DNA from: Bacteroidota bacterium
GTDB taxonomy: Bacteria; Bacteroidota; Bacteroidia; NS11-12g; UBA9320
Direction of reading: 5' to 3'
Assembly (NCBI GenBank): GCA_947468275.1
Contig: CANIKO010000005.1
Coordinates: 1-64,000 of the forward strand
Length of the DNA: 64,000 nucleotides
Part shown: piece by piece, positions 1 to 64,000 of the stretch
How the letters are laid out: the number at the start of each line of letters is the position of its first letter
Numbering within the stretch: position 1 is the first letter of the stretch
Program-made: the position numbers and the translations under genes
Notes under the pieces: generated by a model
Told to the model about the DNA's origin: nothing
What the model saw: only the letters and a program-made list of their open reading frames with translations
Databases searched by the model: none

Positions 1-180
1 CTCTGAATCTTCATAGCTTATTAGCATTCCTTCTTTTTCCAAAACCACACATAATTCGGAACGAACCCGGTCGTAGCCCGAAACAGTATATCCCATATCT
101 TTGATATAGCGGGCTATGGCACTCATGCCAATACCCCCGATACCAAGGAAATAGTAATATTTATAGGTTGAGAGATTCAA
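1..180 (-). CDS. murC: UDP-N-acetylmuramate--L-alanine ligase, N-terminal part (partial)
   Basis: The gene runs off the left edge of the window; about 60 N-terminal codons are present. The translation contains YYFLGIGGIGMSAIARY, the glycine-rich dinucleotide-like motif at the N-terminus of MurC, followed by a GYDR strand. MurC adds L-Ala to UDP-MurNAc in the cytoplasm, the first peptide step of peptidoglycan synthesis. No ATG is available: the frame is closed by TAA 12 nt upstream, so the only plausible start is TTG at 180, directly after a run of nine A on the minus strand. It lies downstream of murG in the dcw cluster, about 125 bp away with a repeat element in between, so it may be partly uncoupled from the cluster. 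Confidence 0.9.
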   Translation of the reverse strand, partial: MNLSTYKYYYFLGIGGIGMSAIARYIKDMGYTVSGYDRVRSELCVVLEKEGMLISYEDSE

Positions 181-223
181 TTTTTTTTTACTTTATTGTT
201 AAATTAATGTTTTGTATTTAGTT

Positions 224-276
224 GTCATGCTGAGGCACGAAGCATCTCTTTGAGATTCCTCCTTCGTCGGAATGAC
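224..276. repeat. Intergenic imperfect inverted repeat (Bacteroidota GTCATGCTGAGG type)
   Basis: A roughly 53-bp element begins GTCATGCTGAGGCACGAAGC and ends CCTTCGTCGGAATGAC. The two halves form an imperfect inverted repeat: the outer GTCAT/ATGAC and inner ATCTC/GAGAT match, and the middle is diverged. From memory, similar short elements are scattered between genes in many Bacteroidota genomes. It lies between murG and murC. Copy number in this genome cannot be judged from one window. Confidence 0.6.
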
Positions 277-306
277 AAACCATTTCCAAATTTTCAAATC
301 TCCAAA

Positions 307-1386
307 TCATTTCTTCACCAATTTAAAAACCTCATCCACTATTCCCCTTGCTGCTTCCGGTTTTTCTAATTTTTTAATATTTTTTCCTAATTCTTCGGCT
401 AAAGATTTGTCGTTTATTAAGGTTTCAATAGCTATCCACAAATCTGTTTTTGCATCCGCATCTTTTACCAATAAAGCTGCATTTTCTTCTACCAAAGCCA
501 TGGCGTTTTTGGTTTGATGGTCTTCGGATACATTGGGCGATGGTACTAAAATTACAGGTTTGCCCACAATGCAAAGTTCTGTAATGGCAATAGCTCCGGC
601 TCGTGAAATTATTATATCTGCTGCAGCATAAACCATTTCCATTTTTTCAATAAACTGTGATACAAACCCAAATTGAGGCCAATTGGCGGCTTCATAACTT
701 TTACCGGTTTGCCATATTAATTGAATATTTTCTGAGTTGAATTTTTGTATTAATCCATCAATGGATTGGTTAATAGTTCGGGCTCCCAAACTTCCGCCAA
801 CTACCAAAATAGTTTTCTTTGAAGTGTCAAGATTCAAAACCTTTAAACTTTCAATTTTTGAAGGTAATTTTAAAATTGATTGTCGGACAGGGTTGCCTGT
901 TGTTACGCATTTTTCTTTTGGAAAATAGGTTTTGGCTTTTTCAAAACCCAAGCAAACAGTGCTAACTTTTTTACCTAATAATTTATTAGTTACCCCGGCA
1001 TAACTGTTTTGTTCTTGAATAACGGTAGGAATTTTCATCCAACATGCTACTTTGAGCAAAGGACCGCTGGCAAATCCACCGGTTCCTATTACCACATCGG
1101 GTTTGAAATTTTTAAGTATCTTAACACAAGATGCCAAACTTGATAGAACTTTAAAAGGAAACATCAGGTTTTTTAAAGATAAGCTTCTTTGAAAACCAGT
1201 TATCCAAATCCCATGAATTTTATAACCCGCCGCGGGAATTTTTTCCATTTCCATGCGGTCGTTGGCTCCCACAAATTCAATAATTGCTTCAGGTTCTCTC
1301 GCCCTTATTTCATTGGCAATGGCAATGGCCGGAAATATGTGTCCACCGGTTCCACCTCCGGATATTAAAAATCTATGCGGGTTCAA
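307..1386 (-). CDS. murG: UDP-GlcNAc:lipid I GlcNAc transferase MurG
   Basis: MurG transfers GlcNAc from UDP-GlcNAc to lipid I on the inner face of the cytoplasmic membrane, making lipid II. The protein has 359 residues, normal for the family. The N-terminal GT-B glycine loop is visible as SGGGTGGHIFPA (residues 9-20), and a second glycine-rich stretch, VVGGSLGART, starts the C-terminal nucleotide-binding domain near residue 195. The C-terminal domain carries the expected SRAGAIAITE donor-binding region. The start codon lies 14 nt inside the end of ftsW, so the two genes are translationally close. It is the last complete gene of the dcw cluster in this window. Confidence 0.97.
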   Translation of the reverse strand: MNPHRFLISGGGTGGHIFPAIAIANEIRAREPEAIIEFVGANDRMEMEKIPAAGYKIHGIWITGFQRSLSLKNLMFPFKVLSSLASCVKILKNFKPDVVIGTGGFASGPLLKVACWMKIPTVIQEQNSYAGVTNKLLGKKVSTVCLGFEKAKTYFPKEKCVTTGNPVRQSILKLPSKIESLKVLNLDTSKKTILVVGGSLGARTINQSIDGLIQKFNSENIQLIWQTGKSYEAANWPQFGFVSQFIEKMEMVYAAADIIISRAGAIAITELCIVGKPVILVPSPNVSEDHQTKNAMALVEENAALLVKDADAKTDLWIAIETLINDKSLAEELGKNIKKLEKPEAARGIVDEVFKLVKK

Positions 1387-2569
1387 CTTCTACCTCCTCC
1401 TCAGGTTCTGTATTTTCTTCTTCTTCATTTTCCTTATCTTCTTCAATATATCGACTCACGCTTAAAATAATTCCAAAAGCCAAGCTAGTGAATAGGGTAG
1501 ATGTTCCACCCATACTTACTAATGGTAATGGTAAACCAGTAACGGGGAAAATATTAACGGCAACTCCCATATTTATAAACGCTTGAATAACTAAACTAAA
1601 CGCTAATCCAACAGCCAGCAAAGCACCAAAAGCCTTAGGACTTTTTATAACTATTCGGATGCATCGAAATAAAAAGAAAAGGTATAAAAATATTAGAAAC
1701 AGGCCTCCAATCATGCCGTATTCTTCCAATATTATTGCAAAAATAAAATCGGCATACGGGGAGGGTAAAAAATTTCGTTGACTGCTTTTCCCTGGCCCAA
1801 CCCCAAAAATTCCACCTTTGGCAATAGCTATTTTGGCCTGTTGATTTTGATAACTTCCGGTTGCATCTTTTTTGTCAGTAAATGATTCTATTCTGGCTTT
1901 CCAGGTTTGAACGCGTCCTTGCCCCGGCAAATTAATAATGACAGCCAGCATTATTCCGAAAAATAATACGGCGATTCCTGACAAGGCTAGCAATGATTTT
2001 ATTGGTATTCGACCAATAAATAAAAGAACCATGCAGGTCATAAAGAGAACCAAAGCTGTAGATAAATTGGCGGGAGCAATAAGTCCGCAAACAATTATTA
2101 TACTGGCTACTATTGGCCAAAGTGTTTTTTTATTGTTATCAATTTCGTCCTGCCGTTTGGATAAGAAACGGGCTATAAACATAATGATAGCCAGCTTTGC
2201 TAAATCTGAAGTTTGAAATGATAAGCCAATGAGAGGCAGAGTAATCCATCTGCGGGCATCGTTTACATTGCTTCCAAAAACCAACGTATAAAAAAGTAAA
2301 GGAATGGCAATGAATAATAAAATTTGTGATAATCGTGAATAGTAGCGGTAATCTACCAAATGTGAAAGCCACATTATAAATAAACCTAATAATAGCATGC
2401 CGCCCTGTTTTATTAGGTAAAATTCGGTATTGCCAGATTGTTTAGCATAAGCTAAAGTTCCGGTCGAGCTATAAACAGCGAGTATGCCAAAAAGAGAAAG
2501 CATACACACCACCAACCAGATGTATATATCACCTTTCAGATTATTTGCTGTCCATTTTCTTAAGCCCAT
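1373..2569 (-). CDS. ftsW: Septal peptidoglycan polymerase / SEDS protein FtsW
   Basis: FtsW is a SEDS-family glycosyltransferase that polymerises lipid II at the division septum together with FtsI. The protein has 398 residues with many hydrophobic segments and family signatures such as RRWITLPLIGLSFQTSDLAK in the first half and VNIFPVTGLPLPLVSMGGTS near the end. The last about 25 residues form a very acidic Glu-rich cytoplasmic tail, which is not a general feature of FtsW. The gene sits between murD (33 bp gap) and murG (overlap) in the dcw cluster. Confidence 0.96.
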   Translation of the reverse strand: MGLRKWTANNLKGDIYIWLVVCMLSLFGILAVYSSTGTLAYAKQSGNTEFYLIKQGGMLLLGLFIMWLSHLVDYRYYSRLSQILLFIAIPLLFYTLVFGSNVNDARRWITLPLIGLSFQTSDLAKLAIIMFIARFLSKRQDEIDNNKKTLWPIVASIIIVCGLIAPANLSTALVLFMTCMVLLFIGRIPIKSLLALSGIAVLFFGIMLAVIINLPGQGRVQTWKARIESFTDKKDATGSYQNQQAKIAIAKGGIFGVGPGKSSQRNFLPSPYADFIFAIILEEYGMIGGLFLIFLYLFFLFRCIRIVIKSPKAFGALLAVGLAFSLVIQAFINMGVAVNIFPVTGLPLPLVSMGGTSTLFTSLAFGIILSVSRYIEEDKENEEEENTEPEEEVEVEPA

Positions 2570-2602
2570 TTTTTTAAGTTAAAAACAAAAAGTTAAAAGT
2601 TT

Positions 2603-3946
2603 TTATAAGGCTCTAACTTGTTCCTTGAATTGGTTGCCACGGTCCTCGTAGTTTTCAAATAGATCAAAGCTTGCGCAAGCAGGAGATAGCAAAACAGTAT
2701 CCCCTTTTTTAGAGAATTTGTAGGCAGCCTGAACCGCATCTTCAGCTGAAGTAGTATTAATTATCAAATCCACATCGGCTCCAAAAGCCTGATGAATTTT
2801 GCTGTTATCCAAACCCATGCAAACAATTACATTTACTTTGTCTTTTACCAGTTTTTTAAGGCTTGAATAATCATTTCCTTTATCGGTTCCACCGGCAATC
2901 CAAACCACTGGAGTTTCCATGCTTTCCAAAGCATACCAGGCTGAATTAACATTGGTGGCTTTGGAGTCGTTGATAAAATCAACCCCTTTAATACGAGCTA
3001 CCCATTCCATCCTGTGTTCCACATTTGTGAAATCAGAAAAACTTTCGCGAATACTTTCTTTCCTAATTTCGAAAGAGTTAGCTACGATGGCAGCGGCCAT
3101 ACTGTTGTAAATGTTGTGTTTACCACTAATTGTTAGTTGATTAACTGGCATAATAAATTCTTTGTTTTGATTGGTGAGTCGAACGATAATTTCTTTACCA
3201 TGTAAAAAGGCTCCGTTCATTACCTCATGGTTTATTGAAAATGCCAACTTTTGGCCATTCCCTTTATTAAAATTTAAATAGTCTTTGGTTAAAGGGTCAT
3301 CATCGCAATAAATGAATTGATCATCCTTGGTTTGATTTTGAGTAATCCTGAATTTTGATTGGATATAATTCTCTAATTTGTAATCGTATCTATCCAAATG
3401 GTCAGGAGTAATGTTTGTTAAAATGCCCTGATGGATGCGGGTTTCAAACATTCCATCCAATTGAAAGCTACTCAATTCTAGAACATAGTAATCATGATTT
3501 TCGGTAGCTACCTGACGGGCAAAACTTTTACCAATATTTCCACCCAAACCAACCTTGATTCCACTATTTTTAAGGATATGATGGGTAAGTAATGTAGTCG
3601 TAGTCTTTCCATTGGTACCGGTTATTCCAATGAGTTTGGCTATGGTATACTGTGCGGCAAATTCTATTTCAGAAACGATTGGTATTCCAGCATCTTTGGC
3701 TTTTATAATAATGGGCGCTTTGTTAGGAATTCCAGGACTTTTAACAATAATATTGGCATTTAAAATTTTGGATTCTGTATGCTTTTCAGTTTCCCATTCA
3801 ACACCTAAAGCATTTAACTCTTCTGCAAATTTTGGTTTGATAATTCCAATGTCACTTACAAACGTGTCATACCCCTTGGACAAACCTAATACGGCTGTGC
3901 CACAACCACTTTCTCCTGCACCTAATATGACTAATCGTTTTGCCAT
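2603..3946 (-). CDS. murD: UDP-N-acetylmuramoylalanine--D-glutamate ligase
   Basis: MurD is a cytoplasmic ATP-dependent ligase that adds D-Glu to UDP-MurNAc-L-Ala. The protein has 447 residues, normal for the family. It begins with a Rossmann-like loop (LGAGESGCG), followed by the Mur ligase P-loop [11 protein letters not shown] around residue 110, the central NITPDHLDRY motif and the C-terminal domain with NDSKATN and SPACASFD. It lies 3 nt downstream of mraY and is co-directional with the rest of the cluster. Confidence 0.97.
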   Translation of the reverse strand: MAKRLVILGAGESGCGTAVLGLSKGYDTFVSDIGIIKPKFAEELNALGVEWETEKHTESKILNANIIVKSPGIPNKAPIIIKAKDAGIPIVSEIEFAAQYTIAKLIGITGTNGKTTTTLLTHHILKNSGIKVGLGGNIGKSFARQVATENHDYYVLELSSFQLDGMFETRIHQGILTNITPDHLDRYDYKLENYIQSKFRITQNQTKDDQFIYCDDDPLTKDYLNFNKGNGQKLAFSINHEVMNGAFLHGKEIIVRLTNQNKEFIMPVNQLTISGKHNIYNSMAAAIVANSFEIRKESIRESFSDFTNVEHRMEWVARIKGVDFINDSKATNVNSAWYALESMETPVVWIAGGTDKGNDYSSLKKLVKDKVNVIVCMGLDNSKIHQAFGADVDLIINTTSAEDAVQAAYKFSKKGDTVLLSPACASFDLFENYEDRGNQFKEQVRAL

Positions 3947-3949
3947 TAC

Positions 3950-5206
3950 TTATCTTATTTTAAAAGTGATAATGGTGAAAAGTGCCAGCATAATTCCGAT
4001 AATCCAAAAGCGTGTAACTATCTTGGTTTCATGGTAACCTTTCTTTTGAAAATGATGATGAAGTGGCGACATCAGAAAAATTCGATGTCCTTCGCCATAT
4101 CGTTTTTTAGTGTATTTGAAGTAGCTAACTTGTAAAACTACACTCAGATTCTCCACTAAAAAAATGCCGCAAAGGATAGGAATTAAAAGCTCTTTGCGAA
4201 GCATAATGGCAATAACTGCTATAATTCCCCCGATGGACAAACTGCCCGTATCGCCCATAAATACCTGAGCGGGATATGAATTATACCATAAAAATCCGAT
4301 GCACGCCCCAACAAAAGAGGCTAGGAAGATTGTTAATTCTCCTTGATTGGGGAGATACATTATGTTAAGGTAATCTGAGAAAATAATGTTACCCGAAAGA
4401 AATGCCAGCAAAGCCAAAGTGGCCCCAATAATAGCTGAACTTCCTGCTGCTAATCCATCTATACCATCGGTAAGATTAGCGCCATTTGAAACTGCCGCAA
4501 TTATAAATATTACAGCCAGAATGAAAACAATCCAAGTGTATTTTTGAGCTTTTTCATTACTTAAAAAGAAAAGTAATTTTGAATAATCAAACTCATGTGA
4601 TTTTACAAAAGGTACTGTAGTTACTGTTGATTTTACATCTTGAATATAAATAGTTTTTCCATTTTCAAGTTTTTTCTGAGTCGAGTTAGCTTTGATTTCT
4701 TCAGTGGCTTCATTCTCTGAATAGGTTTCCCTAATTACCACGCTTGGATGAAAATATAAAGTGGCACCTACTATTATTCCAATTCCAATTTGTCCAACAA
4801 TTTTGAACCTACCAGCCAAGCCTTCTTTATTTTTTTTATAGATTTTAATATAATCATCTAAAAATCCTATTAACCCCAGCCAAATAGTGGTGATCAGCAT
4901 TAGAACAATGTATACATTACTGAGTTTTGCAAATAATAATGTTGGAATAAGTATCGCTCCTAGAATTATTAGTCCTCCCATTGTGGGAGTCCCCTTTTTG
5001 GTGTTTTCACCTTCTAGGCCCAATTGACGAATAGTTTCTGCCGCCTGTTTGCTTCTTAATACATCTATTAATCGTTTTCCGTAAACTAATGAAATAGCCA
5101 ATGAAAGAATAATGGCCAACCCAGCTCTAAATGTTATGTACTGGAAGGCTCCTGTTCCTGGAACATTGAAATGTGCGTGTAGATAGTTAAATAAATAATA
5201 AAGCAT
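3950..5206 (-). CDS. mraY: Phospho-N-acetylmuramoyl-pentapeptide transferase MraY
   Basis: MraY transfers phospho-MurNAc-pentapeptide to undecaprenyl phosphate, forming lipid I in the cytoplasmic membrane. The protein has 418 residues, longer than the about 360 of enterobacteria because of an insert near residues 150-210 between membrane segments; I believe this is usual in Bacteroidota. Visible signatures include [15 protein letters not shown] (active-site aspartates), [10 protein letters not shown] and the C-terminal [11 protein letters not shown]. It is 2 nt downstream of murE; murF, which commonly sits between these two genes in other phyla, is absent here. Confidence 0.97.
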
Positions 5207-5208
5207 GG

Positions 5209-6666
5209 TTATTGTATATTTTTAAATGCTTGTTTCAATTTTTCAAAATCATCAAAATGTGTTTTAACACCGTTTACTTCCTGATAATCTTCATGACCTT
5301 TTCCTGCCAATAAAATTATGTCCCCACGTTTTGCTTGACTTACCGCCACCTGAATCGCTTCTTCTCTGTTTGTTATTTTTAGTATTTTTTTAAAATTTTG
5401 AGCTTTCACTCCTGCCTTTATTTCCGATAGGATTGTTTCTGGGTCTTCTGTCCTTGGATTATCGCTCGTAAAAATTACTTTATCGCTAAGTGCGCTAGCT
5501 ATATCACCCATGATGGGTCTTTTTTCTTTATCTCTATCTCCACCGCAACCAATTACTGTAGTTAAAGTTTCATTTTTTGTCCTAACCTTATTTATGGTTT
5601 CCAAAACATTTTTTATGGCATCGGGAGTATGGGCATAATCAATCACCCCTATTACCCCAGAATCGCTTCTCAGCATTTCAAATCTTCCTTTGGCGCCTCT
5701 TGTATTGGTAAGGGCTTTGATGATTTTTTCTTTTGATTCGTCAAGAATGAAGGCTGTACCATAAACCGCCAATAAATTATACGCATTGAAATCGCCGGAA
5801 AGTCCATACCATGCTTGTGTGCCGTCAATTTCTAACAATAAACCAGTAAGATCACTTTCTATTATTTTTCCTTTAAAATCAGAAATTGATTTTAGGCTAT
5901 AGGTGTATTTTGAAGCTTTTGTGTTTTGCAACATTACCAAGCCATTTCTATCATCTTTATTGGTGATGGCAAAGGCTGATGAAGGGAGATTATCAAAGAA
6001 TTGTTTTTTAGCTTTTAAATAATTATCAAAGGTTTTATGATAGTCTAGATGGTCGTGTGTTATATTTGTAAAGACGCCACCGGCAAACGTTATTCCCCCT
6101 ATTCGGTTTTGATCAATGGCATGACTACTTACTTCCATGAAACAGTAATCACATCCTTTTTTAACCATTTTTGCTAATAATGCATTTAAGGAAATAGGGT
6201 CGGGTGTAGTATGTGTACTTGAAATTATTTCATCCCCAATAATATTTTGAATGGTGGAGATTAGGGCAGTTTTATGTCCTAATTGGGTAAATAAATTCTT
6301 TAAGAGTGTTGCAACAGTTGTTTTGCCATTTGTTCCTGTTACTCCAATTAATTTAAGTTTTTCAGAAGGATTGTTGTAATAATTGGAGGCTATTTGGCCA
6401 ATTATTTTTCTTGAATCTTTGACAATAATATAATTAAAATCGATAGGACAATCGTCGGGAATAAATTCACAAACCACAGCAGCCACCTTTCTTTTAATGG
6501 CATCTATAATAAATCGATGGCTATCGATAGATGTGCCTTTAATAGCAATGAACAAATCATTTTCAGTTGCAATTCTATTGTCTATAGTTATTGAGTTTAT
6601 TGAAATATTTGAATCGTAAGATCCAATTAAAGTAATGTTTTTCAGTATATTAGATAATAAAATCAT
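5209..6666 (-). CDS. murE: UDP-MurNAc-L-Ala-D-Glu:meso-diaminopimelate ligase
   Basis: MurE adds the third residue of the stem peptide. The protein has 485 residues and contains the Mur ligase P-loop [15 protein letters not shown], the central [12 protein letters not shown] motif and, at residues 402-405, DNPR. DNPR is the established signature for meso-diaminopimelate specificity, so this organism should make DAP-type peptidoglycan. The stop of ftsI and the start of murE share one base (ATAATG-like junction at 6666), which suggests translational coupling. Confidence 0.97.
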
Positions 6667-8771
6667 TATATTTTTAACTTAATAAATAATGTACTTCCTT
6701 TGGTAATCTGACTTCCAGGTTTAAGTGATTGCCAATAAACTCTTCCTTTTCCTGAGGTAACTAGTTTTAATTTTCTGTTCTCTATACAATTGATAGCATC
6801 TCTTAATCCAATGCCTTCAAGGTTTGGAACTGTATTTGGATTTTCATTGTCAATAAAATAATTGTATTCTCCAGTTGAATCTTTTTTAGCAGTTATCCAA
6901 TCGGATGACTCGCCATTAGAGTGATAATCGTAATTAGTAAACTTATCAAGAAAGTTGCTTGTTCTGCTTTTTTTGCCAGCTAAAATATATGGTAAAGTGC
7001 CAGTATCTTTTAGAGAATCAGAAAGTTTATTGCCTTCAAATAATTGTATTCCTGATATCTTTTCGGCTATTTCTTTTGCAATTGGGGCGGCAACAACTCC
7101 TCCAAAATATCCACCTATAGTAGGTTTATTAATTACAATGATGATGGAATATTTAGGGTTATCAGCAGGAAAATAACCCGCAAATGAAGAGTAGTAAGCC
7201 CCTTCAATATAACCTTTGCCACTCGCTATGTTTGCAGTCCCAGTTTTGCCTGCAATTTTCACTCGACTGTTGTTTATACTTTTTGCGGTCCCACTATCGA
7301 CTGTGCCGCGCAATAGAGCCTTGATTTTGTTAATAGTACTTTCACTGGCAATTTCTTCATTGAGTATTCTGCCTTTTATTTTTTTTTCTATTTCTCCTTT
7401 TTGTCCAATGGCTTTTACAATAAAAGGTTTTACCATTTCCCCATTGTTTGCCACCGCATTATATACATTTAGTAATTGAAGTGGGGTGAGTCGTATTTCA
7501 TAACCTATCGACATCCATGGAAGAGAAATACTACTCCATAAATTATTGCCAGGTGATTTTACATATGGTTTTCCTTCTCCCGGTAATTCTATTTCTAAAG
7601 GTTTATCTATTGATAATTCTTTAATGTAGTCTGTAAATTCTTTTGGATTGTCTTTAAATCCATTGAGCACTGATGTGGAAATTCCAACATTTGAAGAGTG
7701 TTCAAAGGCGTAGGAAAATGATCGGCTTTTGAATGGAGAGGGTTCTGCATCTTCCATTATTTTATTGCCGATTTTTAATCGTCCGTAATTGATAAGTACT
7801 GAATCATCCATTTGGATTTTATCTTTTTCGAGCAATGCTAAGGCGGAAACAATTTTAAACGTAGAACCAGGTTCAAAACTTTCACCTACAGCATAATTGA
7901 ATGTTTCATTATAGGTATTGGGTCCAGTTTCGGTAAGGTTTGCAATAGCTTTTATTTCTCCGGTTTTTACCTCCATTACCACTGCGCATCCATGGTGGGC
8001 CTTGTGTTTTGATAATCCATTTAACAAGGCATTATTAACAATATCTTGAATATTGACATTAATAGTAGTGTATATATCTTTGCCATCTACAGGCTCCACC
8101 TCGTTATTGTCATTTACAGGGCGATAACCTCCGGCAATCCGTTGAACTAATCTGCGGCCTGTAATTCCTGCAAGTTCTTTATTAAAAGAGCCCTCTATTC
8201 CAACCCTTTCCTTACCCGTGCCACTTCCTGTATATCCAATAGTTCGGGCTATCATATTTTTGAAAGGCATTACCCTGTAATTATCTTCTTCTATTATTAA
8301 ACCACTTTTATAACGTCCTTTTTTATATAATGGCCAGGATTTTATTTCTTTAACATCTAAATAGCTAAGTTTTCTTTTTATTAAGAAATACCTGTTTTTT
8401 TCAAGTTTTCCTTTTTTGAAATCTAACAGATAATCGACCGCTGACTTGTCTTTGAATTTTTCAGAAAACTTTGCTGAAATTATAGGTATGTAGGTTCTAA
8501 AAGTATCTTCTGGTAACACTGTCAAATCCATTCTTAATTCATAAATAGGAACAGAGGTTGCTAGCAATGTTCCATCGTCAGAATATATGTTACCTCTAAC
8601 TGCATGAATTACTTTGTATTTAATCGTTAGGCTGTCACTCAAGGCTCTCCATTTAACCCCATCGACCATTTGAATATTAAAGATGAACCATACTACCAAT
8701 ATAGAGAATGCAATTACACAGCCGAAGCTGATAAAAATGCGATTCAATATGGAACGTTTAATATTTGGCAC
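6666..8771 (-). CDS. ftsI: Septal class B penicillin-binding protein (PBP3/FtsI) with PASTA domain
   Basis: FtsI is the division transpeptidase that cross-links septal peptidoglycan in the periplasm. The protein has 701 residues: a short cytoplasmic N-terminus, one membrane anchor (about residues 12-32), a PBP dimerisation domain, then the transpeptidase domain with the three catalytic motifs S303-T-F-K306, S359-S-N361 and K509-T-G. The last about 60 residues form a single PASTA-like domain beginning at VPNLEGIGLRDA. A C-terminal PASTA domain is absent from E. coli FtsI but occurs in Bacteroidota and Firmicutes division PBPs. It is the target of beta-lactams. Confidence 0.96.
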   Translation of the reverse strand: MPNIKRSILNRIFISFGCVIAFSILVVWFIFNIQMVDGVKWRALSDSLTIKYKVIHAVRGNIYSDDGTLLATSVPIYELRMDLTVLPEDTFRTYIPIISAKFSEKFKDKSAVDYLLDFKKGKLEKNRYFLIKRKLSYLDVKEIKSWPLYKKGRYKSGLIIEEDNYRVMPFKNMIARTIGYTGSGTGKERVGIEGSFNKELAGITGRRLVQRIAGGYRPVNDNNEVEPVDGKDIYTTINVNIQDIVNNALLNGLSKHKAHHGCAVVMEVKTGEIKAIANLTETGPNTYNETFNYAVGESFEPGSTFKIVSALALLEKDKIQMDDSVLINYGRLKIGNKIMEDAEPSPFKSRSFSYAFEHSSNVGISTSVLNGFKDNPKEFTDYIKELSIDKPLEIELPGEGKPYVKSPGNNLWSSISLPWMSIGYEIRLTPLQLLNVYNAVANNGEMVKPFIVKAIGQKGEIEKKIKGRILNEEIASESTINKIKALLRGTVDSGTAKSINNSRVKIAGKTGTANIASGKGYIEGAYYSSFAGYFPADNPKYSIIIVINKPTIGGYFGGVVAAPIAKEIAEKISGIQLFEGNKLSDSLKDTGTLPYILAGKKSRTSNFLDKFTNYDYHSNGESSDWITAKKDSTGEYNYFIDNENPNTVPNLEGIGLRDAINCIENRKLKLVTSGKGRVYWQSLKPGSQITKGSTLFIKLKI

Positions 8772-8780
8772 TTAAATTTT

Positions 8781-9104
8781 TTATTTAATTATTTTTGGTG
8801 GTTCAGTGGCTGGTTTAATTCCTACTTTCAACATCTTTTGTTCTAAATTAGAACTTCTACTGCCGTTTAATATTTCGGTTTGAAGGGTAATATATTCGGA
8901 GTATAATTCTTTATCCTCTCTGCTCAGATGTTCTATTTTTCTTATTTTTTTCTCAGTGCGATGTGTTAGAAAAATATAAACTAACAATATTCCACATAGG
9001 AATAATAGAAAAGGAAGATGTTTCGTAATATTCTCACGAGGATTTATTACAAAATCATTTTCTGTTTTTTGTGTCTTTTCATTATTTGAGTTTTGATCGG
9101 TCAT
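8781..9104 (-). CDS. ftsL: FtsL-like division protein
   Basis: A 107-residue bitopic protein: about 30 polar residues, one membrane segment (HLPFLLFLCGILLVYIFL, near residues 29-46), then a charged heptad-like stretch (residues 48-80) able to form a coiled coil. This architecture and its position between rsmH and ftsI identify it as the FtsL-like subunit that links FtsW/FtsI to the divisome. Sequence similarity within FtsL is low, so the assignment rests on topology and position. It overlaps rsmH by one base and ends 9 nt before ftsI. Confidence 0.8.
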   Translation of the reverse strand: MTDQNSNNEKTQKTENDFVINPRENITKHLPFLLFLCGILLVYIFLTHRTEKKIRKIEHLSREDKELYSEYITLQTEILNGSRSSNLEQKMLKVGIKPATEPPKIIK

Positions 9105-10015
9105 TATTTTCTTTCAGCAATTCTCAGTTTAGCACTTCTTGATCTAGGGTTTATCATTAATTCATCGGCATTGGGAGTTATTGGTTTTTTGTTAATGGGT
9201 TCAAATGGCCGTATTAAATTACCAAAGCCATCTTTTACTTGATTACCCTCCACATTTCCAGTATTTATAAAATTTTTAACGCATCGGTCTTCCAATGAAT
9301 GATATGACATAATTACCAATCGACCTTTAGGTTTTAAAACTTCTTGACATTGATTTAGAAACAATTCCAGATTTTCAATTTCATTGTTTACTTCTATTCT
9401 TAATGCTTGAAATACTTTTGATAAGAAAGCATAATCCCCCATTTTGGGCGTTTGTGGTTTAATGGCATCTAATAAATCCTGAACTTTTTCAATGACTTTG
9501 CCTTGTCGGTACTGGATGATAGAATTGGCAAGATGAAATGCATTGTTTAGTTCGCCATATTCTTTAAAAATAGCAGTTAAATCTTCTTTATTGTATTCGT
9601 TTAAAACACGAACTGCATCCATTTCAGCGCCTTGATCCATTCTCATATCTAACCGTTCATCAAAGCGATATGAAAAACCTTTGGTGCCTTCATTTATCTG
9701 AAACGATGAAATACCCAAATCGGCTAATATTCCATCCACTGGAAGAGCCTTATGGTATTTCAAAAAATGTTTCATATATCGGTAGTTATGATTTATAATT
9801 ACTAATCTTGGATCGTCCCATTTGTTTTTAATAGCATCATCGTCTTGATCAATACCAAAAAGTTTTTTAACTCTGTTATCTTCTAAAACTAACTTGGCAT
9901 GACCGCCTCCGCCAAATGTTGCATCCACATAAATTCCACCTTCAATAATGTTTAAACCCTCTATACATTGGGTTGCCATTACAGGAATATGATAGCTATC
10001 CGTTGTTGTTTTCAT
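9104..10015 (-). CDS. rsmH: 16S rRNA (cytosine-1402-N4)-methyltransferase RsmH
   Basis: RsmH (formerly MraW) methylates N4 of C1402 in 16S rRNA using S-adenosylmethionine. The protein has 303 residues. It shows YHIPVM at the N-terminus, the SAM-binding YVDATFGGGGHA loop, DGILADLGISSFQ and the C-terminal SYHSLEDR...NPRSRSAKLR signature. It begins 20 nt inside mraZ, in the usual mraZ-rsmH order. Confidence 0.97.
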   Translation of the reverse strand: MKTTTDSYHIPVMATQCIEGLNIIEGGIYVDATFGGGGHAKLVLEDNRVKKLFGIDQDDDAIKNKWDDPRLVIINHNYRYMKHFLKYHKALPVDGILADLGISSFQINEGTKGFSYRFDERLDMRMDQGAEMDAVRVLNEYNKEDLTAIFKEYGELNNAFHLANSIIQYRQGKVIEKVQDLLDAIKPQTPKMGDYAFLSKVFQALRIEVNNEIENLELFLNQCQEVLKPKGRLVIMSYHSLEDRCVKNFINTGNVEGNQVKDGFGNLIRPFEPINKKPITPNADELMINPRSRSAKLRIAERK

Positions 10016-10460
10016 TTTTACGACTCATAACAGTTTCGGCCATTTTTGAAAACTCATCGGGATCAATAGACATTTGGGCTTCATAGTTCTTTTTGCTCCA
10101 CATTTCTATTTTATTGTTGTAAGCATAAAGTACTACATCATTCTCTATTTCGGCATAGACCGAAAGTTTTTTAGGTATTAAAATTCTGTTCGCAGTATCG
10201 AGCCCTACTTCTGTAGCTCCATTATTAAAAATTCGGATAAATTGACGGTCAACTTTGTTAAATGAATCTAACCCTTCAAGTTTTTGAGTTTCATTTTCCC
10301 AATCCTCTCGCGTGTATATAACTAAACATTTATCAAAACCTCTATTTATAACTAAGTGGTCAGTGGAGCCGTCAGGGAGTTGTTTTTTTAAGCCAACAGG
10401 AATAACTACACGCCCTTTGGCGTCTATTTTTCCATCAAATTCTCCAATAAACTTTGGCAT
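9996..10460 (-). CDS. mraZ: Transcriptional regulator / division protein MraZ
   Basis: MraZ is a DNA-binding protein with two AbrB/SpoVT-like halves that regulates the dcw cluster from repeats upstream of its own gene. The protein has 154 residues. The first half carries GEFDGKIDAKGRVVIPVGLK and the second EVGLDTANRILIPKKLS, the two DAKGR-type signatures. It is the first gene of the cluster, and the region just upstream has short direct repeats that fit an autoregulatory site (see 10,495-10,570). Confidence 0.96.
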   Translation of the reverse strand: MPKFIGEFDGKIDAKGRVVIPVGLKKQLPDGSTDHLVINRGFDKCLVIYTREDWENETQKLEGLDSFNKVDRQFIRIFNNGATEVGLDTANRILIPKKLSVYAEIENDVVLYAYNNKIEMWSKKNYEAQMSIDPDEFSKMAETVMSRKNENNNG

Positions 10461-10494
10461 CTGTATCGGTATTAAAATTACGGGTGTAAAATTA

Positions 10495-10570
10495 TGTGTT
10501 TATTAAACACAATTCACCACTTGATGACATTTTATGCCACATTTTATCCACATGGAATATAAGTGCCACA
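10495..10570 (-). promoter_or_regulatory. Candidate mraZ operator region: palindrome plus TGTGG direct repeats
   Basis: Directly upstream of mraZ. Positions 10,495-10,511 form a perfect palindrome with 8-bp arms around one base (TGTGTTTA-T-TAAACACA). Beyond it, read on the minus strand, GTGG occurs at 10,517-10,520, 10,537-10,540, 10,548-10,551 and 10,566-10,569, and the word ATAAAATGT occurs twice 12 bp apart (10,527-10,535 and 10,539-10,547). MraZ is known to bind short direct repeats spaced about one helical turn apart upstream of mraZ (TGGGN in E. coli, AAAGTG in Mycoplasma), so this is a good candidate for the MraZ site. The rest of the 349-bp gap holds another near-repeat pair (CAGGTGTGTA at 10,575 and CAGGTCTGTA at 10,599), a 7-bp-arm hairpin at 10,621-10,641, and the isc terminator. 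Confidence 0.5.
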
Positions 10571-10752
10571 TATTCAGGTGTGTAAAATATTTTAAAATCA
10601 GGTCTGTAGATGTTTATTTTTCATATTAGAAAGAAATATGAGGGGTAATTCTATTGAATATTTAAATAAAAATAAATTGTGGGTGGAAGTGTGGCGTTTG
10701 AAATATTTTTTATTAGAAAATGTAATACGCTCTATTTATTTTTTTTATAAAT

Positions 10753-10785
10753 AAAAAAAGTCCTGTTTCTAAATGAAACAGGACT
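10753..10785 (-). terminator. Rho-independent terminator of the isc operon
   Basis: A perfect 11-bp stem (AGTCCTGTTTC at 10,759-10,769 pairing with 10,775-10,785) closes a 5-nt loop and, on the minus strand, is followed by seven T (10,753-10,759). It begins 24 bp after the stop codon of iscA and should separate the isc operon from the dcw cluster. Confidence 0.9.
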
Positions 10786-10809
10786 CAAAATATGTTAACT
10801 GATTAAAAT

Positions 10810-11154
10810 TTATACTGCGAAGCTTTCGCCACAGCCGCATGTGCGACTAGCATTGGGATTAATAAAATTAAATCCTTTTCCGTTTAGACCATCACTAAAA
10901 TCGAGTTCTGTTCCAGCAAGATAAAGAAAGCTTTTAAGGTCACAAATTACACGAACTCCATCATTAATGAATTCTTGATCACCTGGTTTTAGCTCATCGT
11001 CAAAATCAAGGTTGTAGCTTAAACCACTGCATCCTCCACCTTTAACTGAAACTCTTATAAAATATTCATGGGTTAAATTTCCTTCCTGACGCAATGAGGA
11101 AATTTTACTCATTGCTTTTTCTGAAACGGTTATATGTCCAACGTCTGATACCAT
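10810..11154 (-). CDS. iscA: Iron-sulphur cluster assembly / carrier protein, HesB/IscA family
   Basis: A 114-residue A-type carrier that takes Fe-S clusters from the IscU scaffold to apo-proteins. The three conserved cysteines are present: C42 in KGGGCSGL and C106/C108 in TCGCGESF at the C-terminus. Whether it is closest to IscA, ErpA or SufA cannot be decided by eye; the symbol follows its position in the operon. It is the last gene of iscS-iscU-iscA, 92 bp after iscU. Confidence 0.9.
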   Translation of the reverse strand: MVSDVGHITVSEKAMSKISSLRQEGNLTHEYFIRVSVKGGGCSGLSYNLDFDDELKPGDQEFINDGVRVICDLKSFLYLAGTELDFSDGLNGKGFNFINPNASRTCGCGESFAV

Positions 11155-11246
11155 GTTACAATCTATTATTTTTATTGTTTGTCATTCCTAGGTAGTCCAT
11201 ATCTATTAATGTATGTTTTGTGCTTAGGAATGGTAGAAGTGTTTTT

Positions 11247-11663
11247 TTAATAATGTTTTTTTCCGTCAACAATTGGTTCCAATCCTTGTTTGATTCTGTA
11301 ATCATTAATAGCTGCTTTTATTGCATCTTCAGCTAATACTGAGCAGTGAATTTTTACAGGAGGCAATGCTAATTCTTCTACGATATCCATATTGTCAATG
11401 GTTAAAGCATCGTTAATTGTTCTGCCTTTTAGCCATTCCGTAGCCAAGGATGAAGAGGCAATAGCCGAGCCACATCCAAAGGTTTTGAATTTTGCATCTT
11501 CTATTATTCCTGTTTCATCATTTACTTGAATTTGCAAACGCATTACGTCACCACATTCTGGTGCTCCAACTAATCCTGTTCCTACATTGCTCGAACTTTT
11601 ATCTAATGTTCCAATGTTTCTTGGATTTTGGTAGTGATCAATTACTTTTTCTGAATATGCCAT
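11247..11663 (-). CDS. iscU: Iron-sulphur cluster scaffold protein IscU
   Basis: A 138-residue scaffold on which new [2Fe-2S] clusters are built with sulphur from IscS. The ligands are visible: C37 (PECGD), D39, C64 (TFGCGSA) and C107 (KIHCSVLAEDAI). The IscU-type LPPVK chaperone-binding motif is present just before C107, which implies an HscA/HscB or DnaK-type partner even though none is encoded next to it. It lies 48 bp downstream of iscS. Confidence 0.96.
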   Translation of the reverse strand: MAYSEKVIDHYQNPRNIGTLDKSSSNVGTGLVGAPECGDVMRLQIQVNDETGIIEDAKFKTFGCGSAIASSSLATEWLKGRTINDALTIDNMDIVEELALPPVKIHCSVLAEDAIKAAINDYRIKQGLEPIVDGKKHY

Positions 11664-11710
11664 TTTATAATTTATTGTTAAATTGTTGTGTCTTGAAGCC
11701 TAAATCTAAC

Positions 11711-12925
11711 TTAGTGCTCAGCCCATTCTATACTTTTTAAATCAATTCCTTCTTTAAACATTTCCCAAAGAGGGCTCATGTCTCTTAATTTTAATACCGC
11801 AGTTTTAACATGCTCTATTGCAAAATCTATTTGTTCTTCTGTGGTAAATCTTCCCAATCCAAATCTTAAACTTGAGTGAGCTAATTCATCATCTAATCCT
11901 AAATTTTTAAGCACATAACTTGGTTCTAGAGAAGCTGAGGTGCATGCGGAACCGGATGATACGGCTATATCTTTTACGCCCATCATCAAGCCTTCTCCTT
12001 CAACATATTTAAATGAAATATTAGTAACGTGAGGCAAACGATGCTCAATGCTTCCATTTACATAAGATTCTTCAAGCGTTAATAATTCGCGTTCTAGTTT
12101 ATCGCGCAATGCGGCTAGACGAATCCCTTCTTCAGCCATTTCATTTAAAGCTAATTCGCAGGCTTTTCCAAAACCTACAATACCTGTTACGTTTAACGTT
12201 CCGCTTCGCATTCCACGCTCGTGGCCTCCGCCATCTAACTGTGAAGTTACTTTTACCCTTGGGTTTTTACGACGAACATACAAGGCTCCAATTCCTTTGG
12301 GGCCATACATTTTATGAGCTGTAAAAGAAGCTAAGTCAATATAATCAGTAATCACGTCTACAGGTATTTTACCAATACTTTGTGTAGCATCAGTGTGCAA
12401 TAAAATGCCGCGTTTATGCGCCATTTCGCCAATTTCGCGAATCGGGTTTATACACCCAATTTCATTGTTGGCATACATAATGGATATTAAAATAGTATTT
12501 GGTTTTATGGCAGCTTCCACTTGCTCTGCCGTTACCCTTCCATCCGGCTGAGGTTCAAGGTAGGTAACCTCAGCACCTTGATTTTCAAGGTGGCGACACG
12601 TATCAATAATTGCCTTATGTTCAATATTTACAGTGATTATGTGATTGCCTTTTTCGCGGTACATTTCAAACACTCCCTTTAACGCAAGATTGTTTGATTC
12701 GGTCGCACCGCTAGTAAAAATTATCTCTTTTTCGTTTGCATTAATTAGTTTCGCTACCTGTTCACGGGCATAATCGACAGCTTCTTCGGCTTTCCAACCA
12801 AAAGGGTGATTACGACTGGCGGCATTTCCGAAATATTCGGTAAAGTAAGGTAGCATGGCTTCCAATACTCTTGGATCCATCGGTGTGGTGGCGTTGTTAT
12901 CTAGGTAAATTGGTAATTTTAACAT
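11711..12925 (-). CDS. iscS: Cysteine desulfurase IscS
   Basis: A PLP-dependent enzyme that takes sulphur from L-cysteine as a persulphide and passes it to IscU. The protein has 404 residues, normal for IscS. It begins with [16 protein letters not shown], has the PLP-binding lysine K205 in AHKMYGPKG and the catalytic cysteine C328 in [10 protein letters not shown] on the mobile loop. It is the first gene of a three-gene isc operon; no iscR, hscA, hscB or fdx lies alongside. A TATATTTG box 29 bp upstream is a likely promoter. Confidence 0.97.
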
Positions 12926-12954
12926 CTAATTCTTATTTAGACTAATTCTAAGTG

Positions 12955-12962
12955 CAAATATA
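12955..12962 (-). promoter_or_regulatory. Bacteroidota -7 box for the isc operon
   Basis: TATATTTG on the minus strand matches the Bacteroidota -7 consensus TAnnTTTG and lies 29 bp before the iscS ATG. No clear -33 TTTG at the usual spacing was seen. Confidence 0.5.
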
Positions 12963-13023
12963 ACACTATAATTTTCAAAATTGTTTTAGGAATTTTTTTA
13001 AGCATTTGAATGTAGATAATTTT

Positions 13024-13096
13024 GCCACAAAGTCACAAAAGCTCAAAGTTTTACAAAGTTTTTTAGCGGGATTTTGTGTTTTTGTGTTTTAGTGGC
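13024..13096. repeat. Degenerate inverted repeat (GCCACAAAG...TAGTGGC type)
   Basis: The element begins GCCACAAAGTCACAAAAGCT and ends TTTTAGTGGC, with A/C-rich left and T/G-rich right halves that are rough reverse complements. Similar elements are common between genes in Bacteroidota. It sits between divergent iscS and mce. Confidence 0.5.
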
Positions 13097-13109
13097 GAGA
13101 GAAAAAGAG

Positions 13110-13117
13110 TAATCTTG
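13110..13117 (+). promoter_or_regulatory. -7-like box immediately upstream of mce
   Basis: TAATCTTG differs from TAnnTTTG at one base and ends 4 nt before the mce ATG. If used, transcription would begin at or next to the start codon. Confidence 0.4.
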
Positions 13118-13121
13118 TACC

Positions 13122-13523
13122 ATGAACAAAATAGAACATCTTGGAATAGCAGTGAAAGATTTGGAAGCCGCCAATAAACTGTATTCCGTTTTATTAAATA
13201 CAAAGCCCTACAAACAGGAAGCGGTGGAAAGCGAAGGAGTGATCACATCTTTTTTTAAAATGGGCGAGTCAAAAATTGAACTGTTGGCCGCCACCAATCC
13301 GGATAGCCCAATTGCTAAATTTATAGAAAAACGGGGCGAAGGAATTCATCACATTGCTTTTGATGTAACCGATATTGATGCTGAAATAAGCCGCTTGCAA
13401 GCCGAAGGTTTTGAATTGATAAATAAAACTTCCAAACCCGGAGCAGATAATAAACTAATCGCTTTTTTACATCCTAAAAGTACTGGCGGGGTGCTGGTGG
13501 AGTTGTGTATGGAGAGAAAATAA
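13122..13523 (+). CDS. mce: Methylmalonyl-CoA epimerase
   Basis: A small VOC-fold metalloenzyme (133 residues) that interconverts (R)- and (S)-methylmalonyl-CoA, linking propionyl-CoA metabolism to succinyl-CoA. The sequence begins MNKIEHLGIAVKDLEAA, with the metal-binding H6; it has GEGIHHIAFDV in the middle and ends with a FLHPKSTGGVLVELC strand, all typical of this family. The mutase genes are not in the window. The gene is alone on the plus strand and its 3' end nearly touches a small minus-strand ORF. Confidence 0.93.
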   Translation: MNKIEHLGIAVKDLEAANKLYSVLLNTKPYKQEAVESEGVITSFFKMGESKIELLAATNPDSPIAKFIEKRGEGIHHIAFDVTDIDAEISRLQAEGFELINKTSKPGADNKLIAFLHPKSTGGVLVELCMERK

Positions 13524-13525
13524 TC

Positions 13526-13642
13526 TCACATTTTTCTTCGAATCCTTACAAACACAAAAACAGCTATAACCGATACTGCCATAAGAGCCCACCATATATA
13601 GTTTATTCCCCAAATTACATATTCTGCTTCTGTGTTTACCAT
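13526..13642 (-). CDS. Possible small single-pass membrane protein (38 aa)
   Basis: A short ATG-started frame encoding 38 residues: nine polar residues starting MVNTEAEY, a hydrophobic segment rich in Trp and Val (about residues 9-31), and a basic tail RIRRKM. This is the classic make-up of a very small inner-membrane protein with a cytoplasmic C-terminus. It ends 2 bp after the mce stop, so it fills the convergent gap exactly. No good ribosome-binding site is seen, and the call rests only on composition and fit. Confidence 0.4.
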   Translation of the reverse strand: MVNTEAEYVIWGINYIWWALMAVSVIAVFVFVRIRRKM

Positions 13643-13838
13643 GGCTCAAAGGTGAGAACCAAGGAATGAAATACAGTTACACAACTTTAGAAACTAGTTG
13701 CAGGATTCATTGATTTGAAATAAAGAACAAGCACCGTTGCACTGATGCTTGCGCTAGTTGGGGTTGCAAACGTATGTTTCTTTAATCCGCTTTACAAAAG
13801 TTGATTAGTTAGTGGTTACATACTTGGATTATTTTGGG

Positions 13839-14063
13839 TCATGTAGGTCCATTATATGTTATCCAAGTAAAATATACTAGTATTGAGAAAAGAAATGCAA
13901 AAAAAAATGCCCAAAGTGGATGAATAGTTTTTGCATTATCCTTTTTAATTCTTTTAATAATAAAGTTATATAGAACTATTAGCACAAAGAAAGTTAATAA
14001 AGCTATAATGAAGCCAAAAATCAAAAAGATTGGGAATAGCATCCCGGCTTGTAAAAGTATCAT
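13839..14063 (-). CDS. Small hypothetical membrane protein with two membrane segments
   Basis: A 74-residue protein with two clear hydrophobic segments (about residues 8-32 and 50-67), separated by a short basic loop IKRIKKDNAK. I do not recognise a family. It lies 30 bp downstream of dnaX on the same strand and could be its operon partner. The 197 bp between it and the next small ORF hold nothing I can identify. Confidence 0.55.
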   Translation of the reverse strand: MILLQAGMLFPIFLIFGFIIALLTFFVLIVLYNFIIKRIKKDNAKTIHPLWAFFFAFLFSILVYFTWITYNGPT

Positions 14064-14085
14064 GGTTTTTCTATTTTTCCATTAT

Positions 14086-14118
14086 CCCAACTCCTACTCC
14101 AACTCCAACCCCAACTCC
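14086..14118. repeat. Hexanucleotide-like repeat across the dnaX stop codon
   Basis: On the minus strand the sequence is an imperfect run of GGAGTT/GGGGTT/GGAGTA units. It encodes the last residues of DnaX (ELGLELE) and includes its TAG stop at 14,094-14,096. Slippage here would change the length of the C-terminus. Confidence 0.6.
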
Positions 14119-15779
14119 TTACTAAACTCTATCAAAAATGGATTTTGTTCAGCCAAATAATTGAATTTGTCTTTGTTGGTATAAACCTTTAAAATTTTCT
14201 GGGCTACTTTTTCAATCTTAATTTCTATCTGGTAGCTTTTGCCGGCCTTGTCGTTTACAAACCGTAAAAAATCGGTTTTTATTTCATCAAACTCGTTTTG
14301 GTCGCGGCTGTTGGTAAGGGTTATAATCAGATTTTCGCCTTGTTCTTCCGCCATCAGTTCTTTAAGCAAAGCAAACGCAAATGATTTTCCTTCGGCTTTT
14401 TTTAGCTCCGCAAAGGCCAAAACAATTTCTTTAAGGCTGCTTTGTGGCAGTGGTTCAGCGGCAATTTTTAAAGGTTCCTCTGTAATTGTTGTTTCTGGTT
14501 TTACTTCTGGCTCTTCCTTTTTTTTGGCGGTAAAGGCTGTGGGATTATTTACTATATTTCCCAAGTTTCCCATACGCAAAGTGGCCGGTGGCTTGGAGCC
14601 TGAATCGGAAGAGGGTTTGGGTGCTAAGTCTTTATTGGCTTGCTGCGAAGTATACTGAATGGTTTCAGAGCTTAATTCAAGGCTTTTTTTTTTAAGTTCC
14701 TCGGCCAGATTAATGGCAGTATTTATATTGGCCATTTTTATCAGGGCCAGTTCCACATGCAATCGCTGGTTACGGCTGGCTTTGTAGGTTTGGTCAAACT
14801 GGTCGGCTATATTGATGGCATTTAATAATAAACCAGGGCTCATTTTATCAGCTTGAGCTTTGTACAAGGGTAACATTTGTTCTGAACCACTAATTAAATA
14901 AGCGGTGGCTGTATTTTTTACCACCAGTAAATCTCTAAAATGTGAGGCCAAACCATTTAAAAAATATTGCCCGTCGAAACCGTTAGCCAATACTTCATCA
15001 AATTTTATTAAGACTTTTCCGTAATCGGCAGTATTCAAACTTTCGGTTACTTCAAAATAATAGTTATGGTCAAGTACATTTAGGTTTTCTATTACACTGC
15101 TGTAAGTCAGTTTTTTGTCCTTACTAAAACTCACCATTTGGTCAAACATGGACAAGGCATCACGCAATCCGCCATCCGCTTTTTGGGCTATAACATGCAA
15201 TGCTTGGTTTTCGGCTTCGATGCCTTCTTTTTCACAAATGGTTTTTAGCTGTGCAACAATGGCCGTAGGTTCTATCCGTTTAAAGTTAAATATTTGGCAA
15301 CGGGAAAGAATAGTTGGTAAAATTTTATGTCTTTCGGTGGTAGCCAATATGAAAATGGCATACGCCGGAGGTTCCTCCAAGGTTTTAAGAAATGCATTGA
15401 ACGCATTGCTACTGAGCATGTGCACCTCATCAATTATATAGACTTTGTACTTTCCAATTTGGGGCGGTATTCTGACTTGATCTACCAATTGGCGAATGTC
15501 GTCCACTGAGTTATTGGAAGCGGCATCCAGTTCAAAAATATTAAATGCAAAATCGTAATTTGGGTCAATAGTTGGGTCAGCCTGAGTATTTATTACTCTT
15601 GCTAAAATCCTTGCACAGGTTGTTTTTCCAACTCCCCTTGGTCCTGTAAACAAAAATGCCTGAGCTAATCGGTTTTGTTTTATTTCATTGAGCAGGGTTT
15701 CGGTTATATGTTCTTGTCCCACCACCGTGTCAAACGATGCGGGCCTGTACTTTCGTGCTGAAACTAAAAACTGCTCCAT
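14094..15779 (-). CDS. dnaX: DNA polymerase III subunit gamma/tau (clamp loader ATPase)
   Basis: DnaX is the ATPase of the clamp loader that places the beta clamp on DNA. The protein has 561 residues. The AAA+ module carries Walker A GPRGVGKTT (residues 46-54), Walker B YIIDEVHML, the LKTLEEPP strand and the ATTERHKILPTILSRC sensor/SRC region. The C-terminal part (about 370-450) is Ser/Pro/Lys-rich linker followed by a tau-like domain. Odd: the segment between N64 and E83, where other DnaX proteins carry four zinc-binding cysteines, has none and is shortened. A TAGGTTTG box lies 11 nt upstream of the ATG. No internal frameshift site for a separate gamma form was obvious. Confidence 0.95.
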   Translation of the reverse strand: MEQFLVSARKYRPASFDTVVGQEHITETLLNEIKQNRLAQAFLFTGPRGVGKTTCARILARVINTQADPTIDPNYDFAFNIFELDAASNNSVDDIRQLVDQVRIPPQIGKYKVYIIDEVHMLSSNAFNAFLKTLEEPPAYAIFILATTERHKILPTILSRCQIFNFKRIEPTAIVAQLKTICEKEGIEAENQALHVIAQKADGGLRDALSMFDQMVSFSKDKKLTYSSVIENLNVLDHNYYFEVTESLNTADYGKVLIKFDEVLANGFDGQYFLNGLASHFRDLLVVKNTATAYLISGSEQMLPLYKAQADKMSPGLLLNAINIADQFDQTYKASRNQRLHVELALIKMANINTAINLAEELKKKSLELSSETIQYTSQQANKDLAPKPSSDSGSKPPATLRMGNLGNIVNNPTAFTAKKKEEPEVKPETTITEEPLKIAAEPLPQSSLKEIVLAFAELKKAEGKSFAFALLKELMAEEQGENLIITLTNSRDQNEFDEIKTDFLRFVNDKAGKSYQIEIKIEKVAQKILKVYTNKDKFNYLAEQNPFLIEFSKELGLELE

Positions 15780-15790
15780 GGGTGAGGATA

Positions 15791-15798
15791 CAAACCTA
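15791..15798 (-). promoter_or_regulatory. Bacteroidota -7 box for dnaX
   Basis: TAGGTTTG on the minus strand matches TAnnTTTG and ends 11 nt before the dnaX ATG, so the mRNA leader should be only a few nucleotides long. Confidence 0.5.
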
Positions 15799-15873
15799 AT
15801 TTAATTTTTGAAGATTATTGATTAATGGAAGGATTTAATAATCCAAAATTTACTAACAAACTTGATTATTTTT

Positions 15874-16752
15874 TTATTCGTGCGGTTCAATATGTATAAG
15901 TACGTGTCCCAATTCAGGTATTTCCAACCGCAAGGTATCTTTTAAGATATGGGCAATATCGTGACCTTGTTTCACGCTGATGGTGGCATCCACTATAGCA
16001 TGGAGGTCTACATGGTAAATCATTCCTGATTTGCGAATGAAACATTTTTCAGTATCAATTACTCCTTCTACTTTATTGGAAACGTGTCGGATAGTTTCAA
16101 TCAAATCATCATACACATGTTCGTCCATTATTTCGCCAAGTGCAGGTCTTAATATTAAATAACTATTGTAAAGAATAAAACCAGAGGCAAAGAGTGCTGC
16201 CCAATCATCTGCTGATTCATAGCCCTCCCCTAAAATTAAAGCTACCGAAATTCCGATAAAAGCAGCTACCGAAGTAATAGCATCACTTCTATGGTGCCAA
16301 GCATCAGCTTTTAGAGAGGAACTATTGGTTTCTTTTCCTCTTTTAAAAACCAACCGAAATGAAATTTCTTTCCAAATAATGATGGCTCCTAATACAAACA
16401 GCGTCCATGATTTTGGTAAGCTATGCGGAGTTCGAATATTTATAATACTGTCATGAGCAATCAGTACCGCTGAGGCAATTAAAAAGCACACAACTAAAAA
16501 AGTGATTAATGGCTCGGCTCGTCCATGCCCGTATGGATGGTTTTTATCTGCCGGACGATTGGAATATTTAATGCCAAACAATACCAAAAACGATGAAAAA
16601 ATATCGGTAGTGGATTCAATAGCATCTGCAATAAGTGCATATGAATTTCCGAAGAAACCGGCTATTCCTTTTATTATCGCTAAAGATATATTTCCAACAA
16701 TACTAAAATAGGTGGCTTTTACGGCCTTTTCTTCATTGGTTTTGGCAATCAT
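15874..16752 (-). CDS. Cation diffusion facilitator (CDF) family metal exporter
   Basis: CDF proteins exchange cytoplasmic divalent metal ions (Zn, Fe, Co, Cd or Mn) for protons. The 292-residue protein has six hydrophobic segments, then a C-terminal cytoplasmic domain (about residues 205-292) ending in VLIHIEPHE, typical of the CDF dimerisation domain. The transport-site helices are visible: E46-S-T-T-D50 in the second segment and H-x3-D in DAWHHRSDAITS of the fifth. The first ligand being Glu rather than Asp or His is unusual and leaves the substrate open. A TTG codon lies directly before the chosen ATG. It has its own promoter box 36 bp upstream of the ATG. Confidence 0.88.
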   Translation of the reverse strand: MIAKTNEEKAVKATYFSIVGNISLAIIKGIAGFFGNSYALIADAIESTTDIFSSFLVLFGIKYSNRPADKNHPYGHGRAEPLITFLVVCFLIASAVLIAHDSIINIRTPHSLPKSWTLFVLGAIIIWKEISFRLVFKRGKETNSSSLKADAWHHRSDAITSVAAFIGISVALILGEGYESADDWAALFASGFILYNSYLILRPALGEIMDEHVYDDLIETIRHVSNKVEGVIDTEKCFIRKSGMIYHVDLHAIVDATISVKQGHDIAHILKDTLRLEIPELGHVLIHIEPHE

Positions 16753-16788
16753 CAAAAGTTAATTATTCTGTGAGTGATAGATAAAAAA

Positions 16789-16796
16789 CAAAGGTA
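16789..16796 (-). promoter_or_regulatory. Bacteroidota -7 box for the CDF gene
   Basis: TACCTTTG on the minus strand matches TAnnTTTG, 36 bp before the CDF start codon, between this gene and the NRAMP-like gene. Confidence 0.5.
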
Positions 16797-16835
16797 GATG
16801 TAATTTGCGATTTGCTTTGAAAAATCGAACAATTA

Positions 16836-18104
16836 CTATGAACTTAATTGGAGGTAAATCAATGTAAATGCTGCTGCAGTCATAATCAGTAAGGCTGTAA
16901 ACCCTAAAATATTAGTAGTGCGCCCATTTACAAATTCCCCCATTATTTTTTTATTGTTAGATATATGAAGTATTATAGCAATTAGCACTGGAGCTGTGAT
17001 GCCATAAAGAATAGCAGTGTAAATCAAGGCCTTGATGGGTGAAATACCAATATAATTTAGGGATAATCCTACAATTAAAGATATCGCAATTATGACATAA
17101 AACCCTTTAGCTTCATGAAATTTTTTATCAAGTCCTTGCTCCCAGCCAAAGGTTTCGGTAAAAATATAGGAAAGTGAACCGCTTAAAACTGGAATGGCAA
17201 TAAGTCCCGTTCCTATTACGCCTATTGCAAAGAGCAAATACGCTAAATTTCCAGCCAATGGTTTTAAAGCCAAAGCCGCTTGTTCCACTGTATCTATTTG
17301 ATGAACACCCCCGTTGTATAAAACTGTTCCAGTAGTAAGAATAATAAAGTACATCACAAAACCTGAAAATGTCATCCCAAAATCCACATCCTGGGTCATC
17401 TCATTGATTATTTTTTTATTAACGATTAATTGCTTTTTTCTGGTTTTCATCTCTTCTACTTCAACCGATGCTTGCCAAAAGAATAGATATGGTGAAATAG
17501 TTGTGCCCAAAATACCTACTAGTATAGCAATGAAATCCTTATCGAATTTGATAGTTGGTATTAGAGTAGATTTAAGAATTTGGGTAAAATCTTGCTTGTA
17601 TAAAAAAGGGACTATAAAATATACTAGCATCACAATACACAAATATTTAAGCACTGAAGCCATTTTTTGATAAGGTAAATATATTATTAACCCTAAAAGA
17701 ATTAGTGTAAAAATGACACTAAAATAGGTGGCATCAATTGCTGGAAATAGTAAGTTTCCTACAGCTCCCATTCCCGCTATATCAGCTCCAATATTCATAA
17801 CAATTGCTGGAAAACTAAATAATAACATCAGATATAAAATAGGACGGGGGTAATGTTTTTTTAAGGTTCCCGTTAATCCCTGTGAAGTTACAAGTCCAAT
17901 TCTTGCACACATTTGCTGAATAGAGGCCATTAGTGGAAATGCAACAATAGAGGTCCATAATGTAGAGAGCCCATACGCAGCTCCGGCCTGTGAGTAAGTC
18001 GCAATTCCAGATGGGTCATCATCGCTAGCGCCGGTTACCAATCCTGGGCCAAGGAGTTTCCAAAAGCGCTTGAACCGCGTAGATATGGATTTTTTTGTTG
18101 TCAT
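16836..18104 (-). CDS. NRAMP-related divalent metal transporter (atypical motif)
   Basis: A 422-residue membrane protein with about eleven hydrophobic segments and the LeuT-like NRAMP layout, starting WKLLGPGLVTGASDDDPSGI. In classical Mn/Fe NRAMP transporters helix 1 carries DPGN and helix 6 carries a metal-binding Met in MPH. Here helix 1 reads D28-D-D-P-S-G and helix 6 reads LGTTISPYLFFWQASVEVEE, with no Met at that place. It therefore belongs to a distant NRAMP branch whose ion is uncertain. It lies 34 bp downstream of the VOC gene and may share its transcript; the neighbouring CDF gene suggests a metal-related setting. Confidence 0.85.
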   Translation of the reverse strand: MTTKKSISTRFKRFWKLLGPGLVTGASDDDPSGIATYSQAGAAYGLSTLWTSIVAFPLMASIQQMCARIGLVTSQGLTGTLKKHYPRPILYLMLLFSFPAIVMNIGADIAGMGAVGNLLFPAIDATYFSVIFTLILLGLIIYLPYQKMASVLKYLCIVMLVYFIVPFLYKQDFTQILKSTLIPTIKFDKDFIAILVGILGTTISPYLFFWQASVEVEEMKTRKKQLIVNKKIINEMTQDVDFGMTFSGFVMYFIILTTGTVLYNGGVHQIDTVEQAALALKPLAGNLAYLLFAIGVIGTGLIAIPVLSGSLSYIFTETFGWEQGLDKKFHEAKGFYVIIAISLIVGLSLNYIGISPIKALIYTAILYGITAPVLIAIILHISNNKKIMGEFVNGRTTNILGFTALLIMTAAAFTLIYLQLSS

Positions 18105-18138
18105 TTTCTTAAGCTATCAAAAATGAGTTTGATTTACT

Positions 18139-19197
18139 CTACCCTTTTTTTCTATTCAACCCTAAAGCCTTCAAAATCCAATTAGGCAAAGGTGTTTCAG
18201 GGTTTCGCTTTCTTAAATTTAAGTACCAGCCTATTTTTTTTAAAATGGGTATTTTATGGGTTTCAACAAATTCAATTAGCGTTCCATCCGGGTCTTCAAT
18301 GTATGTGAAATGACCTGCGGCTTCGCCCATATCAAAACTCTGGCTGCTATCTACCGTAAAAGGAAATCCACTAGCTTCACACTCGGCTTTCAAATCAGCC
18401 ATTCCATTGATATCAAAACATAAATGTATAAATCCTAAATCACCCCAGAGGCGATTTTCAAAGATTTTTCTCGGAGTTCGGCTCAAGGTTTGAATGAGTT
18501 CAATTTGGGTAGGTCCAAGCAACTTACTGAAAGCTCCTACTCGAGGTTCTGAGTGTTTTAAAAGCATTCGTCTAAATTTATCATCCCCTCCTGGTAAACC
18601 TGTAAGGTCAGCAAAATGACCACTTTTATCATATACCACTTCATCATATCCTAAAATATCGCGATATAATTTTAAAGAATTATCCATATCAGAAACACCT
18701 ATCACAGCACCACAAACACCGCCTGTTAGTGCTCCAGTATTGCTAAACCAACTGTCAAATTCTACTATTTGAAAAATATTTCCGTATGGATCCTTAACTC
18801 CAAAACAACGATTGCCTGATGGATCGGTTACTACCCCACTTATCAAATCTGCGCCATCTCTTAACATTCTTTGATGCAGTTGTTCCGCATCTCTGCATTT
18901 TATTTTAGGAAACTGAATGCCAAGGTCGCCAAGTAGATACTTAAATTCAGAAGGTTGAGGTGTACGACTTGTGTATTGCCAAATTTCAAAACCACCGCCA
19001 CCTTGCATACTAATAGCTAATATGGCATGACGTTGATGCGCCACACCAGCGGTATAAGGCAACATTAAGTTGGCTTCAGCTGCTTCTTCAAATATTGGAA
19101 TATCAAGGGCGAAATGCTTGCGATACCAAGCCCATGCTTCTTGAACATTAGGGATGCCAACACCTATCTGCTGTATACCTGCGATGCGTTTTGTCAT
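18139..19197 (-). CDS. Protein with two VOC (glyoxalase/dioxygenase) domains
   Basis: A 352-residue cytoplasmic protein with two vicinal-oxygen-chelate domains. The first spans about residues 6-150 and contains VKDPYGNIFQIVEFD; the second spans about 160-313 and ends IEDPDGTLIEFVET. Both show the beta-alpha-beta-beta-beta pattern and the DPxG...E metal-site strand. This fold includes glyoxalases, extradiol dioxygenases and 4-hydroxyphenylpyruvate dioxygenase-like enzymes; the substrate cannot be told. The C-terminal 35 residues are basic and lie outside the VOC fold. A TATTTTTG box ends 4 nt before the ATG. Confidence 0.82.
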   Translation of the reverse strand: MTKRIAGIQQIGVGIPNVQEAWAWYRKHFALDIPIFEEAAEANLMLPYTAGVAHQRHAILAISMQGGGGFEIWQYTSRTPQPSEFKYLLGDLGIQFPKIKCRDAEQLHQRMLRDGADLISGVVTDPSGNRCFGVKDPYGNIFQIVEFDSWFSNTGALTGGVCGAVIGVSDMDNSLKLYRDILGYDEVVYDKSGHFADLTGLPGGDDKFRRMLLKHSEPRVGAFSKLLGPTQIELIQTLSRTPRKIFENRLWGDLGFIHLCFDINGMADLKAECEASGFPFTVDSSQSFDMGEAAGHFTYIEDPDGTLIEFVETHKIPILKKIGWYLNLRKRNPETPLPNWILKALGLNRKKG

Positions 19198-19201
19198 TTG
19201 G

Positions 19202-19209
19202 CAAAAATA
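19202..19209 (-). promoter_or_regulatory. Bacteroidota -7 box abutting the VOC gene
   Basis: TATTTTTG on the minus strand matches TAnnTTTG and leaves only CCAA before the ATG, which predicts a leaderless transcript. Confidence 0.5.
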
Positions 19210-19283
19210 GCTTTTTGAATTATGAGTTATAAGTTATAAGTGACGAATTTATTGTGATTTAGGATGTGATTCTTTTGGTCTGA

Positions 19284-20081
19284 TTATTTCGTTGGATCCA
19301 ATTTTACAACAACTTTAAAAAACAAGTATGGCAAAAAGCGTTTTAGATATACCATTACCAAATCCATTTTGCCAATAAGTACTTCGCGTTTTTTGCGGTC
19401 AACGGCACTAATTATTTTCTTAGCACAGGTTATTGCATCTATTCCGTTTTTTTGGCCTTCATCTAGTTTTCCATAATTGGAACCATCTCCGTTAATGGCA
19501 TTTATAGAGATATTGGTTAATATTCTTCCCGGGCAAACCATTGTAACATGAATATTATGTTTGTAATTTTCGATAGCCAACGATTCAAAATATCCATGTA
19601 ATGCATGTTTCGAAGCGGAATAGGTGCTACGTAATCCAAATCCGAAAATCCCTGTAAGGCTGCTCAATACGGCAAACTGTCCTCCTCCTGCTTTTATGTA
19701 ATGCGGAACCAAGGCACTGCTCAAAGCTACCTGACCAAAAAAATTGACTTCCATTATTTTTCGAACCACTTCTGTGCTAGTGTCAGCTGCTAAACTGCGC
19801 TGAGTAATACCACCATTATTTACCAAAACATCAATTTTTCCTGTAAAGGCCAAGGCTTCCTGAACAAGGGTTTCAGGGTTTTTAAGGTCGGCCAAATCTA
19901 ATGTTAGAATGTAGCATTTTCCCCCCAAAGCGTTGCAGGCATTAGCTACACGTTCTAGTTCAGTTTGTCGGCGTGCTGATAATATTAAATTATGACCTAG
20001 AGTGGCATATTGCATTGCCACAGCTTCGCCAATTCCACTGCTGGCGCCTGTTATCCAAATTGTTTTTTTACTTAAATCCAT
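19284..20081 (-). CDS. Short-chain dehydrogenase/reductase (SDR)
   Basis: A 265-residue classical SDR that should use NAD(P)(H). It has the cofactor loop TGASSGIG at residues 11-18, NNGG (a form of NNAG) near residue 88, the catalytic Ser in LSSLTG and the YSASK catalytic Tyr-Lys pair. The C-terminus (KMDLVMVYLKRFLPYLFFKV) is hydrophobic and may associate with membranes, as in DHRS7-like SDRs. Its start overlaps the end of the phosphopantetheinyl transferase gene by 10 bp, so the two are probably co-transcribed. Substrate unknown. Confidence 0.88.
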   Translation of the reverse strand: MDLSKKTIWITGASSGIGEAVAMQYATLGHNLILSARRQTELERVANACNALGGKCYILTLDLADLKNPETLVQEALAFTGKIDVLVNNGGITQRSLAADTSTEVVRKIMEVNFFGQVALSSALVPHYIKAGGGQFAVLSSLTGIFGFGLRSTYSASKHALHGYFESLAIENYKHNIHVTMVCPGRILTNISINAINGDGSNYGKLDEGQKNGIDAITCAKKIISAVDRKKREVLIGKMDLVMVYLKRFLPYLFFKVVVKLDPTK

Positions 20082-20812
20082 GTTAAAATATAGCGTTCAT
20101 TATTTTTCATTTCCTTATCTATTAATAAAGGTGTTTCTAATACCTCGTTATTTATAGTCTCATAAACTCTAAAAAAAACTTTTAAATTTTGCTCCGGAAT
20201 TACACGTTTAAAGCAAAAATTAATCGTTTGATTTTCAAAATCTATACTGGTAAGTTGTATTTGAGTTTTAAATTCTACATCATGGATGGAACCGAATTTA
20301 AAAACCGATTCTTTGGCGCTCCAAATTAGGCAAAGGCAAGCACAATATGAATCCAATGGAAACATGGCGGCTTCTTCGTCAGTTGTGAATTTATGCGCAA
20401 TATGGAGGATTCTCTCATCAAATAATTCTAAATCAATACCGCATGAATTGGTGGTATTAAAAATGGCTGCCGACATATTTCCTGAGTGAGTAATTGAAAT
20501 ATGCCCATCTTCATCCGCCAAAAATGGTTTACCTAAATGGTTCTTGATGATTTTTGAAGATGAATTTCCGACGGCTTCCTGCAAAGCAATTCTTGCCGCT
20601 AGCCAATGTGTATTTCTTCGCTCGGTTTTAAATGGAACAAATTCATCAATGGTAAGCATAGATTGCAATTTTTCTGGTGTTTCGGTGATGTACCAAAGTG
20701 CAATAATTCCCAAGGGATGTTTGTGTTTGTTGATTAAAGGCAATTGCTTGTCATTTTCGATTACAAATCTACCAATTAACTCTGTAAAACGAATTAACTT
20801 TGCGCTATGCAT
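20072..20812 (-). CDS. 4'-phosphopantetheinyl transferase superfamily protein
   Basis: The enzyme moves 4'-phosphopantetheine from CoA to a serine of a carrier protein. The frame stays open upstream to 20,935, but I chose the ATG at 20,812 (MHSAKLIRFTELIG; 246 residues) because a longer form would run far into gpmI on the other strand. The Sfp-type motifs are present: CGIDLELFDERI (GxDxE) and IWSAKESVFKFG (WxxKExxxK). It is longer than AcpS and resembles Sfp-type enzymes. The start codon overlaps the gpmI start on the other strand within ATGCAT. Confidence 0.85.
   Translation of the reverse strand: MHSAKLIRFTELIGRFVIENDKQLPLINKHKHPLGIIALWYITETPEKLQSMLTIDEFVPFKTERRNTHWLAARIALQEAVGNSSSKIIKNHLGKPFLADEDGHISITHSGNMSAAIFNTTNSCGIDLELFDERILHIAHKFTTDEEAAMFPLDSYCACLCLIWSAKESVFKFGSIHDVEFKTQIQLTSIDFENQTINFCFKRVIPEQNLKVFFRVYETINNEVLETPLLIDKEMKNNERYILTWI
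20795..20802 (+). promoter_or_regulatory. Bacteroidota -7 box abutting gpmI
   Basis: TAACTTTG matches TAnnTTTG and leaves only CGCT before the gpmI ATG. It lies inside the 5' end of the divergent transferase gene. A leaderless gpmI mRNA is predicted. Confidence 0.5.
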
Positions 20813-22333
20813 AAAATTCAAAAAGCTATCTTGGTTATAATGGATGGTTGGGGGATAGGAAAGCACGATAAATCGGATGCCATTTATAATGCCAATACCC
20901 CTTTTATTGACAGTTTGTTCCAGTCGGTCCCCCATTCTACCTTGATTACTTATGGTTTAAATGTTGGCTTACCTGAAGGACAAATGGGTAACAGCGAGGT
21001 AGGGCATTTAAATATAGGTGCCGGACGAATCGTTTATCAAATGCTAACGAGGATTGATAAGGCTTTTGCGGATGGGGAAGTAGAAAAAATAGTGGTTTTA
21101 AAAAGCATCATTGAAAAAGCTAAACGGGAAAATAAGAAAATTCATTTAATCGGTTTGGTATCTGATGGTGGTGTGCATTCATCCATCTACCATTTAATAA
21201 ACCTTTGTGAAATTTTTAAAAACAATAGATTGGACAATCAAACATTTATCCATGCCTTTACTGATGGCAGGGATACTGACCCCAAAAGTGGAATTGATTA
21301 CCTTAAAAATTTATTGGTTAATACCAAAATTGGTCAAACAAAAATTGCCAGCTGCATTGGCCGTTATTATGCGATGGACAGAGACAAACGCTGGGAACGC
21401 ATAAAATTAGCTTATGATTTACTGACGAAAGGAGTGGGGGAGCAGACAACAGAGTTATTAAAAACCATAAATGAATCGTATAAGAATGAGGTGACCGATG
21501 AGTTTTTAAAACCAATTTCGGTACGAAATGAAAATGGCGAACCCCTTGCTATTATTGAGGAAGGCGATATTGTTATCAATTTTAATTTCAGAACAGACAG
21601 GGGAAGAGAGATTACGTTAGCCCTTACCCAAAAAGATTTTCCGGAGCAGGAAATGAAACGGTTGAATTTGGATTACACCACCTTTACGGAGTATGATAAA
21701 ACCTATGAAAATGTAGGCATTCTTTTTGGTAATGATGATTTAGCAAATACACTAGGGGAGGTAATTGCCCATAAAAACCTGAGACAAATACGTGCTGCCG
21801 AAACCGAGAAATATCCGCATGTTACCTTCTTTTTTTCCGGAGGAAGAGAAAATGAATTCGTGAACGAAAAACGAATCATGGTTCCTTCGCCAAAAGTGGT
21901 CACCTATGATTTGCAACCTGAAATGAGCGCCATACCTTTGAAGGAGGCAATCCTTAAAGAAATTGAAATGGCCGAAACCGAATTTATGTGCATCAACTTT
22001 GCCAATGCGGATATGGTGGGGCATACTGGCCTTTATACTGCCATAGTAAAAGCCGTAGAAACGGTGGATGGATGTGTAAAAGAATTAGTGGAAGCCGGTT
22101 TGAAAAAAGACTATCAATTCATAATAATAGCCGACCACGGCAATGCCGATTTTGCTATTAACGATGACGGAACGCCCAATACAGCGCATAGTATGAACCC
22201 TGTTCCTTGTTTTTTGGTCGGGAATAAAGAGGCTGAAATGCACGACGGTATTTTGGCAGATATTGCCCCAACGCTTTTAAAAATGATGGGAATTGAGCAA
22301 CCGATAGAAATGACCGGTAAGGCATTATATTAA
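20807..22333 (+). CDS. gpmI: 2,3-bisphosphoglycerate-independent phosphoglycerate mutase
   Basis: GpmI interconverts 3- and 2-phosphoglycerate in glycolysis using two Mn ions and a phosphoserine intermediate. The protein has 508 residues, normal for the family. It begins with VIMDGWGIG (metal-binding Asp), has the catalytic S63 in GNSEVGHLNIGAGR, and the C-terminal metal ligands in NFANADMVGHTG, IADHGNADF and TAHSMNPVP. It starts within ATGCAT, shared with the divergent transferase gene, and is followed 4 bp later by rdgB. Confidence 0.97.
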   Translation: MHKIQKAILVIMDGWGIGKHDKSDAIYNANTPFIDSLFQSVPHSTLITYGLNVGLPEGQMGNSEVGHLNIGAGRIVYQMLTRIDKAFADGEVEKIVVLKSIIEKAKRENKKIHLIGLVSDGGVHSSIYHLINLCEIFKNNRLDNQTFIHAFTDGRDTDPKSGIDYLKNLLVNTKIGQTKIASCIGRYYAMDRDKRWERIKLAYDLLTKGVGEQTTELLKTINESYKNEVTDEFLKPISVRNENGEPLAIIEEGDIVINFNFRTDRGREITLALTQKDFPEQEMKRLNLDYTTFTEYDKTYENVGILFGNDDLANTLGEVIAHKNLRQIRAAETEKYPHVTFFFSGGRENEFVNEKRIMVPSPKVVTYDLQPEMSAIPLKEAILKEIEMAETEFMCINFANADMVGHTGLYTAIVKAVETVDGCVKELVEAGLKKDYQFIIIADHGNADFAINDDGTPNTAHSMNPVPCFLVGNKEAEMHDGILADIAPTLLKMMGIEQPIEMTGKALY

Positions 22334-22337
22334 AAAA

Positions 22338-22922
22338 ATGAACCTAGTTTTCGCCAGTAACAATGCTCATAAATTAGAGGAAGTAAAAGCCATTTTAGCC
22401 CCTTCAAATATTCTAATAAAAAGTCTGAATGAAATCGGATTTTTGGAAGAAATTGAAGAAATAGGTATGACCTTTCATGAAAATGCGGCTGTAAAAGTGA
22501 ATGCCATTTACCTGGCAAAAGGAATCAATTGTTTTGCCGATGACAGCGGATTGGAAGTCGAAGCTGTAAATAATCAACCCGGCGTTTTTTCAGCTAGATA
22601 TGCCGGCGAACACGGAAACCACGAAGCCAATAATCAAAAATTATTAAAGGAACTAGAAGGTAAATCCAATCGCAAAGCGTGTTTTAAAACGGTGATTGCA
22701 TTATTGATGGATGGTAAAATTCAGTATTTTGAAGGAAGGGTGGATGGAGTAATTGCAGAAGAACTAAGTGGTAACAGAGGCTTTGGGTATGACCCTTTAT
22801 TTATACCTGATGGGTATGACAGGACCTTTGCCGATATGCCTGCAGAAATCAAAAACAGCATTAGCCACAGAAAACAGGCTTTGGAGGCAATGTTGGAGTT
22901 TTTAAACCAATGTAATCAATAA
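22338..22922 (+). CDS. rdgB: Non-canonical purine NTP pyrophosphatase (RdgB/HAM1)
   Basis: The enzyme hydrolyses ITP, dITP and XTP to monophosphates, keeping damaged purines out of nucleic acids. The 194-residue sequence starts MNLVFASNNAHKLEEVKAIL and has FADDSGLEVEAVNNQPGVFS, GYDPLFIPDGYDRTFADM and SHRKQALEAM, all hallmark RdgB motifs. It follows gpmI by 4 bp in an apparent two-gene operon. Its last 21 bp overlap the 3' end of convergent holA. Confidence 0.96.
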   Translation: MNLVFASNNAHKLEEVKAILAPSNILIKSLNEIGFLEEIEEIGMTFHENAAVKVNAIYLAKGINCFADDSGLEVEAVNNQPGVFSARYAGEHGNHEANNQKLLKELEGKSNRKACFKTVIALLMDGKIQYFEGRVDGVIAEELSGNRGFGYDPLFIPDGYDRTFADMPAEIKNSISHRKQALEAMLEFLNQCNQ

Positions 22923-23912
22923 TTCTTTATACAAATTTTCATCACCTGTATTGGTCATTATGCCCTTGCTTCGCAAATCGAGAGTATTTAATGAATGCAG
23001 AATATGCTCAACTTTAGCCGGAGAATAATATTTTAATGTATTTCTGAAATCTTTTACAAAATAAGGGCTCACGCCAATGATAGAAGCCAATTCCGCGTCC
23101 GATTTTGAACTGTTGGGTGCAGCCATATATACTTTTGTGAAAAAAGTATTGAGGGCAGAAATAACCATGATGATGGAATTGTTTTTGGTGTCGGAGGCAA
23201 AGAAATTGATAATTTTAGAAATCTTTCGCACATCATTTCTGGCAATGGCATTTTGAAGTTCAAATACGCTGTATTCCTTACTTATCCCAATATATTTTTC
23301 AATATCTGCGAGCGAAATAGATTTGCGATCGCCAAGGTTTAGGAATATTTTTTTGAGTTCATTTTCAACGGTACTTAAATCATTTCCGCACGATTCGGCT
23401 ATTAATTGCAATCCGGCGGTATCGGTTTTAAATCCTTTTTCTTTTAAATACCCTTCAATCCATTCAGCCAAATTATAATCCGGAATTTTTATGCTTTCAA
23501 AAACCGTGTATTTGGATAAAAGTTTAAAGGTATTGGTCTTTTTTAATTGCCCGTTTCCCCGAAAAAGAAAAACCAAAACTGTGCTTTTTAAAGGGTTTTC
23601 GAGGTAGGGGTTTAATACATCTAAATTTTTGAGGTACTGGGCTTCTTTGATAATAACGACCTGTCTTTCGGCCATCATAGGGTAGCGCTTGGCGGCACTT
23701 ACAATTGATAAGGTGTCAATATCTTTTCCGTAAAATACAGATTGGTTAAACCCTTTTTCGGCATCATTCAAAATTTCCGCTTCCAGGCGATCACAAATTT
23801 TATCATTAAAATAGGGCTCATCTCCGCAAAGGGTATAAACCGGACTGTAATGTTTCAAATCCAGTTCGGTCATCAAACCCTTAAAAGACATGCCGGAAGT
23901 TTGTTTTGCCAT
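22902..23912 (-). CDS. holA: DNA polymerase III subunit delta (HolA)
   Basis: The delta subunit opens the beta clamp in the clamp loader, together with the dnaX product encoded in the same window. The protein has 336 residues. It shows the DNA_pol3_delta pattern: YTLCGDEPYF near residue 28, VIIKEAQYLKNL near 85, FLFRGNGQLKKTNTF, and the helical C-terminal collar with IGVSPYFVKDF. The first GDEP loop replaces a real Walker A, as expected for this non-ATPase AAA+ member. It overlaps rdgB by 21 bp at the 3' ends. Confidence 0.92.
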   Translation of the reverse strand: MAKQTSGMSFKGLMTELDLKHYSPVYTLCGDEPYFNDKICDRLEAEILNDAEKGFNQSVFYGKDIDTLSIVSAAKRYPMMAERQVVIIKEAQYLKNLDVLNPYLENPLKSTVLVFLFRGNGQLKKTNTFKLLSKYTVFESIKIPDYNLAEWIEGYLKEKGFKTDTAGLQLIAESCGNDLSTVENELKKIFLNLGDRKSISLADIEKYIGISKEYSVFELQNAIARNDVRKISKIINFFASDTKNNSIIMVISALNTFFTKVYMAAPNSSKSDAELASIIGVSPYFVKDFRNTLKYYSPAKVEHILHSLNTLDLRSKGIMTNTGDENLYKELLITLV

Positions 23913-23974
23913 TGCTGCGAAATTGCAATTTTATACTGATTTTTTACTGTTATTTTGCCAACAAATTATAACCT

Positions 23975-24415
23975 ATCAAAACTTTTCAATTCCATAATAT
24001 CTCATTAAAAATCACCGAAAAGGAAGGCAAAACCTTTGTTTATGACGCGCTGCGTAAAAAAAATATTTTACTGACACCGGAGGAAGAAGTGCGGCAAAAA
24101 CTGCTTTTGTATTTGATAAAAGAGAAAAATATCCCTATAGGATTAATAGCTATTGAGCGGGCTTTAAAAATTAATGGAATGCTGAAACGCTTCGATATAT
24201 TGGTTTATAATTCATCCGGAAATCCTCATTTGGCTATTGAATGCAAGGCGCCTTCTATTAAGCTTACCCAAACTACTTTGCAACAATTGGCGGTTTATAA
24301 TCTTCACCTTAAAGCTGAGTTTTTAATGGTGAGCAATGGTTTGGAGAATATAATCAGTCAAGTTAATTTTGAAACACGGGAGATTAGGTTTTTGGAGGAG
24401 TTGCCGGATTTTTAG
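23975..24415 (+). CDS. Type I restriction R-subunit N-terminal-like nuclease domain protein, start codon apparently lost
   Basis: The open frame encodes a single small domain of the kind often annotated as 'type I restriction enzyme R protein N-terminus': KNILLTPEEEVRQ, GMLKRFDILVYNSSG, LAIECKAPSIKLTQ and a final YLMVSNG-like strand (FLMVSNGLENI). The D-x-E-x-K arrangement (D in RFDILVY; ECK) is that of a PD-(D/E)XK nuclease fold. Homologues, as I remember them, begin at the residue here encoded by ATC (23,975), just after an in-frame TAA. No ATG, GTG or TTG exists before GTG at 24,089, which would remove about 38 residues including the first strands. Either ATC is used or the gene is inactive. 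A second copy of its last about 120 bp lies at 25,076. Confidence 0.7.
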   Translation: MKTFQFHNISLKITEKEGKTFVYDALRKKNILLTPEEEVRQKLLLYLIKEKNIPIGLIAIERALKINGMLKRFDILVYNSSGNPHLAIECKAPSIKLTQTTLQQLAVYNLHLKAEFLMVSNGLENIISQVNFETREIRFLEELPDF

Positions 24416-24426
24416 AATAATTTTTT

Positions 24427-24434
24427 TACCTTTG
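24427..24434 (+). promoter_or_regulatory. Bacteroidota -7 box for the MNT/HEPN cassette
   Basis: TACCTTTG matches TAnnTTTG and ends 13 nt before the nucleotidyltransferase ATG; a TTG at 24,401 lies 23 bp upstream as a possible -33 element. The cassette therefore carries its own promoter. Confidence 0.55.
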
Positions 24435-24447
24435 CTATAAATACAGA

Positions 24448-24750
24448 ATGCAAAATATTATAACAGACAATATTGAAAATATTAAACTATTATGCCAAAC
24501 ACATAATGTAAAATCTCTTTTTGCATTCGGTTCGGTTTGTTCAGAGAATTTTGATAAAAACAGTGACATTGATTTATTGATTTCTTTTAAACCAATGGAT
24601 TATGCAGATTATGCAGATACTTATTTTACTCTAGCTAATAAATTTGAATATTTATTTCGTCGTCCGGTGGACTTGGTCACAGACAAATCGCTTTCAAATC
24701 CCTATTTTATTAAATCAGTAAACCAAGCTAAAACTTTGATTTATGACTGA
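24448..24750 (+). CDS. Minimal nucleotidyltransferase antitoxin (MntA-like)
   Basis: A 100-residue protein with the minimal nucleotidyltransferase signature: G28-S29, then D40-x-D42 in a GS-x10-DxD arrangement, with a third acidic residue at D75 (RRPVDLV). In the MntA/HepT systems such proteins inactivate the partner HEPN RNase by adding AMP residues near its active site. The gene is followed by the HEPN gene with an 8-bp overlap, the usual operon design. Confident as to family; the antitoxin role is inferred from the pair. Confidence 0.88.
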   Translation: MQNIITDNIENIKLLCQTHNVKSLFAFGSVCSENFDKNSDIDLLISFKPMDYADYADTYFTLANKFEYLFRRPVDLVTDKSLSNPYFIKSVNQAKTLIYD

Positions 24751-25075
24751 TGAAATAAGGAAAAATCTGTTTGATATTCGTGAATCTATTTATTCAATTG
24801 AAACCTATTTAGGCGAAAAACGCGATTTCAATATCTATATTAAAAACAAAATGCTTCGCAGAGCAATTGAAAGGGAGTTTGAAATAATTGGTGAAGCCAT
24901 GAACCGGATTGATAAACTGGATTCATCGGTTGAGATATCTAGTAAATTTCAAATTATAGGAATGAGAAATCGTGTAATTCATAGCTACGACAAAGTAGAT
25001 GATGAAATAGTTTGGGGTACAATTATTCGTCATTTGCCTGTGTTGAAAACAGAAGTTGAGACTTTGTTAAAGTAA
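24743..25075 (+). CDS. HEPN-domain RNase toxin (HepT-like, DUF86)
   Basis: A 110-residue all-helical protein with the HEPN RNase motif R75-N76-x3-H80-x-Y82 (MRNRVIHSYD). The conserved Tyr is the residue that MntA-type partners AMPylate in studied systems. It overlaps the nucleotidyltransferase gene by 8 bp. Its stop codon is immediately followed by a decayed copy of the 3' end of the gene upstream of the cassette. Confidence 0.88.
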   Translation: MTDEIRKNLFDIRESIYSIETYLGEKRDFNIYIKNKMLRRAIEREFEIIGEAMNRIDKLDSSVEISSKFQIIGMRNRVIHSYDKVDDEIVWGTIIRHLPVLKTEVETLLK

Positions 25076-25201
25076 CTTGCCGTTTATAATATTCACCTGA
25101 AAACCGTATTTTTAATGGTGAGCAATGGTTTGGAGAATATAATCATTCAAGTTAATTTTGAAACAAGGGAGATTAGGTTTTTGAAGGAATTGCCCTTCTA
25201 A
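25076..25201 (+). pseudogene. Decayed second copy of the 3' end of the nuclease-domain gene
   Basis: This stretch aligns with 24,287-24,415, the end of the nuclease-domain gene upstream. About 106 of 118 positions match, including an uninterrupted 37-nt identity around ATGGTGAGCAATGGTTTGG. It starts at the base after the HEPN stop codon and ends in the corresponding stop codon (ELPF-stop against ELPDF-stop). There is one single-base deletion near the left end and no start codon, so it cannot make a protein. The two copies flank the toxin-antitoxin pair. Confidence 0.85.
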
Positions 25202-25214
25202 GGCAAATCAAGAT

Positions 25215-25244
25215 TTTGCGATTTGCATGCTTTGTTTATTTTTG
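25215..25244 (+). promoter_or_regulatory. Full Bacteroidota-type promoter for the LamG protein
   Basis: TTTG at 25,215-25,218, an 18-bp spacer and TATTTTTG at 25,237-25,244 match the Bacteroidota -33/-7 arrangement. The leader to the ATG at 25,356 would be about 105 nt. Confidence 0.55.
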
Positions 25245-25355
25245 CAATCAAAATAATGAATATGAGTTACCCATTAACTCGATAGGTTAAACCCATTTAC
25301 AAATTAAAGGGCAATCCAAATTTCCAAATTCTAAAAAAAACAGAATTAATTAAAT

Positions 25356-27989
25356 ATGAATTTAAAGTATACATTTTTAACCTTTTTTACTTGTTTGGGG
25401 ATTTCTAATTCCTCCATGGCTCAAGTGCCTTCATACGTACCTAAAAATGGATTAGTAGGCTGGTGGCCATTTGCAGGAAACGCAAATGACCAAAGTGGAA
25501 ATGGAAATAATTTTACAGTAAATACGGCTACGTTAACAACTGATAGAAATGGAATCTCAAATTCGGCCTATGTTTTTAATGGGTCTTCTGATTATCTTGT
25601 TAATAATTCTTTGAGCAATACATTTTCTGATACAGGTGATTTTACCGTTGCTACCTGGATTCAAAAAACCTCTATTGCGGCAGGTGTCGCAATAATGAGT
25701 GGAACGCCAAATAGCAGTTATTTTATATGGTTAATTCAGGGAGGAACGAGTGATATGTCGTTTGGAACCAATAAACAAAGTTCATCGTGGTTTTATGCAA
25801 AATCAACGTTTAATGTTAACGACTGGGATCATTATGTGGGTGTTTATCATAAAGATACCATGCTTTTTTATAAAAATGGAAGTAAAGTCGCCACAAATAT
25901 TTTTACATATACAAGTGTTTTACAATCCGCTTTTCCATTATACATTGGCCGAGGGGTGTCAGGCAATTATTATGAGGGAAAAGTTGATGACATTGGGATT
26001 TGGAAACGAGCTTTAACCGATAACGAGATTATATTGATTTATAAAACTAAATGCGATACAATTATTAAATCGCCACCTACAAGTCAAAAGTTAAGAATTT
26101 CTGGATATGCCAAGTTTACCATTGTGGCGAACACTGCCAATTATCAGTGGCAAAAAAACAGTGGTTCGGGGTTTCAAAATATTTCAAATGGCGGTCAGTT
26201 TAGTGGGGCCACCACAAAAATTTTAAATGTTTTTAATTTGAGTCTATCTAACAATAATCAGCAATTTAGGTGCATTGCATCGAATGGAACATGCGCTGAT
26301 ACTAGCAAAATTGCCACCCTTACGGTATGTGGCGATATTACTCAACAGCCAAAGAATCAGAGTATTATTATTTTTTCAAATGCAAAATTTGTAGTTGTAT
26401 CAAACGAAAAATCTGCAAGTTTTCAATGGCAGTATAATGGCGGTTCAGGTTTTAAGAATATTAGTAACTCCACACAATTTAATGGTGCGAACAATGATAC
26501 TTTGGATATTTTAAATTGCTCTTTGTCGAACAATGGGCAACTTTTTCGATGTGTTGTGAATCAGGGATCTTGCGTCGATACATCGCAAACGGCTATATTA
26601 AATGTATGCGGAAAAATAAATGAGCAGCCGAAGGATCAATCAATTTTTTTAAACGGAACAGCTCAATTTTCAATATCTTCGACTGATGTTTCGGCTGCCT
26701 TTCAATGGCAAATCAATACAGGTTCGGGATTTCAAACCATTTCAAATACAGGGAAATATAGTGGGGTCACAACAAAATTATTAACTGTTTCAAGTGCATT
26801 AATTACAAATAATAATCAATTGTTTCGTTGTATTGTTAAACATGGAGCATGCACAGACACTTCGCTTTCCGCAACACTTTATGTGTGCGGTAAAATTACA
26901 CTCCAACCTAAAAACCAGACAATTTTTCTGAATAAAAATGCTCTTTTTATTACTACCTCAAATGATTTATCAGCAACTTTTCAATGGCAGATAAATGCAG
27001 GCTTTGGATTTCAGAATGTTACGAATTCGGGACAATTCAAAGGGGCAAATAATGATACATTGATAGTTTCGGATGCAAATATGTTTAACAACAAGAATAC
27101 AGTTCATTGCATTGTTTCTCAAGGAGCATGCATTGATACCACTTCTTCTGCGATTCTTAAAGTATGTGGTGAAATAGTTGTTCAACCTATTGATCAGTCA
27201 GTTAAATTAACTAAAACAGCTGTCTTTAGTACATCATCTAATGATCAGTATGCCACATACCAATGGCAGGTTGATACAGGTTTGGGTTTCATAAATGTTA
27301 TGAATTCAGGGCAATTCAATGGAGCAAGTAGCGATAAACTTACAATTTCAAAGGCGGTCATCTTAAATAATAACATACGACTTCATTGTATAGTTAATCA
27401 TGGCTCATGCATAGATACAAGTGCAGCTGGGAGGTTACTTGTGTGTGGGGAAATAACGGATAATCCAGCTAATCAAACAGTATATATCTCAAATAATGCT
27501 GAATTTAAAGTTATTTCAAATGACATTAAGGCAACTTTTCAATGGCAGTCAAATACAGGAACTGGTTTTCAAAACCTCATCAATGGAGGTAAATATAACG
27601 GGGCAACGGCTAATAAATTATTGATTAGCGGAACAACACTATCAAATAATAATGAAAAATTGCGCTGTGCGGTGCATTCTGGTTCATGCAGGGATACCTC
27701 ATTGGAAGCTATTTTAACAGTAAAAGATAAAAGCGGTATTAAAAATGAAATGAAACAACCACTTTTTAAAGTATATCCAAATCCTATAAGTGAATTTATC
27801 ACCATTCAAATTGATACTAAATTAATTGGATCCATTTATTTTCTTTATAATCAATTAGGAATATGCATTTTATCAGGTGAGTTAAGATCTGAGAAAACAT
27901 GCGTTAAAACAGGGCATATAACTGCTGGGCTATATTTGTTGCAAATTGGCAATATAACGGAGCAATCGGTCCGAATAGTTAAATTCTAA
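25356..27989 (+). CDS. Secreted LamG-domain protein with six Ig-like repeats and type IX secretion signal
   Basis: An 877-residue exported protein. Residues 1-23 are a signal peptide ending SSMAQ. Residues about 30-230 form a LamG/concanavalin-like domain (NGLVGWWPFAGNANDQSG at the start, IGRGVSGNYYEGKVDDIGIW near the end). Then come six Ig-like repeats of 93 residues, each with a QWQ core (residues 263, 356, 449, 542, 635, 728) and two Cys, one at the unit boundary and one in the RCIV-x-HGSC region. The last about 75 residues, starting KVYPNPISEFITIQ, are a type A type IX secretion domain, so the protein is expected on or outside the outer membrane. Adhesin or glycan binding is possible but unproven. 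Confidence 0.88.
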   Translation: MNLKYTFLTFFTCLGISNSSMAQVPSYVPKNGLVGWWPFAGNANDQSGNGNNFTVNTATLTTDRNGISNSAYVFNGSSDYLVNNSLSNTFSDTGDFTVATWIQKTSIAAGVAIMSGTPNSSYFIWLIQGGTSDMSFGTNKQSSSWFYAKSTFNVNDWDHYVGVYHKDTMLFYKNGSKVATNIFTYTSVLQSAFPLYIGRGVSGNYYEGKVDDIGIWKRALTDNEIILIYKTKCDTIIKSPPTSQKLRISGYAKFTIVANTANYQWQKNSGSGFQNISNGGQFSGATTKILNVFNLSLSNNNQQFRCIASNGTCADTSKIATLTVCGDITQQPKNQSIIIFSNAKFVVVSNEKSASFQWQYNGGSGFKNISNSTQFNGANNDTLDILNCSLSNNGQLFRCVVNQGSCVDTSQTAILNVCGKINEQPKDQSIFLNGTAQFSISSTDVSAAFQWQINTGSGFQTISNTGKYSGVTTKLLTVSSALITNNNQLFRCIVKHGACTDTSLSATLYVCGKITLQPKNQTIFLNKNALFITTSNDLSATFQWQINAGFGFQNVTNSGQFKGANNDTLIVSDANMFNNKNTVHCIVSQGACIDTTSSAILKVCGEIVVQPIDQSVKLTKTAVFSTSSNDQYATYQWQVDTGLGFINVMNSGQFNGASSDKLTISKAVILNNNIRLHCIVNHGSCIDTSAAGRLLVCGEITDNPANQTVYISNNAEFKVISNDIKATFQWQSNTGTGFQNLINGGKYNGATANKLLISGTTLSNNNEKLRCAVHSGSCRDTSLEAILTVKDKSGIKNEMKQPLFKVYPNPISEFITIQIDTKLIGSIYFLYNQLGICILSGELRSEKTCVKTGHITAGLYLLQIGNITEQSVRIVKF
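26052..27722 (+). repeat. Six tandem 279-bp coding repeats (Ig-like domains)
   Basis: The six Ig-like units of the LamG protein are spaced exactly 93 codons apart, judged from the QWQ codons. DNA identity between units is moderate, so they are old duplications rather than a recent expansion. Conserved marks per unit are a boundary Cys-Gly, a QP-x2-Q turn, QWQ, a G-x-(F/Y)-x-G turn and a paired Cys. Confidence 0.8.
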
Positions 27990-28109
27990 ATCTTGCCAAA
28001 AAGATATTAAAAATCGTTTTTAGAATATACCTAATTTGAAAAATAGGTTAAAAGTTGTTTTCCTGATTTTCGGTTTAGGTAAACGTATTAAAAGTGTCAA
28101 ATCAAAACT

Positions 28110-28117
28110 TATCTTTG
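28110..28117 (+). promoter_or_regulatory. Bacteroidota -7 box for gltX
   Basis: TATCTTTG matches TAnnTTTG and ends 10 nt before the gltX ATG. Confidence 0.5.
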
Positions 28118-28127
28118 CCCCTTATTT

Positions 28128-29660
28128 ATGGAACGTCGTGTTAGAGTGAGATTTGCGCCAAGCCCAACGGGGCCATTGCATATTGGCGGGGTGAGAACCG
28201 CCCTTTACAATTATTTATTTGCCAAAAAAAATGGCGGTGATTTTCTTTTAAGGATTGAAGATACCGACCAAAACCGTTTTGTGCCGGGTGCCGAAGACTA
28301 TATTGTTGAAACCTTTAAGTGGCTAGGACTATCCTACGATGAAGGAGTGGGTATTGGAGGCCCTCATGCCCCATACCGCCAAAGCGAACGGCAGCCAATT
28401 TATAAGCAATATGCTGATCAGTTAATAGCCAATGACTTTGCCTATTATGCCTTTGATACCACCGAAGAGCTGGATGAAATGCGAACCAAACTGGAAGCCA
28501 GTAAAATGCCTTCAAAGTATGATGCCGCTAGCCGCATGACTATGAAAAATAGCTTGACCCTTAGCGAAGACGAAGTAAAGGAAAGGCTTGCTAATAATGA
28601 ACCCTATGTAATCCGCCTGAAACTTCCGAGAAAAGAGGAAGTGCGTTTTCATGACATCATCCGGGGTTGGGTAGTGGTGCAAACCGCCCAAATGGATGAC
28701 AAAGTTTTGTATAAAAGCGATGGGATGCCAACCTACCATTTGGCCAATGTGGTGGATGATTATTTAATGAAAATTACCCATGTTATTCGTGGCGAGGAAT
28801 GGTTGCCATCGGCTCCTTTGCACGTGATGCTTTACCGCTATTTGGGTTGGGAAGATGTAATGCCACAATTTGCCCATTTACCTTTGTTACTAAAACCCGA
28901 AGGGAACGGAAAATTGAGCAAACGCGATGGAGATAAATTGGGATTTCCTGTATTCCCATTGGAATGGAAAGACCCGGCTACCGGCGAAATATCAAGCGGC
29001 TACCGTGAAAGTGGCTATTTGCCGGCAGCAGTTATTAATATGCTTTCCTTTTTGGGCTGGCATCCCAGCGACAACCGAGAAATGTTTAGCGTGGAGGATT
29101 TGTTTAACGAATTTACTTTAGAAAGGGTGAGTAAAAACGGGGCCAAGTTTGATTTGAATAAGGCCTTGTGGTTTAATCATGAATATTTACAGCTTCAAAA
29201 TAATGCTGAAATAGCGGCTAAACTATTGCCGTTGGCTTTAGCTAAGGGATATAAAACAAATTTAACCTACTTAGAAAAAGTGGTAGCATTAATGAAGGAG
29301 AAAGTGAATTTTGCCAAAGAAATATTGGAAAAGGGAACTTACTTATTCGAGGCTCCAACCAAATATGATGAAGGAGTTACCTCAAAAAAATGGAAGCTAG
29401 GAGTTCCTGAATTTTTAACAGCGTATTTGGAAAAAATTAATACACTTCCGACCTATGAAGCCACAGAATTAGAAACTTCCTTTAAAAATTTGGCAACTGA
29501 ATTGGCTCAAAACCCGGGTCAGTTAATGCAACCTTTGCGGGTAGCTGTGAGTGGCGAAGCCGGCGGTCCTCCAATTTTTGAAATGTTGGAATTATTGGGA
29601 AAAGAAGAAGTGAATAAAAGGATTACAAAAGCTGTGGCTGAGATTGTGATTGTTACTTGA
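28128..29660 (+). CDS. gltX: Glutamyl-tRNA synthetase
   Basis: GltX charges tRNA-Glu with glutamate. The protein has 510 residues and is a class I synthetase: FAPSPTGPLHIGG contains the HIGH-type motif, RIEDTDQNR follows, and GKLSKRDGD is the KMSKS-type loop. The C-terminal anticodon-binding part is complete. No nearby gatCAB, so nothing can be said about whether it also charges tRNA-Gln. Confidence 0.97.
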   Translation: MERRVRVRFAPSPTGPLHIGGVRTALYNYLFAKKNGGDFLLRIEDTDQNRFVPGAEDYIVETFKWLGLSYDEGVGIGGPHAPYRQSERQPIYKQYADQLIANDFAYYAFDTTEELDEMRTKLEASKMPSKYDAASRMTMKNSLTLSEDEVKERLANNEPYVIRLKLPRKEEVRFHDIIRGWVVVQTAQMDDKVLYKSDGMPTYHLANVVDDYLMKITHVIRGEEWLPSAPLHVMLYRYLGWEDVMPQFAHLPLLLKPEGNGKLSKRDGDKLGFPVFPLEWKDPATGEISSGYRESGYLPAAVINMLSFLGWHPSDNREMFSVEDLFNEFTLERVSKNGAKFDLNKALWFNHEYLQLQNNAEIAAKLLPLALAKGYKTNLTYLEKVVALMKEKVNFAKEILEKGTYLFEAPTKYDEGVTSKKWKLGVPEFLTAYLEKINTLPTYEATELETSFKNLATELAQNPGQLMQPLRVAVSGEAGGPPIFEMLELLGKEEVNKRITKAVAEIVIVT

Positions 29661-29683
29661 TTTTTAGTTTAAACCCATTCTAA

Positions 29684-30511
29684 ATGAAAATCGTTATACT
29701 TTTCCTGTTATTAATATGTTCTTCTGTTTTTAAATTAAGTTTTGGTCAACAACGCACCTTTTATATGGATTCTATAACAATAAGGAAAAAGAATTCCAAT
29801 ATCGTTTTTAATCGGTTTAGTAGCCCAGTTTATATGACTCCCATTGAGAAATCAAAAACAATTTTTCTTGGTTTACTTGACAGAGACAGTGTCTATATTT
29901 ATCTTAAACAGGGATTGTTTACATATAAATCTAAACCTGTTCCAATTCTTATATATAAAGTGGTTTTTAAAAGAATCAATTCATCAAATGTATATTCAAT
30001 TAGCGGTGAGAGTATTCATTATAATTGGCATTATTACCAAATGTATTCTTCCCAAATTTACGACATGGGAACTATATATTTTAAAACTAAAGTAGATTCT
30101 GCAACTTATAGATTGCTCCCAAATGATTCATTACCACAAAATAATTTCGAAATTGAACATCAATTTAAAGAAATTTCAATAAGAAAAAAAACATTTAAAA
30201 ATTCTCGTTTAACTAAATCAGTTAATGTGAAAAATAATGAGCCAACTAAAAAAATTTATTTGGGAAAATTTAAAAAAAAACCAATTTATTATAGTGTAAG
30301 TATTCATCCTATATCTTCATTCCCTGAAATTAAAATTATCTGTTTTAACATAGAATTATGTGGCGAAAATCCCTATCCTAGTATTGAATTAATGTATGGT
30401 GACGAATGTAAATCACTCGAAAATAAAACTAGCTTTTTTTATTTTTTACATGGATATACTCAGTATACTTTAGCTGCAAACTGCTGTTATTCGATATCGA
30501 TTAAAGATTAA
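29684..30511 (+). CDS. Exported hypothetical protein
   Basis: A 275-residue protein with a signal peptide (residues 1-21, ending KLSFG before QQRTFY). The rest is rich in Lys, Ser, Tyr and Ile with a beta-type pattern and several Cys near the C-terminus (ELCGENPYP, ANCCYS). I do not recognise a family. It follows gltX by 23 bp but has a much lower GC content; the next gene, also exported, begins 7 bp later, so the two probably form a unit. Confidence 0.6.
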   Translation: MKIVILFLLLICSSVFKLSFGQQRTFYMDSITIRKKNSNIVFNRFSSPVYMTPIEKSKTIFLGLLDRDSVYIYLKQGLFTYKSKPVPILIYKVVFKRINSSNVYSISGESIHYNWHYYQMYSSQIYDMGTIYFKTKVDSATYRLLPNDSLPQNNFEIEHQFKEISIRKKTFKNSRLTKSVNVKNNEPTKKIYLGKFKKKPIYYSVSIHPISSFPEIKIICFNIELCGENPYPSIELMYGDECKSLENKTSFFYFLHGYTQYTLAANCCYSISIKD

Positions 30512-30518
30512 TATTATT

Positions 30519-31031
30519 ATGAAAAGTCCTATAACTTACATTTTATTTATCTCAGTACTTTCTTCCTGCACCATCCGATTTGACAGAACTCCTAAAAATA
30601 CCTTAACTGAATTTCCGAAGGAAATATGTGGGAAATACTTGTTTACCAACCTCAAGGAAAGCGATAGTACGTATATTACGATTACGCGAACCACAATCGT
30701 TTTTTCGGATAATCATATTTTAAGAGGAGGCAGTTTGTCGGATAGTATAAAATTAGCCAAAGGCCCAAAATATTATTACTTGTGTCAGGTTGATAGTTTG
30801 AAAAATAGATATGTTTGGGATGTGTATCCAATAAAAATTACAGGCAAGAAACTTTATTTGTATGCCTTGGATGCAGAGTATTACAAGAAACCTATAAAAA
30901 AATATTTTACTCCGATTGCAGGTTTTGATAACCTGTATGAAATGAATGAAGAAAAGCTTAATAAATTTTGTGGTAACCAATTAAAAGCTAAAAATGCTTT
31001 AAAATTAATTCGTGTAGAGACTACTAATTAA
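30519..31031 (+). CDS. Hypothetical lipoprotein
   Basis: A 170-residue protein with a lipoprotein signal peptide: ILFISVLSSC places the lipidated Cys at residue 17. The mature part has no recognised domain. It is probably anchored in a membrane facing the periplasm or cell surface, and is transcribed together with the exported protein just upstream. Confidence 0.6.
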   Translation: MKSPITYILFISVLSSCTIRFDRTPKNTLTEFPKEICGKYLFTNLKESDSTYITITRTTIVFSDNHILRGGSLSDSIKLAKGPKYYYLCQVDSLKNRYVWDVYPIKITGKKLYLYALDAEYYKKPIKKYFTPIAGFDNLYEMNEEKLNKFCGNQLKAKNALKLIRVETTN

Positions 31032-31050
31032 GCAGATTTATATGATTTTT

Positions 31051-31090
31051 TATCACAGATAATCATAATTCTTTGCGTCATCTGCGTTCC
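31051..31090. repeat. Possible remnant of an intergenic repeat (ATCACAGAT...ATCTGCGTTCC type)
   Basis: The stretch contains ATCACAGATAATC and TCTTTGCGTCATCTGCGTTC, words found in a common Bacteroidota intergenic repeat as I remember it. Only a partial match with no clear inverted arms is present here. Confidence 0.3.
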
Positions 31091-31129
31091 AATTTATTTT
31101 TCTCTTAATTTGCCGCCTAATTCATAATC

Positions 31130-32524
31130 ATGAAAAAACTATTTCACTATTTACTTCCGGCAGCCATTGGCATACTTTCGGTATATTTTATTCTGTGGTA
31201 TATGTCTACTATTAAAGGCTGGATAAGCCCCGGAAGTTATTTGGATGTAATCCGTTGGGTGGGTGAAATATGCTTGGTAACCTTTGCTATCAAACGTGGC
31301 AATCTTACGATTTGGATTTTTACTAGCATGTTTATAGGTGCTGAAATTGGACTTTATTTTCCTGAACTTGCCGCCAACGGCAAAATGTTAGGTAAAATAT
31401 TTTTACGAAGTATCAAAACCATTATTGCCCCATTGCTGTTTGGGACCTTGGTAGTAGGTATAGCAGGGCATTCCGATTTAAAACAGGTGGGAAGAATGGG
31501 TTTAAAAGCCTTGATTTATTTTGAATTGGTGACCACATTAGCGCTTTTTATAGGCTTGGCTATAGTTAATATTACCAAACCCGGAGTTGGGTTTATTAAA
31601 CCGGAAATGATTCATGAAGAAGTGATTCCGGTGAGCCCAAAAACTTGGCAAGACCATATCATTGAAATTTTTCCGGAGAATGTGGCAAAATCAGTAGCCG
31701 AAGGAGCCATTTTACAAGTAGTTATTTTTAGTATTTTGTTTGGAATTGGATTGGCTATGGTAGCTGAAGCCAAACGCAAACCCATGATTTCATTTTGCGA
31801 AAGCCTGAGTGAAGTGATGTTTAAGTTTACCAATATCGTGATGCTTTTTGCCCCATTTGCCGTCGGTGGTGCCATTGCTTATACTGTTAGCACCATGGGC
31901 ATGGATATGTTTTTGCCTTTGGCCAAATTGGTAGGGTCATTGTATTTAGGGCTACTTCTTTTTGTTTTTGGGGTATTGTTGCCCATAGCTTTACTTGTAA
32001 AAGTTCCCATTGTTAAATTTGCCAAAGCCATTTCAGAACCGGTGAGTATTGCATTTGCCACAGCAAGTTCCGAATCGGCCCTGCCAAGGGCTATGGAAGA
32101 AATGGAACGCATAGGGGTTCCACCAAAAATTGTAGGTTTTGTATTGCCAACAGGGTATAGTTTTAATCTGGACGGCACCACGCTTTACCTTTCTTTGGCA
32201 AGTATTTTTGTGGCACAAGTAGCAGGTATAGATTTGACCATTTGGGAGCAAATTGGGATTTGTTTAACGTTAATGCTTACTAGTAAAGGTGTGGCTGGAG
32301 TAGCGAGAGCCAGCATGGTTATTTTGGCTGCAACCGTTAGCCAGTTTAATATGCCCATGTGGCCGGTGTATTTAATAATGGCTGTAGATGTGCTAATGGA
32401 TATGGGAAGAACCGCTGTAAACGTTATAGGGAATTGCCTTGCCACCATTGTGGTAGCCAAGTGGGAAGGAGAATACCAACCCCATTTAGATAAGGAAGAA
32501 ATACTAGAAGTGAAGGAGTTTTAA
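31130..32524 (+). CDS. Dicarboxylate/amino acid:cation symporter (DAACS family)
   Basis: A 464-residue inner-membrane transporter of the GltP/DctA family, which couples uptake of acidic amino acids or C4-dicarboxylates to Na+ or H+. Re-entrant loop HP1 is visible as ATASSESALPRAMEEM and the ion-site motif as SFNLDGTTLYL (N-x-DGT) in helix 7. The N-terminus has one or two additional hydrophobic segments before the SLKTLIAPL-like motif (IKTIIAPLLFGTLVVG). The SES sequence in HP1 is as in DctA/GltP members; the substrate cannot be fixed. Confidence 0.92.
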   Translation: MKKLFHYLLPAAIGILSVYFILWYMSTIKGWISPGSYLDVIRWVGEICLVTFAIKRGNLTIWIFTSMFIGAEIGLYFPELAANGKMLGKIFLRSIKTIIAPLLFGTLVVGIAGHSDLKQVGRMGLKALIYFELVTTLALFIGLAIVNITKPGVGFIKPEMIHEEVIPVSPKTWQDHIIEIFPENVAKSVAEGAILQVVIFSILFGIGLAMVAEAKRKPMISFCESLSEVMFKFTNIVMLFAPFAVGGAIAYTVSTMGMDMFLPLAKLVGSLYLGLLLFVFGVLLPIALLVKVPIVKFAKAISEPVSIAFATASSESALPRAMEEMERIGVPPKIVGFVLPTGYSFNLDGTTLYLSLASIFVAQVAGIDLTIWEQIGICLTLMLTSKGVAGVARASMVILAATVSQFNMPMWPVYLIMAVDVLMDMGRTAVNVIGNCLATIVVAKWEGEYQPHLDKEEILEVKEF

Positions 32525-32619
32525 CCACAAAAATATTTTTGTTCCATTCTGCTTTACCAATAATTATCTTCGCTTTACAAGCGGCCTAAGCAATTCTATT
32601 TATAGGCTTCAACCCTTCG

Positions 32620-32627
32620 TAACTTTG
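32620..32627 (+). promoter_or_regulatory. Bacteroidota -7 box for the TonB-like gene
   Basis: TAACTTTG matches TAnnTTTG and ends 20 nt before the ATG at 32,648. Confidence 0.5.
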
Positions 32628-32647
32628 TTAAGATCAATTACGAAGTT

Positions 32648-33484
32648 ATGAGCAAGATGGATTTTAGTCAGTGGACAGACCCAACCGATGTTGAAAGAAA
32701 CGAAATGGTATTTGAAAAAAGAAACAAAGCTTATGGGGCCTATGCAATTCGAAAAAATTATAACAAAACCCTTGTAAGGGCTTTAGTTTTTTCAGTATTT
32801 ATTATTCTTAGTCTTTTTATGATTCCAAAAATTACCATGGTTTTTGCTAAAGAATCAATTAAGGATGAGTGGAAGGATGTGATTTGGGATATAACACCTC
32901 CAGCGCCTACTAAAAAAGTGGAAATTGTAAAAGTACAAGTAGATAAAAAATTGGTGGAGAAAAAAAGTGATACCCGGATGCTCAATATTTGGAAACATAT
33001 AACTGACGGTATCGCAAATATTGATACACTTACTATAGAAGATATTAATAAACTAGTAACCGGAGTTTTTCATAATCCTGATGGCGACATTAGTGGATTA
33101 GAACTTTTCCCTTATTTGGGAGATTTGGATTCTGGAGATAAAATAATAGTTGATAAAATTGAAAGCCCTTTAATTATAGTTCCTGAAATGCCTGAATTTA
33201 TAGGAGGTGAACCCGCATTATTTAAATTTTTAAAAGAAAATCTCGAATTTCCTGAATATGCACAAGACCAGGATAAAAGTGCAAGAGTATTGGTGGGTTT
33301 TGTGGTGGAAAAGGATGGTTCAATTTCCAATATCAAAATATTATCGTGCAGCGAAAAAGGCTATGGTTTTGAAACAGAAGCCACAAGGGTAATAGGCAAT
33401 ATGCCTCGTTGGAAACCCGGACTTCAAAATGGTCATCCAGCTAGAGTAATGTTTAATATCCCAATTTTATTCAGGCTCATGTAA
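32648..33484 (+). CDS. TonB-family energy transducer
   Basis: A 278-residue protein with a cytoplasmic N-terminus containing NEMVFEKRNKAYGAYAIRK (a stretch seen in many Bacteroidota TonB proteins), one membrane segment (about residues 42-62), a periplasmic linker, and a C-terminal TonB domain (about 185-278) with EFIGGEPALFKFLKENLEFP and ARVLVGFVVEKDGSI. TonB links the proton-motive force, through ExbBD, to outer-membrane receptors such as the one at 57,950. No exbBD in the window. The linker is not especially proline-rich, unlike E. coli TonB. Confidence 0.9.
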   Translation: MSKMDFSQWTDPTDVERNEMVFEKRNKAYGAYAIRKNYNKTLVRALVFSVFIILSLFMIPKITMVFAKESIKDEWKDVIWDITPPAPTKKVEIVKVQVDKKLVEKKSDTRMLNIWKHITDGIANIDTLTIEDINKLVTGVFHNPDGDISGLELFPYLGDLDSGDKIIVDKIESPLIIVPEMPEFIGGEPALFKFLKENLEFPEYAQDQDKSARVLVGFVVEKDGSISNIKILSCSEKGYGFETEATRVIGNMPRWKPGLQNGHPARVMFNIPILFRLM

Positions 33485-33580
33485 GTTGATTTTTAAATTT
33501 TCAGAATCCTTAAATCAACCATCTTTGAAATAAAAAATTTATAATTAGGTAATACTAGTTTATTAAACTGTCTTTGAATA

Positions 33581-34203
33581 ATGAAAAACAAACTACTACC
33601 TGTATTATTAATCTGTTTTGCTGCTAGTTTTATACTTAGCTCCAAAAAATGTAGTAGTGGAAGTGGTAGTGGAACCCATGCCGCCTAATCCCCCTACATT
33701 ATATCCACCGCAAACCTACTCCCCGGTTTATGAAAACAAAAATATTATTATTAAAAATTTTTCTATCCCATTTGCATATCAAACTCAATTTAACGATATG
33801 ATGGCAAATTTCCGATGCTTCCACTATAGTTACAACAGACGTTATTTATTATGATGCAGGAGGTAATGAGGTAAAATTTTCTTCAACGACGACTACAGGA
33901 TCCTCAATTTTTCTTGGTCCAGGATTTGGAGATTATAATTACACTCAAGATGTGCCATATGCTTGTGAGTATTTTGTAAGAACCAATTTGAAAGCTTCTA
34001 CCTGCCAACCTTGCTGTGGTGAATCGCATATGGTAACCCTAGGAATGAATTGAGAAGGATGTAATCTTAGTAGGGGGGGGTCACCTCATCCCGATGCAGG
34101 AAAGCTAGTATTAATATATGAATCCAAATTATGAATGGTTGGGCCGACAGATTTAATTGAACTTGGTCTAAAGGAATTTAAATGTAGTTGCGATTGCCCA
34201 TAA
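33581..34203 (+). pseudogene. Broken exported-protein gene with two frameshifts and two in-frame stops
   Basis: Reading begins at ATG 33,581 with a signal-peptide-like start (MKNKLLPVLLICFAASF). It continues in the next frame (EPMPPNPPTLYPPQTYSPVY) to about 33,800 and in the third frame (ISDASTIVTTDVIYYDAGG) to a TGA at 34,051. The same frame then goes on through GCNLSRGG and KLVLIYESKL to a second TGA and finally EFKCSCDCP before TAA at 34,201. The coherent composition across the breaks argues for one decayed gene of about 205 codons rather than chance frames. Both TGA codons could be former TGG. I do not recognise the family; a neighbouring lipoprotein gene follows by 22 bp. Confidence 0.6.
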
Positions 34204-34225
34204 CGAAACATAAAAAATCATAAAA

Positions 34226-34978
34226 ATGAGAACAATAATAGTAACACTTAGCACAATTTTCTTTATTTCTTGTAATAAGGATGCAGTAATTAAGTCTGCA
34301 GAAAAAAATGGTAGTACCATTGAAAATGTTTTAGATGCTTATGATCATGATGTACTTATTCGTCATAGTTCACATTCCTATTTTGGCAGCGATGGTGCAA
34401 TGGCCAGTTTACAATTACAGGCGTGGGAAAATGGTCCTACTTCTAATGTGGTTGATTTGGGTAATTTTTATTTTGATACCTCAAAAGTGCAAATTGATGG
34501 TAAAAGAAGTAATCAGATTTGGGAAAGTATAGACAGGAACATACTGAATTGTATAGGAAAGAATGTGAAGGTAGGGTATGATGGTAATAAGGATTTAGGG
34601 TTTGAGCCATTTTCAAGCACCATATCCATTGTAAAAGCTCTTAGATCTAATATGGATACAAGAAGTAACAAGGTAGATTTAAACAAGGATTTTACTATTA
34701 ATTGGACGCCTGTGGATGCTGAGGATGATCTGGCATTGTATGTAATATGGTTTGGTGATAGAAACATCCAAATACCAAAACGTTGGATGACAATGGTAAA
34801 GGATAATGGTTCATATTCAATTTCGAATTCAGTATTTAAAGATTATAGCCCAGAAGGAAAAATGCAAATACAACTTATTAGATTTGATTATGATTCCCAA
34901 AAAGTGGGAGATAAAAAGGTACTCATACTATCTACAAGTACGCTTGAAGAACTATTCAAAATAGCAAAGCCCTATTAA
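34226..34978 (+). CDS. Hypothetical lipoprotein
   Basis: A 250-residue lipoprotein: the signal peptide ends FFISC, with the lipidated Cys at residue 16. The rest contains no domain I recognise; a NWTPVDAEDDLALYVIW stretch looks like a beta-sandwich strand. It is followed by a strong terminator at 35,010, and the pseudogene just upstream may once have been its operon partner. Confidence 0.65.
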   Translation: MRTIIVTLSTIFFISCNKDAVIKSAEKNGSTIENVLDAYDHDVLIRHSSHSYFGSDGAMASLQLQAWENGPTSNVVDLGNFYFDTSKVQIDGKRSNQIWESIDRNILNCIGKNVKVGYDGNKDLGFEPFSSTISIVKALRSNMDTRSNKVDLNKDFTINWTPVDAEDDLALYVIWFGDRNIQIPKRWMTMVKDNGSYSISNSVFKDYSPEGKMQIQLIRFDYDSQKVGDKKVLILSTSTLEELFKIAKPY

Positions 34979-35009
34979 TATTATTTTTGATATAAAATTA
35001 TTGTTGGTG

Positions 35010-35041
35010 AAAGTCTTTGTATCATTTACAAAGGCTTTTTT
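35010..35041 (+). terminator. Rho-independent terminator
   Basis: AAAGTCTTTGTA (35,010-35,021) pairs with TACAAAGGCTTT (35,027-35,038) with one G-T pair and a 5-nt loop; six T follow or overlap the end. It ends transcription of the lipoprotein gene upstream. Confidence 0.85.
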
Positions 35042-35066
35042 CTTTATTTGCACCTAAAATAAACCC

Positions 35067-36488
35067 TTGCTATTTAATTCACTTCCATTTTTCATCTTTC
35101 TCCCGCTGGTAGTTTTAATTTACTACCTACTTCCCTATAGGGTTAGATGGATTTTCTTACTGGCGGCGGGTTATATTTTTTATGGTTTTTTGCAACCTCA
35201 GTTTTTGGTATTGCTTCTTCTGTCTACCTGTGTCGATTTTTATTTTGCTCTTAAAATTTCAGAGTCACAAAACAAAAGCTTTAAAAAAGCATATCTGATG
35301 TTCAGTCTATGTTTTAATATCGGTTTGCTTTTTGTTTTTAAATACCTTTCCTTATTTTTAAAGGATATTGACCCCATGATGGCCAATATTTATAGAGCCG
35401 AAAATCCAATAAAAGGGATGGTGATGAATGCAATTTATTTCTCCATACCGGTTGGTATTTCGTTTTATACCTTTCAATCATTGAGTTACACCTTTGATGT
35501 GTATTACGGCAGGCAAAAGGCCGAAACCAGTTTGCCAAGGTATGCCGCTTTTGTGGCTTATTTTCCACCACTGGTTGCGGGTCCAATAGAGAGGTTTCAT
35601 CATCTTTCATCCCAAATATTCGCTGATCACAAGCCACTTTATAAAAATTTTGCCAATGGATTTCGGCTCATGTTGTTGGGCTTTTTTCTTAAAATGTGCA
35701 TCGCTGATAATGCTGGAAACTATACCGATTTAATTTTTAACAAACCCGAAGATTATTCAAGCAGTTCAGTTTTGGTGGGAATGGTAATGTTTGGGATTCA
35801 GATTTATGCTGATTTTTCAGGCTATTCATTAATTGCTCAAGGGGCTTCTATTTGGCTGGGAATTCAATTGGTTGATAATTTTAGAACACCTTATTTATCA
35901 AGTTCCGTTACTCAATTTTGGAAACGCTGGCATATTTCACTCACCACTTGGTTCAAGGATTATCTTTATATTCCTTTGGGTGGCAATAAGGTTGGAATGC
36001 CCCGTTGGGTTGTAAATATTCTACTAGTTTTTTTGGTAAGTGGATTTTGGCACGGGGCCAATTATACCTTTATCGCTTGGGGTGCCATTCATGGATTAAC
36101 TTATTTAGCTGAACATTTTACCAAACCTTATATTAATATATCTGACTCAAAAAATAAATTGATTCTCTTTTTAGGTGGAATAAAAACCTTTGTGATTGTA
36201 ACCATTGCCTGGGTGTTTTTCAGAGCTAATAATTTTGAATATGCCATGCAAATTTTTAAATCCGTTTTGAAACCATTAGGAACACAAACTTTAGAGATAA
36301 CTAATTATGTTTGGTTGGTAATGGGTGTTTTTGTGTTATTTGATGTGGTGCTTTATAATAAAAGGATTGATTCATTTTTGGAAAGTAAAAAATGGGGAAC
36401 ACGTTGGTTGGTTTATCTTATTTTGATAGGCTGTATTTTGATGTTTGCTGGAACGGTTAAGCACCCGTTTGTGTATTTTCAATTTTAG
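35067..36488 (+). CDS. MBOAT-family membrane O-acyltransferase (AlgI-like)
   Basis: A 473-residue polytopic membrane enzyme of the MBOAT family, which moves acyl groups (usually acetyl) to extracytoplasmic sugars. Visible family marks are VGISFYTFQSLSYTFDVYYG, the KRWHISLTTWFKDYLYIPLGG core and SGFWHGANYTFIAWG, which contains the catalytic His. The start is a TTG at 35,067, giving MLFNSLPFFIF, the usual N-terminus of this family; no ATG fits as well. An SGNH-like partner gene follows about 33 bp later, as in alginate- or DltBD-like systems. The target polymer is unknown. Confidence 0.9.
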   Translation: MLFNSLPFFIFLPLVVLIYYLLPYRVRWIFLLAAGYIFYGFLQPQFLVLLLLSTCVDFYFALKISESQNKSFKKAYLMFSLCFNIGLLFVFKYLSLFLKDIDPMMANIYRAENPIKGMVMNAIYFSIPVGISFYTFQSLSYTFDVYYGRQKAETSLPRYAAFVAYFPPLVAGPIERFHHLSSQIFADHKPLYKNFANGFRLMLLGFFLKMCIADNAGNYTDLIFNKPEDYSSSSVLVGMVMFGIQIYADFSGYSLIAQGASIWLGIQLVDNFRTPYLSSSVTQFWKRWHISLTTWFKDYLYIPLGGNKVGMPRWVVNILLVFLVSGFWHGANYTFIAWGAIHGLTYLAEHFTKPYINISDSKNKLILFLGGIKTFVIVTIAWVFFRANNFEYAMQIFKSVLKPLGTQTLEITNYVWLVMGVFVLFDVVLYNKRIDSFLESKKWGTRWLVYLILIGCILMFAGTVKHPFVYFQF

Positions 36489-36521
36489 ACCACTGATGAA
36501 ATAAGAATAGAATTGAACAAA

Positions 36522-37535
36522 ATGATTTTTAGGATAGCCATTAGAATACTAGCAATTGCCTCAATAGCTTTGAGTTTTAATGCTGTTTTTACAAAATTTA
36601 TTTGGCCCGAAGAGTTAGCAAAGGACGGTCCCGAATTGCAAAAGCTTGTAAAAATAAATGATTCCTGTGATGTGCTTTATTTTGGTGAATCGAGCAATAT
36701 AAGTTACGACCCCGTTAAAGATACAATTACAACGAGTATTAGCGGATTGATAGCAGAATTGTTGCCGAATAGAAAACTTGGAGATATTACTCATCAAGCC
36801 TATCACGCTGGAATTTATTTGCCATTGATAAAAAGGATTCCAACTAATGGAAAGGTCAAGACGGTTATTGTTACTTTAAATTTAAGAACCTTAGATCAGG
36901 CGTGTATTAATTCAGGGTTGGAAACTGCTTTGCAAAAACAAACTTTATATTATGCCAATCAACCTCCTGTTTGGATTCATCTTCGGGCGGCATTAAATGA
37001 TTATGATAATATTTCGGAACATGAGAGAGACCATAAAATGTGGAAACAATGGACGGATAACAAGTTGGAAGTAAAAGGTATAAAATTCCCTTACCCAACA
37101 ATTAAAACTTGGTGTGAAGCGGTCAAATTTCCGTTGGCGGATGGAAGTGAGGATATGTCCAAACGAACCTTAGCCGACCATTATGTGAAAGCTTATGCTT
37201 TTGTAATTGATGAAAATAATCCAAGGGTCAAAGATTTGGATGAAATTGTAAAGGTTTGTAAAGCTAAAAATATAAAAGTTATGTTCAATATTTTGGCTGA
37301 AAATACTGAATATGCTGATAGTTTGGTAGGTCAGTCATTGGTACAATTGATTCGCTATAATCGTGATTATTTAGTTAAACGTTATAAAGCTAAAGGAGCA
37401 ATTGTAATTGATAATCTAGAAGTGGTTAAAGGCAAAGATTATACCGATCAAAACTGGACGACCGAACATTACAATTATAAAGGAAGGAAAGCCATAGCCG
37501 ATAATGTAGCGCAAAAGCTATTAATGAATAACTAA
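36522..37535 (+). CDS. SGNH/DltD-like protein partner of the MBOAT acyltransferase
   Basis: A 337-residue protein with an N-terminal membrane anchor (MIFRIAIRILAIASIALSF) and an extracytoplasmic domain. FGESSN near residue 55 resembles the nucleophile block of SGNH hydrolases, and NWTTEHYNYKGRKAIADN near the C-terminus resembles the block with the catalytic Asp/His. Such proteins are commonly encoded after MBOAT enzymes and take part in the same transfer of acyl groups. The start at ATG 36,522 is preferred over an upstream TTG. The catalytic assignment is by eye. Confidence 0.7.
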   Translation: MIFRIAIRILAIASIALSFNAVFTKFIWPEELAKDGPELQKLVKINDSCDVLYFGESSNISYDPVKDTITTSISGLIAELLPNRKLGDITHQAYHAGIYLPLIKRIPTNGKVKTVIVTLNLRTLDQACINSGLETALQKQTLYYANQPPVWIHLRAALNDYDNISEHERDHKMWKQWTDNKLEVKGIKFPYPTIKTWCEAVKFPLADGSEDMSKRTLADHYVKAYAFVIDENNPRVKDLDEIVKVCKAKNIKVMFNILAENTEYADSLVGQSLVQLIRYNRDYLVKRYKAKGAIVIDNLEVVKGKDYTDQNWTTEHYNYKGRKAIADNVAQKLLMNN

Positions 37536-37540
37536 ATTTG
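37533..37540 (+). promoter_or_regulatory. Bacteroidota -7 box abutting murF-alr
   Basis: TAAATTTG matches TAnnTTTG; it begins with the stop codon of the previous gene and leaves only CAACT before the murF-alr ATG. A leaderless transcript is possible, in addition to read-through from upstream. Confidence 0.45.
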
Positions 37541-37545
37541 CAACT

Positions 37546-40008
37546 ATGTCATACAGCATTTCCAGCATAGCCCAAATTATTAAAGGAAAGGCTCAATTAC
37601 CGTTTCCCGATTTTCAGATAAAACATTTAAGCATTGATAGTCGTAGGATTGTGGATACCGAAGCTACTTTATTTTTTGCAATCACTGGGCCACGAAATGA
37701 TGGACATAATCATATTGCCGAACTAATTAGCCAAGGTATAAAATCTTTTGTGGTTAGTGATATTCCTTCAAATATTTTATCATTCGGAATTAATTTTATT
37801 ATTGTTAATGATACTATAAAAGCCCTGCAAAAATTATGTGCTCATCACCGCCAAACCTTCCAATACCCTGTAATTGGGATTACTGGCAGTAATGGAAAAA
37901 CGATAATTAAAGAGTGGTTGTATCAAATTTTGCATTCCAAGTTGAGAATAGTTCGCAATCCTAAAAGTTATAATTCACAAGTTGGCGTTCCGTTATCTGT
38001 TTGGCAAATGGATAATTCTTATGACTTGGGGGTTTTTGAAGCGGGAATTTCATTGCCTGGAGAAATGATAATTTTAGAAGAAATTCTAAAGCCAACTATT
38101 GGGATTTTTACTAATTTAGGGGATGCACATTCCGAAAATTTTGAAACTATTTATCAAAAAGGCAAACAAAAAATATTGCTTTTCAAGGATTCAAAAGTTC
38201 TAATTGTCAGATCTGGAAATACAATTATTGACGATTTATTGAGCGAATGGCAGTTAAATAATCCTTCAAAAATAGTTTTGTCATGGAGTGATACTAGTAC
38301 CAATGCTGATTTATTTATTGAAAATAAGGGAAATGCTATTCATGCCATTTATAAGGGAGAAAAATTTAATTACACAATTCCTTTCGAAGATTCGGCATCA
38401 TATGAAAATGCAGCTTTTTCTTTGTTAACAGCCTTATACCTTGGATTTGATATAGATTTTGTAGTAAATCAAATGAGCCAATTGCAGCCTGTTGAAATGA
38501 GGTTGCAAAAAATTGAAGGCATTAACAATACAATTTTAATCAACGACACCTATAATTCGGATATAAATTCTCTTGAAATTTCGGTTGATTTTATTACGCG
38601 GCAGGATAATTCAAGAAGCCGAACGGTTATTTTAACGGACATTTTGCAAACTGAAAAATCATCGGCTGAGCTATATTCAACGGTCAATTCAATTTTAAAA
38701 GCAAAAGAAATAGACCGCTTTATTGGAATAGGTCCGGATTTGGAATCCAATGCTCATTTAATAGAAATACCTAACAAGGCATTTTATCATTCCACTGAAA
38801 ATTTTCTTTCAAAGTTTGATTTAAAGTCCTTTAAAAACGAAAATATTCTTTTAAAAGGTGCACGAAATTTCGGATTGGAGCAAGTGGTGAAATTGCTTGA
38901 AAAACAAACCCATCAAACGGTTTTTGAAATTAATCTTTCAGCAATTGAAGCCAATTTTAGATATTTTAAATCTTTGGTTCCCAAGCAAACCAAAACCATG
39001 GGAATGGTAAAAGCATATTCGTATGGTTCAGGCAGTTTTGAAGTAGCTAAACTTTTGCAGGACGCCGGAGTGGACTATTTGGCGGTAGCATACACCGATG
39101 AAGGAATAGCCTTGCGGCAAAAGGGAATTACCAAACCCATAATGGTGATGAATCCTGATGAGAGGGCTTTTGATACCTTGTTGGAATATAGTTTGGAGCC
39201 TGAAATTTATAGCTTTCGATTATTACATTCGTTTATAAAAGCGTGTGAAAATTTTGGAAAATCAAGCAATGGTATACATATTGAATTTGATACGGGGATG
39301 CATCGCTTGGGATTTTCGCCCAATGATGTGGAGCTTTTGAAGGCTGAACTATTAAAAAATTCTTTTATTCAGGTGAAAAGTGTTTTTAGTCATTTGGCTG
39401 GCAGTGATGAAAGCAGATTGAGTGAGTTTACAAAAAAACAAATCCAGTTATTTAAAAATACTGCTGAAAATTTGGTTCAAGTTTTACCAAACAAACCGAT
39501 ATTGCATATACTTAACAGTGCCGGAGTGCTGCATTATCCCGAAGGTATATTTGATATGATTCGTTTGGGAATTGGACTTCATGGCATTGATCCATCTGAT
39601 TTTAATCGAACTGCTTTAACCGAAGCAGGTAGTTTGAAATCCTATATATCGCAAATAAAAAAAATAAAAGCCGGTGATGGAATAAGTTATGGTCTGAATT
39701 CGGTAAGTAAAAAAGATAGAACCATTGCTATAGTTGCCATTGGTTATGCGGATGGGTTTAATAGAAAACTGAGTAATGGGAATTGGGAAGTTTTAATAAA
39801 TAATAAAAAAGCACCCACCGTTGGTAAAATATGTATGGACATGTTTATGGCAGATGTTTCAGATATTGATTGTCATGAAGGTGATGAGGTATTGCTTTTT
39901 GGCAAGGGGCTAGCCATTGAATCAATGGCTGAAAAAATTGAAACTATTTCTTACGAAGTGCTTACATCCATTTCTCCGCGTGTAAAAAGGGTGTATTGGT
40001 ATGAGTGA
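37546..40008 (+). CDS. murF-alr: Bifunctional UDP-MurNAc-tripeptide--D-Ala-D-Ala ligase / alanine racemase
   Basis: An 820-residue fusion. The first about 455 residues are MurF, a cytoplasmic Mur ligase (P-loop GITGSNGKTIIKEW, FTNLGDAHSENF, LINDTYNSD), which attaches D-Ala-D-Ala to UDP-MurNAc-tripeptide. The rest is alanine racemase: PLP lysine K489 in GMVKAYSYGSG, FDTGMHRLGF, and catalytic Tyr 715 in GISYGLNS. Alr makes the D-Ala that Ddl turns into the dipeptide used by MurF, so the fusion joins two nearby steps. It fills the place left by the missing murF in the dcw cluster. The fusion is known in Bacteroidota. Confidence 0.96.
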   Translation: MSYSISSIAQIIKGKAQLPFPDFQIKHLSIDSRRIVDTEATLFFAITGPRNDGHNHIAELISQGIKSFVVSDIPSNILSFGINFIIVNDTIKALQKLCAHHRQTFQYPVIGITGSNGKTIIKEWLYQILHSKLRIVRNPKSYNSQVGVPLSVWQMDNSYDLGVFEAGISLPGEMIILEEILKPTIGIFTNLGDAHSENFETIYQKGKQKILLFKDSKVLIVRSGNTIIDDLLSEWQLNNPSKIVLSWSDTSTNADLFIENKGNAIHAIYKGEKFNYTIPFEDSASYENAAFSLLTALYLGFDIDFVVNQMSQLQPVEMRLQKIEGINNTILINDTYNSDINSLEISVDFITRQDNSRSRTVILTDILQTEKSSAELYSTVNSILKAKEIDRFIGIGPDLESNAHLIEIPNKAFYHSTENFLSKFDLKSFKNENILLKGARNFGLEQVVKLLEKQTHQTVFEINLSAIEANFRYFKSLVPKQTKTMGMVKAYSYGSGSFEVAKLLQDAGVDYLAVAYTDEGIALRQKGITKPIMVMNPDERAFDTLLEYSLEPEIYSFRLLHSFIKACENFGKSSNGIHIEFDTGMHRLGFSPNDVELLKAELLKNSFIQVKSVFSHLAGSDESRLSEFTKKQIQLFKNTAENLVQVLPNKPILHILNSAGVLHYPEGIFDMIRLGIGLHGIDPSDFNRTALTEAGSLKSYISQIKKIKAGDGISYGLNSVSKKDRTIAIVAIGYADGFNRKLSNGNWEVLINNKKAPTVGKICMDMFMADVSDIDCHEGDEVLLFGKGLAIESMAEKIETISYEVLTSISPRVKRVYWYE

Positions 40009-40035
40009 TTATTTTGGATTAATATTGCAATAGAT

Positions 40036-40467
40036 ATGAATACAATATTTCCAATACTATTTAATTTAAGTGCATTTGTTAGCCTTTCAATTATGCATTT
40101 ATTTTGGTTTTTAGGTGGTAAAACCGGTTTGAAATTTGCATTTCCAAATAATTCAAAGCATAAAAAGAAGACCTATAGTCCAGGTAAAATGGCTCTTCTA
40201 TTGTATGTGCTTTTATTTTTAACCATGTCTTTGATTTGTATCGCTCAAACAGATATAGTGGATGGGGTTTTTAATCAAGAAACAATAATATGGGGGAACC
40301 GAGTAACTGGAATAATTTTTATGGCTCGAGCCTTAGGTAGTTTCCAATATGTAGGGTTTACAAAATCCATGAGAGGAAGCGAATTTGCTAAATTAGATAC
40401 TTTTATGATTAGCCCTTTGTGTTTGGCAATTGCAATATGCTCCTACCTTTCAACTGCTGATTTTTAA
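40036..40467 (+). CDS. DUF3995-like membrane protein
   Basis: A 143-residue membrane protein with four hydrophobic segments. The N-terminal SIMHLFWFLGGKTGL and C-terminal GSFQYVGFTKSMRGSEFAKL...SPLCLAIA match what I recall of the DUF3995 family. No function is known. It lies 27 bp after murF-alr on the same strand and overlaps the convergent DUF5686 gene by 4 bp. Confidence 0.75.
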   Translation: MNTIFPILFNLSAFVSLSIMHLFWFLGGKTGLKFAFPNNSKHKKKTYSPGKMALLLYVLLFLTMSLICIAQTDIVDGVFNQETIIWGNRVTGIIFMARALGSFQYVGFTKSMRGSEFAKLDTFMISPLCLAIAICSYLSTADF

Positions 40468-42944
40468 AACGCCCAAGAGTTATCTCTTATATTGTAATTT
40501 TCAATTGAGAATTTCAATCCCTGATAGTAACCACCCTTGTTATTGTAACCATTGGCATAATAAACGCCTACTTTAAAAGTTTCACGAAGTAATTTGAATA
40601 CTTTGTTAACTCCGTAACAAATTTCAATATGACGCATGTTGTTTTCAAAAGCCCACAAGATGGATGAACCAGCTGATGCATTTATATTATATCGTTTAAA
40701 AAATGGAACTCCACTTGTCAAAAAGCCATTGAAATTTTGCCAATAATGCGCCTCTAGGTACCAATCAAATGTAGGGAATGTTTTGGGAAGTAATTGGTAA
40801 GTAGCCAAAGGACTAGTTAATAAGATGGGGTCGCCCATGCGTTGGTATTTATAATCAACAAGGGGCAACATTTTGGTATTAAAAAATTTACCAGTACCAA
40901 TATTATATTTAGCTATTCCAATTCTGCCGTAGTTTATAGTTTGGGCAATGGATGCTTGAACATACCCGAAATTCACATCGCTTTTAAATAAGCGCCTAAT
41001 ACCTTGATTGTAAACCACAGAAAATGTCGGGTATTTGCTTCCTAGTATTATTTTTTCCCGCGGCTCTTTAATATATTGCTGCTTTGGGGTGTAACTCAAG
41101 GTTAGTTTTATTTCGGTGGATTTATGCGAAAGAAAAGGTATAGGTTGGTTTCGTTCAGTGAAAATTTGATCACCTAATTTCAAGAATTTGTATTCTGTAA
41201 TATCTTTTCGGTCACTAAAAGTTATATAGGATGTAAAATAAACCCCATTCACCACCTCAAAAACATGACCCAACTGCAATCGTTTTTGGTCATAAAAATT
41301 GCTCCTACGAAACATATTTATATAGGCATCAAAACTATTAATCATAGCAAACTCATGTGCTAAATAAATATAATACCTCGATCGGCGAATAGGATTATAA
41401 AGATGGGAAAAATATAAAGAACCCTTCAAATCATTATTTTTAAATCCATAATGCAGGTATGGGAATGCGTTGATAGATTGTCTGTTTTTGAATTTTTTAT
41501 TAACCTGAACGTAATACCCAGCTCTAAATCCTCCAATACTGCCAGGTTGAAGCATACTGATAATTGGGGCATAATCTATTCTTAGTTTTTTTTCACGATT
41601 GATATGGCCTTGTCCCCACCATAAAAGTTTGAGCGCCGTAATTTTATTAAAAACTTTGTCAATCGAATCTAGATATACCTTACTTGTTAAAATTGTATTA
41701 ATACTATCGCGATAATGGGTGAACGAAATTTCATTATTGTTGAGGGTGTCTTTGCGTTGTTTATTCCACCAATAGGCATTCCGTTCATATGCCGAATCAA
41801 ATGCTGCACTAATTTCATTGCCAAAAAATTTGGACGGCAAAATTAAATTGGTTTCATAATTCGAATAGATAACCGTTGTTTTTCCTTCACGTTGGCCATT
41901 CTTTGCATTTTTAACATAACTAAAAATTTGACTGTGTAAAAAAACATAATTGTTATCTAATTTATATTCCTGAACAAAATTAAATGAACTAAAAAGTGGG
42001 ACATGATTCGGGTTAATTGAAAATTTCACACTCTTTATTATCCAAAGGCTATCATAAATTTCAGTTTCACCTTCAAATAATGCATTGCCGATTTTTCTTG
42101 GAATTACTTTAATTTTATATATTTTTCTTGTGCCCTCATAGTATGAGCCTATAAATTTGTATTTATAGGATATATTGGCTCCTGGGCTAAATGGCGAAAC
42201 ATATTTCACATCCGATAATCTTCCCAGTTCAACCTGGTTTTTATAAAAATCAAATTCTCCATCCGTTACACTTAAGAAGTAAAGAGAATATTTGTCTCCT
42301 AAAATTCGTACACCAGAGCGTTCTTCTTTAATACTATTAGGTCGTCCCCAATATTTTACCAAATCTACTTCGGCAAAATTCATGTTTGGTACTTTTTGTA
42401 TTGTTTTGCTATTATTAGCATCAGTAGAATCGATATTTAATGGTTGCTTTTTCTTGGCTTTTTCCTTTCTCTTAACAGCAGCTGAGTCGATGATTAAAAT
42501 ATCAGAAGCCTTAATATAGCCAGAGCATTTATAATTAAATAAACCTGTATTTATTTTATAGCGATTGGTAATAACTTGTTGGATAATTTCCCAGGAAGGA
42601 TCATGCTTTTTGTTTGTAATTTCTATTTCCCTTAGGCTAGATTGCTTTTCTTTTAAAATAATATTTACTGAAATGTTGTGGTTAATGGAGGAGTTGAAAG
42701 AATGATTAAGGTAACCTAGAGCCGAAATTACAATTTCATAATATCCTTCTTCAAGTTTAAGCTTAAAATTTCCATTATCGTCGGTAGCTGTTCCTAGATT
42801 ATCATTGCGGAGCCTAATACTCGCCCCAGGTATTGTCTGTCCAGTCGAATCTTTTACGCTGCCGTTTAATATGAAATAACGCTGGGCAAAAGCCAGCGTA
42901 TGTATGTTAATTAAAAATGTGACAAGGATAATGAATCGTATCAT
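40464..42944 (-). CDS. DUF5686 protein with N-terminal carboxypeptidase-regulatory-like domain
   Basis: An 826-residue exported protein: signal peptide (ending TLAFAQ), a CarboxypepD-regulatory-like beta-sandwich (about residues 26-105: LNGSVKDSTGQTIPGASI, DNGNFKLKL), then a long DUF5686 region rich in Tyr, Asn and aromatic beta strands that probably forms an outer-membrane barrel. Such proteins are common in Bacteroidota and of unknown function. The residues YQRMGDPILLTSP and the final IRDNSWAF-stop end are typical. ATG at 42,944 is chosen over the adjacent TTG. Confidence 0.8.
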   Translation of the reverse strand: MIRFIILVTFLINIHTLAFAQRYFILNGSVKDSTGQTIPGASIRLRNDNLGTATDDNGNFKLKLEEGYYEIVISALGYLNHSFNSSINHNISVNIILKEKQSSLREIEITNKKHDPSWEIIQQVITNRYKINTGLFNYKCSGYIKASDILIIDSAAVKRKEKAKKKQPLNIDSTDANNSKTIQKVPNMNFAEVDLVKYWGRPNSIKEERSGVRILGDKYSLYFLSVTDGEFDFYKNQVELGRLSDVKYVSPFSPGANISYKYKFIGSYYEGTRKIYKIKVIPRKIGNALFEGETEIYDSLWIIKSVKFSINPNHVPLFSSFNFVQEYKLDNNYVFLHSQIFSYVKNAKNGQREGKTTVIYSNYETNLILPSKFFGNEISAAFDSAYERNAYWWNKQRKDTLNNNEISFTHYRDSINTILTSKVYLDSIDKVFNKITALKLLWWGQGHINREKKLRIDYAPIISMLQPGSIGGFRAGYYVQVNKKFKNRQSINAFPYLHYGFKNNDLKGSLYFSHLYNPIRRSRYYIYLAHEFAMINSFDAYINMFRRSNFYDQKRLQLGHVFEVVNGVYFTSYITFSDRKDITEYKFLKLGDQIFTERNQPIPFLSHKSTEIKLTLSYTPKQQYIKEPREKIILGSKYPTFSVVYNQGIRRLFKSDVNFGYVQASIAQTINYGRIGIAKYNIGTGKFFNTKMLPLVDYKYQRMGDPILLTSPLATYQLLPKTFPTFDWYLEAHYWQNFNGFLTSGVPFFKRYNINASAGSSILWAFENNMRHIEICYGVNKVFKLLRETFKVGVYYANGYNNKGGYYQGLKFSIENYNIRDNSWAF

Positions 42945-43104
42945 CAAGACTATTACGCAAATTAAGCTTAAATGTTACTAAAGGAGTGCTAATGCTATCG
43001 ATAAAAGTAGGTATTAATTTGACGTCTAATTCTATTATCATTTGATATGATTTTGATAATATCAAGGGAGATTAATTTTAATTATATGGTAGAATTAAAA
43101 TAAA

Positions 43105-43136
43105 TTGAGGTTTAACGGAATAATGGTCTACCTTTG
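43105..43136 (+). promoter_or_regulatory. Promoter of the cold-shock gene
   Basis: TACCTTTG at 43,129-43,136 matches TAnnTTTG, with TTG at 43,105-43,107 and a 21-bp spacer as a plausible -33. The leader before the ATG at 43,165 is about 25 nt, A/T-rich and without obvious structure. Confidence 0.55.
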
Positions 43137-43164
43137 TTTCTTTAAAATATTAAAAAACAAAACA

Positions 43165-43359
43165 ATGTCACAACAAGGAACAGTAAAATTTTTTAACGAA
43201 ACTAAAGGTTTCGGATTTATTTCACCAAGCAATGGTGGAGCAGACATCTTCGTTCATTCATCAGGTTTAATCGATACCATTCGCGAGAATGATAAAGTAA
43301 GCTTTGAAGTTGAGCAAGGTCAAAAAGGTATTAATGCGGTTAACGTAAAAGTAGGATAA
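43165..43359 (+). CDS. Cold-shock domain protein
   Basis: A 64-residue single-domain cold-shock protein, a small RNA/ssDNA-binding beta barrel acting as an RNA chaperone. RNP1-like KGFGFISP and RNP2-like ADIFVHSSG are present. The start [10 protein letters not shown] at 43,165 is the normal family start; an upstream in-frame ATG at 43,105 would only lie in the promoter. The gene has its own promoter and terminator and so is a single-gene unit. Confidence 0.96.
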
Positions 43360-43384
43360 TTAATATTTCTTTTTTAAAAATCGT

Positions 43385-43415
43385 AAAGCATCCGCCAACA
43401 GCGGGTGCTTTTTTT
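43385..43415 (+). terminator. Rho-independent terminator of the cold-shock gene
   Basis: AAAGCATCCGC (43,385-43,395) pairs with GCGGGTGCTTT (43,401-43,411) with one G-T pair and loop CAACA; seven T follow the stem (43,409-43,415). Confidence 0.92.
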
Positions 43416-43478
43416 GTTATATGTTAGAATGACTATATCTTAATTCTGTCTTATTGGCAGAAATTTTCCCATATTTCT

Positions 43479-43505
43479 TTTTGGCATTTTTATTGTTTGC
43501 CAAAA
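43479..43505. promoter_or_regulatory. Inverted repeat upstream of dnaK
   Basis: TTTTGGCA (43,479-43,486) and TGCCAAAA (43,498-43,505) are perfect 8-bp arms with an 11-nt spacer, centred about 34 bp before the dnaK ATG. The spacer and right arm contain TATTGTTTG, a near match to the -7 box. It could be an operator; it is not a CIRCE element. Confidence 0.45.
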
Positions 43506-43525
43506 GAGTAAATAAGTAAAATAAA

Positions 43526-45439
43526 ATGAGTAAAGTAATAGGAATAGACTTAGGTACAACCAATTCGTGTGTATCAGTTTTAGAAGGAAATGAGCCAGTG
43601 GTTATTCCAAACAGTGAAGGCCACAGAACAACCCCGTCCATTGTCGCTTTTTTAGATAATGGAAATGGTGAGCGTAAGGTGGGAGATCCAGCCAAGCGTC
43701 AGGCAATTACGAATCCCCAAAATACGGTGAGCTCAATTAAGCGTTACATGGGCCGTAAATTTAGTGAAGTGAGTGAGGAAATGAAAAGTATTACCTACAA
43801 AATTGTCAAAGGTGATAATGATACTCCTCGTGTTCAGATAGGTGATAGAAAATATACCCCCCAAGAAATATCAGCTATTGTTTTGCAGAAAATGAAGAAA
43901 ACAGCTGAAGACTATTTGGGTCAGGAAGTAACAAGAGCAGTAATCACAGTTCCTGCATATTTTAACGATGCACAGCGTCAGGCTACAAAAGAGGCTGGCG
44001 AAATAGCAGGATTAAAAGTAGAGCGTATTGTTAACGAACCTACAGCAGCAGCATTGGCTTATGGTATGGATAAGCGCACCAAAGATATGAAAATTGCCGT
44101 TTATGATTTGGGTGGAGGAACTTTTGATATATCAATCCTTGAATTAGGTGATGGAGTTTTTGAAGTGAAATCAACCAATGGTGATACTCACTTAGGAGGT
44201 GATGATTTTGACCATGTAATTATTGATTGGTTAGCTGACGAGTTTAAAAAAGATGAAGGTCTTGATTTACGTAAAGACCCAATGGCATTGCAACGATTAA
44301 AAGAAGCTGCTGAAAAAGCAAAAATCGAATTGTCGAGTGCTCAACAAACAGAAATTAATCTTCCTTACATTATGCCGGTAGATGGAATGCCAAAACATCT
44401 TGTAAGAACATTGTCAAGAGCAAAATTTGAGCAATTGGCTGATAAATTAATACAAAGAACTTTGGAGCCATGCAAAAAAGCCATTAAAGATTCAGGTTAT
44501 AATGTATCGGAAATCGACGAGGTAATATTGGTTGGCGGAAGTACACGTATGCCAAGTATACAAAAATTAGTGAAGGACTTTTTTGGTAAAGAACCTTCAA
44601 AAGGTGTGAATCCTGATGAGGTAGTTGCTATTGGTGCTGCCATTCAAGGTGCTGTACTAACAGGAGAAGTGAAAGATGTGTTACTTTTAGATGTAACACC
44701 ACTTTCATTGGGTATTGAAACAATGGGAGGGGTAATGACTCGATTGATTGATTCAAATACTACCATTCCAACAAAAAAGAGCGAAGTGTTTAGCACAGCA
44801 AGTGATAGTCAGCCATCTGTAGAGATACATGTTATTCAAGGCGAACGTTCAATGGCGCGTGATAACAAAACAATTGGAAAATTCCATTTGGATGGTATTC
44901 CTCCTGCACCAAGAGGTGTTCCAAAAATTGAAGTTACTTTTGATATTGATGCTAATGGTATTTTGAATGTAAGTGCAAAGGATCAAGGAACAGGTAAGGA
45001 GCAGAAAATTCGTATAGAAGCCTCTTCAGGATTAAGTAAGGACGAAATAGAACGCATGAAACGCGAAGCAGAAATGAATGCTGATTCTGACAAAGCTGCC
45101 AAGGAAGAAATTGAGAAATTAAATGCTGCTGACTCACTGGTTTTTCAAACTGAAAAACAATTGAGTGAATTTGGCGAAAAAATACCTGCTGACAAAAAAG
45201 AAGCTATAGTGACGGCAAAAGATGAGTTAAAAAAAGCGCATGATGAAAAAAATATTGCAGCTTTAGATTCAGCCACCGAGGTTTTAAATAAAGCTTGGGA
45301 AGCTGCTTCACAAGATTTGTATAATGCGCAGCAACAACAAGGTGAACCTAAACCAACCGAGGGTGGTGAGCCGGAAACAGCAAATTCACACGCAGGTAAT
45401 GATACTGCTCAGGACGTAGATTTTGAAGAAGTTAAGTAA
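43526..45439 (+). CDS. dnaK: Molecular chaperone DnaK (Hsp70)
   Basis: DnaK is the ATP-driven Hsp70 chaperone of the cytoplasm. The protein has 637 residues. The ATPase domain has [33 protein letters not shown] and [17 protein letters not shown]; the substrate-binding domain follows with [17 protein letters not shown], and the lid and a variable tail end in DVDFEEVK. No grpE or dnaJ lies next to it in this window. An inverted repeat upstream may regulate it, and a very strong terminator lies downstream. Confidence 0.98.
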
Positions 45440-45450
45440 GATTTAATTTA

Positions 45451-45504
45451 ATAAACCAAAAACAAAAAAAGCGACAATTGTCGCTTTTTTTGTTTTTGGT
45501 TTAT
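45451..45504. terminator. Perfect 54-bp palindrome, bidirectional terminator
   Basis: The two 27-bp arms (45,451-45,477 and 45,478-45,504) are exact reverse complements; the core is GCGACAATTGTCGC between A- and T-runs. It lies between convergent dnaK and the RND permease gene and has a T-run in both directions. Confidence 0.92.
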
Positions 45505-45566
45505 GTTTCTTTTAGAGAAGTAGGTCTAATAAGAGATAATTCGAGATATTTTTTTAATTATTAGCT

Positions 45567-48500
45567 CTAGTTATCCAAATCTTTTAATGAAAATTTTCTT
45601 CTATAAGACAATTCAACTATTACAGGCAATATTAGCAATACTAATATAGTAGCGGTTATTAAGCCACCTACAATTACTATGGCTAATGGTTTTTGAGTTT
45701 CAGAGCCAATACCAGTAGAAATAGCGGCAGGTATCAATCCAAAGATGGCCATTAAAGCTGTCATAACAATTGGACGTACACGTGAAATCGCACTAACTTT
45801 AATAGCTTGAGTGAGCTGCATTTTATTTTCCAAATTGTGCTTAATCATTGAAATAATTATAACCCCATTTTGAATACAAATACCAAATAAAGCAATAAAG
45901 CCTATACCTCCAGAGATATTAAAATTGGTACCTGTAATAAGTAAGGCTAAAATTCCGCCGACGATGGCGAATGGAACATTTAACAATACCAAAAGAACAT
46001 CTTTAACCTTTCGAAACAATAGCAGGAGAATAATGAAAATAATAACCAAACTAATAGGGACCACAACAGAAAGGCGCGACATTGCTCTTATTTCGCTTTC
46101 ATATTCGCCACTAAATTGCATGGTGTAACCTTTGGGTAATGCAATTCCTTTTTCTAGGGTATTTTGAGCTTCAGCCACAGTGCTTCCTAAATCACGTCCT
46201 CTTACGGCAAACTGAACAGCTGAAAACCGTTTATTATTATCCCTATAAATGAATGCGGGTCCACTTTTCAATCGAATATTGGCTATCTCCTTCAATGGAA
46301 TTTTGGCACCTGTAGAACTTGGAATCATCAAAGAACCAATTTCAATCTCCGATTTTCTAAAGGGTCTCTGATAGCGCAGTCGAACATCAAATTTTCTTTC
46401 ACCTTCATACATTTGAGTGGCGGCCTTTCCGCCAATAGCCAATTCTATAACAGCATTAGCTTCGGCAGCGGCTATACCATAAATAGCCATTTTTTGCCTG
46501 TCAAGACTAATCTGCAATTCAGGCTGCCCAAGATTTTTTACAATACCCACGTCCTGCATTCCCGGAACTTTTTTCAATAATCTTTCTACGCGTTTACTGA
46601 TTTGTGAAATAGAATCAAGATTTTCTCCAAAAACTTTCACGGCTTGATTTACATCAATTCCAGCAATAGCTTCATTTACGTTGTCTATAATTGGTTGAGA
46701 AAAACTCCAAATGGTACCTACATATTTTAAATCTAGCATGGCATCCATTTTTTTTATCAGCTCATCCTTTGTCAATCCTGATTTCCATTCTTCTTTAGGA
46801 TATAAATCAACAAGGCACTCTATCGCAAAAAAGCCTTTTGGGTCAGTACCGTCATCAGGTCTTCCAACTTGGGTTAATACATCCCTTACTTCAGGAAATT
46901 TGAGTAAATCTTTCCGCATATTATCCGAAAGTGCTTTAGCCTCAGGTAGTGAAATACTCATAGGGGCATCTCCTTCAACCCATAATGAACCTTCGTCTAA
47001 ATGCGGGATAAATTCGGAGCCCAAAAATTTGGCTGAAATAAATGTTGCAATAATAAATACCAATGCAAATCCAATACTTTTCTTTTTGTGAATCATCACC
47101 CAGTCAAAAATCTTTTCATAATACTTTATCATGCCAGAAACCAAAGGATTGTGCTTTTCTTTCACATTATGATTAAATAGCCGATGGGCAATAGCAGGAA
47201 CAAAAGTTAATGTAAAAAGTAATGCACCCAGTAAAGCAAATCCAAGGGTGAAGGCCAAAGGTGAAAATAATTTTCCCTCTACTTTTTCGAATGAAAATAC
47301 AGGAATTAATGCAGCTATTATAATAAGTTTAGAAAAGAAAATGGATTTTCCCATATCGGTACCTATTCGTTTTATCATACCCATTTTGGCAGATTTATTA
47401 AACCGTTCCATTCCTATTTCCTCAGCATGAAGGGCTAATGAAACAAATATACCTTCTACCATTACAACCGCTCCATCTATGAGTATCCCAAAATCAATCG
47501 CTCCTATTGAAATGAGGTTGGCATACATTCCTTTAAAATACAAGAGCATAAAAGCAAACAGTAATGATAATGGAATGATAAGCGATACTATGAGGGTAGC
47601 CCTCCAATCGCGCATGAACAAAAACACGATAAAAGTTACAAGAAATATCCCCTCAAGAACATTATGAAAAACCGTTTTTAAACAAAAACTTATTAAATTT
47701 TTTCGGTCATAAAAAGTTTTCATCTTCACTCCAGTTGGTAAAATCTTCTCGTCAAGTTCTACAATCTTTTCTTCCAATGCTTTTAATACTGGTCCTGGAT
47801 CAACATTTTTTCTCATCAATACTATTCCCTCCACTACGTCAGGATCGTTTTCTCCTCTTGCCACCATTCCTAGGCGGGGATTAGTGGATTCATATACTTC
47901 AGCAACATTTTTTACAAGTACGGGAGTTTCATTCTGATCTTTAAGTATGATATTTTTTATATCCTCAATATTGCTAAGAAGGCCTATACCTCTAACCACA
48001 AAGGCTTGCGAAGATTTTTCAATTACATCTCCACCCACATTTACATTGCTTTTACTTATAGCATTGTAAACATCCAAAGCTGTTAAATCATATTGAGAAA
48101 GAAGATAAGGATTTACGCTAACCTCATAAGTTTTGACTGGACCACCAAAGGCTACAACATCCGCCACGCCGGGAACCGTTCGAAGGTTTCTGTCAATTAC
48201 CCAATCTTGTATGGTTCTTAATTCTGCCGGTGTATGATTGGGTGAATGCAAGGTATAGCGCAATATTTCATCAATAGGGCCTGCAGGTGGCGTCAATTCT
48301 GATTCAGCACCTTCCGGAAATTCAATACCAGATAATAATGCTGTAATCTGCTGACGACCGTAACTATCTTCAACATCATCTTCAAATACGAGTGTGACAA
48401 CTGAAAGACCAAACATGGATTGTGATCTAAGATTGATTTTTCTTTGTACACTATTCATTCGTATCTCTACTGGAATAGTAACAAATCGCTCCACTTCCTG

Positions 48501-48683
48501 TGCACTTCTGCCGGGCCATCGGGTTATTATTCTAATTTGTGTATTGGTGAAATCCGGGAAAGCAACTATCGGAGTTCTCACAAATGAGTATATCCCGATG
48601 ATCGCTAAAATTGCTGTGAGAGAAAATATAAAGAGTTTATTTCGAAGTGAAAGCGAAATAATATTTTTAATAAACTTGTCCAT
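45567..48683 (-). CDS. Heavy-metal efflux RND permease (CusA/CzcA family)
   Basis: A 1038-residue inner-membrane pump with the RND layout: twelve membrane segments and two large periplasmic loops. Helix 4 carries D397-F-G-x3-D403-G (AIDFGILIDGAVVMVEG), the proton-relay motif of the heavy-metal (HME) branch. The early periplasmic domain includes FPDFTNTQIRIITRWPG and SMFGLSVVTLVFED. It uses the proton gradient to move metal ions out through an adaptor and TolC. Its operon on the minus strand is TolC-adaptor-permease. Which ion is carried (Cu/Ag or Zn/Co/Cd) is open. Confidence 0.92.
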   Translation of the reverse strand: MDKFIKNIISLSLRNKLFIFSLTAILAIIGIYSFVRTPIVAFPDFTNTQIRIITRWPGRSAQEVERFVTIPVEIRMNSVQRKINLRSQSMFGLSVVTLVFEDDVEDSYGRQQITALLSGIEFPEGAESELTPPAGPIDEILRYTLHSPNHTPAELRTIQDWVIDRNLRTVPGVADVVAFGGPVKTYEVSVNPYLLSQYDLTALDVYNAISKSNVNVGGDVIEKSSQAFVVRGIGLLSNIEDIKNIILKDQNETPVLVKNVAEVYESTNPRLGMVARGENDPDVVEGIVLMRKNVDPGPVLKALEEKIVELDEKILPTGVKMKTFYDRKNLISFCLKTVFHNVLEGIFLVTFIVFLFMRDWRATLIVSLIIPLSLLFAFMLLYFKGMYANLISIGAIDFGILIDGAVVMVEGIFVSLALHAEEIGMERFNKSAKMGMIKRIGTDMGKSIFFSKLIIIAALIPVFSFEKVEGKLFSPLAFTLGFALLGALLFTLTFVPAIAHRLFNHNVKEKHNPLVSGMIKYYEKIFDWVMIHKKKSIGFALVFIIATFISAKFLGSEFIPHLDEGSLWVEGDAPMSISLPEAKALSDNMRKDLLKFPEVRDVLTQVGRPDDGTDPKGFFAIECLVDLYPKEEWKSGLTKDELIKKMDAMLDLKYVGTIWSFSQPIIDNVNEAIAGIDVNQAVKVFGENLDSISQISKRVERLLKKVPGMQDVGIVKNLGQPELQISLDRQKMAIYGIAAAEANAVIELAIGGKAATQMYEGERKFDVRLRYQRPFRKSEIEIGSLMIPSSTGAKIPLKEIANIRLKSGPAFIYRDNNKRFSAVQFAVRGRDLGSTVAEAQNTLEKGIALPKGYTMQFSGEYESEIRAMSRLSVVVPISLVIIFIILLLLFRKVKDVLLVLLNVPFAIVGGILALLITGTNFNISGGIGFIALFGICIQNGVIIISMIKHNLENKMQLTQAIKVSAISRVRPIVMTALMAIFGLIPAAISTGIGSETQKPLAIVIVGGLITATILVLLILPVIVELSYRRKFSLKDLDN

Positions 48684-48689
48684 ATTTCT

Positions 48690-49823
48690 TTAAAGTTTTT
48701 TAAGTGCAGTAAAGATGAACAACCCATTTTTTGAAATAACTAAATCTCCTGGCTTTAAGGTTTTACTTTCAAAATAGATATTGTTTGAAAATGTATTAAC
48801 AATTTTAATTTGTTGCATAGATACATCGCATTTATCCTTGTAGAGCAAAACATAATTTTTGTTTTCATCAAACAATACGGGGTCTTTATGTAGAACCATC
48901 ATTTTTTTGTTTTCAGGAAATAGAATTGAAAAATTAGCAAACATTCCAGGCTTAAGGGCATAGTCTGCATTATTCAAACGGATTTTTACTGTCATGACAT
49001 TTGTTTCAGGATTCAACATATTTGAGATTCGTTCTACTTTTCCAAAAAACTTTCTTTCAGGATAGCTAATGGCAACAATTTCGGCTATGCTGCCAATTTC
49101 TATTTTTGAAATATCTGTTTCATATACGTTAGCTACGGCCCATACTTCTTTTAAATCAGAAATTGTAAAAACATTGTCGGCATCATCTGATCTTAATTCC
49201 ATACCAGAATTGATGTTTTTTTCAACAATAAAACCGCTGATAGGCGATTTAATCGAATATCTTGAGCCAAACGAATCTATTGATTGAACGGCACCCCCAT
49301 ATATTTTCATTACCTCCTTTACTTTATTATACTGTGCCAATGCCCTATAATATTCATTTTGTGCTAATACAAGGTCTTTTTGCGAACGCAAACCGCTTCG
49401 GTATAAATCATTGGTTACATCTAAATTTTCTTTGGTAATGGCTAAGTCAGATTGGGCTGCTTTGAAATCATTATAGTAATTTGCCATATCAGAACTTTGA
49501 AGTACCGCGAGCAGTTGCCCTTTTTCGACATAATCACCTAATGATACTTTTACATCCATAACATGTCCACTTACTAATGGAAAAACTTTAACCACATTGT
49601 CTTCATTAAAAGTAATTTTCCCGGGGAGTTTTAAATCACTTATTACTTTTTCTGATTTGACTGTATCTATTGTGATGATTTTAGCCAATGAATCAGGAAT
49701 ACAAAATTTCGTCATTGTGTCTGATTCATTACTCTTTTTGCCACATGAAGCAACCATCATTGATATAATTATCAATGTAAATTTGCTTTTGTATAAAATA
49801 TTTTTTCTTTTTAAAAATTGCAT
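48690..49823 (-). CDS. RND efflux periplasmic adaptor (membrane fusion protein), lipoprotein
   Basis: A 377-residue adaptor with a lipoprotein signal (SMMVASCGKKS, Cys at 27), placing it on the periplasmic side of the inner membrane. It has the biotinyl-lipoyl halves (FPLVSGHVMDVKVSLGDYVEKGQLL and SPISGFIVEKNINSGMELRS) around a helical hairpin, then the beta-barrel domain. It links permease and outer-membrane channel. It lies 11 bp after the tolC gene and 6 bp before the permease gene. Confidence 0.92.
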   Translation of the reverse strand: MQFLKRKNILYKSKFTLIIISMMVASCGKKSNESDTMTKFCIPDSLAKIITIDTVKSEKVISDLKLPGKITFNEDNVVKVFPLVSGHVMDVKVSLGDYVEKGQLLAVLQSSDMANYYNDFKAAQSDLAITKENLDVTNDLYRSGLRSQKDLVLAQNEYYRALAQYNKVKEVMKIYGGAVQSIDSFGSRYSIKSPISGFIVEKNINSGMELRSDDADNVFTISDLKEVWAVANVYETDISKIEIGSIAEIVAISYPERKFFGKVERISNMLNPETNVMTVKIRLNNADYALKPGMFANFSILFPENKKMMVLHKDPVLFDENKNYVLLYKDKCDVSMQQIKIVNTFSNNIYFESKTLKPGDLVISKNGLFIFTALKKL

Positions 49824-49834
49824 TTTAGTTTGTT

Positions 49835-51202
49835 TTAGTATTTAAATATTGTTTTACCTATAATAAAATTAAGATTTTCAATGTTGCTTAATCGATCGCT
49901 TTGGAGCTCATTGTTTTGAACTACCGAGTTTTTATATGATTCATAAAAGTCTACAAACTCAATGGTACTTATATTTTTTTTAGCGTAATTGAGACGAACA
50001 CCTTCCAGTAATTTTTCATAATTGGATATAAAATTTTTATCAAATTTTTGATATTGAATATCTGTTTGGATGAGCTGAGTTACGGCATGCCAAACATCCT
50101 TTTCAAGTTGATTTTTTACAGATTTATAATAAGCACTGTCCGATTGAAGTCTGTATTTGGCAGATTTGATGTTTCCTTGATTACGGTTGAATGCCGGCAA
50201 CCCAATGGCCATATTTACACCTGAATAATTAGGAACATAGTTGCCATTGCTAACATGGTTGGCGCCTAAAGTTACATCAGGAACTGCGATGGCTTTTTGA
50301 AGCGATATATTTTGTTTGTCGGCCACTAGTTGTATTTCAGATGCTTTTAAATCATATCGGTAAATCTCTGCTGAATCAACAAGCGTTAGTATTGGCAGCT
50401 TTGAAAATTGGAGTTTTTCGATGGCTGTTATATTTATTAAAGGTTTAAAATAAGGAAATCCTTGAGTTGCTAATAGTATCATAAGATTATTTTGCCTGTC
50501 TATAAGCTGGCTCAATAACTTTCTTCTTTCGCTTGCAAGTGATATTTGAAATGCTTTTAGTCGCTGAATTTCTAAGAGTGGAATATTTCCTTTGTTAAAT
50601 TGTAAATCATAAGCATTGATTACTTCATCAATAGAACTTATTTCAATATCATATAAATTATTGGTTTTTTGAAGGAAATAAAGTTCAACAAAATCCTGCC
50701 GTAATTGATATCGCAGGTTTCTTATTAAGTCTAAAAATTCATATTCTGATTTTACTACATTGGTTCCTGCCAACGCTGCATTTTTTAATCTTTTATTTGC
50801 CAATGAAAGTACTTGGCTAAAATTCCAGGTATAGCTTCCCTGTGAAGCGGGATTGTTAATTCCCCCATTAAAACCTTGTTCTCCTTTTTGTATCTGAAAA
50901 AATTTGTGAGAATAGGTGTTATACAAGCTTGCTTCGTAGTATAAATTTGGATTATTAAGAAGTTTTGCTTGCAAATACAATGCGCGTTGAGATTCAACAT
51001 TGTATTTTTGGGCGAGCAATTCATAGTTTTTGCCCATGAACATTTTTTCTGCATCATCAAAGTTTATGAGCATTGTATCTGTGTAGGTGCTTAGTATGTT
51101 TTGATCGGATGTAGTTTGTCCAAGTGCATTCCTATTTATCATAAGACATATGATAGTAACTAATAAAAAGCACCGAAAGGAGATAATGGACCTAGCTTTC
51201 AT
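49835..51202 (-). CDS. TolC-family outer-membrane efflux protein
   Basis: A 455-residue exported protein, signal peptide ending NRNALGQ, with two TolC-type repeats of long helices (for example QGSYTWNFSQVLSLANKRLK and IGLPAFNRNQGNIKSAKY). It should form the trimeric outer-membrane duct for the pump encoded downstream. It is the first gene of the minus-strand efflux operon. The 140 bp upstream is A/T-rich with a small palindrome (CCCATAGCATGGG at 51,299-51,311). Confidence 0.9.
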   Translation of the reverse strand: MKARSIISFRCFLLVTIICLMINRNALGQTTSDQNILSTYTDTMLINFDDAEKMFMGKNYELLAQKYNVESQRALYLQAKLLNNPNLYYEASLYNTYSHKFFQIQKGEQGFNGGINNPASQGSYTWNFSQVLSLANKRLKNAALAGTNVVKSEYEFLDLIRNLRYQLRQDFVELYFLQKTNNLYDIEISSIDEVINAYDLQFNKGNIPLLEIQRLKAFQISLASERRKLLSQLIDRQNNLMILLATQGFPYFKPLINITAIEKLQFSKLPILTLVDSAEIYRYDLKASEIQLVADKQNISLQKAIAVPDVTLGANHVSNGNYVPNYSGVNMAIGLPAFNRNQGNIKSAKYRLQSDSAYYKSVKNQLEKDVWHAVTQLIQTDIQYQKFDKNFISNYEKLLEGVRLNYAKKNISTIEFVDFYESYKNSVVQNNELQSDRLSNIENLNFIIGKTIFKY

Positions 51203-51342
51203 ATAATTTTAGTTTTTTTTTAATTAATACTGCTAACCAGAGTATTTATGGATTAAATAATAATAATTTTATAAATAATTTATACCAAAAAAACGTTGCC
51301 CATAGCATGGGATGGTATTTAATAGGGGGAGAAGAATTTAAT

Positions 51343-51714
51343 TTACACTTCCGGAGGAGGAGAATGGATTTCTAAATAAACTGTTTTTAAATTGGACTTC
51401 TGATTATTAACAATAATTGCAATGGGACTCGCTATTGTTGGATTAGTAGTCTTAATTTTTATAAATTGATTAGAGTTGCTCAACCTTTTTATTTCATAAC
51501 TATAACCTTGACAATTATCTGAATCTTCATTTTCAGGGATATTATTTTCAATTTCTATCCAAAATTCGGAAATGGTTTCCAAGCTGTTCGCAGAAATACT
51601 AGCATATAAATAATTGAAACTATAATTAGACAGATTTAAACTTATACTGAATATTTGAATAGCAAATGAGAGCCATACAATTCGTGTAAATTTATCTAAT
51701 CTTAATCTACGCAT
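51343..51714 (-). CDS. Small hypothetical exported or membrane-anchored protein
   Basis: A 123-residue protein with an N-terminal basic-hydrophobic segment (about residues 10-38) that could be a signal or anchor, then a mostly beta-type domain ending HSPPPEV. I do not recognise a family. It lies in the gap between the two divergent efflux operons, oriented with the minus-strand operon and 140 bp upstream of it. A TATATTTG box ends 9 nt before its ATG. Confidence 0.55.
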   Translation of the reverse strand: MRRLRLDKFTRIVWLSFAIQIFSISLNLSNYSFNYLYASISANSLETISEFWIEIENNIPENEDSDNCQGYSYEIKRLSNSNQFIKIKTTNPTIASPIAIIVNNQKSNLKTVYLEIHSPPPEV

Positions 51715-51723
51715 TTAAGGCTG

Positions 51724-51731
51724 CAAATATA
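51724..51731 (-). promoter_or_regulatory. Bacteroidota -7 box for the small exported protein at 51,343
   Basis: TATATTTG on the minus strand matches TAnnTTTG, 9 nt before the ATG at 51,714. It may also drive the minus-strand efflux operon by read-through. Confidence 0.5.
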
Positions 51732-51840
51732 AAGTAAGTAATTATTTAAAAAATTAGGTTTCAACTGAAATTAGGCTAAAAAAAAGGATATTTAATCTCT
51801 TTTAAAGTTTTAATGATAACGGTTACAATTTTATATTTCA

Positions 51841-51848
51841 TAAATTTG
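51841..51848 (+). promoter_or_regulatory. Bacteroidota -7 box for the plus-strand metal-efflux unit
   Basis: TAAATTTG matches TAnnTTTG and ends 5 nt before the TTG start at 51,854; a leaderless or near-leaderless mRNA is predicted. Confidence 0.45.
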
Positions 51849-51853
51849 CGTTT

Positions 51854-52237
51854 TTGAAAAGGATTATTTCTATATGTGTTTTAATGGTATTTATTACCAG
51901 TTTTACAGAAATGTATCAGTTTTTTAAGTTGCCCTTTCTCATTGAACATTATTATGAACACAAAGAACAGAATGATGCAATGCCATTGTTTAGTTTTTTA
52001 GTAAATCATTATTGTTATAACAAGTTTGACAAAGACTTTGATGATGATATGAAATTACCTTTTAAGTCACATGAATGTTTAACTAATTCTACGATCTTAA
52101 CAATGGATACTAGCCAATGTGGGTGTTTATCGCTAAAACTGTTTCATATCCAATCCATTTCATATCATCATTTCGATGAATCTTTTATTTTAACTTCTTT
52201 TTTGCCAAACATTTGGCAACCGCCTAAAATTTCTTAA
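51854..52237 (+). CDS. Small exported His/Cys-containing protein next to metal efflux genes
   Basis: A 127-residue protein with an N-terminal signal peptide, followed by a domain with many possible metal ligands: FLIEHYYEHKEQ, VNHYCY, KSHECL, SQCGCL and SYHHFDES. It ends with WQPPKIS. I recall similar small proteins beside CusA/CzcA genes in other Bacteroidota; no function is known to me. The start is TTG at 51,854 because the signal peptide needs it; ATG at 51,884 would be too short. It probably leads the operon with the RND-TolC fusion 96 bp downstream. Metal binding in the periplasm is an inference. Confidence 0.65.
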   Translation: MKRIISICVLMVFITSFTEMYQFFKLPFLIEHYYEHKEQNDAMPLFSFLVNHYCYNKFDKDFDDDMKLPFKSHECLTNSTILTMDTSQCGCLSLKLFHIQSISYHHFDESFILTSFLPNIWQPPKIS

Positions 52238-52333
52238 TGCTTTTTTATAATGGCTGCAATGCCTAGAACTTTAAATGACATCTTTAATTGATTGTCATGA
52301 GTATTAATATTTTTTAAAATTTTAAGTAGAATT

Positions 52334-55300
52334 ATGCTAAATAAGATAATAAAATTTTCAGTTAAAAACAAATTGGTTATTGGGCTATTTGCAATCGCCC
52401 TAATAATTTATGGTAGTTATGAATTTACCAAATTACCTATAGATGCTGTGCCTGATATTACAAATAACCAGGTGCAGGTAATTACTGTTGCTCCATCTTA
52501 TGGCGCAACAGATATTGAACGACTCATAACTTTTCCTATTGAGTTAGCTAATAGCAATATTTCAGGATTAAAAGAAATACGAAGTTTTTCGCGATTTGGA
52601 TTATCGTTGGTAACCATTGTTTTTAATGATGGAATTGATATTTATTGGGCCCGTCAGCAAGTGGCCGAAAGGATTCAAAAGGTTCAAACTGAGATTCCAG
52701 CGGGAATAGGTAGGATTTCTCTAGGCCCAGTTACCACTGGATTAGGCGAAATTTTTCAATATACAGTAAGAGCTAAAGAAGGATACGAAAATAAATACAA
52801 TGCCATGGAATTACGAACCATTCAAGATTGGATGGTACGTAGACAATTACTTGGTGTAAAAGGAGTAGCCGATGTAAGTAGTTTTGGCGGGAAGTTGAAG
52901 CAATATGAAATTGCAGTGGATCCTAATAAATTAAAATCATTCAATATTACTATTAACGATGTTTTTACTGCACTTGAAAATAATAATCAAAATACAGGTG
53001 GTGCATACATCGAAAAAGGTCCCACGGTTTTATATATACGAAGCGAGGGTTTAGTTGGAAGTTTAGAAGATATAAGAAATATTTTTATTAAAAAAACCAT
53101 TGCAGGTTCTCCCTTGTTGGTGAATGATGTAGCAAGTGTTAAGTTGGGTAGTGCCACGCGTTATGGCGCCATGTGTTATGATGATAAAGGCGAAGTTTCC
53201 GGAGCTGTTGTCATGATGTTGAAGGATGAAAATAGCAGCGAGGTTATAAAAAATGTAAAAGAAAGGGTAGCTCAAATACAAAAAACTTTACCCGAAGGAG
53301 TAATTATTGATCCATTTTTGGACAGAACCAAAATGGTGAATAATGCTATAGGAACAGTTCAAACCAATTTAATGGAAGGAGCCTTGATTGTACTTTTTGT
53401 GCTGATACTATTTCTTGGAAACTTAAGAGCGGGCTTTTTAGTAGCATCCGTTATTCCGCTGGCGATGCTTTTTGCTGTTATCATGATGAACGCTTTCGGG
53501 GTTATCGGAAACCTCATGAGTCTTGGTGCATTGGATTTTGGATTAATTGTAGATGGTTCGGTCTTTATTGTTGAAGCAGTTTTGCATCAACTCACACATA
53601 GTAAGCATTTTAAAAATGTTAATCATCTCTCTCAAGCACAAATGGATGATGAAGTGACTGGAGCCTCTAAAAAAATGGCACGAAGTGTGGTTTTTGGACA
53701 AATAATTATTTTGATTGTTTACCTCCCAACCTTCGCATTGCAAGGCATTGAAGGTAAGATGTTTATGCCAATGGCTCAAACTGTAGCATTTGCTTTATTG
53801 GGAGCATTTATTTTATCACTCACCTATGTTCCAATGATGAGTTCATTGTTGATGAGTAAAACCTTGTCTCATAAAAAAACTTTCTCAGATAAAATGATGG
53901 AGTTTTTTGAAATTCGTTACCAACATACTTTAGAAAAAGTTCTAAAATTTCCGAAAGCTATTGTCATCACCGCGGTTTCATTATTTATAGTTTCGATTGC
54001 AGTACTTTCACAAATGGGGGGAGAATTTATACCGGCTTTGGAAGAAGGAGATTTTGCTGTAGAAACAAGGGTTTTAAACGGAAGTAATTTAAATACAACA
54101 ATTGAATGTACTCAGAAGGCAGCTCATATACTTAAAACCAAATTTCCAGAGGTAATAAAAGTGGTCACTAAAATAGGTAGTGGAGAAATTCCAACCGACC
54201 CTATGCCAATGGAGGCTGCCGATATGATGATTATTTTAAAAAATAAATCAGAATGGAAATCAGCAAAGACATTTAATGAACTCGCTGAAAAAATGACAAC
54301 AGCAGTTTCCGAAGTTCCTGGAGTAACTTTAAGTTTTCAGTTTCCAGTACAAATGCGCTTTAATGAATTAATGACTGGAGCAAAGCAGGATGTGGTTTGT
54401 AAAATATTTGGTGAAAATATGGATACCTTAGCTCGATACGCGTCAAAACTTGGTGAAATTTCGGGTACGGTAGAGGGGACAAAAAATATATATGTTGAAC
54501 CAGTAACCGGCCTACCTCAAATCTTGATTGAATACAACAGAGCAACCATTGCCCAATATGGATTAAATATAAATGATATTAATAGGGTTATAAATACAGG
54601 ACTTGCGGGACAAAGTGCGGGCTTGGTTTATGAAGGTGAAAAACAATTTGATATGGTAGTTCGAATAGAAGGTGAGCAAAGGGAAAATATTGAGGATGTT
54701 AGAAATTTACTTATTCCAACTCCTGACGGAACTCAAATACCATTATATCAATTAGCAAAAGTAGAAATGAAGGAAGGGCCAAATCAAATTCAACGTGAGG
54801 ATGCCAAACGAAGAATAGTCGTTGGTTTTAATGTTCGTGATAGAGATGTTCAAAGCATTGTTGAAGAGCTTCAAAAAAAGGTTGAAACACAGATTAAATT
54901 GCCTGCTGGTTATTATATCACCTACGGGGGAGCCTTTGAAAATTTAAATGCTGCAAAAAAAAGGTTGGGAATTACAGTGCCTGTTTCGCTCTTGTTAATA
55001 TTTATTCTGCTCTATTTTTCTTTCAATTCAGTTAAACAAGGGTTGCTTATTTATTCTGCAATTCCACTTTCTGCTGTAGGAGGAATTTTTGCTTTAGCTT
55101 TGAGAGGTATGCCGTTTAGTATTTCGGCAGGAGTAGGATTTATTGCTTTATTTGGGGTTGCTGTATTAAATGGAATTGTTTTGGTAGCTGAGTTTAACAG
55201 ATTAAAAAACGAAGGTTGGCATGATTTAAAAAAGATAGTATTAATGGGGACAAAAATTAGATTACGCCCGGTATTGATGACTGGATTTGTCGCTTCATTA

Positions 55301-56695
55301 GGTTTTTTGCCTATGGCACTAAGCAATGGTGCAGGGGCTGAAGTTCAACGACCATTGGCTACAGTTGTCATTGGCGGTTTGCTCATTGCAACCTTTCTGA
55401 CTCTATTTGTTTTGCCGGTTCTTTACATCCTATTTGAAGGAATAGGCAAAAAGCAACAAACACTTAGTAAAGCAAAAATCGTCACAACAATTATCATTTT
55501 AATAATTGCAAATTGTCCATCTTCTTTTGCTCAGAAACCTATCTCATTAAATGCGGCAATTGATAGCGCCTTGAAAAATAATTTATCGGTTAAAAACGAA
55601 AAACTTTTTGCGGATTATCAACAAAAATTAAAGGCATCAAAGGCCGACATTCCTCAGACAAATATTACTAGTGAATATGGACAGATTAATAGTTTCTATA
55701 AAGATACAAAGTTCAGTATTGCCCAATCTATAAACTTTCCAAAAGTATATGTTAAACAAAATGAATTAAAACTAGAAAGGTACCAAGGAAGTTTATTAAG
55801 TATTGCAGTTAAGGAATCTGAATTAAAGAAACAGGTGTGTGAGGTGTTTTATATGCTAATTTATTTAAAGCAAAAGGAAACTATTTTAGAACAGAATGAT
55901 AGTGTTTTTTCTGCATTTTTAGAGAAGGCAAGTGTTAGGTTCGCCGAAGGCGAAACCAATATCTTGGAAAAAATAACTGCTGAAACGCAGCGGGGCCATA
56001 TTGCTATTCAATTAAAACAAGTGCAAGCTGATATTGAAATTTCACTTTTGCAATTTCAGTTGTTGCTCAATACTGCCAATTCATTTCTGCCATTAACAAT
56101 AGATTCAAAAATTAAATTGACTTCAATTTTAGATTCATCTTTGGTATACAAACATCCTTCTTTGATGGTGCTGCAAAATAAAAAGAATATCTCAATTGTA
56201 AATACACAACTCGAGATATCGAAGCTGCTACCTAATTTAAGTTTGGGTTATAGTAACATGAGCATTCAAGGAACAGGTGCCGATAATATATTTTACCCTC
56301 GATCAAATAGGTTCAGTTCAGTTCAATTGGGTGTTGGCGTTCCGTTATTTTTTGGTTCTCAAAAAGCAATTATTAATTCATCAAAAACTCTCGAATTGAT
56401 TGCCGAAAATAGTTACAATTATGGCTTAAAAACATTACAAATAGAGTACCAACAGGCATTAAAAAACTATCAGTCAAACAAACTAACCGTGGCCTACTTT
56501 GAAACAACGGCTCTTAAAAATGCGAATTCAATTATTAAAACCGCAAATCAACAATTTTCTAATGGCGACATTAATTATTTAGAATGGACAATGCTAGTAA
56601 ATAATGCCGCTAATATACAAAGTGACTATTGTGATGCATTAAAACAACTTAATTATGTTACCATTCAGTTGAATTATTTAACAAATAAATTTTAA
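52334..56695 (+). CDS. Heavy-metal efflux RND permease fused to a TolC-family domain
   Basis: A 1453-residue fusion. Residues 1-1040 form an HME-type RND permease (helix 4: D401-F-G-x3-D407-G; FPIELANSNISGLKEIRSFS in the periplasmic pore domain). Residues about 1067-1453 form a TolC-type domain (ISLNAAIDSALKNNLSVKNE; VQLGVGVPLFFGSQKAII). Between them, residues 1048-1066 look like a signal peptide: basic residues, a hydrophobic run (IVTTIIILIIANC) and SFAQ. Cleavage there would free an outer-membrane channel from the pump. Fusions of this length are known in Bacteroidota. The adaptor gene follows 18 bp later. Confidence 0.92.
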   Translation: MLNKIIKFSVKNKLVIGLFAIALIIYGSYEFTKLPIDAVPDITNNQVQVITVAPSYGATDIERLITFPIELANSNISGLKEIRSFSRFGLSLVTIVFNDGIDIYWARQQVAERIQKVQTEIPAGIGRISLGPVTTGLGEIFQYTVRAKEGYENKYNAMELRTIQDWMVRRQLLGVKGVADVSSFGGKLKQYEIAVDPNKLKSFNITINDVFTALENNNQNTGGAYIEKGPTVLYIRSEGLVGSLEDIRNIFIKKTIAGSPLLVNDVASVKLGSATRYGAMCYDDKGEVSGAVVMMLKDENSSEVIKNVKERVAQIQKTLPEGVIIDPFLDRTKMVNNAIGTVQTNLMEGALIVLFVLILFLGNLRAGFLVASVIPLAMLFAVIMMNAFGVIGNLMSLGALDFGLIVDGSVFIVEAVLHQLTHSKHFKNVNHLSQAQMDDEVTGASKKMARSVVFGQIIILIVYLPTFALQGIEGKMFMPMAQTVAFALLGAFILSLTYVPMMSSLLMSKTLSHKKTFSDKMMEFFEIRYQHTLEKVLKFPKAIVITAVSLFIVSIAVLSQMGGEFIPALEEGDFAVETRVLNGSNLNTTIECTQKAAHILKTKFPEVIKVVTKIGSGEIPTDPMPMEAADMMIILKNKSEWKSAKTFNELAEKMTTAVSEVPGVTLSFQFPVQMRFNELMTGAKQDVVCKIFGENMDTLARYASKLGEISGTVEGTKNIYVEPVTGLPQILIEYNRATIAQYGLNINDINRVINTGLAGQSAGLVYEGEKQFDMVVRIEGEQRENIEDVRNLLIPTPDGTQIPLYQLAKVEMKEGPNQIQREDAKRRIVVGFNVRDRDVQSIVEELQKKVETQIKLPAGYYITYGGAFENLNAAKKRLGITVPVSLLLIFILLYFSFNSVKQGLLIYSAIPLSAVGGIFALALRGMPFSISAGVGFIALFGVAVLNGIVLVAEFNRLKNEGWHDLKKIVLMGTKIRLRPVLMTGFVASLGFLPMALSNGAGAEVQRPLATVVIGGLLIATFLTLFVLPVLYILFEGIGKKQQTLSKAKIVTTIIILIIANCPSSFAQKPISLNAAIDSALKNNLSVKNEKLFADYQQKLKASKADIPQTNITSEYGQINSFYKDTKFSIAQSINFPKVYVKQNELKLERYQGSLLSIAVKESELKKQVCEVFYMLIYLKQKETILEQNDSVFSAFLEKASVRFAEGETNILEKITAETQRGHIAIQLKQVQADIEISLLQFQLLLNTANSFLPLTIDSKIKLTSILDSSLVYKHPSLMVLQNKKNISIVNTQLEISKLLPNLSLGYSNMSIQGTGADNIFYPRSNRFSSVQLGVGVPLFFGSQKAIINSSKTLELIAENSYNYGLKTLQIEYQQALKNYQSNKLTVAYFETTALKNANSIIKTANQQFSNGDINYLEWTMLVNNAANIQSDYCDALKQLNYVTIQLNYLTNKF

Positions 56696-56713
56696 CAATA
56701 AAAATAAATAAAA

Positions 56714-57853
56714 ATGAAAACGAATAAATTAATAGTATTTCTGCTTGCCACAATGCTCATGGCTTGTGGCAATAAAAAAAATGCAAAATCCCAATCGAGT
56801 GCTTCTTTGTCATATGACACTGTAATACTAACGAATGCACAGCTAAAAAATTCTGGAATAGAAATTGGAAAAATTGCACTAATGCCTATTTCATCCATCT
56901 TAAAACTCAATGGAAAAATAGATGTTCCACCTCAAAATATGATATCAGTGAGTATGCCATTAGGGGGTTATTTAAAATCAACAAAACTTTTGCCAGGTAT
57001 GCCAATTAGTAAAGGTGAAATAATTGCTACAATGGAAGACCAGCAATACATTCAGTTGCAACAGGAATATTTGACCATTAAAACAAAATTGGAATATACC
57101 GAAGCTGAATTTTTAAGACAAAAAGAATTAAATAAAAGTAAGGCTAGCAGCGATAAAGTATTTCAACAAACAGAAATGGAGTATAAAACTCAAAAAATAA
57201 ATTTAAGTTCCTTGGCTGAAAAATTGAAATTAATTAATATAAATCCTAAAACACTTTCAGAAAATAATTTATCAAAAAGTATAAATATTTATGCGCCCAT
57301 CAATGGCTTTGTTTCTAAAGTAAATGTGAATATTGGGAAATTTGTAAATCCCTCAGATATTTTGTTTGAATTGGTAAATCCTGAAGATATTCATTTGAAT
57401 TTAAAAGTATTTGAAATGGATTTGAACAAACTTGCAATAGGCCAAAAGGTAGTCACCTTTACGAATAGTCAGCCTGATAAGAAATATAACTGTGAGATTA
57501 TTCTAATCAGTAAAGATTTGTCAATTGAAGGAATAGCTGAGGTACATTGTCATTTTCAGAATTACGACAAAATACTTATTCCTGGAATGTATATGAATGC
57601 AGAAGTGGAAATTGTAACAACTAATGCTTCCGTAATTCTCAATGATGGCATAGTTAGTTTTGAAAACAAGCAGTTTGTTTTTGAGGTAACAGACGATACG
57701 CATTATTTGATGAGAGAGATAACTACTCAAATAAGCCAAAATGGGTTCACACAGATTGCATTTGTTGATAAAGGAGATTTTAGTAATAAAACTTTTGTTA
57801 CCAAAGGAGCCTATACGCTATTGATGAAGATGAAAAATACAGAGGAAGAATAG
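56714..57853 (+). CDS. RND efflux periplasmic adaptor (CusB/CzcB-like), lipoprotein
   Basis: A 379-residue adaptor with lipoprotein signal LATMLMACGNKKN (Cys at residue 18). Lipoyl-type halves appear as VSMPLGGYLKSTKLLPGMPI and YAPINGFVSKVNVNIGKFVN, with a helical hairpin between and a beta-barrel after. It joins the RND-TolC fusion product upstream. It is the middle gene of a fusion-adaptor-TonB receptor unit. Confidence 0.92.
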   Translation: MKTNKLIVFLLATMLMACGNKKNAKSQSSASLSYDTVILTNAQLKNSGIEIGKIALMPISSILKLNGKIDVPPQNMISVSMPLGGYLKSTKLLPGMPISKGEIIATMEDQQYIQLQQEYLTIKTKLEYTEAEFLRQKELNKSKASSDKVFQQTEMEYKTQKINLSSLAEKLKLININPKTLSENNLSKSINIYAPINGFVSKVNVNIGKFVNPSDILFELVNPEDIHLNLKVFEMDLNKLAIGQKVVTFTNSQPDKKYNCEIILISKDLSIEGIAEVHCHFQNYDKILIPGMYMNAEVEIVTTNASVILNDGIVSFENKQFVFEVTDDTHYLMREITTQISQNGFTQIAFVDKGDFSNKTFVTKGAYTLLMKMKNTEEE

Positions 57854-57866
57854 GCTGCCTCATGAC

Positions 57867-57899
57867 AACTTTCCCGAAGTCTAATACTTTGGGAAAGTT
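57867..57899 (+). terminator. Intergenic hairpin between adaptor and TonB-receptor genes
   Basis: AACTTTCCCGAAGT (57,867-57,880) pairs with ACTTTGGGAAAGTT (57,886-57,899), a 14-bp stem with one G-T pair and a 5-nt loop. There is no T-run after it, so it may attenuate or stabilise the mRNA end rather than terminate fully. Confidence 0.45.
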
Positions 57900-57949
57900 T
57901 GATTGGGTGGTATAATTTGTATTTTTACAGTTGGTCTTATTTCTTTGAT

Positions 57950-60151
57950 ATGACAAAGCTAAAAATAATAGTATTGTTTCTTTTGGGAATAAATACATTA
58001 AAAGCACAAAATATATTAAAAGCTAAAGTTACAAATGCCGCCACCAATGAGCCATTGGCAGGAGCAACTGTGTATTTAAAACCTTCAAAAATTGGCGGAG
58101 TAGCTGATGAAGAAGGTGTGATAACCCTGTTTAATATTCCAAATGGAAAGCAAATACTAGCATGGCGAATTGTAGGTTATGAAACCCGCTATGATACTTT
58201 AAATTTTCCTCTTTCAAATTCTGATACTTTTAAGATTTACCTGCAATCACTGGATGAGGAAATGGAAGAAATAGAAATTTCATCTACCCGTAGCAGCCGA
58301 AGTATTAAGGATATTCCAACCCGTGTGGAATACATTGCAGGAGAGGAGTTGGAAGAAAAAGGAAATATGAAACCCGGCGATATCAGGATGCTTTTGGCTG
58401 AAAGTACCGGTATTCAAACTCAGCAAACTTCGGCCACTAGCGCCAATGCAAGTATAAGGATACAAGGGTTGGATGGGCGATATACCCAAATTTTAAAAGA
58501 TGGTTTTCCTTTATATTCAGGCTTTTCGGGTGGGTTGGGATTATTGCAAACTCCGCCCTTGGATTTGAAACAAGCTGAGGTTATTAAAGGTTCCAGTTCT
58601 ACATTGTATGGTGGAGGTGCAATTGCAGGTATGGTAAATTTAATTTCAAAAACCCCAACAGATGGAGGGGAGTTGAGGGTGTTTTTGAATGGAACCAGCG
58701 CAAAAGGTTTGGATATAAACACCTTCTATTGTAAAAGAAAAGGGAAGTTTGGATTTACAGTTTATGCAGCCCGAAATAGTAACGCCGCTTTTGATCCATC
58801 AGGAATAGGGCTAACGGCTATCCCAAAATTTGAACGATACACGTTTAATCCCAGAGTATATTTTTACCCAAATAAAAATACGAAAATTATGTTTGGAGTA
58901 ACGGGTGTGACAGAAGAAAGAAAGGGAGGGAATGTTTCGTTAATAAACGGCGATATTGGGATTCCCGAAAGGTACTTTGAGAATAATTCAACCAAAAGAA
59001 TTTCTACACAATTACATACCGAAAATAAAACCAAAAATGGAGGAGTAATCAATTTTAAAAACAGTGTTGCTTTTTTTGATAGGGAATTAACCACTAATAA
59101 TTATGGGTTTAGCGGTAAGCAAACCAATTCATTTTCGGAATTAAGCTATTTAAAAGCTTCAAAAAAACTGGAATGTATTGGCGGGTTAAATGTCTGGACT
59201 GAAAATTTTAAACACGATAATTTATCCTCTTATAATTTGGATTATATACAAAATACTATTGGTGCATTTGCCCAAAATACATGGAAAGCTGCAAAGAAAT
59301 TAACGGTTGAAAGTGGTTTAAGAGTTGACCATGTTGTAGATTTTGGAACTGTGTTGCTGCCTCGCCTCTCACTTTTATATAAACAAAATCCTGCATTGAC
59401 CTATCGCTTAGGTGGTGGAATGGGTTACAAAGCGCCAACCATTTTTACCGAAGCAACTGAACGGATTCAGTATCAAAATTTGCAGCCAATTTCAAAAAAA
59501 GTAAATAGCATGGAAAAAAGCTATGGTTTAAACGGTGATATCAACTATCGATTTTATTTATCGCATAATAAATTATCGTTTAATGTAAACCAGTTATTTT
59601 TTTATACTAGAATTAATTCACCGCTGCTGCTTAATTACCATTTTGCTCCCTGGTCTTATAATGAATTGTTGAATTCTAACGGACACATTGATACCAAGGG
59701 TGGTGAAACCAATATAAAAGTTGGGTTTGGTGATTTTAAACTATTTTTAGGTTATACCTTTACTCATACCGATTTGCATACTGATTCGGGATTAAAAAGA
59801 ATGCCATTAACCCCCAAACACAGACTTAACACAGTTTTGATGTATGAGATAGAAGGAAAATGGAAAGTAGGTTTGGAAGGGTATTATTTTGGTAAGCAAA
59901 CTTTGAGTGATGGGAAAATCGGCAAAGACTATTGGATTTGCGGGTTTATGGTAGAAAAATTGTGGGAGAAATTTTCGGTATTTATCAATTTTGAAAACTT
60001 CCTGGATGCCCGTCAAACCAGGTTTGATACTATATATACAGGAACATTAAGCAATCCAAATTTTAGAGATATTTATGCGCCATTGGATGGATTTGTGGTA
60101 AATGGCGGGATTAAGTATTTCCCGTTTGGGGATGCTTGTTGTAAGAAGTAG
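57950..60151 (+). CDS. TonB-dependent receptor with carboxypeptidase-regulatory-like domain
   Basis: A 733-residue outer-membrane receptor. Signal peptide ends INTLKAQ; a CarboxypepD-regulatory-like domain follows (residues about 21-105), then a plug (IPTRVEYIAGEELEEKG, IRIQGLDGRYTQILKDGFPL) and a 22-strand type barrel ending in an aromatic strand. A CC near the end (DACCKK) is unusual. The start at ATG 57,950 is chosen because it gives a signal peptide. Placed 97 bp after the adaptor, it may be part of metal handling; the substrate is unknown. It would be powered by a TonB such as that at 32,648. Confidence 0.88.
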   Translation: MTKLKIIVLFLLGINTLKAQNILKAKVTNAATNEPLAGATVYLKPSKIGGVADEEGVITLFNIPNGKQILAWRIVGYETRYDTLNFPLSNSDTFKIYLQSLDEEMEEIEISSTRSSRSIKDIPTRVEYIAGEELEEKGNMKPGDIRMLLAESTGIQTQQTSATSANASIRIQGLDGRYTQILKDGFPLYSGFSGGLGLLQTPPLDLKQAEVIKGSSSTLYGGGAIAGMVNLISKTPTDGGELRVFLNGTSAKGLDINTFYCKRKGKFGFTVYAARNSNAAFDPSGIGLTAIPKFERYTFNPRVYFYPNKNTKIMFGVTGVTEERKGGNVSLINGDIGIPERYFENNSTKRISTQLHTENKTKNGGVINFKNSVAFFDRELTTNNYGFSGKQTNSFSELSYLKASKKLECIGGLNVWTENFKHDNLSSYNLDYIQNTIGAFAQNTWKAAKKLTVESGLRVDHVVDFGTVLLPRLSLLYKQNPALTYRLGGGMGYKAPTIFTEATERIQYQNLQPISKKVNSMEKSYGLNGDINYRFYLSHNKLSFNVNQLFFYTRINSPLLLNYHFAPWSYNELLNSNGHIDTKGGETNIKVGFGDFKLFLGYTFTHTDLHTDSGLKRMPLTPKHRLNTVLMYEIEGKWKVGLEGYYFGKQTLSDGKIGKDYWICGFMVEKLWEKFSVFINFENFLDARQTRFDTIYTGTLSNPNFRDIYAPLDGFVVNGGIKYFPFGDACCKK

Positions 60152-60154
60152 ATT

Positions 60155-60266
60155 TTTAACACGGAGGCACGGAGGGCAATAAGAAGCACTGAGAAAAAAA
60201 TAGGTTTCAATAAAATGAAATCAAATACTCATTGAAACTCTATGTTCTTAGTGCCTCCGTGTTAAA
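60155..60266. repeat. Inverted repeat between convergent genes (CACGGAGGCAC type)
   Basis: Perfect 16-bp outer arms, TTTAACACGGAGGCAC at 60,155-60,170 and its complement at 60,251-60,266, enclose a second pair of 8-bp arms (GTTTCAAT at 60,204, ATTGAAAC at 60,231). It fills the gap between the TonB-receptor and gpsA, ending at the base before the gpsA stop. Similar elements occur in many Bacteroidota genomes. It may act as a bidirectional terminator. Confidence 0.75.
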
Positions 60267-61259
60267 TTAATCTATGTTATTCTCTAGTTTTTCCAAAGCT
60301 TCCCTCAAGATTGCATTTTCATACACAACACTATGCGCAAATTCAAGAATTGGCATATTTACATTATACTTTTTATTGAGTTCAAAAATAGTTTTGGCGG
60401 CATAATAGCCTTCGGCAATCATGTTCATTTCAAACTGGGCAGCTTTTGCTGAATAGCCCTTCCCAAGCATGCTTCCAAAAGTCCGGTTGCGGCTAAACTG
60501 AGAATAAGCCGTTACTAATAAATCTCCTAAATAAGCAGAATCTTTAATGTCTCGTTTAATTGGATGAACCACATCAATAAACCGTTTTATTTCGCGAATA
60601 GCATTGGAAATAAGTACGGCTTGAAAATTGTCGCCGCAGCCCATTCCGTGGCATATACCGCAAGCCATGGCATACACGTTTTTTAGCACGGCGCTATATT
60701 CTGTTCCATAAATATCGTCCGAAATATTGGTTTTAATATATCGGTTATTTAAAAGTAATTGAATCTTAGAAGCAGTAGTTTCAGATTCAGAAGCCACCGT
60801 TAAATAGGAGAGTTTTTCAAAAGCTACTTCCTCCGCGTGGCAAGGACCTGCAATTACACCAATATCGCTTCGGCTTAAATTGTATTTGGTTTCAAAATAT
60901 TCCCCAACAATTTGGCCGGTTTGCGGAACCAACCCCTTAATGGCCGAAACCACTATTTTATTATTAAAACTATCGGCATCGGTATTTTTTAATGCATCTT
61001 CCAAAAAAGCTGCTGGAATAACAAAAAGTATAATATCTGATGACTTAATGACTTTATTGATGTCGACAGTTGGATTTACTTTTTCGGTATGAATTTCAAC
61101 CGATGAAATATAATTGGGATTGTGTTTGTGTTGGAGGATATGATCCACCGTATCTTGGCTTCTAAGCCACCAATGGATGGATTTATTTTGCTCGTTGTCG
61201 GTTAGTATTTTAACCAAAGCCGTGGCCCAGCTTCCTCCACCTATCACACCTATTTGCAT
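60267..61259 (-). CDS. gpsA: Glycerol-3-phosphate dehydrogenase [NAD(P)+]
   Basis: GpsA reduces dihydroxyacetone phosphate to sn-glycerol 3-phosphate for phospholipid synthesis. The protein has 330 residues and starts with the NAD(P)-binding GVIGGGSWATALVKIL, followed by VSAIKGLVPQ, IAGPCHAEEV, the catalytic YSAVLKNVYAMACG lysine region and LGDLLVTAYSQFSRNRTFG. The gene is a single unit, divergent from hicBA. Confidence 0.96.
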   Translation of the reverse strand: MQIGVIGGGSWATALVKILTDNEQNKSIHWWLRSQDTVDHILQHKHNPNYISSVEIHTEKVNPTVDINKVIKSSDIILFVIPAAFLEDALKNTDADSFNNKIVVSAIKGLVPQTGQIVGEYFETKYNLSRSDIGVIAGPCHAEEVAFEKLSYLTVASESETTASKIQLLLNNRYIKTNISDDIYGTEYSAVLKNVYAMACGICHGMGCGDNFQAVLISNAIREIKRFIDVVHPIKRDIKDSAYLGDLLVTAYSQFSRNRTFGSMLGKGYSAKAAQFEMNMIAEGYYAAKTIFELNKKYNVNMPILEFAHSVVYENAILREALEKLENNID

Positions 61260-61322
61260 GGGACGAATTTAATTTTTTTTCAATTCTCTTGATAAAAAAA
61301 TAACCAACGATAGTTTTTTTAC

Positions 61323-61330
61323 TAAATTTG
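61323..61330 (+). promoter_or_regulatory. Bacteroidota -7 box abutting hicB
   Basis: TAAATTTG matches TAnnTTTG and ends 5 nt before the hicB ATG; a leaderless or near-leaderless mRNA is predicted. Confidence 0.45.
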
Positions 61331-61335
61331 AATTA

Positions 61336-61554
61336 ATGAAAACAATACATCTTAAAAATGTTGTTTGGGAAGAAGGTCAGTATTTTGTTGCCCAATGCTT
61401 AAATGTGGAAGTATCAAGCTTTGGAAATACAAAAGAAGAAGCATTGAAAAATTTGGAAGAAGCGTTGAGTCTGTATTTTGAAGATGAGTCTGGAGATACA
61501 TTGCAGGAAATAAACCGGCCTGAAATTATTGATACAGAGTTTCAATATGCCTAA
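61336..61554 (+). CDS. hicB: HicB-family antitoxin
   Basis: A 72-residue HicB protein: VVWEEGQYFVAQCLNVEV, then SSFGNTKEEALKNLEEAL, the RNase-H-like partial fold typical of HicB. It lacks a separate DNA-binding domain. It is paired with a HicA gene, with overlapping ends (ATGCCTAA, 8 bp). The order antitoxin-toxin is the reverse of the classical hicAB but common in this phylum. Confidence 0.9.
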   Translation: MKTIHLKNVVWEEGQYFVAQCLNVEVSSFGNTKEEALKNLEEALSLYFEDESGDTLQEINRPEIIDTEFQYA

Positions 61555-61759
61555 ACTCTTTTCATCTTTACACATTCTTGAAATATTGGAACTTCATGGG
61601 TTTAGGTTTGTGTCGCAAAAAGGCAGTCATGTAAAATACAGAAAACCCGGAAACCCAACCTTAACCGTTATAGTTCCGGTAGGAAGAAAGGAAATTCCGG
61701 TTGGTACCTTTCGTTCTATACTTAAACAATCTCAATTGGCGGCTAAAGATTTTGAGTAG
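61547..61759 (+). CDS. hicA: HicA-family mRNA interferase toxin
   Basis: A 70-residue HicA-type toxin with a double-stranded-RNA-binding-like fold. The catalytic His is H28 in VSQKGSHVKYRK; KEIPVGTFRSILKQSQL follows. The chosen start, ATG at 61,547, overlaps hicB and gives MPKLFSSLHILEILELHGF; an upstream ATG in the same frame would add six residues. It cuts mRNA when free from HicB. Confidence 0.9.
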   Translation: MPKLFSSLHILEILELHGFRFVSQKGSHVKYRKPGNPTLTVIVPVGRKEIPVGTFRSILKQSQLAAKDFE

Positions 61760-61827
61760 CAGTGGTTAGTAATAATACCTAACAAAAACCGTTAAAAGAA
61801 CCCAAACTTTTACCCAATTTTATAACC

Positions 61828-62787
61828 ATGACCTACAGAAAAATTACAATAACCTTATTGCTTTGTTGCTTTAATTTATTGGGGTTTGGGCAATTGTCAC
61901 AATACAAAATAGATACTTGCCAATATAAATATGGGATTGTCAAAAAACGTGATTGGGGTTCGGGAAATGATATACAAATTGTTCCACCTCTTTTTACATA
62001 TCTTTCTGAATTTAACAAATATGGTTTGAGCTTGGCAATGCGGACTATCCCTCTTGTATTTGCCTCCCGGGACGGTAAGATTTTCATTAATTTGAATAGT
62101 AAATACCCTGATAATTATTTATCAAATTATAATATTTCTAAAGTTGCATATAATGGTGAGTATAATATTTATCTCACTTATGAAAAGGATACTCAATCGT
62201 ATAAGTATGGTGGAATAACACCAGAAGAAGTTATGGCACATCCAACTCTAAAAAACTATATGGACAGTATGGGGAATTATTATCAAAATATATTTCCTGA
62301 AATTGATTCTGTTTTATATGGAAATTATACAGTTGGTACAATTGATTTATATGGGCTAATTGATACTAATGGAAAAATTGTACAACCATTAGTTTATAGG
62401 AGTATTGCAATTAGTAACTCAAGTATTTATCCTTTTATCAATCATAACAAAGTAGGGTTTATGGATAGTGCCGGAAAAATAAGTATCAACCCAGTTTATG
62501 ACAATTATGAGAAGTGCAATAATGTTTACTATTCATACCGAATGTATTATGAAGGGGATCTGGGAGAGTTTTATAATTTTACTGACAACCTTTGTAAGGT
62601 TTTACTAAACTGCAAACTTGGTATTATGGATATTAAGGGAAGCGTTATAATTCCAATTGAATACAAACTTATCAATTATGAATACTATAATTATGATTAC
62701 CCTCGAAAAGTATATAAAATTCATACACTTGATTTCAAAGACAACAAACAGGTTTTTGATAGAAATGGAAAAGAAATAAAGGAATAA
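61828..62787 (+). CDS. Exported WG-repeat protein
   Basis: A 319-residue protein with a signal peptide (ending LLGFGQ) and at least three degenerate WG repeats in the second half: YGLIDTNGKIVQPLVY, VGFMDSAGKISINPVYDNY and LGIMDIKGSVIIPIEY. A final half-repeat is QVFDRNGKEI. The first 130 residues are less regular. WG-repeat proteins have no general known function; most are exported in Bacteroidota. It is closed by a terminator shared with groEL. Confidence 0.8.
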   Translation: MTYRKITITLLLCCFNLLGFGQLSQYKIDTCQYKYGIVKKRDWGSGNDIQIVPPLFTYLSEFNKYGLSLAMRTIPLVFASRDGKIFINLNSKYPDNYLSNYNISKVAYNGEYNIYLTYEKDTQSYKYGGITPEEVMAHPTLKNYMDSMGNYYQNIFPEIDSVLYGNYTVGTIDLYGLIDTNGKIVQPLVYRSIAISNSSIYPFINHNKVGFMDSAGKISINPVYDNYEKCNNVYYSYRMYYEGDLGEFYNFTDNLCKVLLNCKLGIMDIKGSVIIPIEYKLINYEYYNYDYPRKVYKIHTLDFKDNKQVFDRNGKEIKE

Positions 62788-62820
62788 AAAAATCCCGAGC
62801 CAATCAGCCCGGGATTTTTT
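62786..62820. terminator. Rho-independent terminator (bidirectional)
   Basis: A-run, ATCCCG-a-GC, loop CAATCA, GC-c-CGGGAT, T-run. The stem has one internal mismatch and both sides have A/T-runs, so it can serve the WG-repeat gene on plus and groEL on minus. Confidence 0.88.
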
Positions 62821-62877
62821 TATTAAAATATAGATTAATAGTCTAAAATCTTCTATCTAATAATCTAACATCAATTA

Positions 62878-64000
<1,123 letters not shown>

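Follow-up and report, generated by a model that had tools for sequence, protein, structure and literature searches.

The window analysed here, 64,000 nucleotides from a Bacteroidota genome (G000, one of the seven genomes of its genus), carries an MNT–HepT operon of about 650 bp that has probably inserted at the 3' end of a small nuclease-domain gene, with a long duplication of its target and later gene conversion between the two copies. The pair (24448-25075) is sandwiched by an intact HSDR_N_2 gene and a copy of that gene's own 3' end. The features of the locus, in window positions, are the following.

22902-23912, minus strand: holA, left neighbour of the HSDR_N_2 gene
23975-24415, plus strand: HSDR_N_2 host gene, intact and small, 146 aa from an ATC at 23975 (Pfam PF13588, E 1.4e-32)
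24285-24405, plus strand: left (functional) copy of the duplicated HSDR 3' end, coding on to the stop at 24415
24428-24435, plus strand: TACCTTTG, a Bacteroidota-type -7 box 12 nt before the MNT start, read from the sequence and of putative function
24448-24750, plus strand: MNT (MntA-like) antitoxin, 100 aa, GSx10DxD (nucleotidyltransferase Pfam, E 2.4e-13)
24743-25075, plus strand: HEPN (HepT-like) toxin, 110 aa, Rx4HxY (RNRVIHSY; Pfam, E 5.5e-19)
25076-25201, plus strand: right copy, an HSDR_N_2 3' fragment without a start codon, in frame as far as its own stop
25356-27989: large LamG/Ig-like secreted protein, the next feature to the right of the HSDR fragment

The initial annotation had placed the MNT and HEPN genes between the end of a nuclease-domain gene and a copy of that end with about 90% identity. 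The repeat search bears this out, as 24285-24405 and 25074-25194 form an ungapped direct repeat of 121 nt with 89% identity, far beyond chance. The HepT stop codon occupies 25073-25075 and the HSDR copy starts at 25076, so the copy does begin at the base after the stop, as had been described. From there to 25201 runs a single open frame (translation LAVYNIHLKTVFLMVSNGLENIIIQVNFETREIRFLKELPF*) which reaches its own stop and, again as described, has no start codon. The one-base deletion that had been attributed to the fragment does not exist: the copy is ungapped, in frame, and one codon shorter at its end than the intact gene (LPF* versus LPDF*). It is the second HSDR copy of a relative, G003, that does have a one-base insertion. 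The repeat in the window is plain HSDR coding sequence. By eye, no attC-like site was seen at the cassette end, where host coding sequence begins right after the HepT stop. The locus also differs from a transposon or insertion-sequence composite in that no transposase was found among the ORFs of 23975-25201, and the repeat search of the locus revealed no inverted repeats bounding the cassette.

Comparison of the holA–gltX gap among close relatives, a check proposed with the initial annotation, gave both empty and occupied sites. The HSDR_N_2 orthologue adjoins holA in the genus. In G004, G005, G001 and G002 there is one intact HSDR gene, with neither cassette nor second copy at the locus. G003 has the same cassette at the same junction together with its own right HSDR copy, and its repeat extends about 20 bp beyond the stop codon in both copies. 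An assembly chimera is unlikely, because the junction is common to two separate and diverged assemblies, G000 and G003. It had been suggested that a tandem paralogue might have been overwritten by an incoming cassette, an event which would leave a 3' fragment behind the cassette. However, the HSDR gene is present in 138 of 147 relatives, two full copies occur in none of the genus members listed, the second copy starts precisely at the end of HepT, and the occurrence of the same footprint at unrelated genes (see below) would require many tandem duplications. A tandem HSDR paralogue was therefore rejected as the origin, and we consider its overwriting very improbable.

The remaining proposal was that an element had inserted at the gene end while carrying a replacement end. 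Its first part, insertion at a gene end that is now duplicated, agrees with the empty sites and with the junction shared with G003. The second part, a carried replacement end, is not favoured by the HSDR sequences. In a 92-bp block, seven informative sites pair the left with the right copy within a genome and none groups the copies by side, so that each genome's two copies would derive from, or have been kept alike with, its own gene. The HSDR repeat appears to be host sequence maintained by recombination and not a foreign replacement end, and a duplicated target followed by gene conversion fits the HSDR sites better.

One-sided homologous capture would assign a different origin to one of the ends. 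A linear donor from a related strain, already carrying the cassette, would join by homology on one side and illegitimately on the other, leaving one end donor-derived. Homology-facilitated illegitimate recombination is a documented process (PMC3240628), and the right copy in G000 ends LPF*, as in G004 and G005, and not LPDF* as its left copy does. At paaD in G147, the left end (TAG, GGGTTGTA) matches another strain, unlike the right end, which together with its flank matches the alleles at the empty sites of G152 and G153. The paaD ends would argue against both copies deriving from the target, or point to later recombination, and a carried replacement end is possible at that gene. Against capture, the HSDR copies within each genome share private variants, seven to zero, and it is left unexplained how the cassette first reached so many different genes. 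We regard one-sided capture as rather unlikely.

In the reading that we prefer, duplication of the target followed by gene conversion, a cassette without a transposase would enter the 3' end of HSDR_N_2 and duplicate about 120-150 bp of it. The duplication would extend past the stop codon, leaving a whole host gene with the left copy and a dead fragment as the right copy; since everything between the point of insertion and the end of the gene would be duplicated, a complete copy of the gene would be retained. The two direct repeats would then recombine by gene conversion and stay alike in each genome. They would also permit precise loss of the cassette, and its transfer from strain to strain by ordinary homologous recombination. 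Candidates for the formation of the first joint are a staggered break with fill-in, template switching, or one-sided homologous capture. We infer both that the repeat arose by target duplication and that the cassette would be transferred and excised by these routes.

Divergence within the genus bears on transfer. Between G000 and G003, dS is 0.33-0.50 for the cassette, 0.95 for HSDR, 2.3 for holA and 0.52 for gltX. Since the cassette dS is below those of HSDR and holA, although G003 branches outside G000, G004 and G005 in holA and pgm, the cassette, perhaps with the segment toward gltX, is judged from these values to have been exchanged inside the genus. The HSDR–gltX interval (24416-28127 in the window; L142, L143, L144, L145, L146) is a cargo hotspot in the genus, with a length that ranges from 66 bp (G001) through about 2 kb (G003), 3.7 kb (G000) and about 13 kb (G002) to about 24 kb (G004 and G005). 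Beyond 25201 the right flank is different cargo in every genus member, and for this reason the original right-hand target flank is uncheckable at the HSDR locus. Neither HSDR fragments nor the cassette were found elsewhere in the 13-24 kb interval of G002, G004 and G005, and there are no other copies of the cassette within G000 at the DNA level.

The suggestion that the cassette is a very small mobile unit is supported both by its footprint at other cassettes and by the alignment of HepT cassettes, each taken with 400 bp of flanking sequence, in 1,820 pairs, in nearly all of which homology is limited to the two ORFs. Only 4 of these pairs have homology that continues beyond about 25 bp from the HepT stop, and upstream of MNT it seldom reaches further than about 60 bp; at the identity of most pairs, near 70%, diverged non-coding flanks could be missed and shared neighbour genes should mostly show. 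Long shared flanks on both sides occur only in the G000–G003 pair. A promoter box belonging to the cassette had also been described. The box TACCTTTG is indeed present, and its ownership is probable, a pattern match being weak by itself, because TAnnTTTG-type boxes lie at about the same distance upstream of MNT in many loci of the family. In about 15 of 80 loci, whose flanks are otherwise unrelated, a motif close to AACTGGTTACAACA is found about 5-25 nt downstream of the toxin stop (L071, L073, L077, L082, L090, L106, L133 and others), and may mark the cassette's own right end.

Site-specific integration in trans, either as integron cassettes or through an integrase that uses gene ends as attachment sites, would account for a GGTTACAACA-like motif after the HepT stop in 15 of 80 loci, and for HepT loci in arrays with about 195-bp repeats between genes, which resemble integron arrays (L265). 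Toxin–antitoxin cassettes are also known from super-integrons (PMC2654758), and like them the window pair is a minimal operon, probably with its own promoter, that would behave as a mobile cassette. It differs from them in the lack of a visible attC-like site in the window and in a flanking repeat made of host coding sequence. Moreover, repeat sequence and length vary among the gene-end loci (66-220 bp), 5' as well as 3' gene ends are used (L040, L313), and the repeat in the window is plain coding sequence, no inverted-repeat ends having been found to bound the cassette. A search for a shared attC-like hairpin after HepT gave no consistent fold. Integration of this type is thus improbable in our judgement.

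Further cases with empty sites were found at paaD, nuoF and thrS, and in each of them the host gene stays whole. At paaD in G147, the last 66 bp of the gene are repeated about 5 nt after the HepT stop, and the site is empty in G152 and in contig C5 of G153. A second contig of G153 has the same paaD insert with HepT cut short, and its right copy is of the left type, including the bases past the stop. The toxin of the cassette is thus broken in two relatives, by a deletion in HepT of one G153 contig (L182, about 230-270) and by a stop codon in G003. At nuoF in G266 the repeat begins 2 nt downstream of the HepT stop, and nuoF and nuoG are adjacent in G122 and G230. The thrS case, in G003, has a ParE-type pair as cargo, which separates two copies of the thrS start (126 bp), a broken one and an intact one. 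The native upstream flank is retained by the left copy and the native gene by the right copy, and the site is empty in five genus members. Another ParE-type pair of G003, with a 65-bp flanking repeat (L312), is also found in G000 (C10:111391-112185), G004 and G005 at 78-80% identity. It was set aside as a second within-genus case, because the presence of the pair in those genomes too yields no empty site there.

Whether other cassettes lie beside fragments of host genes, the second check proposed with the initial annotation, was answered by a wider screen. Initially, 75 HepT loci had flanks of sufficient length, and in about 20 of them significant direct repeats surrounded the cassette; 150 mismatched flank pairs scored 29 bits at most. 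A tighter rule was then applied (left copy ending at most 250 bp from the cassette, right copy starting at most 120 bp from the toxin stop, at least 36 bits), under which 22 of 142 HepT loci and 11 of 51 ParE/RelE (PF05016) loci were positive, with direct repeats of 31-198 bp. The controls gave 9 of 234 for gene-sized, gene-bounded segments and 3 of 396 for random segments. HepT and ParE each differ from the gene-bounded segments (Fisher p about 1e-4 each, to be read with the phylogenetic non-independence of the loci in mind). Of the nine gene-bounded positives, at least one (L274) itself resembles a ParE-type locus. No repeat is detectable around about 85% of HepT cassettes. A footprint specific to MNT–HEPN was rejected, as ParE-type cassettes have it equally often.

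With gene names read from translations, without a family search one by one, the positives at gene ends include HSDR, paaD, nuoF and LytTR genes, a small-protein gene (L046), an integrase gene (L293), a cytochrome-like end (L310) and convergent genes (L090 and L291). Gene starts are represented by L040 and by thrS in L313, and a terminator by L064. Length (66-220 bp) and sequence of the repeat differ from one gene-end locus to the next. Other positives have dispersed, palindromic or array repeats that are not gene ends (L265, L270, L274, L267, L194, L097). In L265 (1515-4336), four copies of a 192-198-bp repeat lie between single genes or pairs, one of which is MNT–HepT, in an integron-like array.

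For restriction-modification genes, insertion with long target duplication is known from Helicobacter pylori (Nobusato et al., 2000, as described in PMC1643837, PMC3031569 and PMC3874152). The likeness includes the lack of an own transposase, flanking direct repeats of about 100 bp whose sequence occurs once at the empty site, and a repeat length that varies between loci (here 121 nt, and 66-220 bp elsewhere). The cargo differs, being here a toxin–antitoxin operon instead of a restriction-modification system, as does the fact that many repeats here are gene ends which leave the host gene whole, at many Bacteroidia loci. The locus would work like the restriction-modification phenomenon and extend its cargo to MNT–HepT. 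In a literature coverage that is incomplete, we found no published report of such insertion for toxin–antitoxin cassettes.

How chromosomal toxin–antitoxin pairs without a recombinase arrive at new places is an old open question. The present data suggest that such operons are able to move without a transposase and without breaking the host gene. We propose tentatively, at somewhat less than even confidence, that minimal toxin–antitoxin operons of unrelated families spread in Bacteroidia by a general route, a transposase-independent insertion that duplicates about 60-220 bp of the target. Surviving insertions would then be found at gene ends because the duplication spares the host gene, and the repeats would serve as built-in homology for excision and for transfer between strains. 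This would explain non-lethal inserts inside an operon (nuoF–nuoG) or beside an essential gene (thrS). The duplicated gene end is a readable footprint that can be counted in genomes, and it links toxin–antitoxin pairs to the insertion pattern known for restriction-modification genes. For annotation, such fragments should be taken as insertion scars and not as genes.

The window pair itself is a putative type VII-like toxin–antitoxin operon. It shares with type VII HepT–MntA (HEPN–MNT; PMC7641770; PDB 5yep, 6m6u, 7ae9) an antitoxin-first overlapping operon (ORF overlap of 8 bp), the MNT motif GSx10DxD, the HEPN motif Rx4HxY (Rx4-6H with a neighbouring tyrosine) and purifying selection. MNT residues G28, S29, D40 and D42 of the first motif are invariant in alignment A1, and HepT residues R75, N76, H80 and Y82 are invariant in the 14 sequences of alignment A2. 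Judged by dN/dS between G000 and G003 (0.12 for MNT, 0.075 for HepT), both proteins are under purifying selection. PADLOC assigned the MNT protein to the candidate system PDC-S09. In contrast to these likenesses, HepT has only weak matches to solved type VII members (E 0.001-0.007), which came from profiles only, single-sequence PDB searches giving no match, and HepT is broken in G003, where a TAA stop interrupts it (L144, 2033-2365). In type VII systems MNT AMPylates a HepT tyrosine and HepT is an RNase, activities that are predicted for the window pair.

At its conserved start, which directly follows an in-frame TAA (23969 in G000), the HSDR_N_2 gene lacks an ATG, GTG or TTG. At this position (23960-23990; also in L144, L142 and L143) the codon is ATC in G000, G004 and G005 and CTG in G003, and a non-standard start codon seems to be kept in these four genomes.
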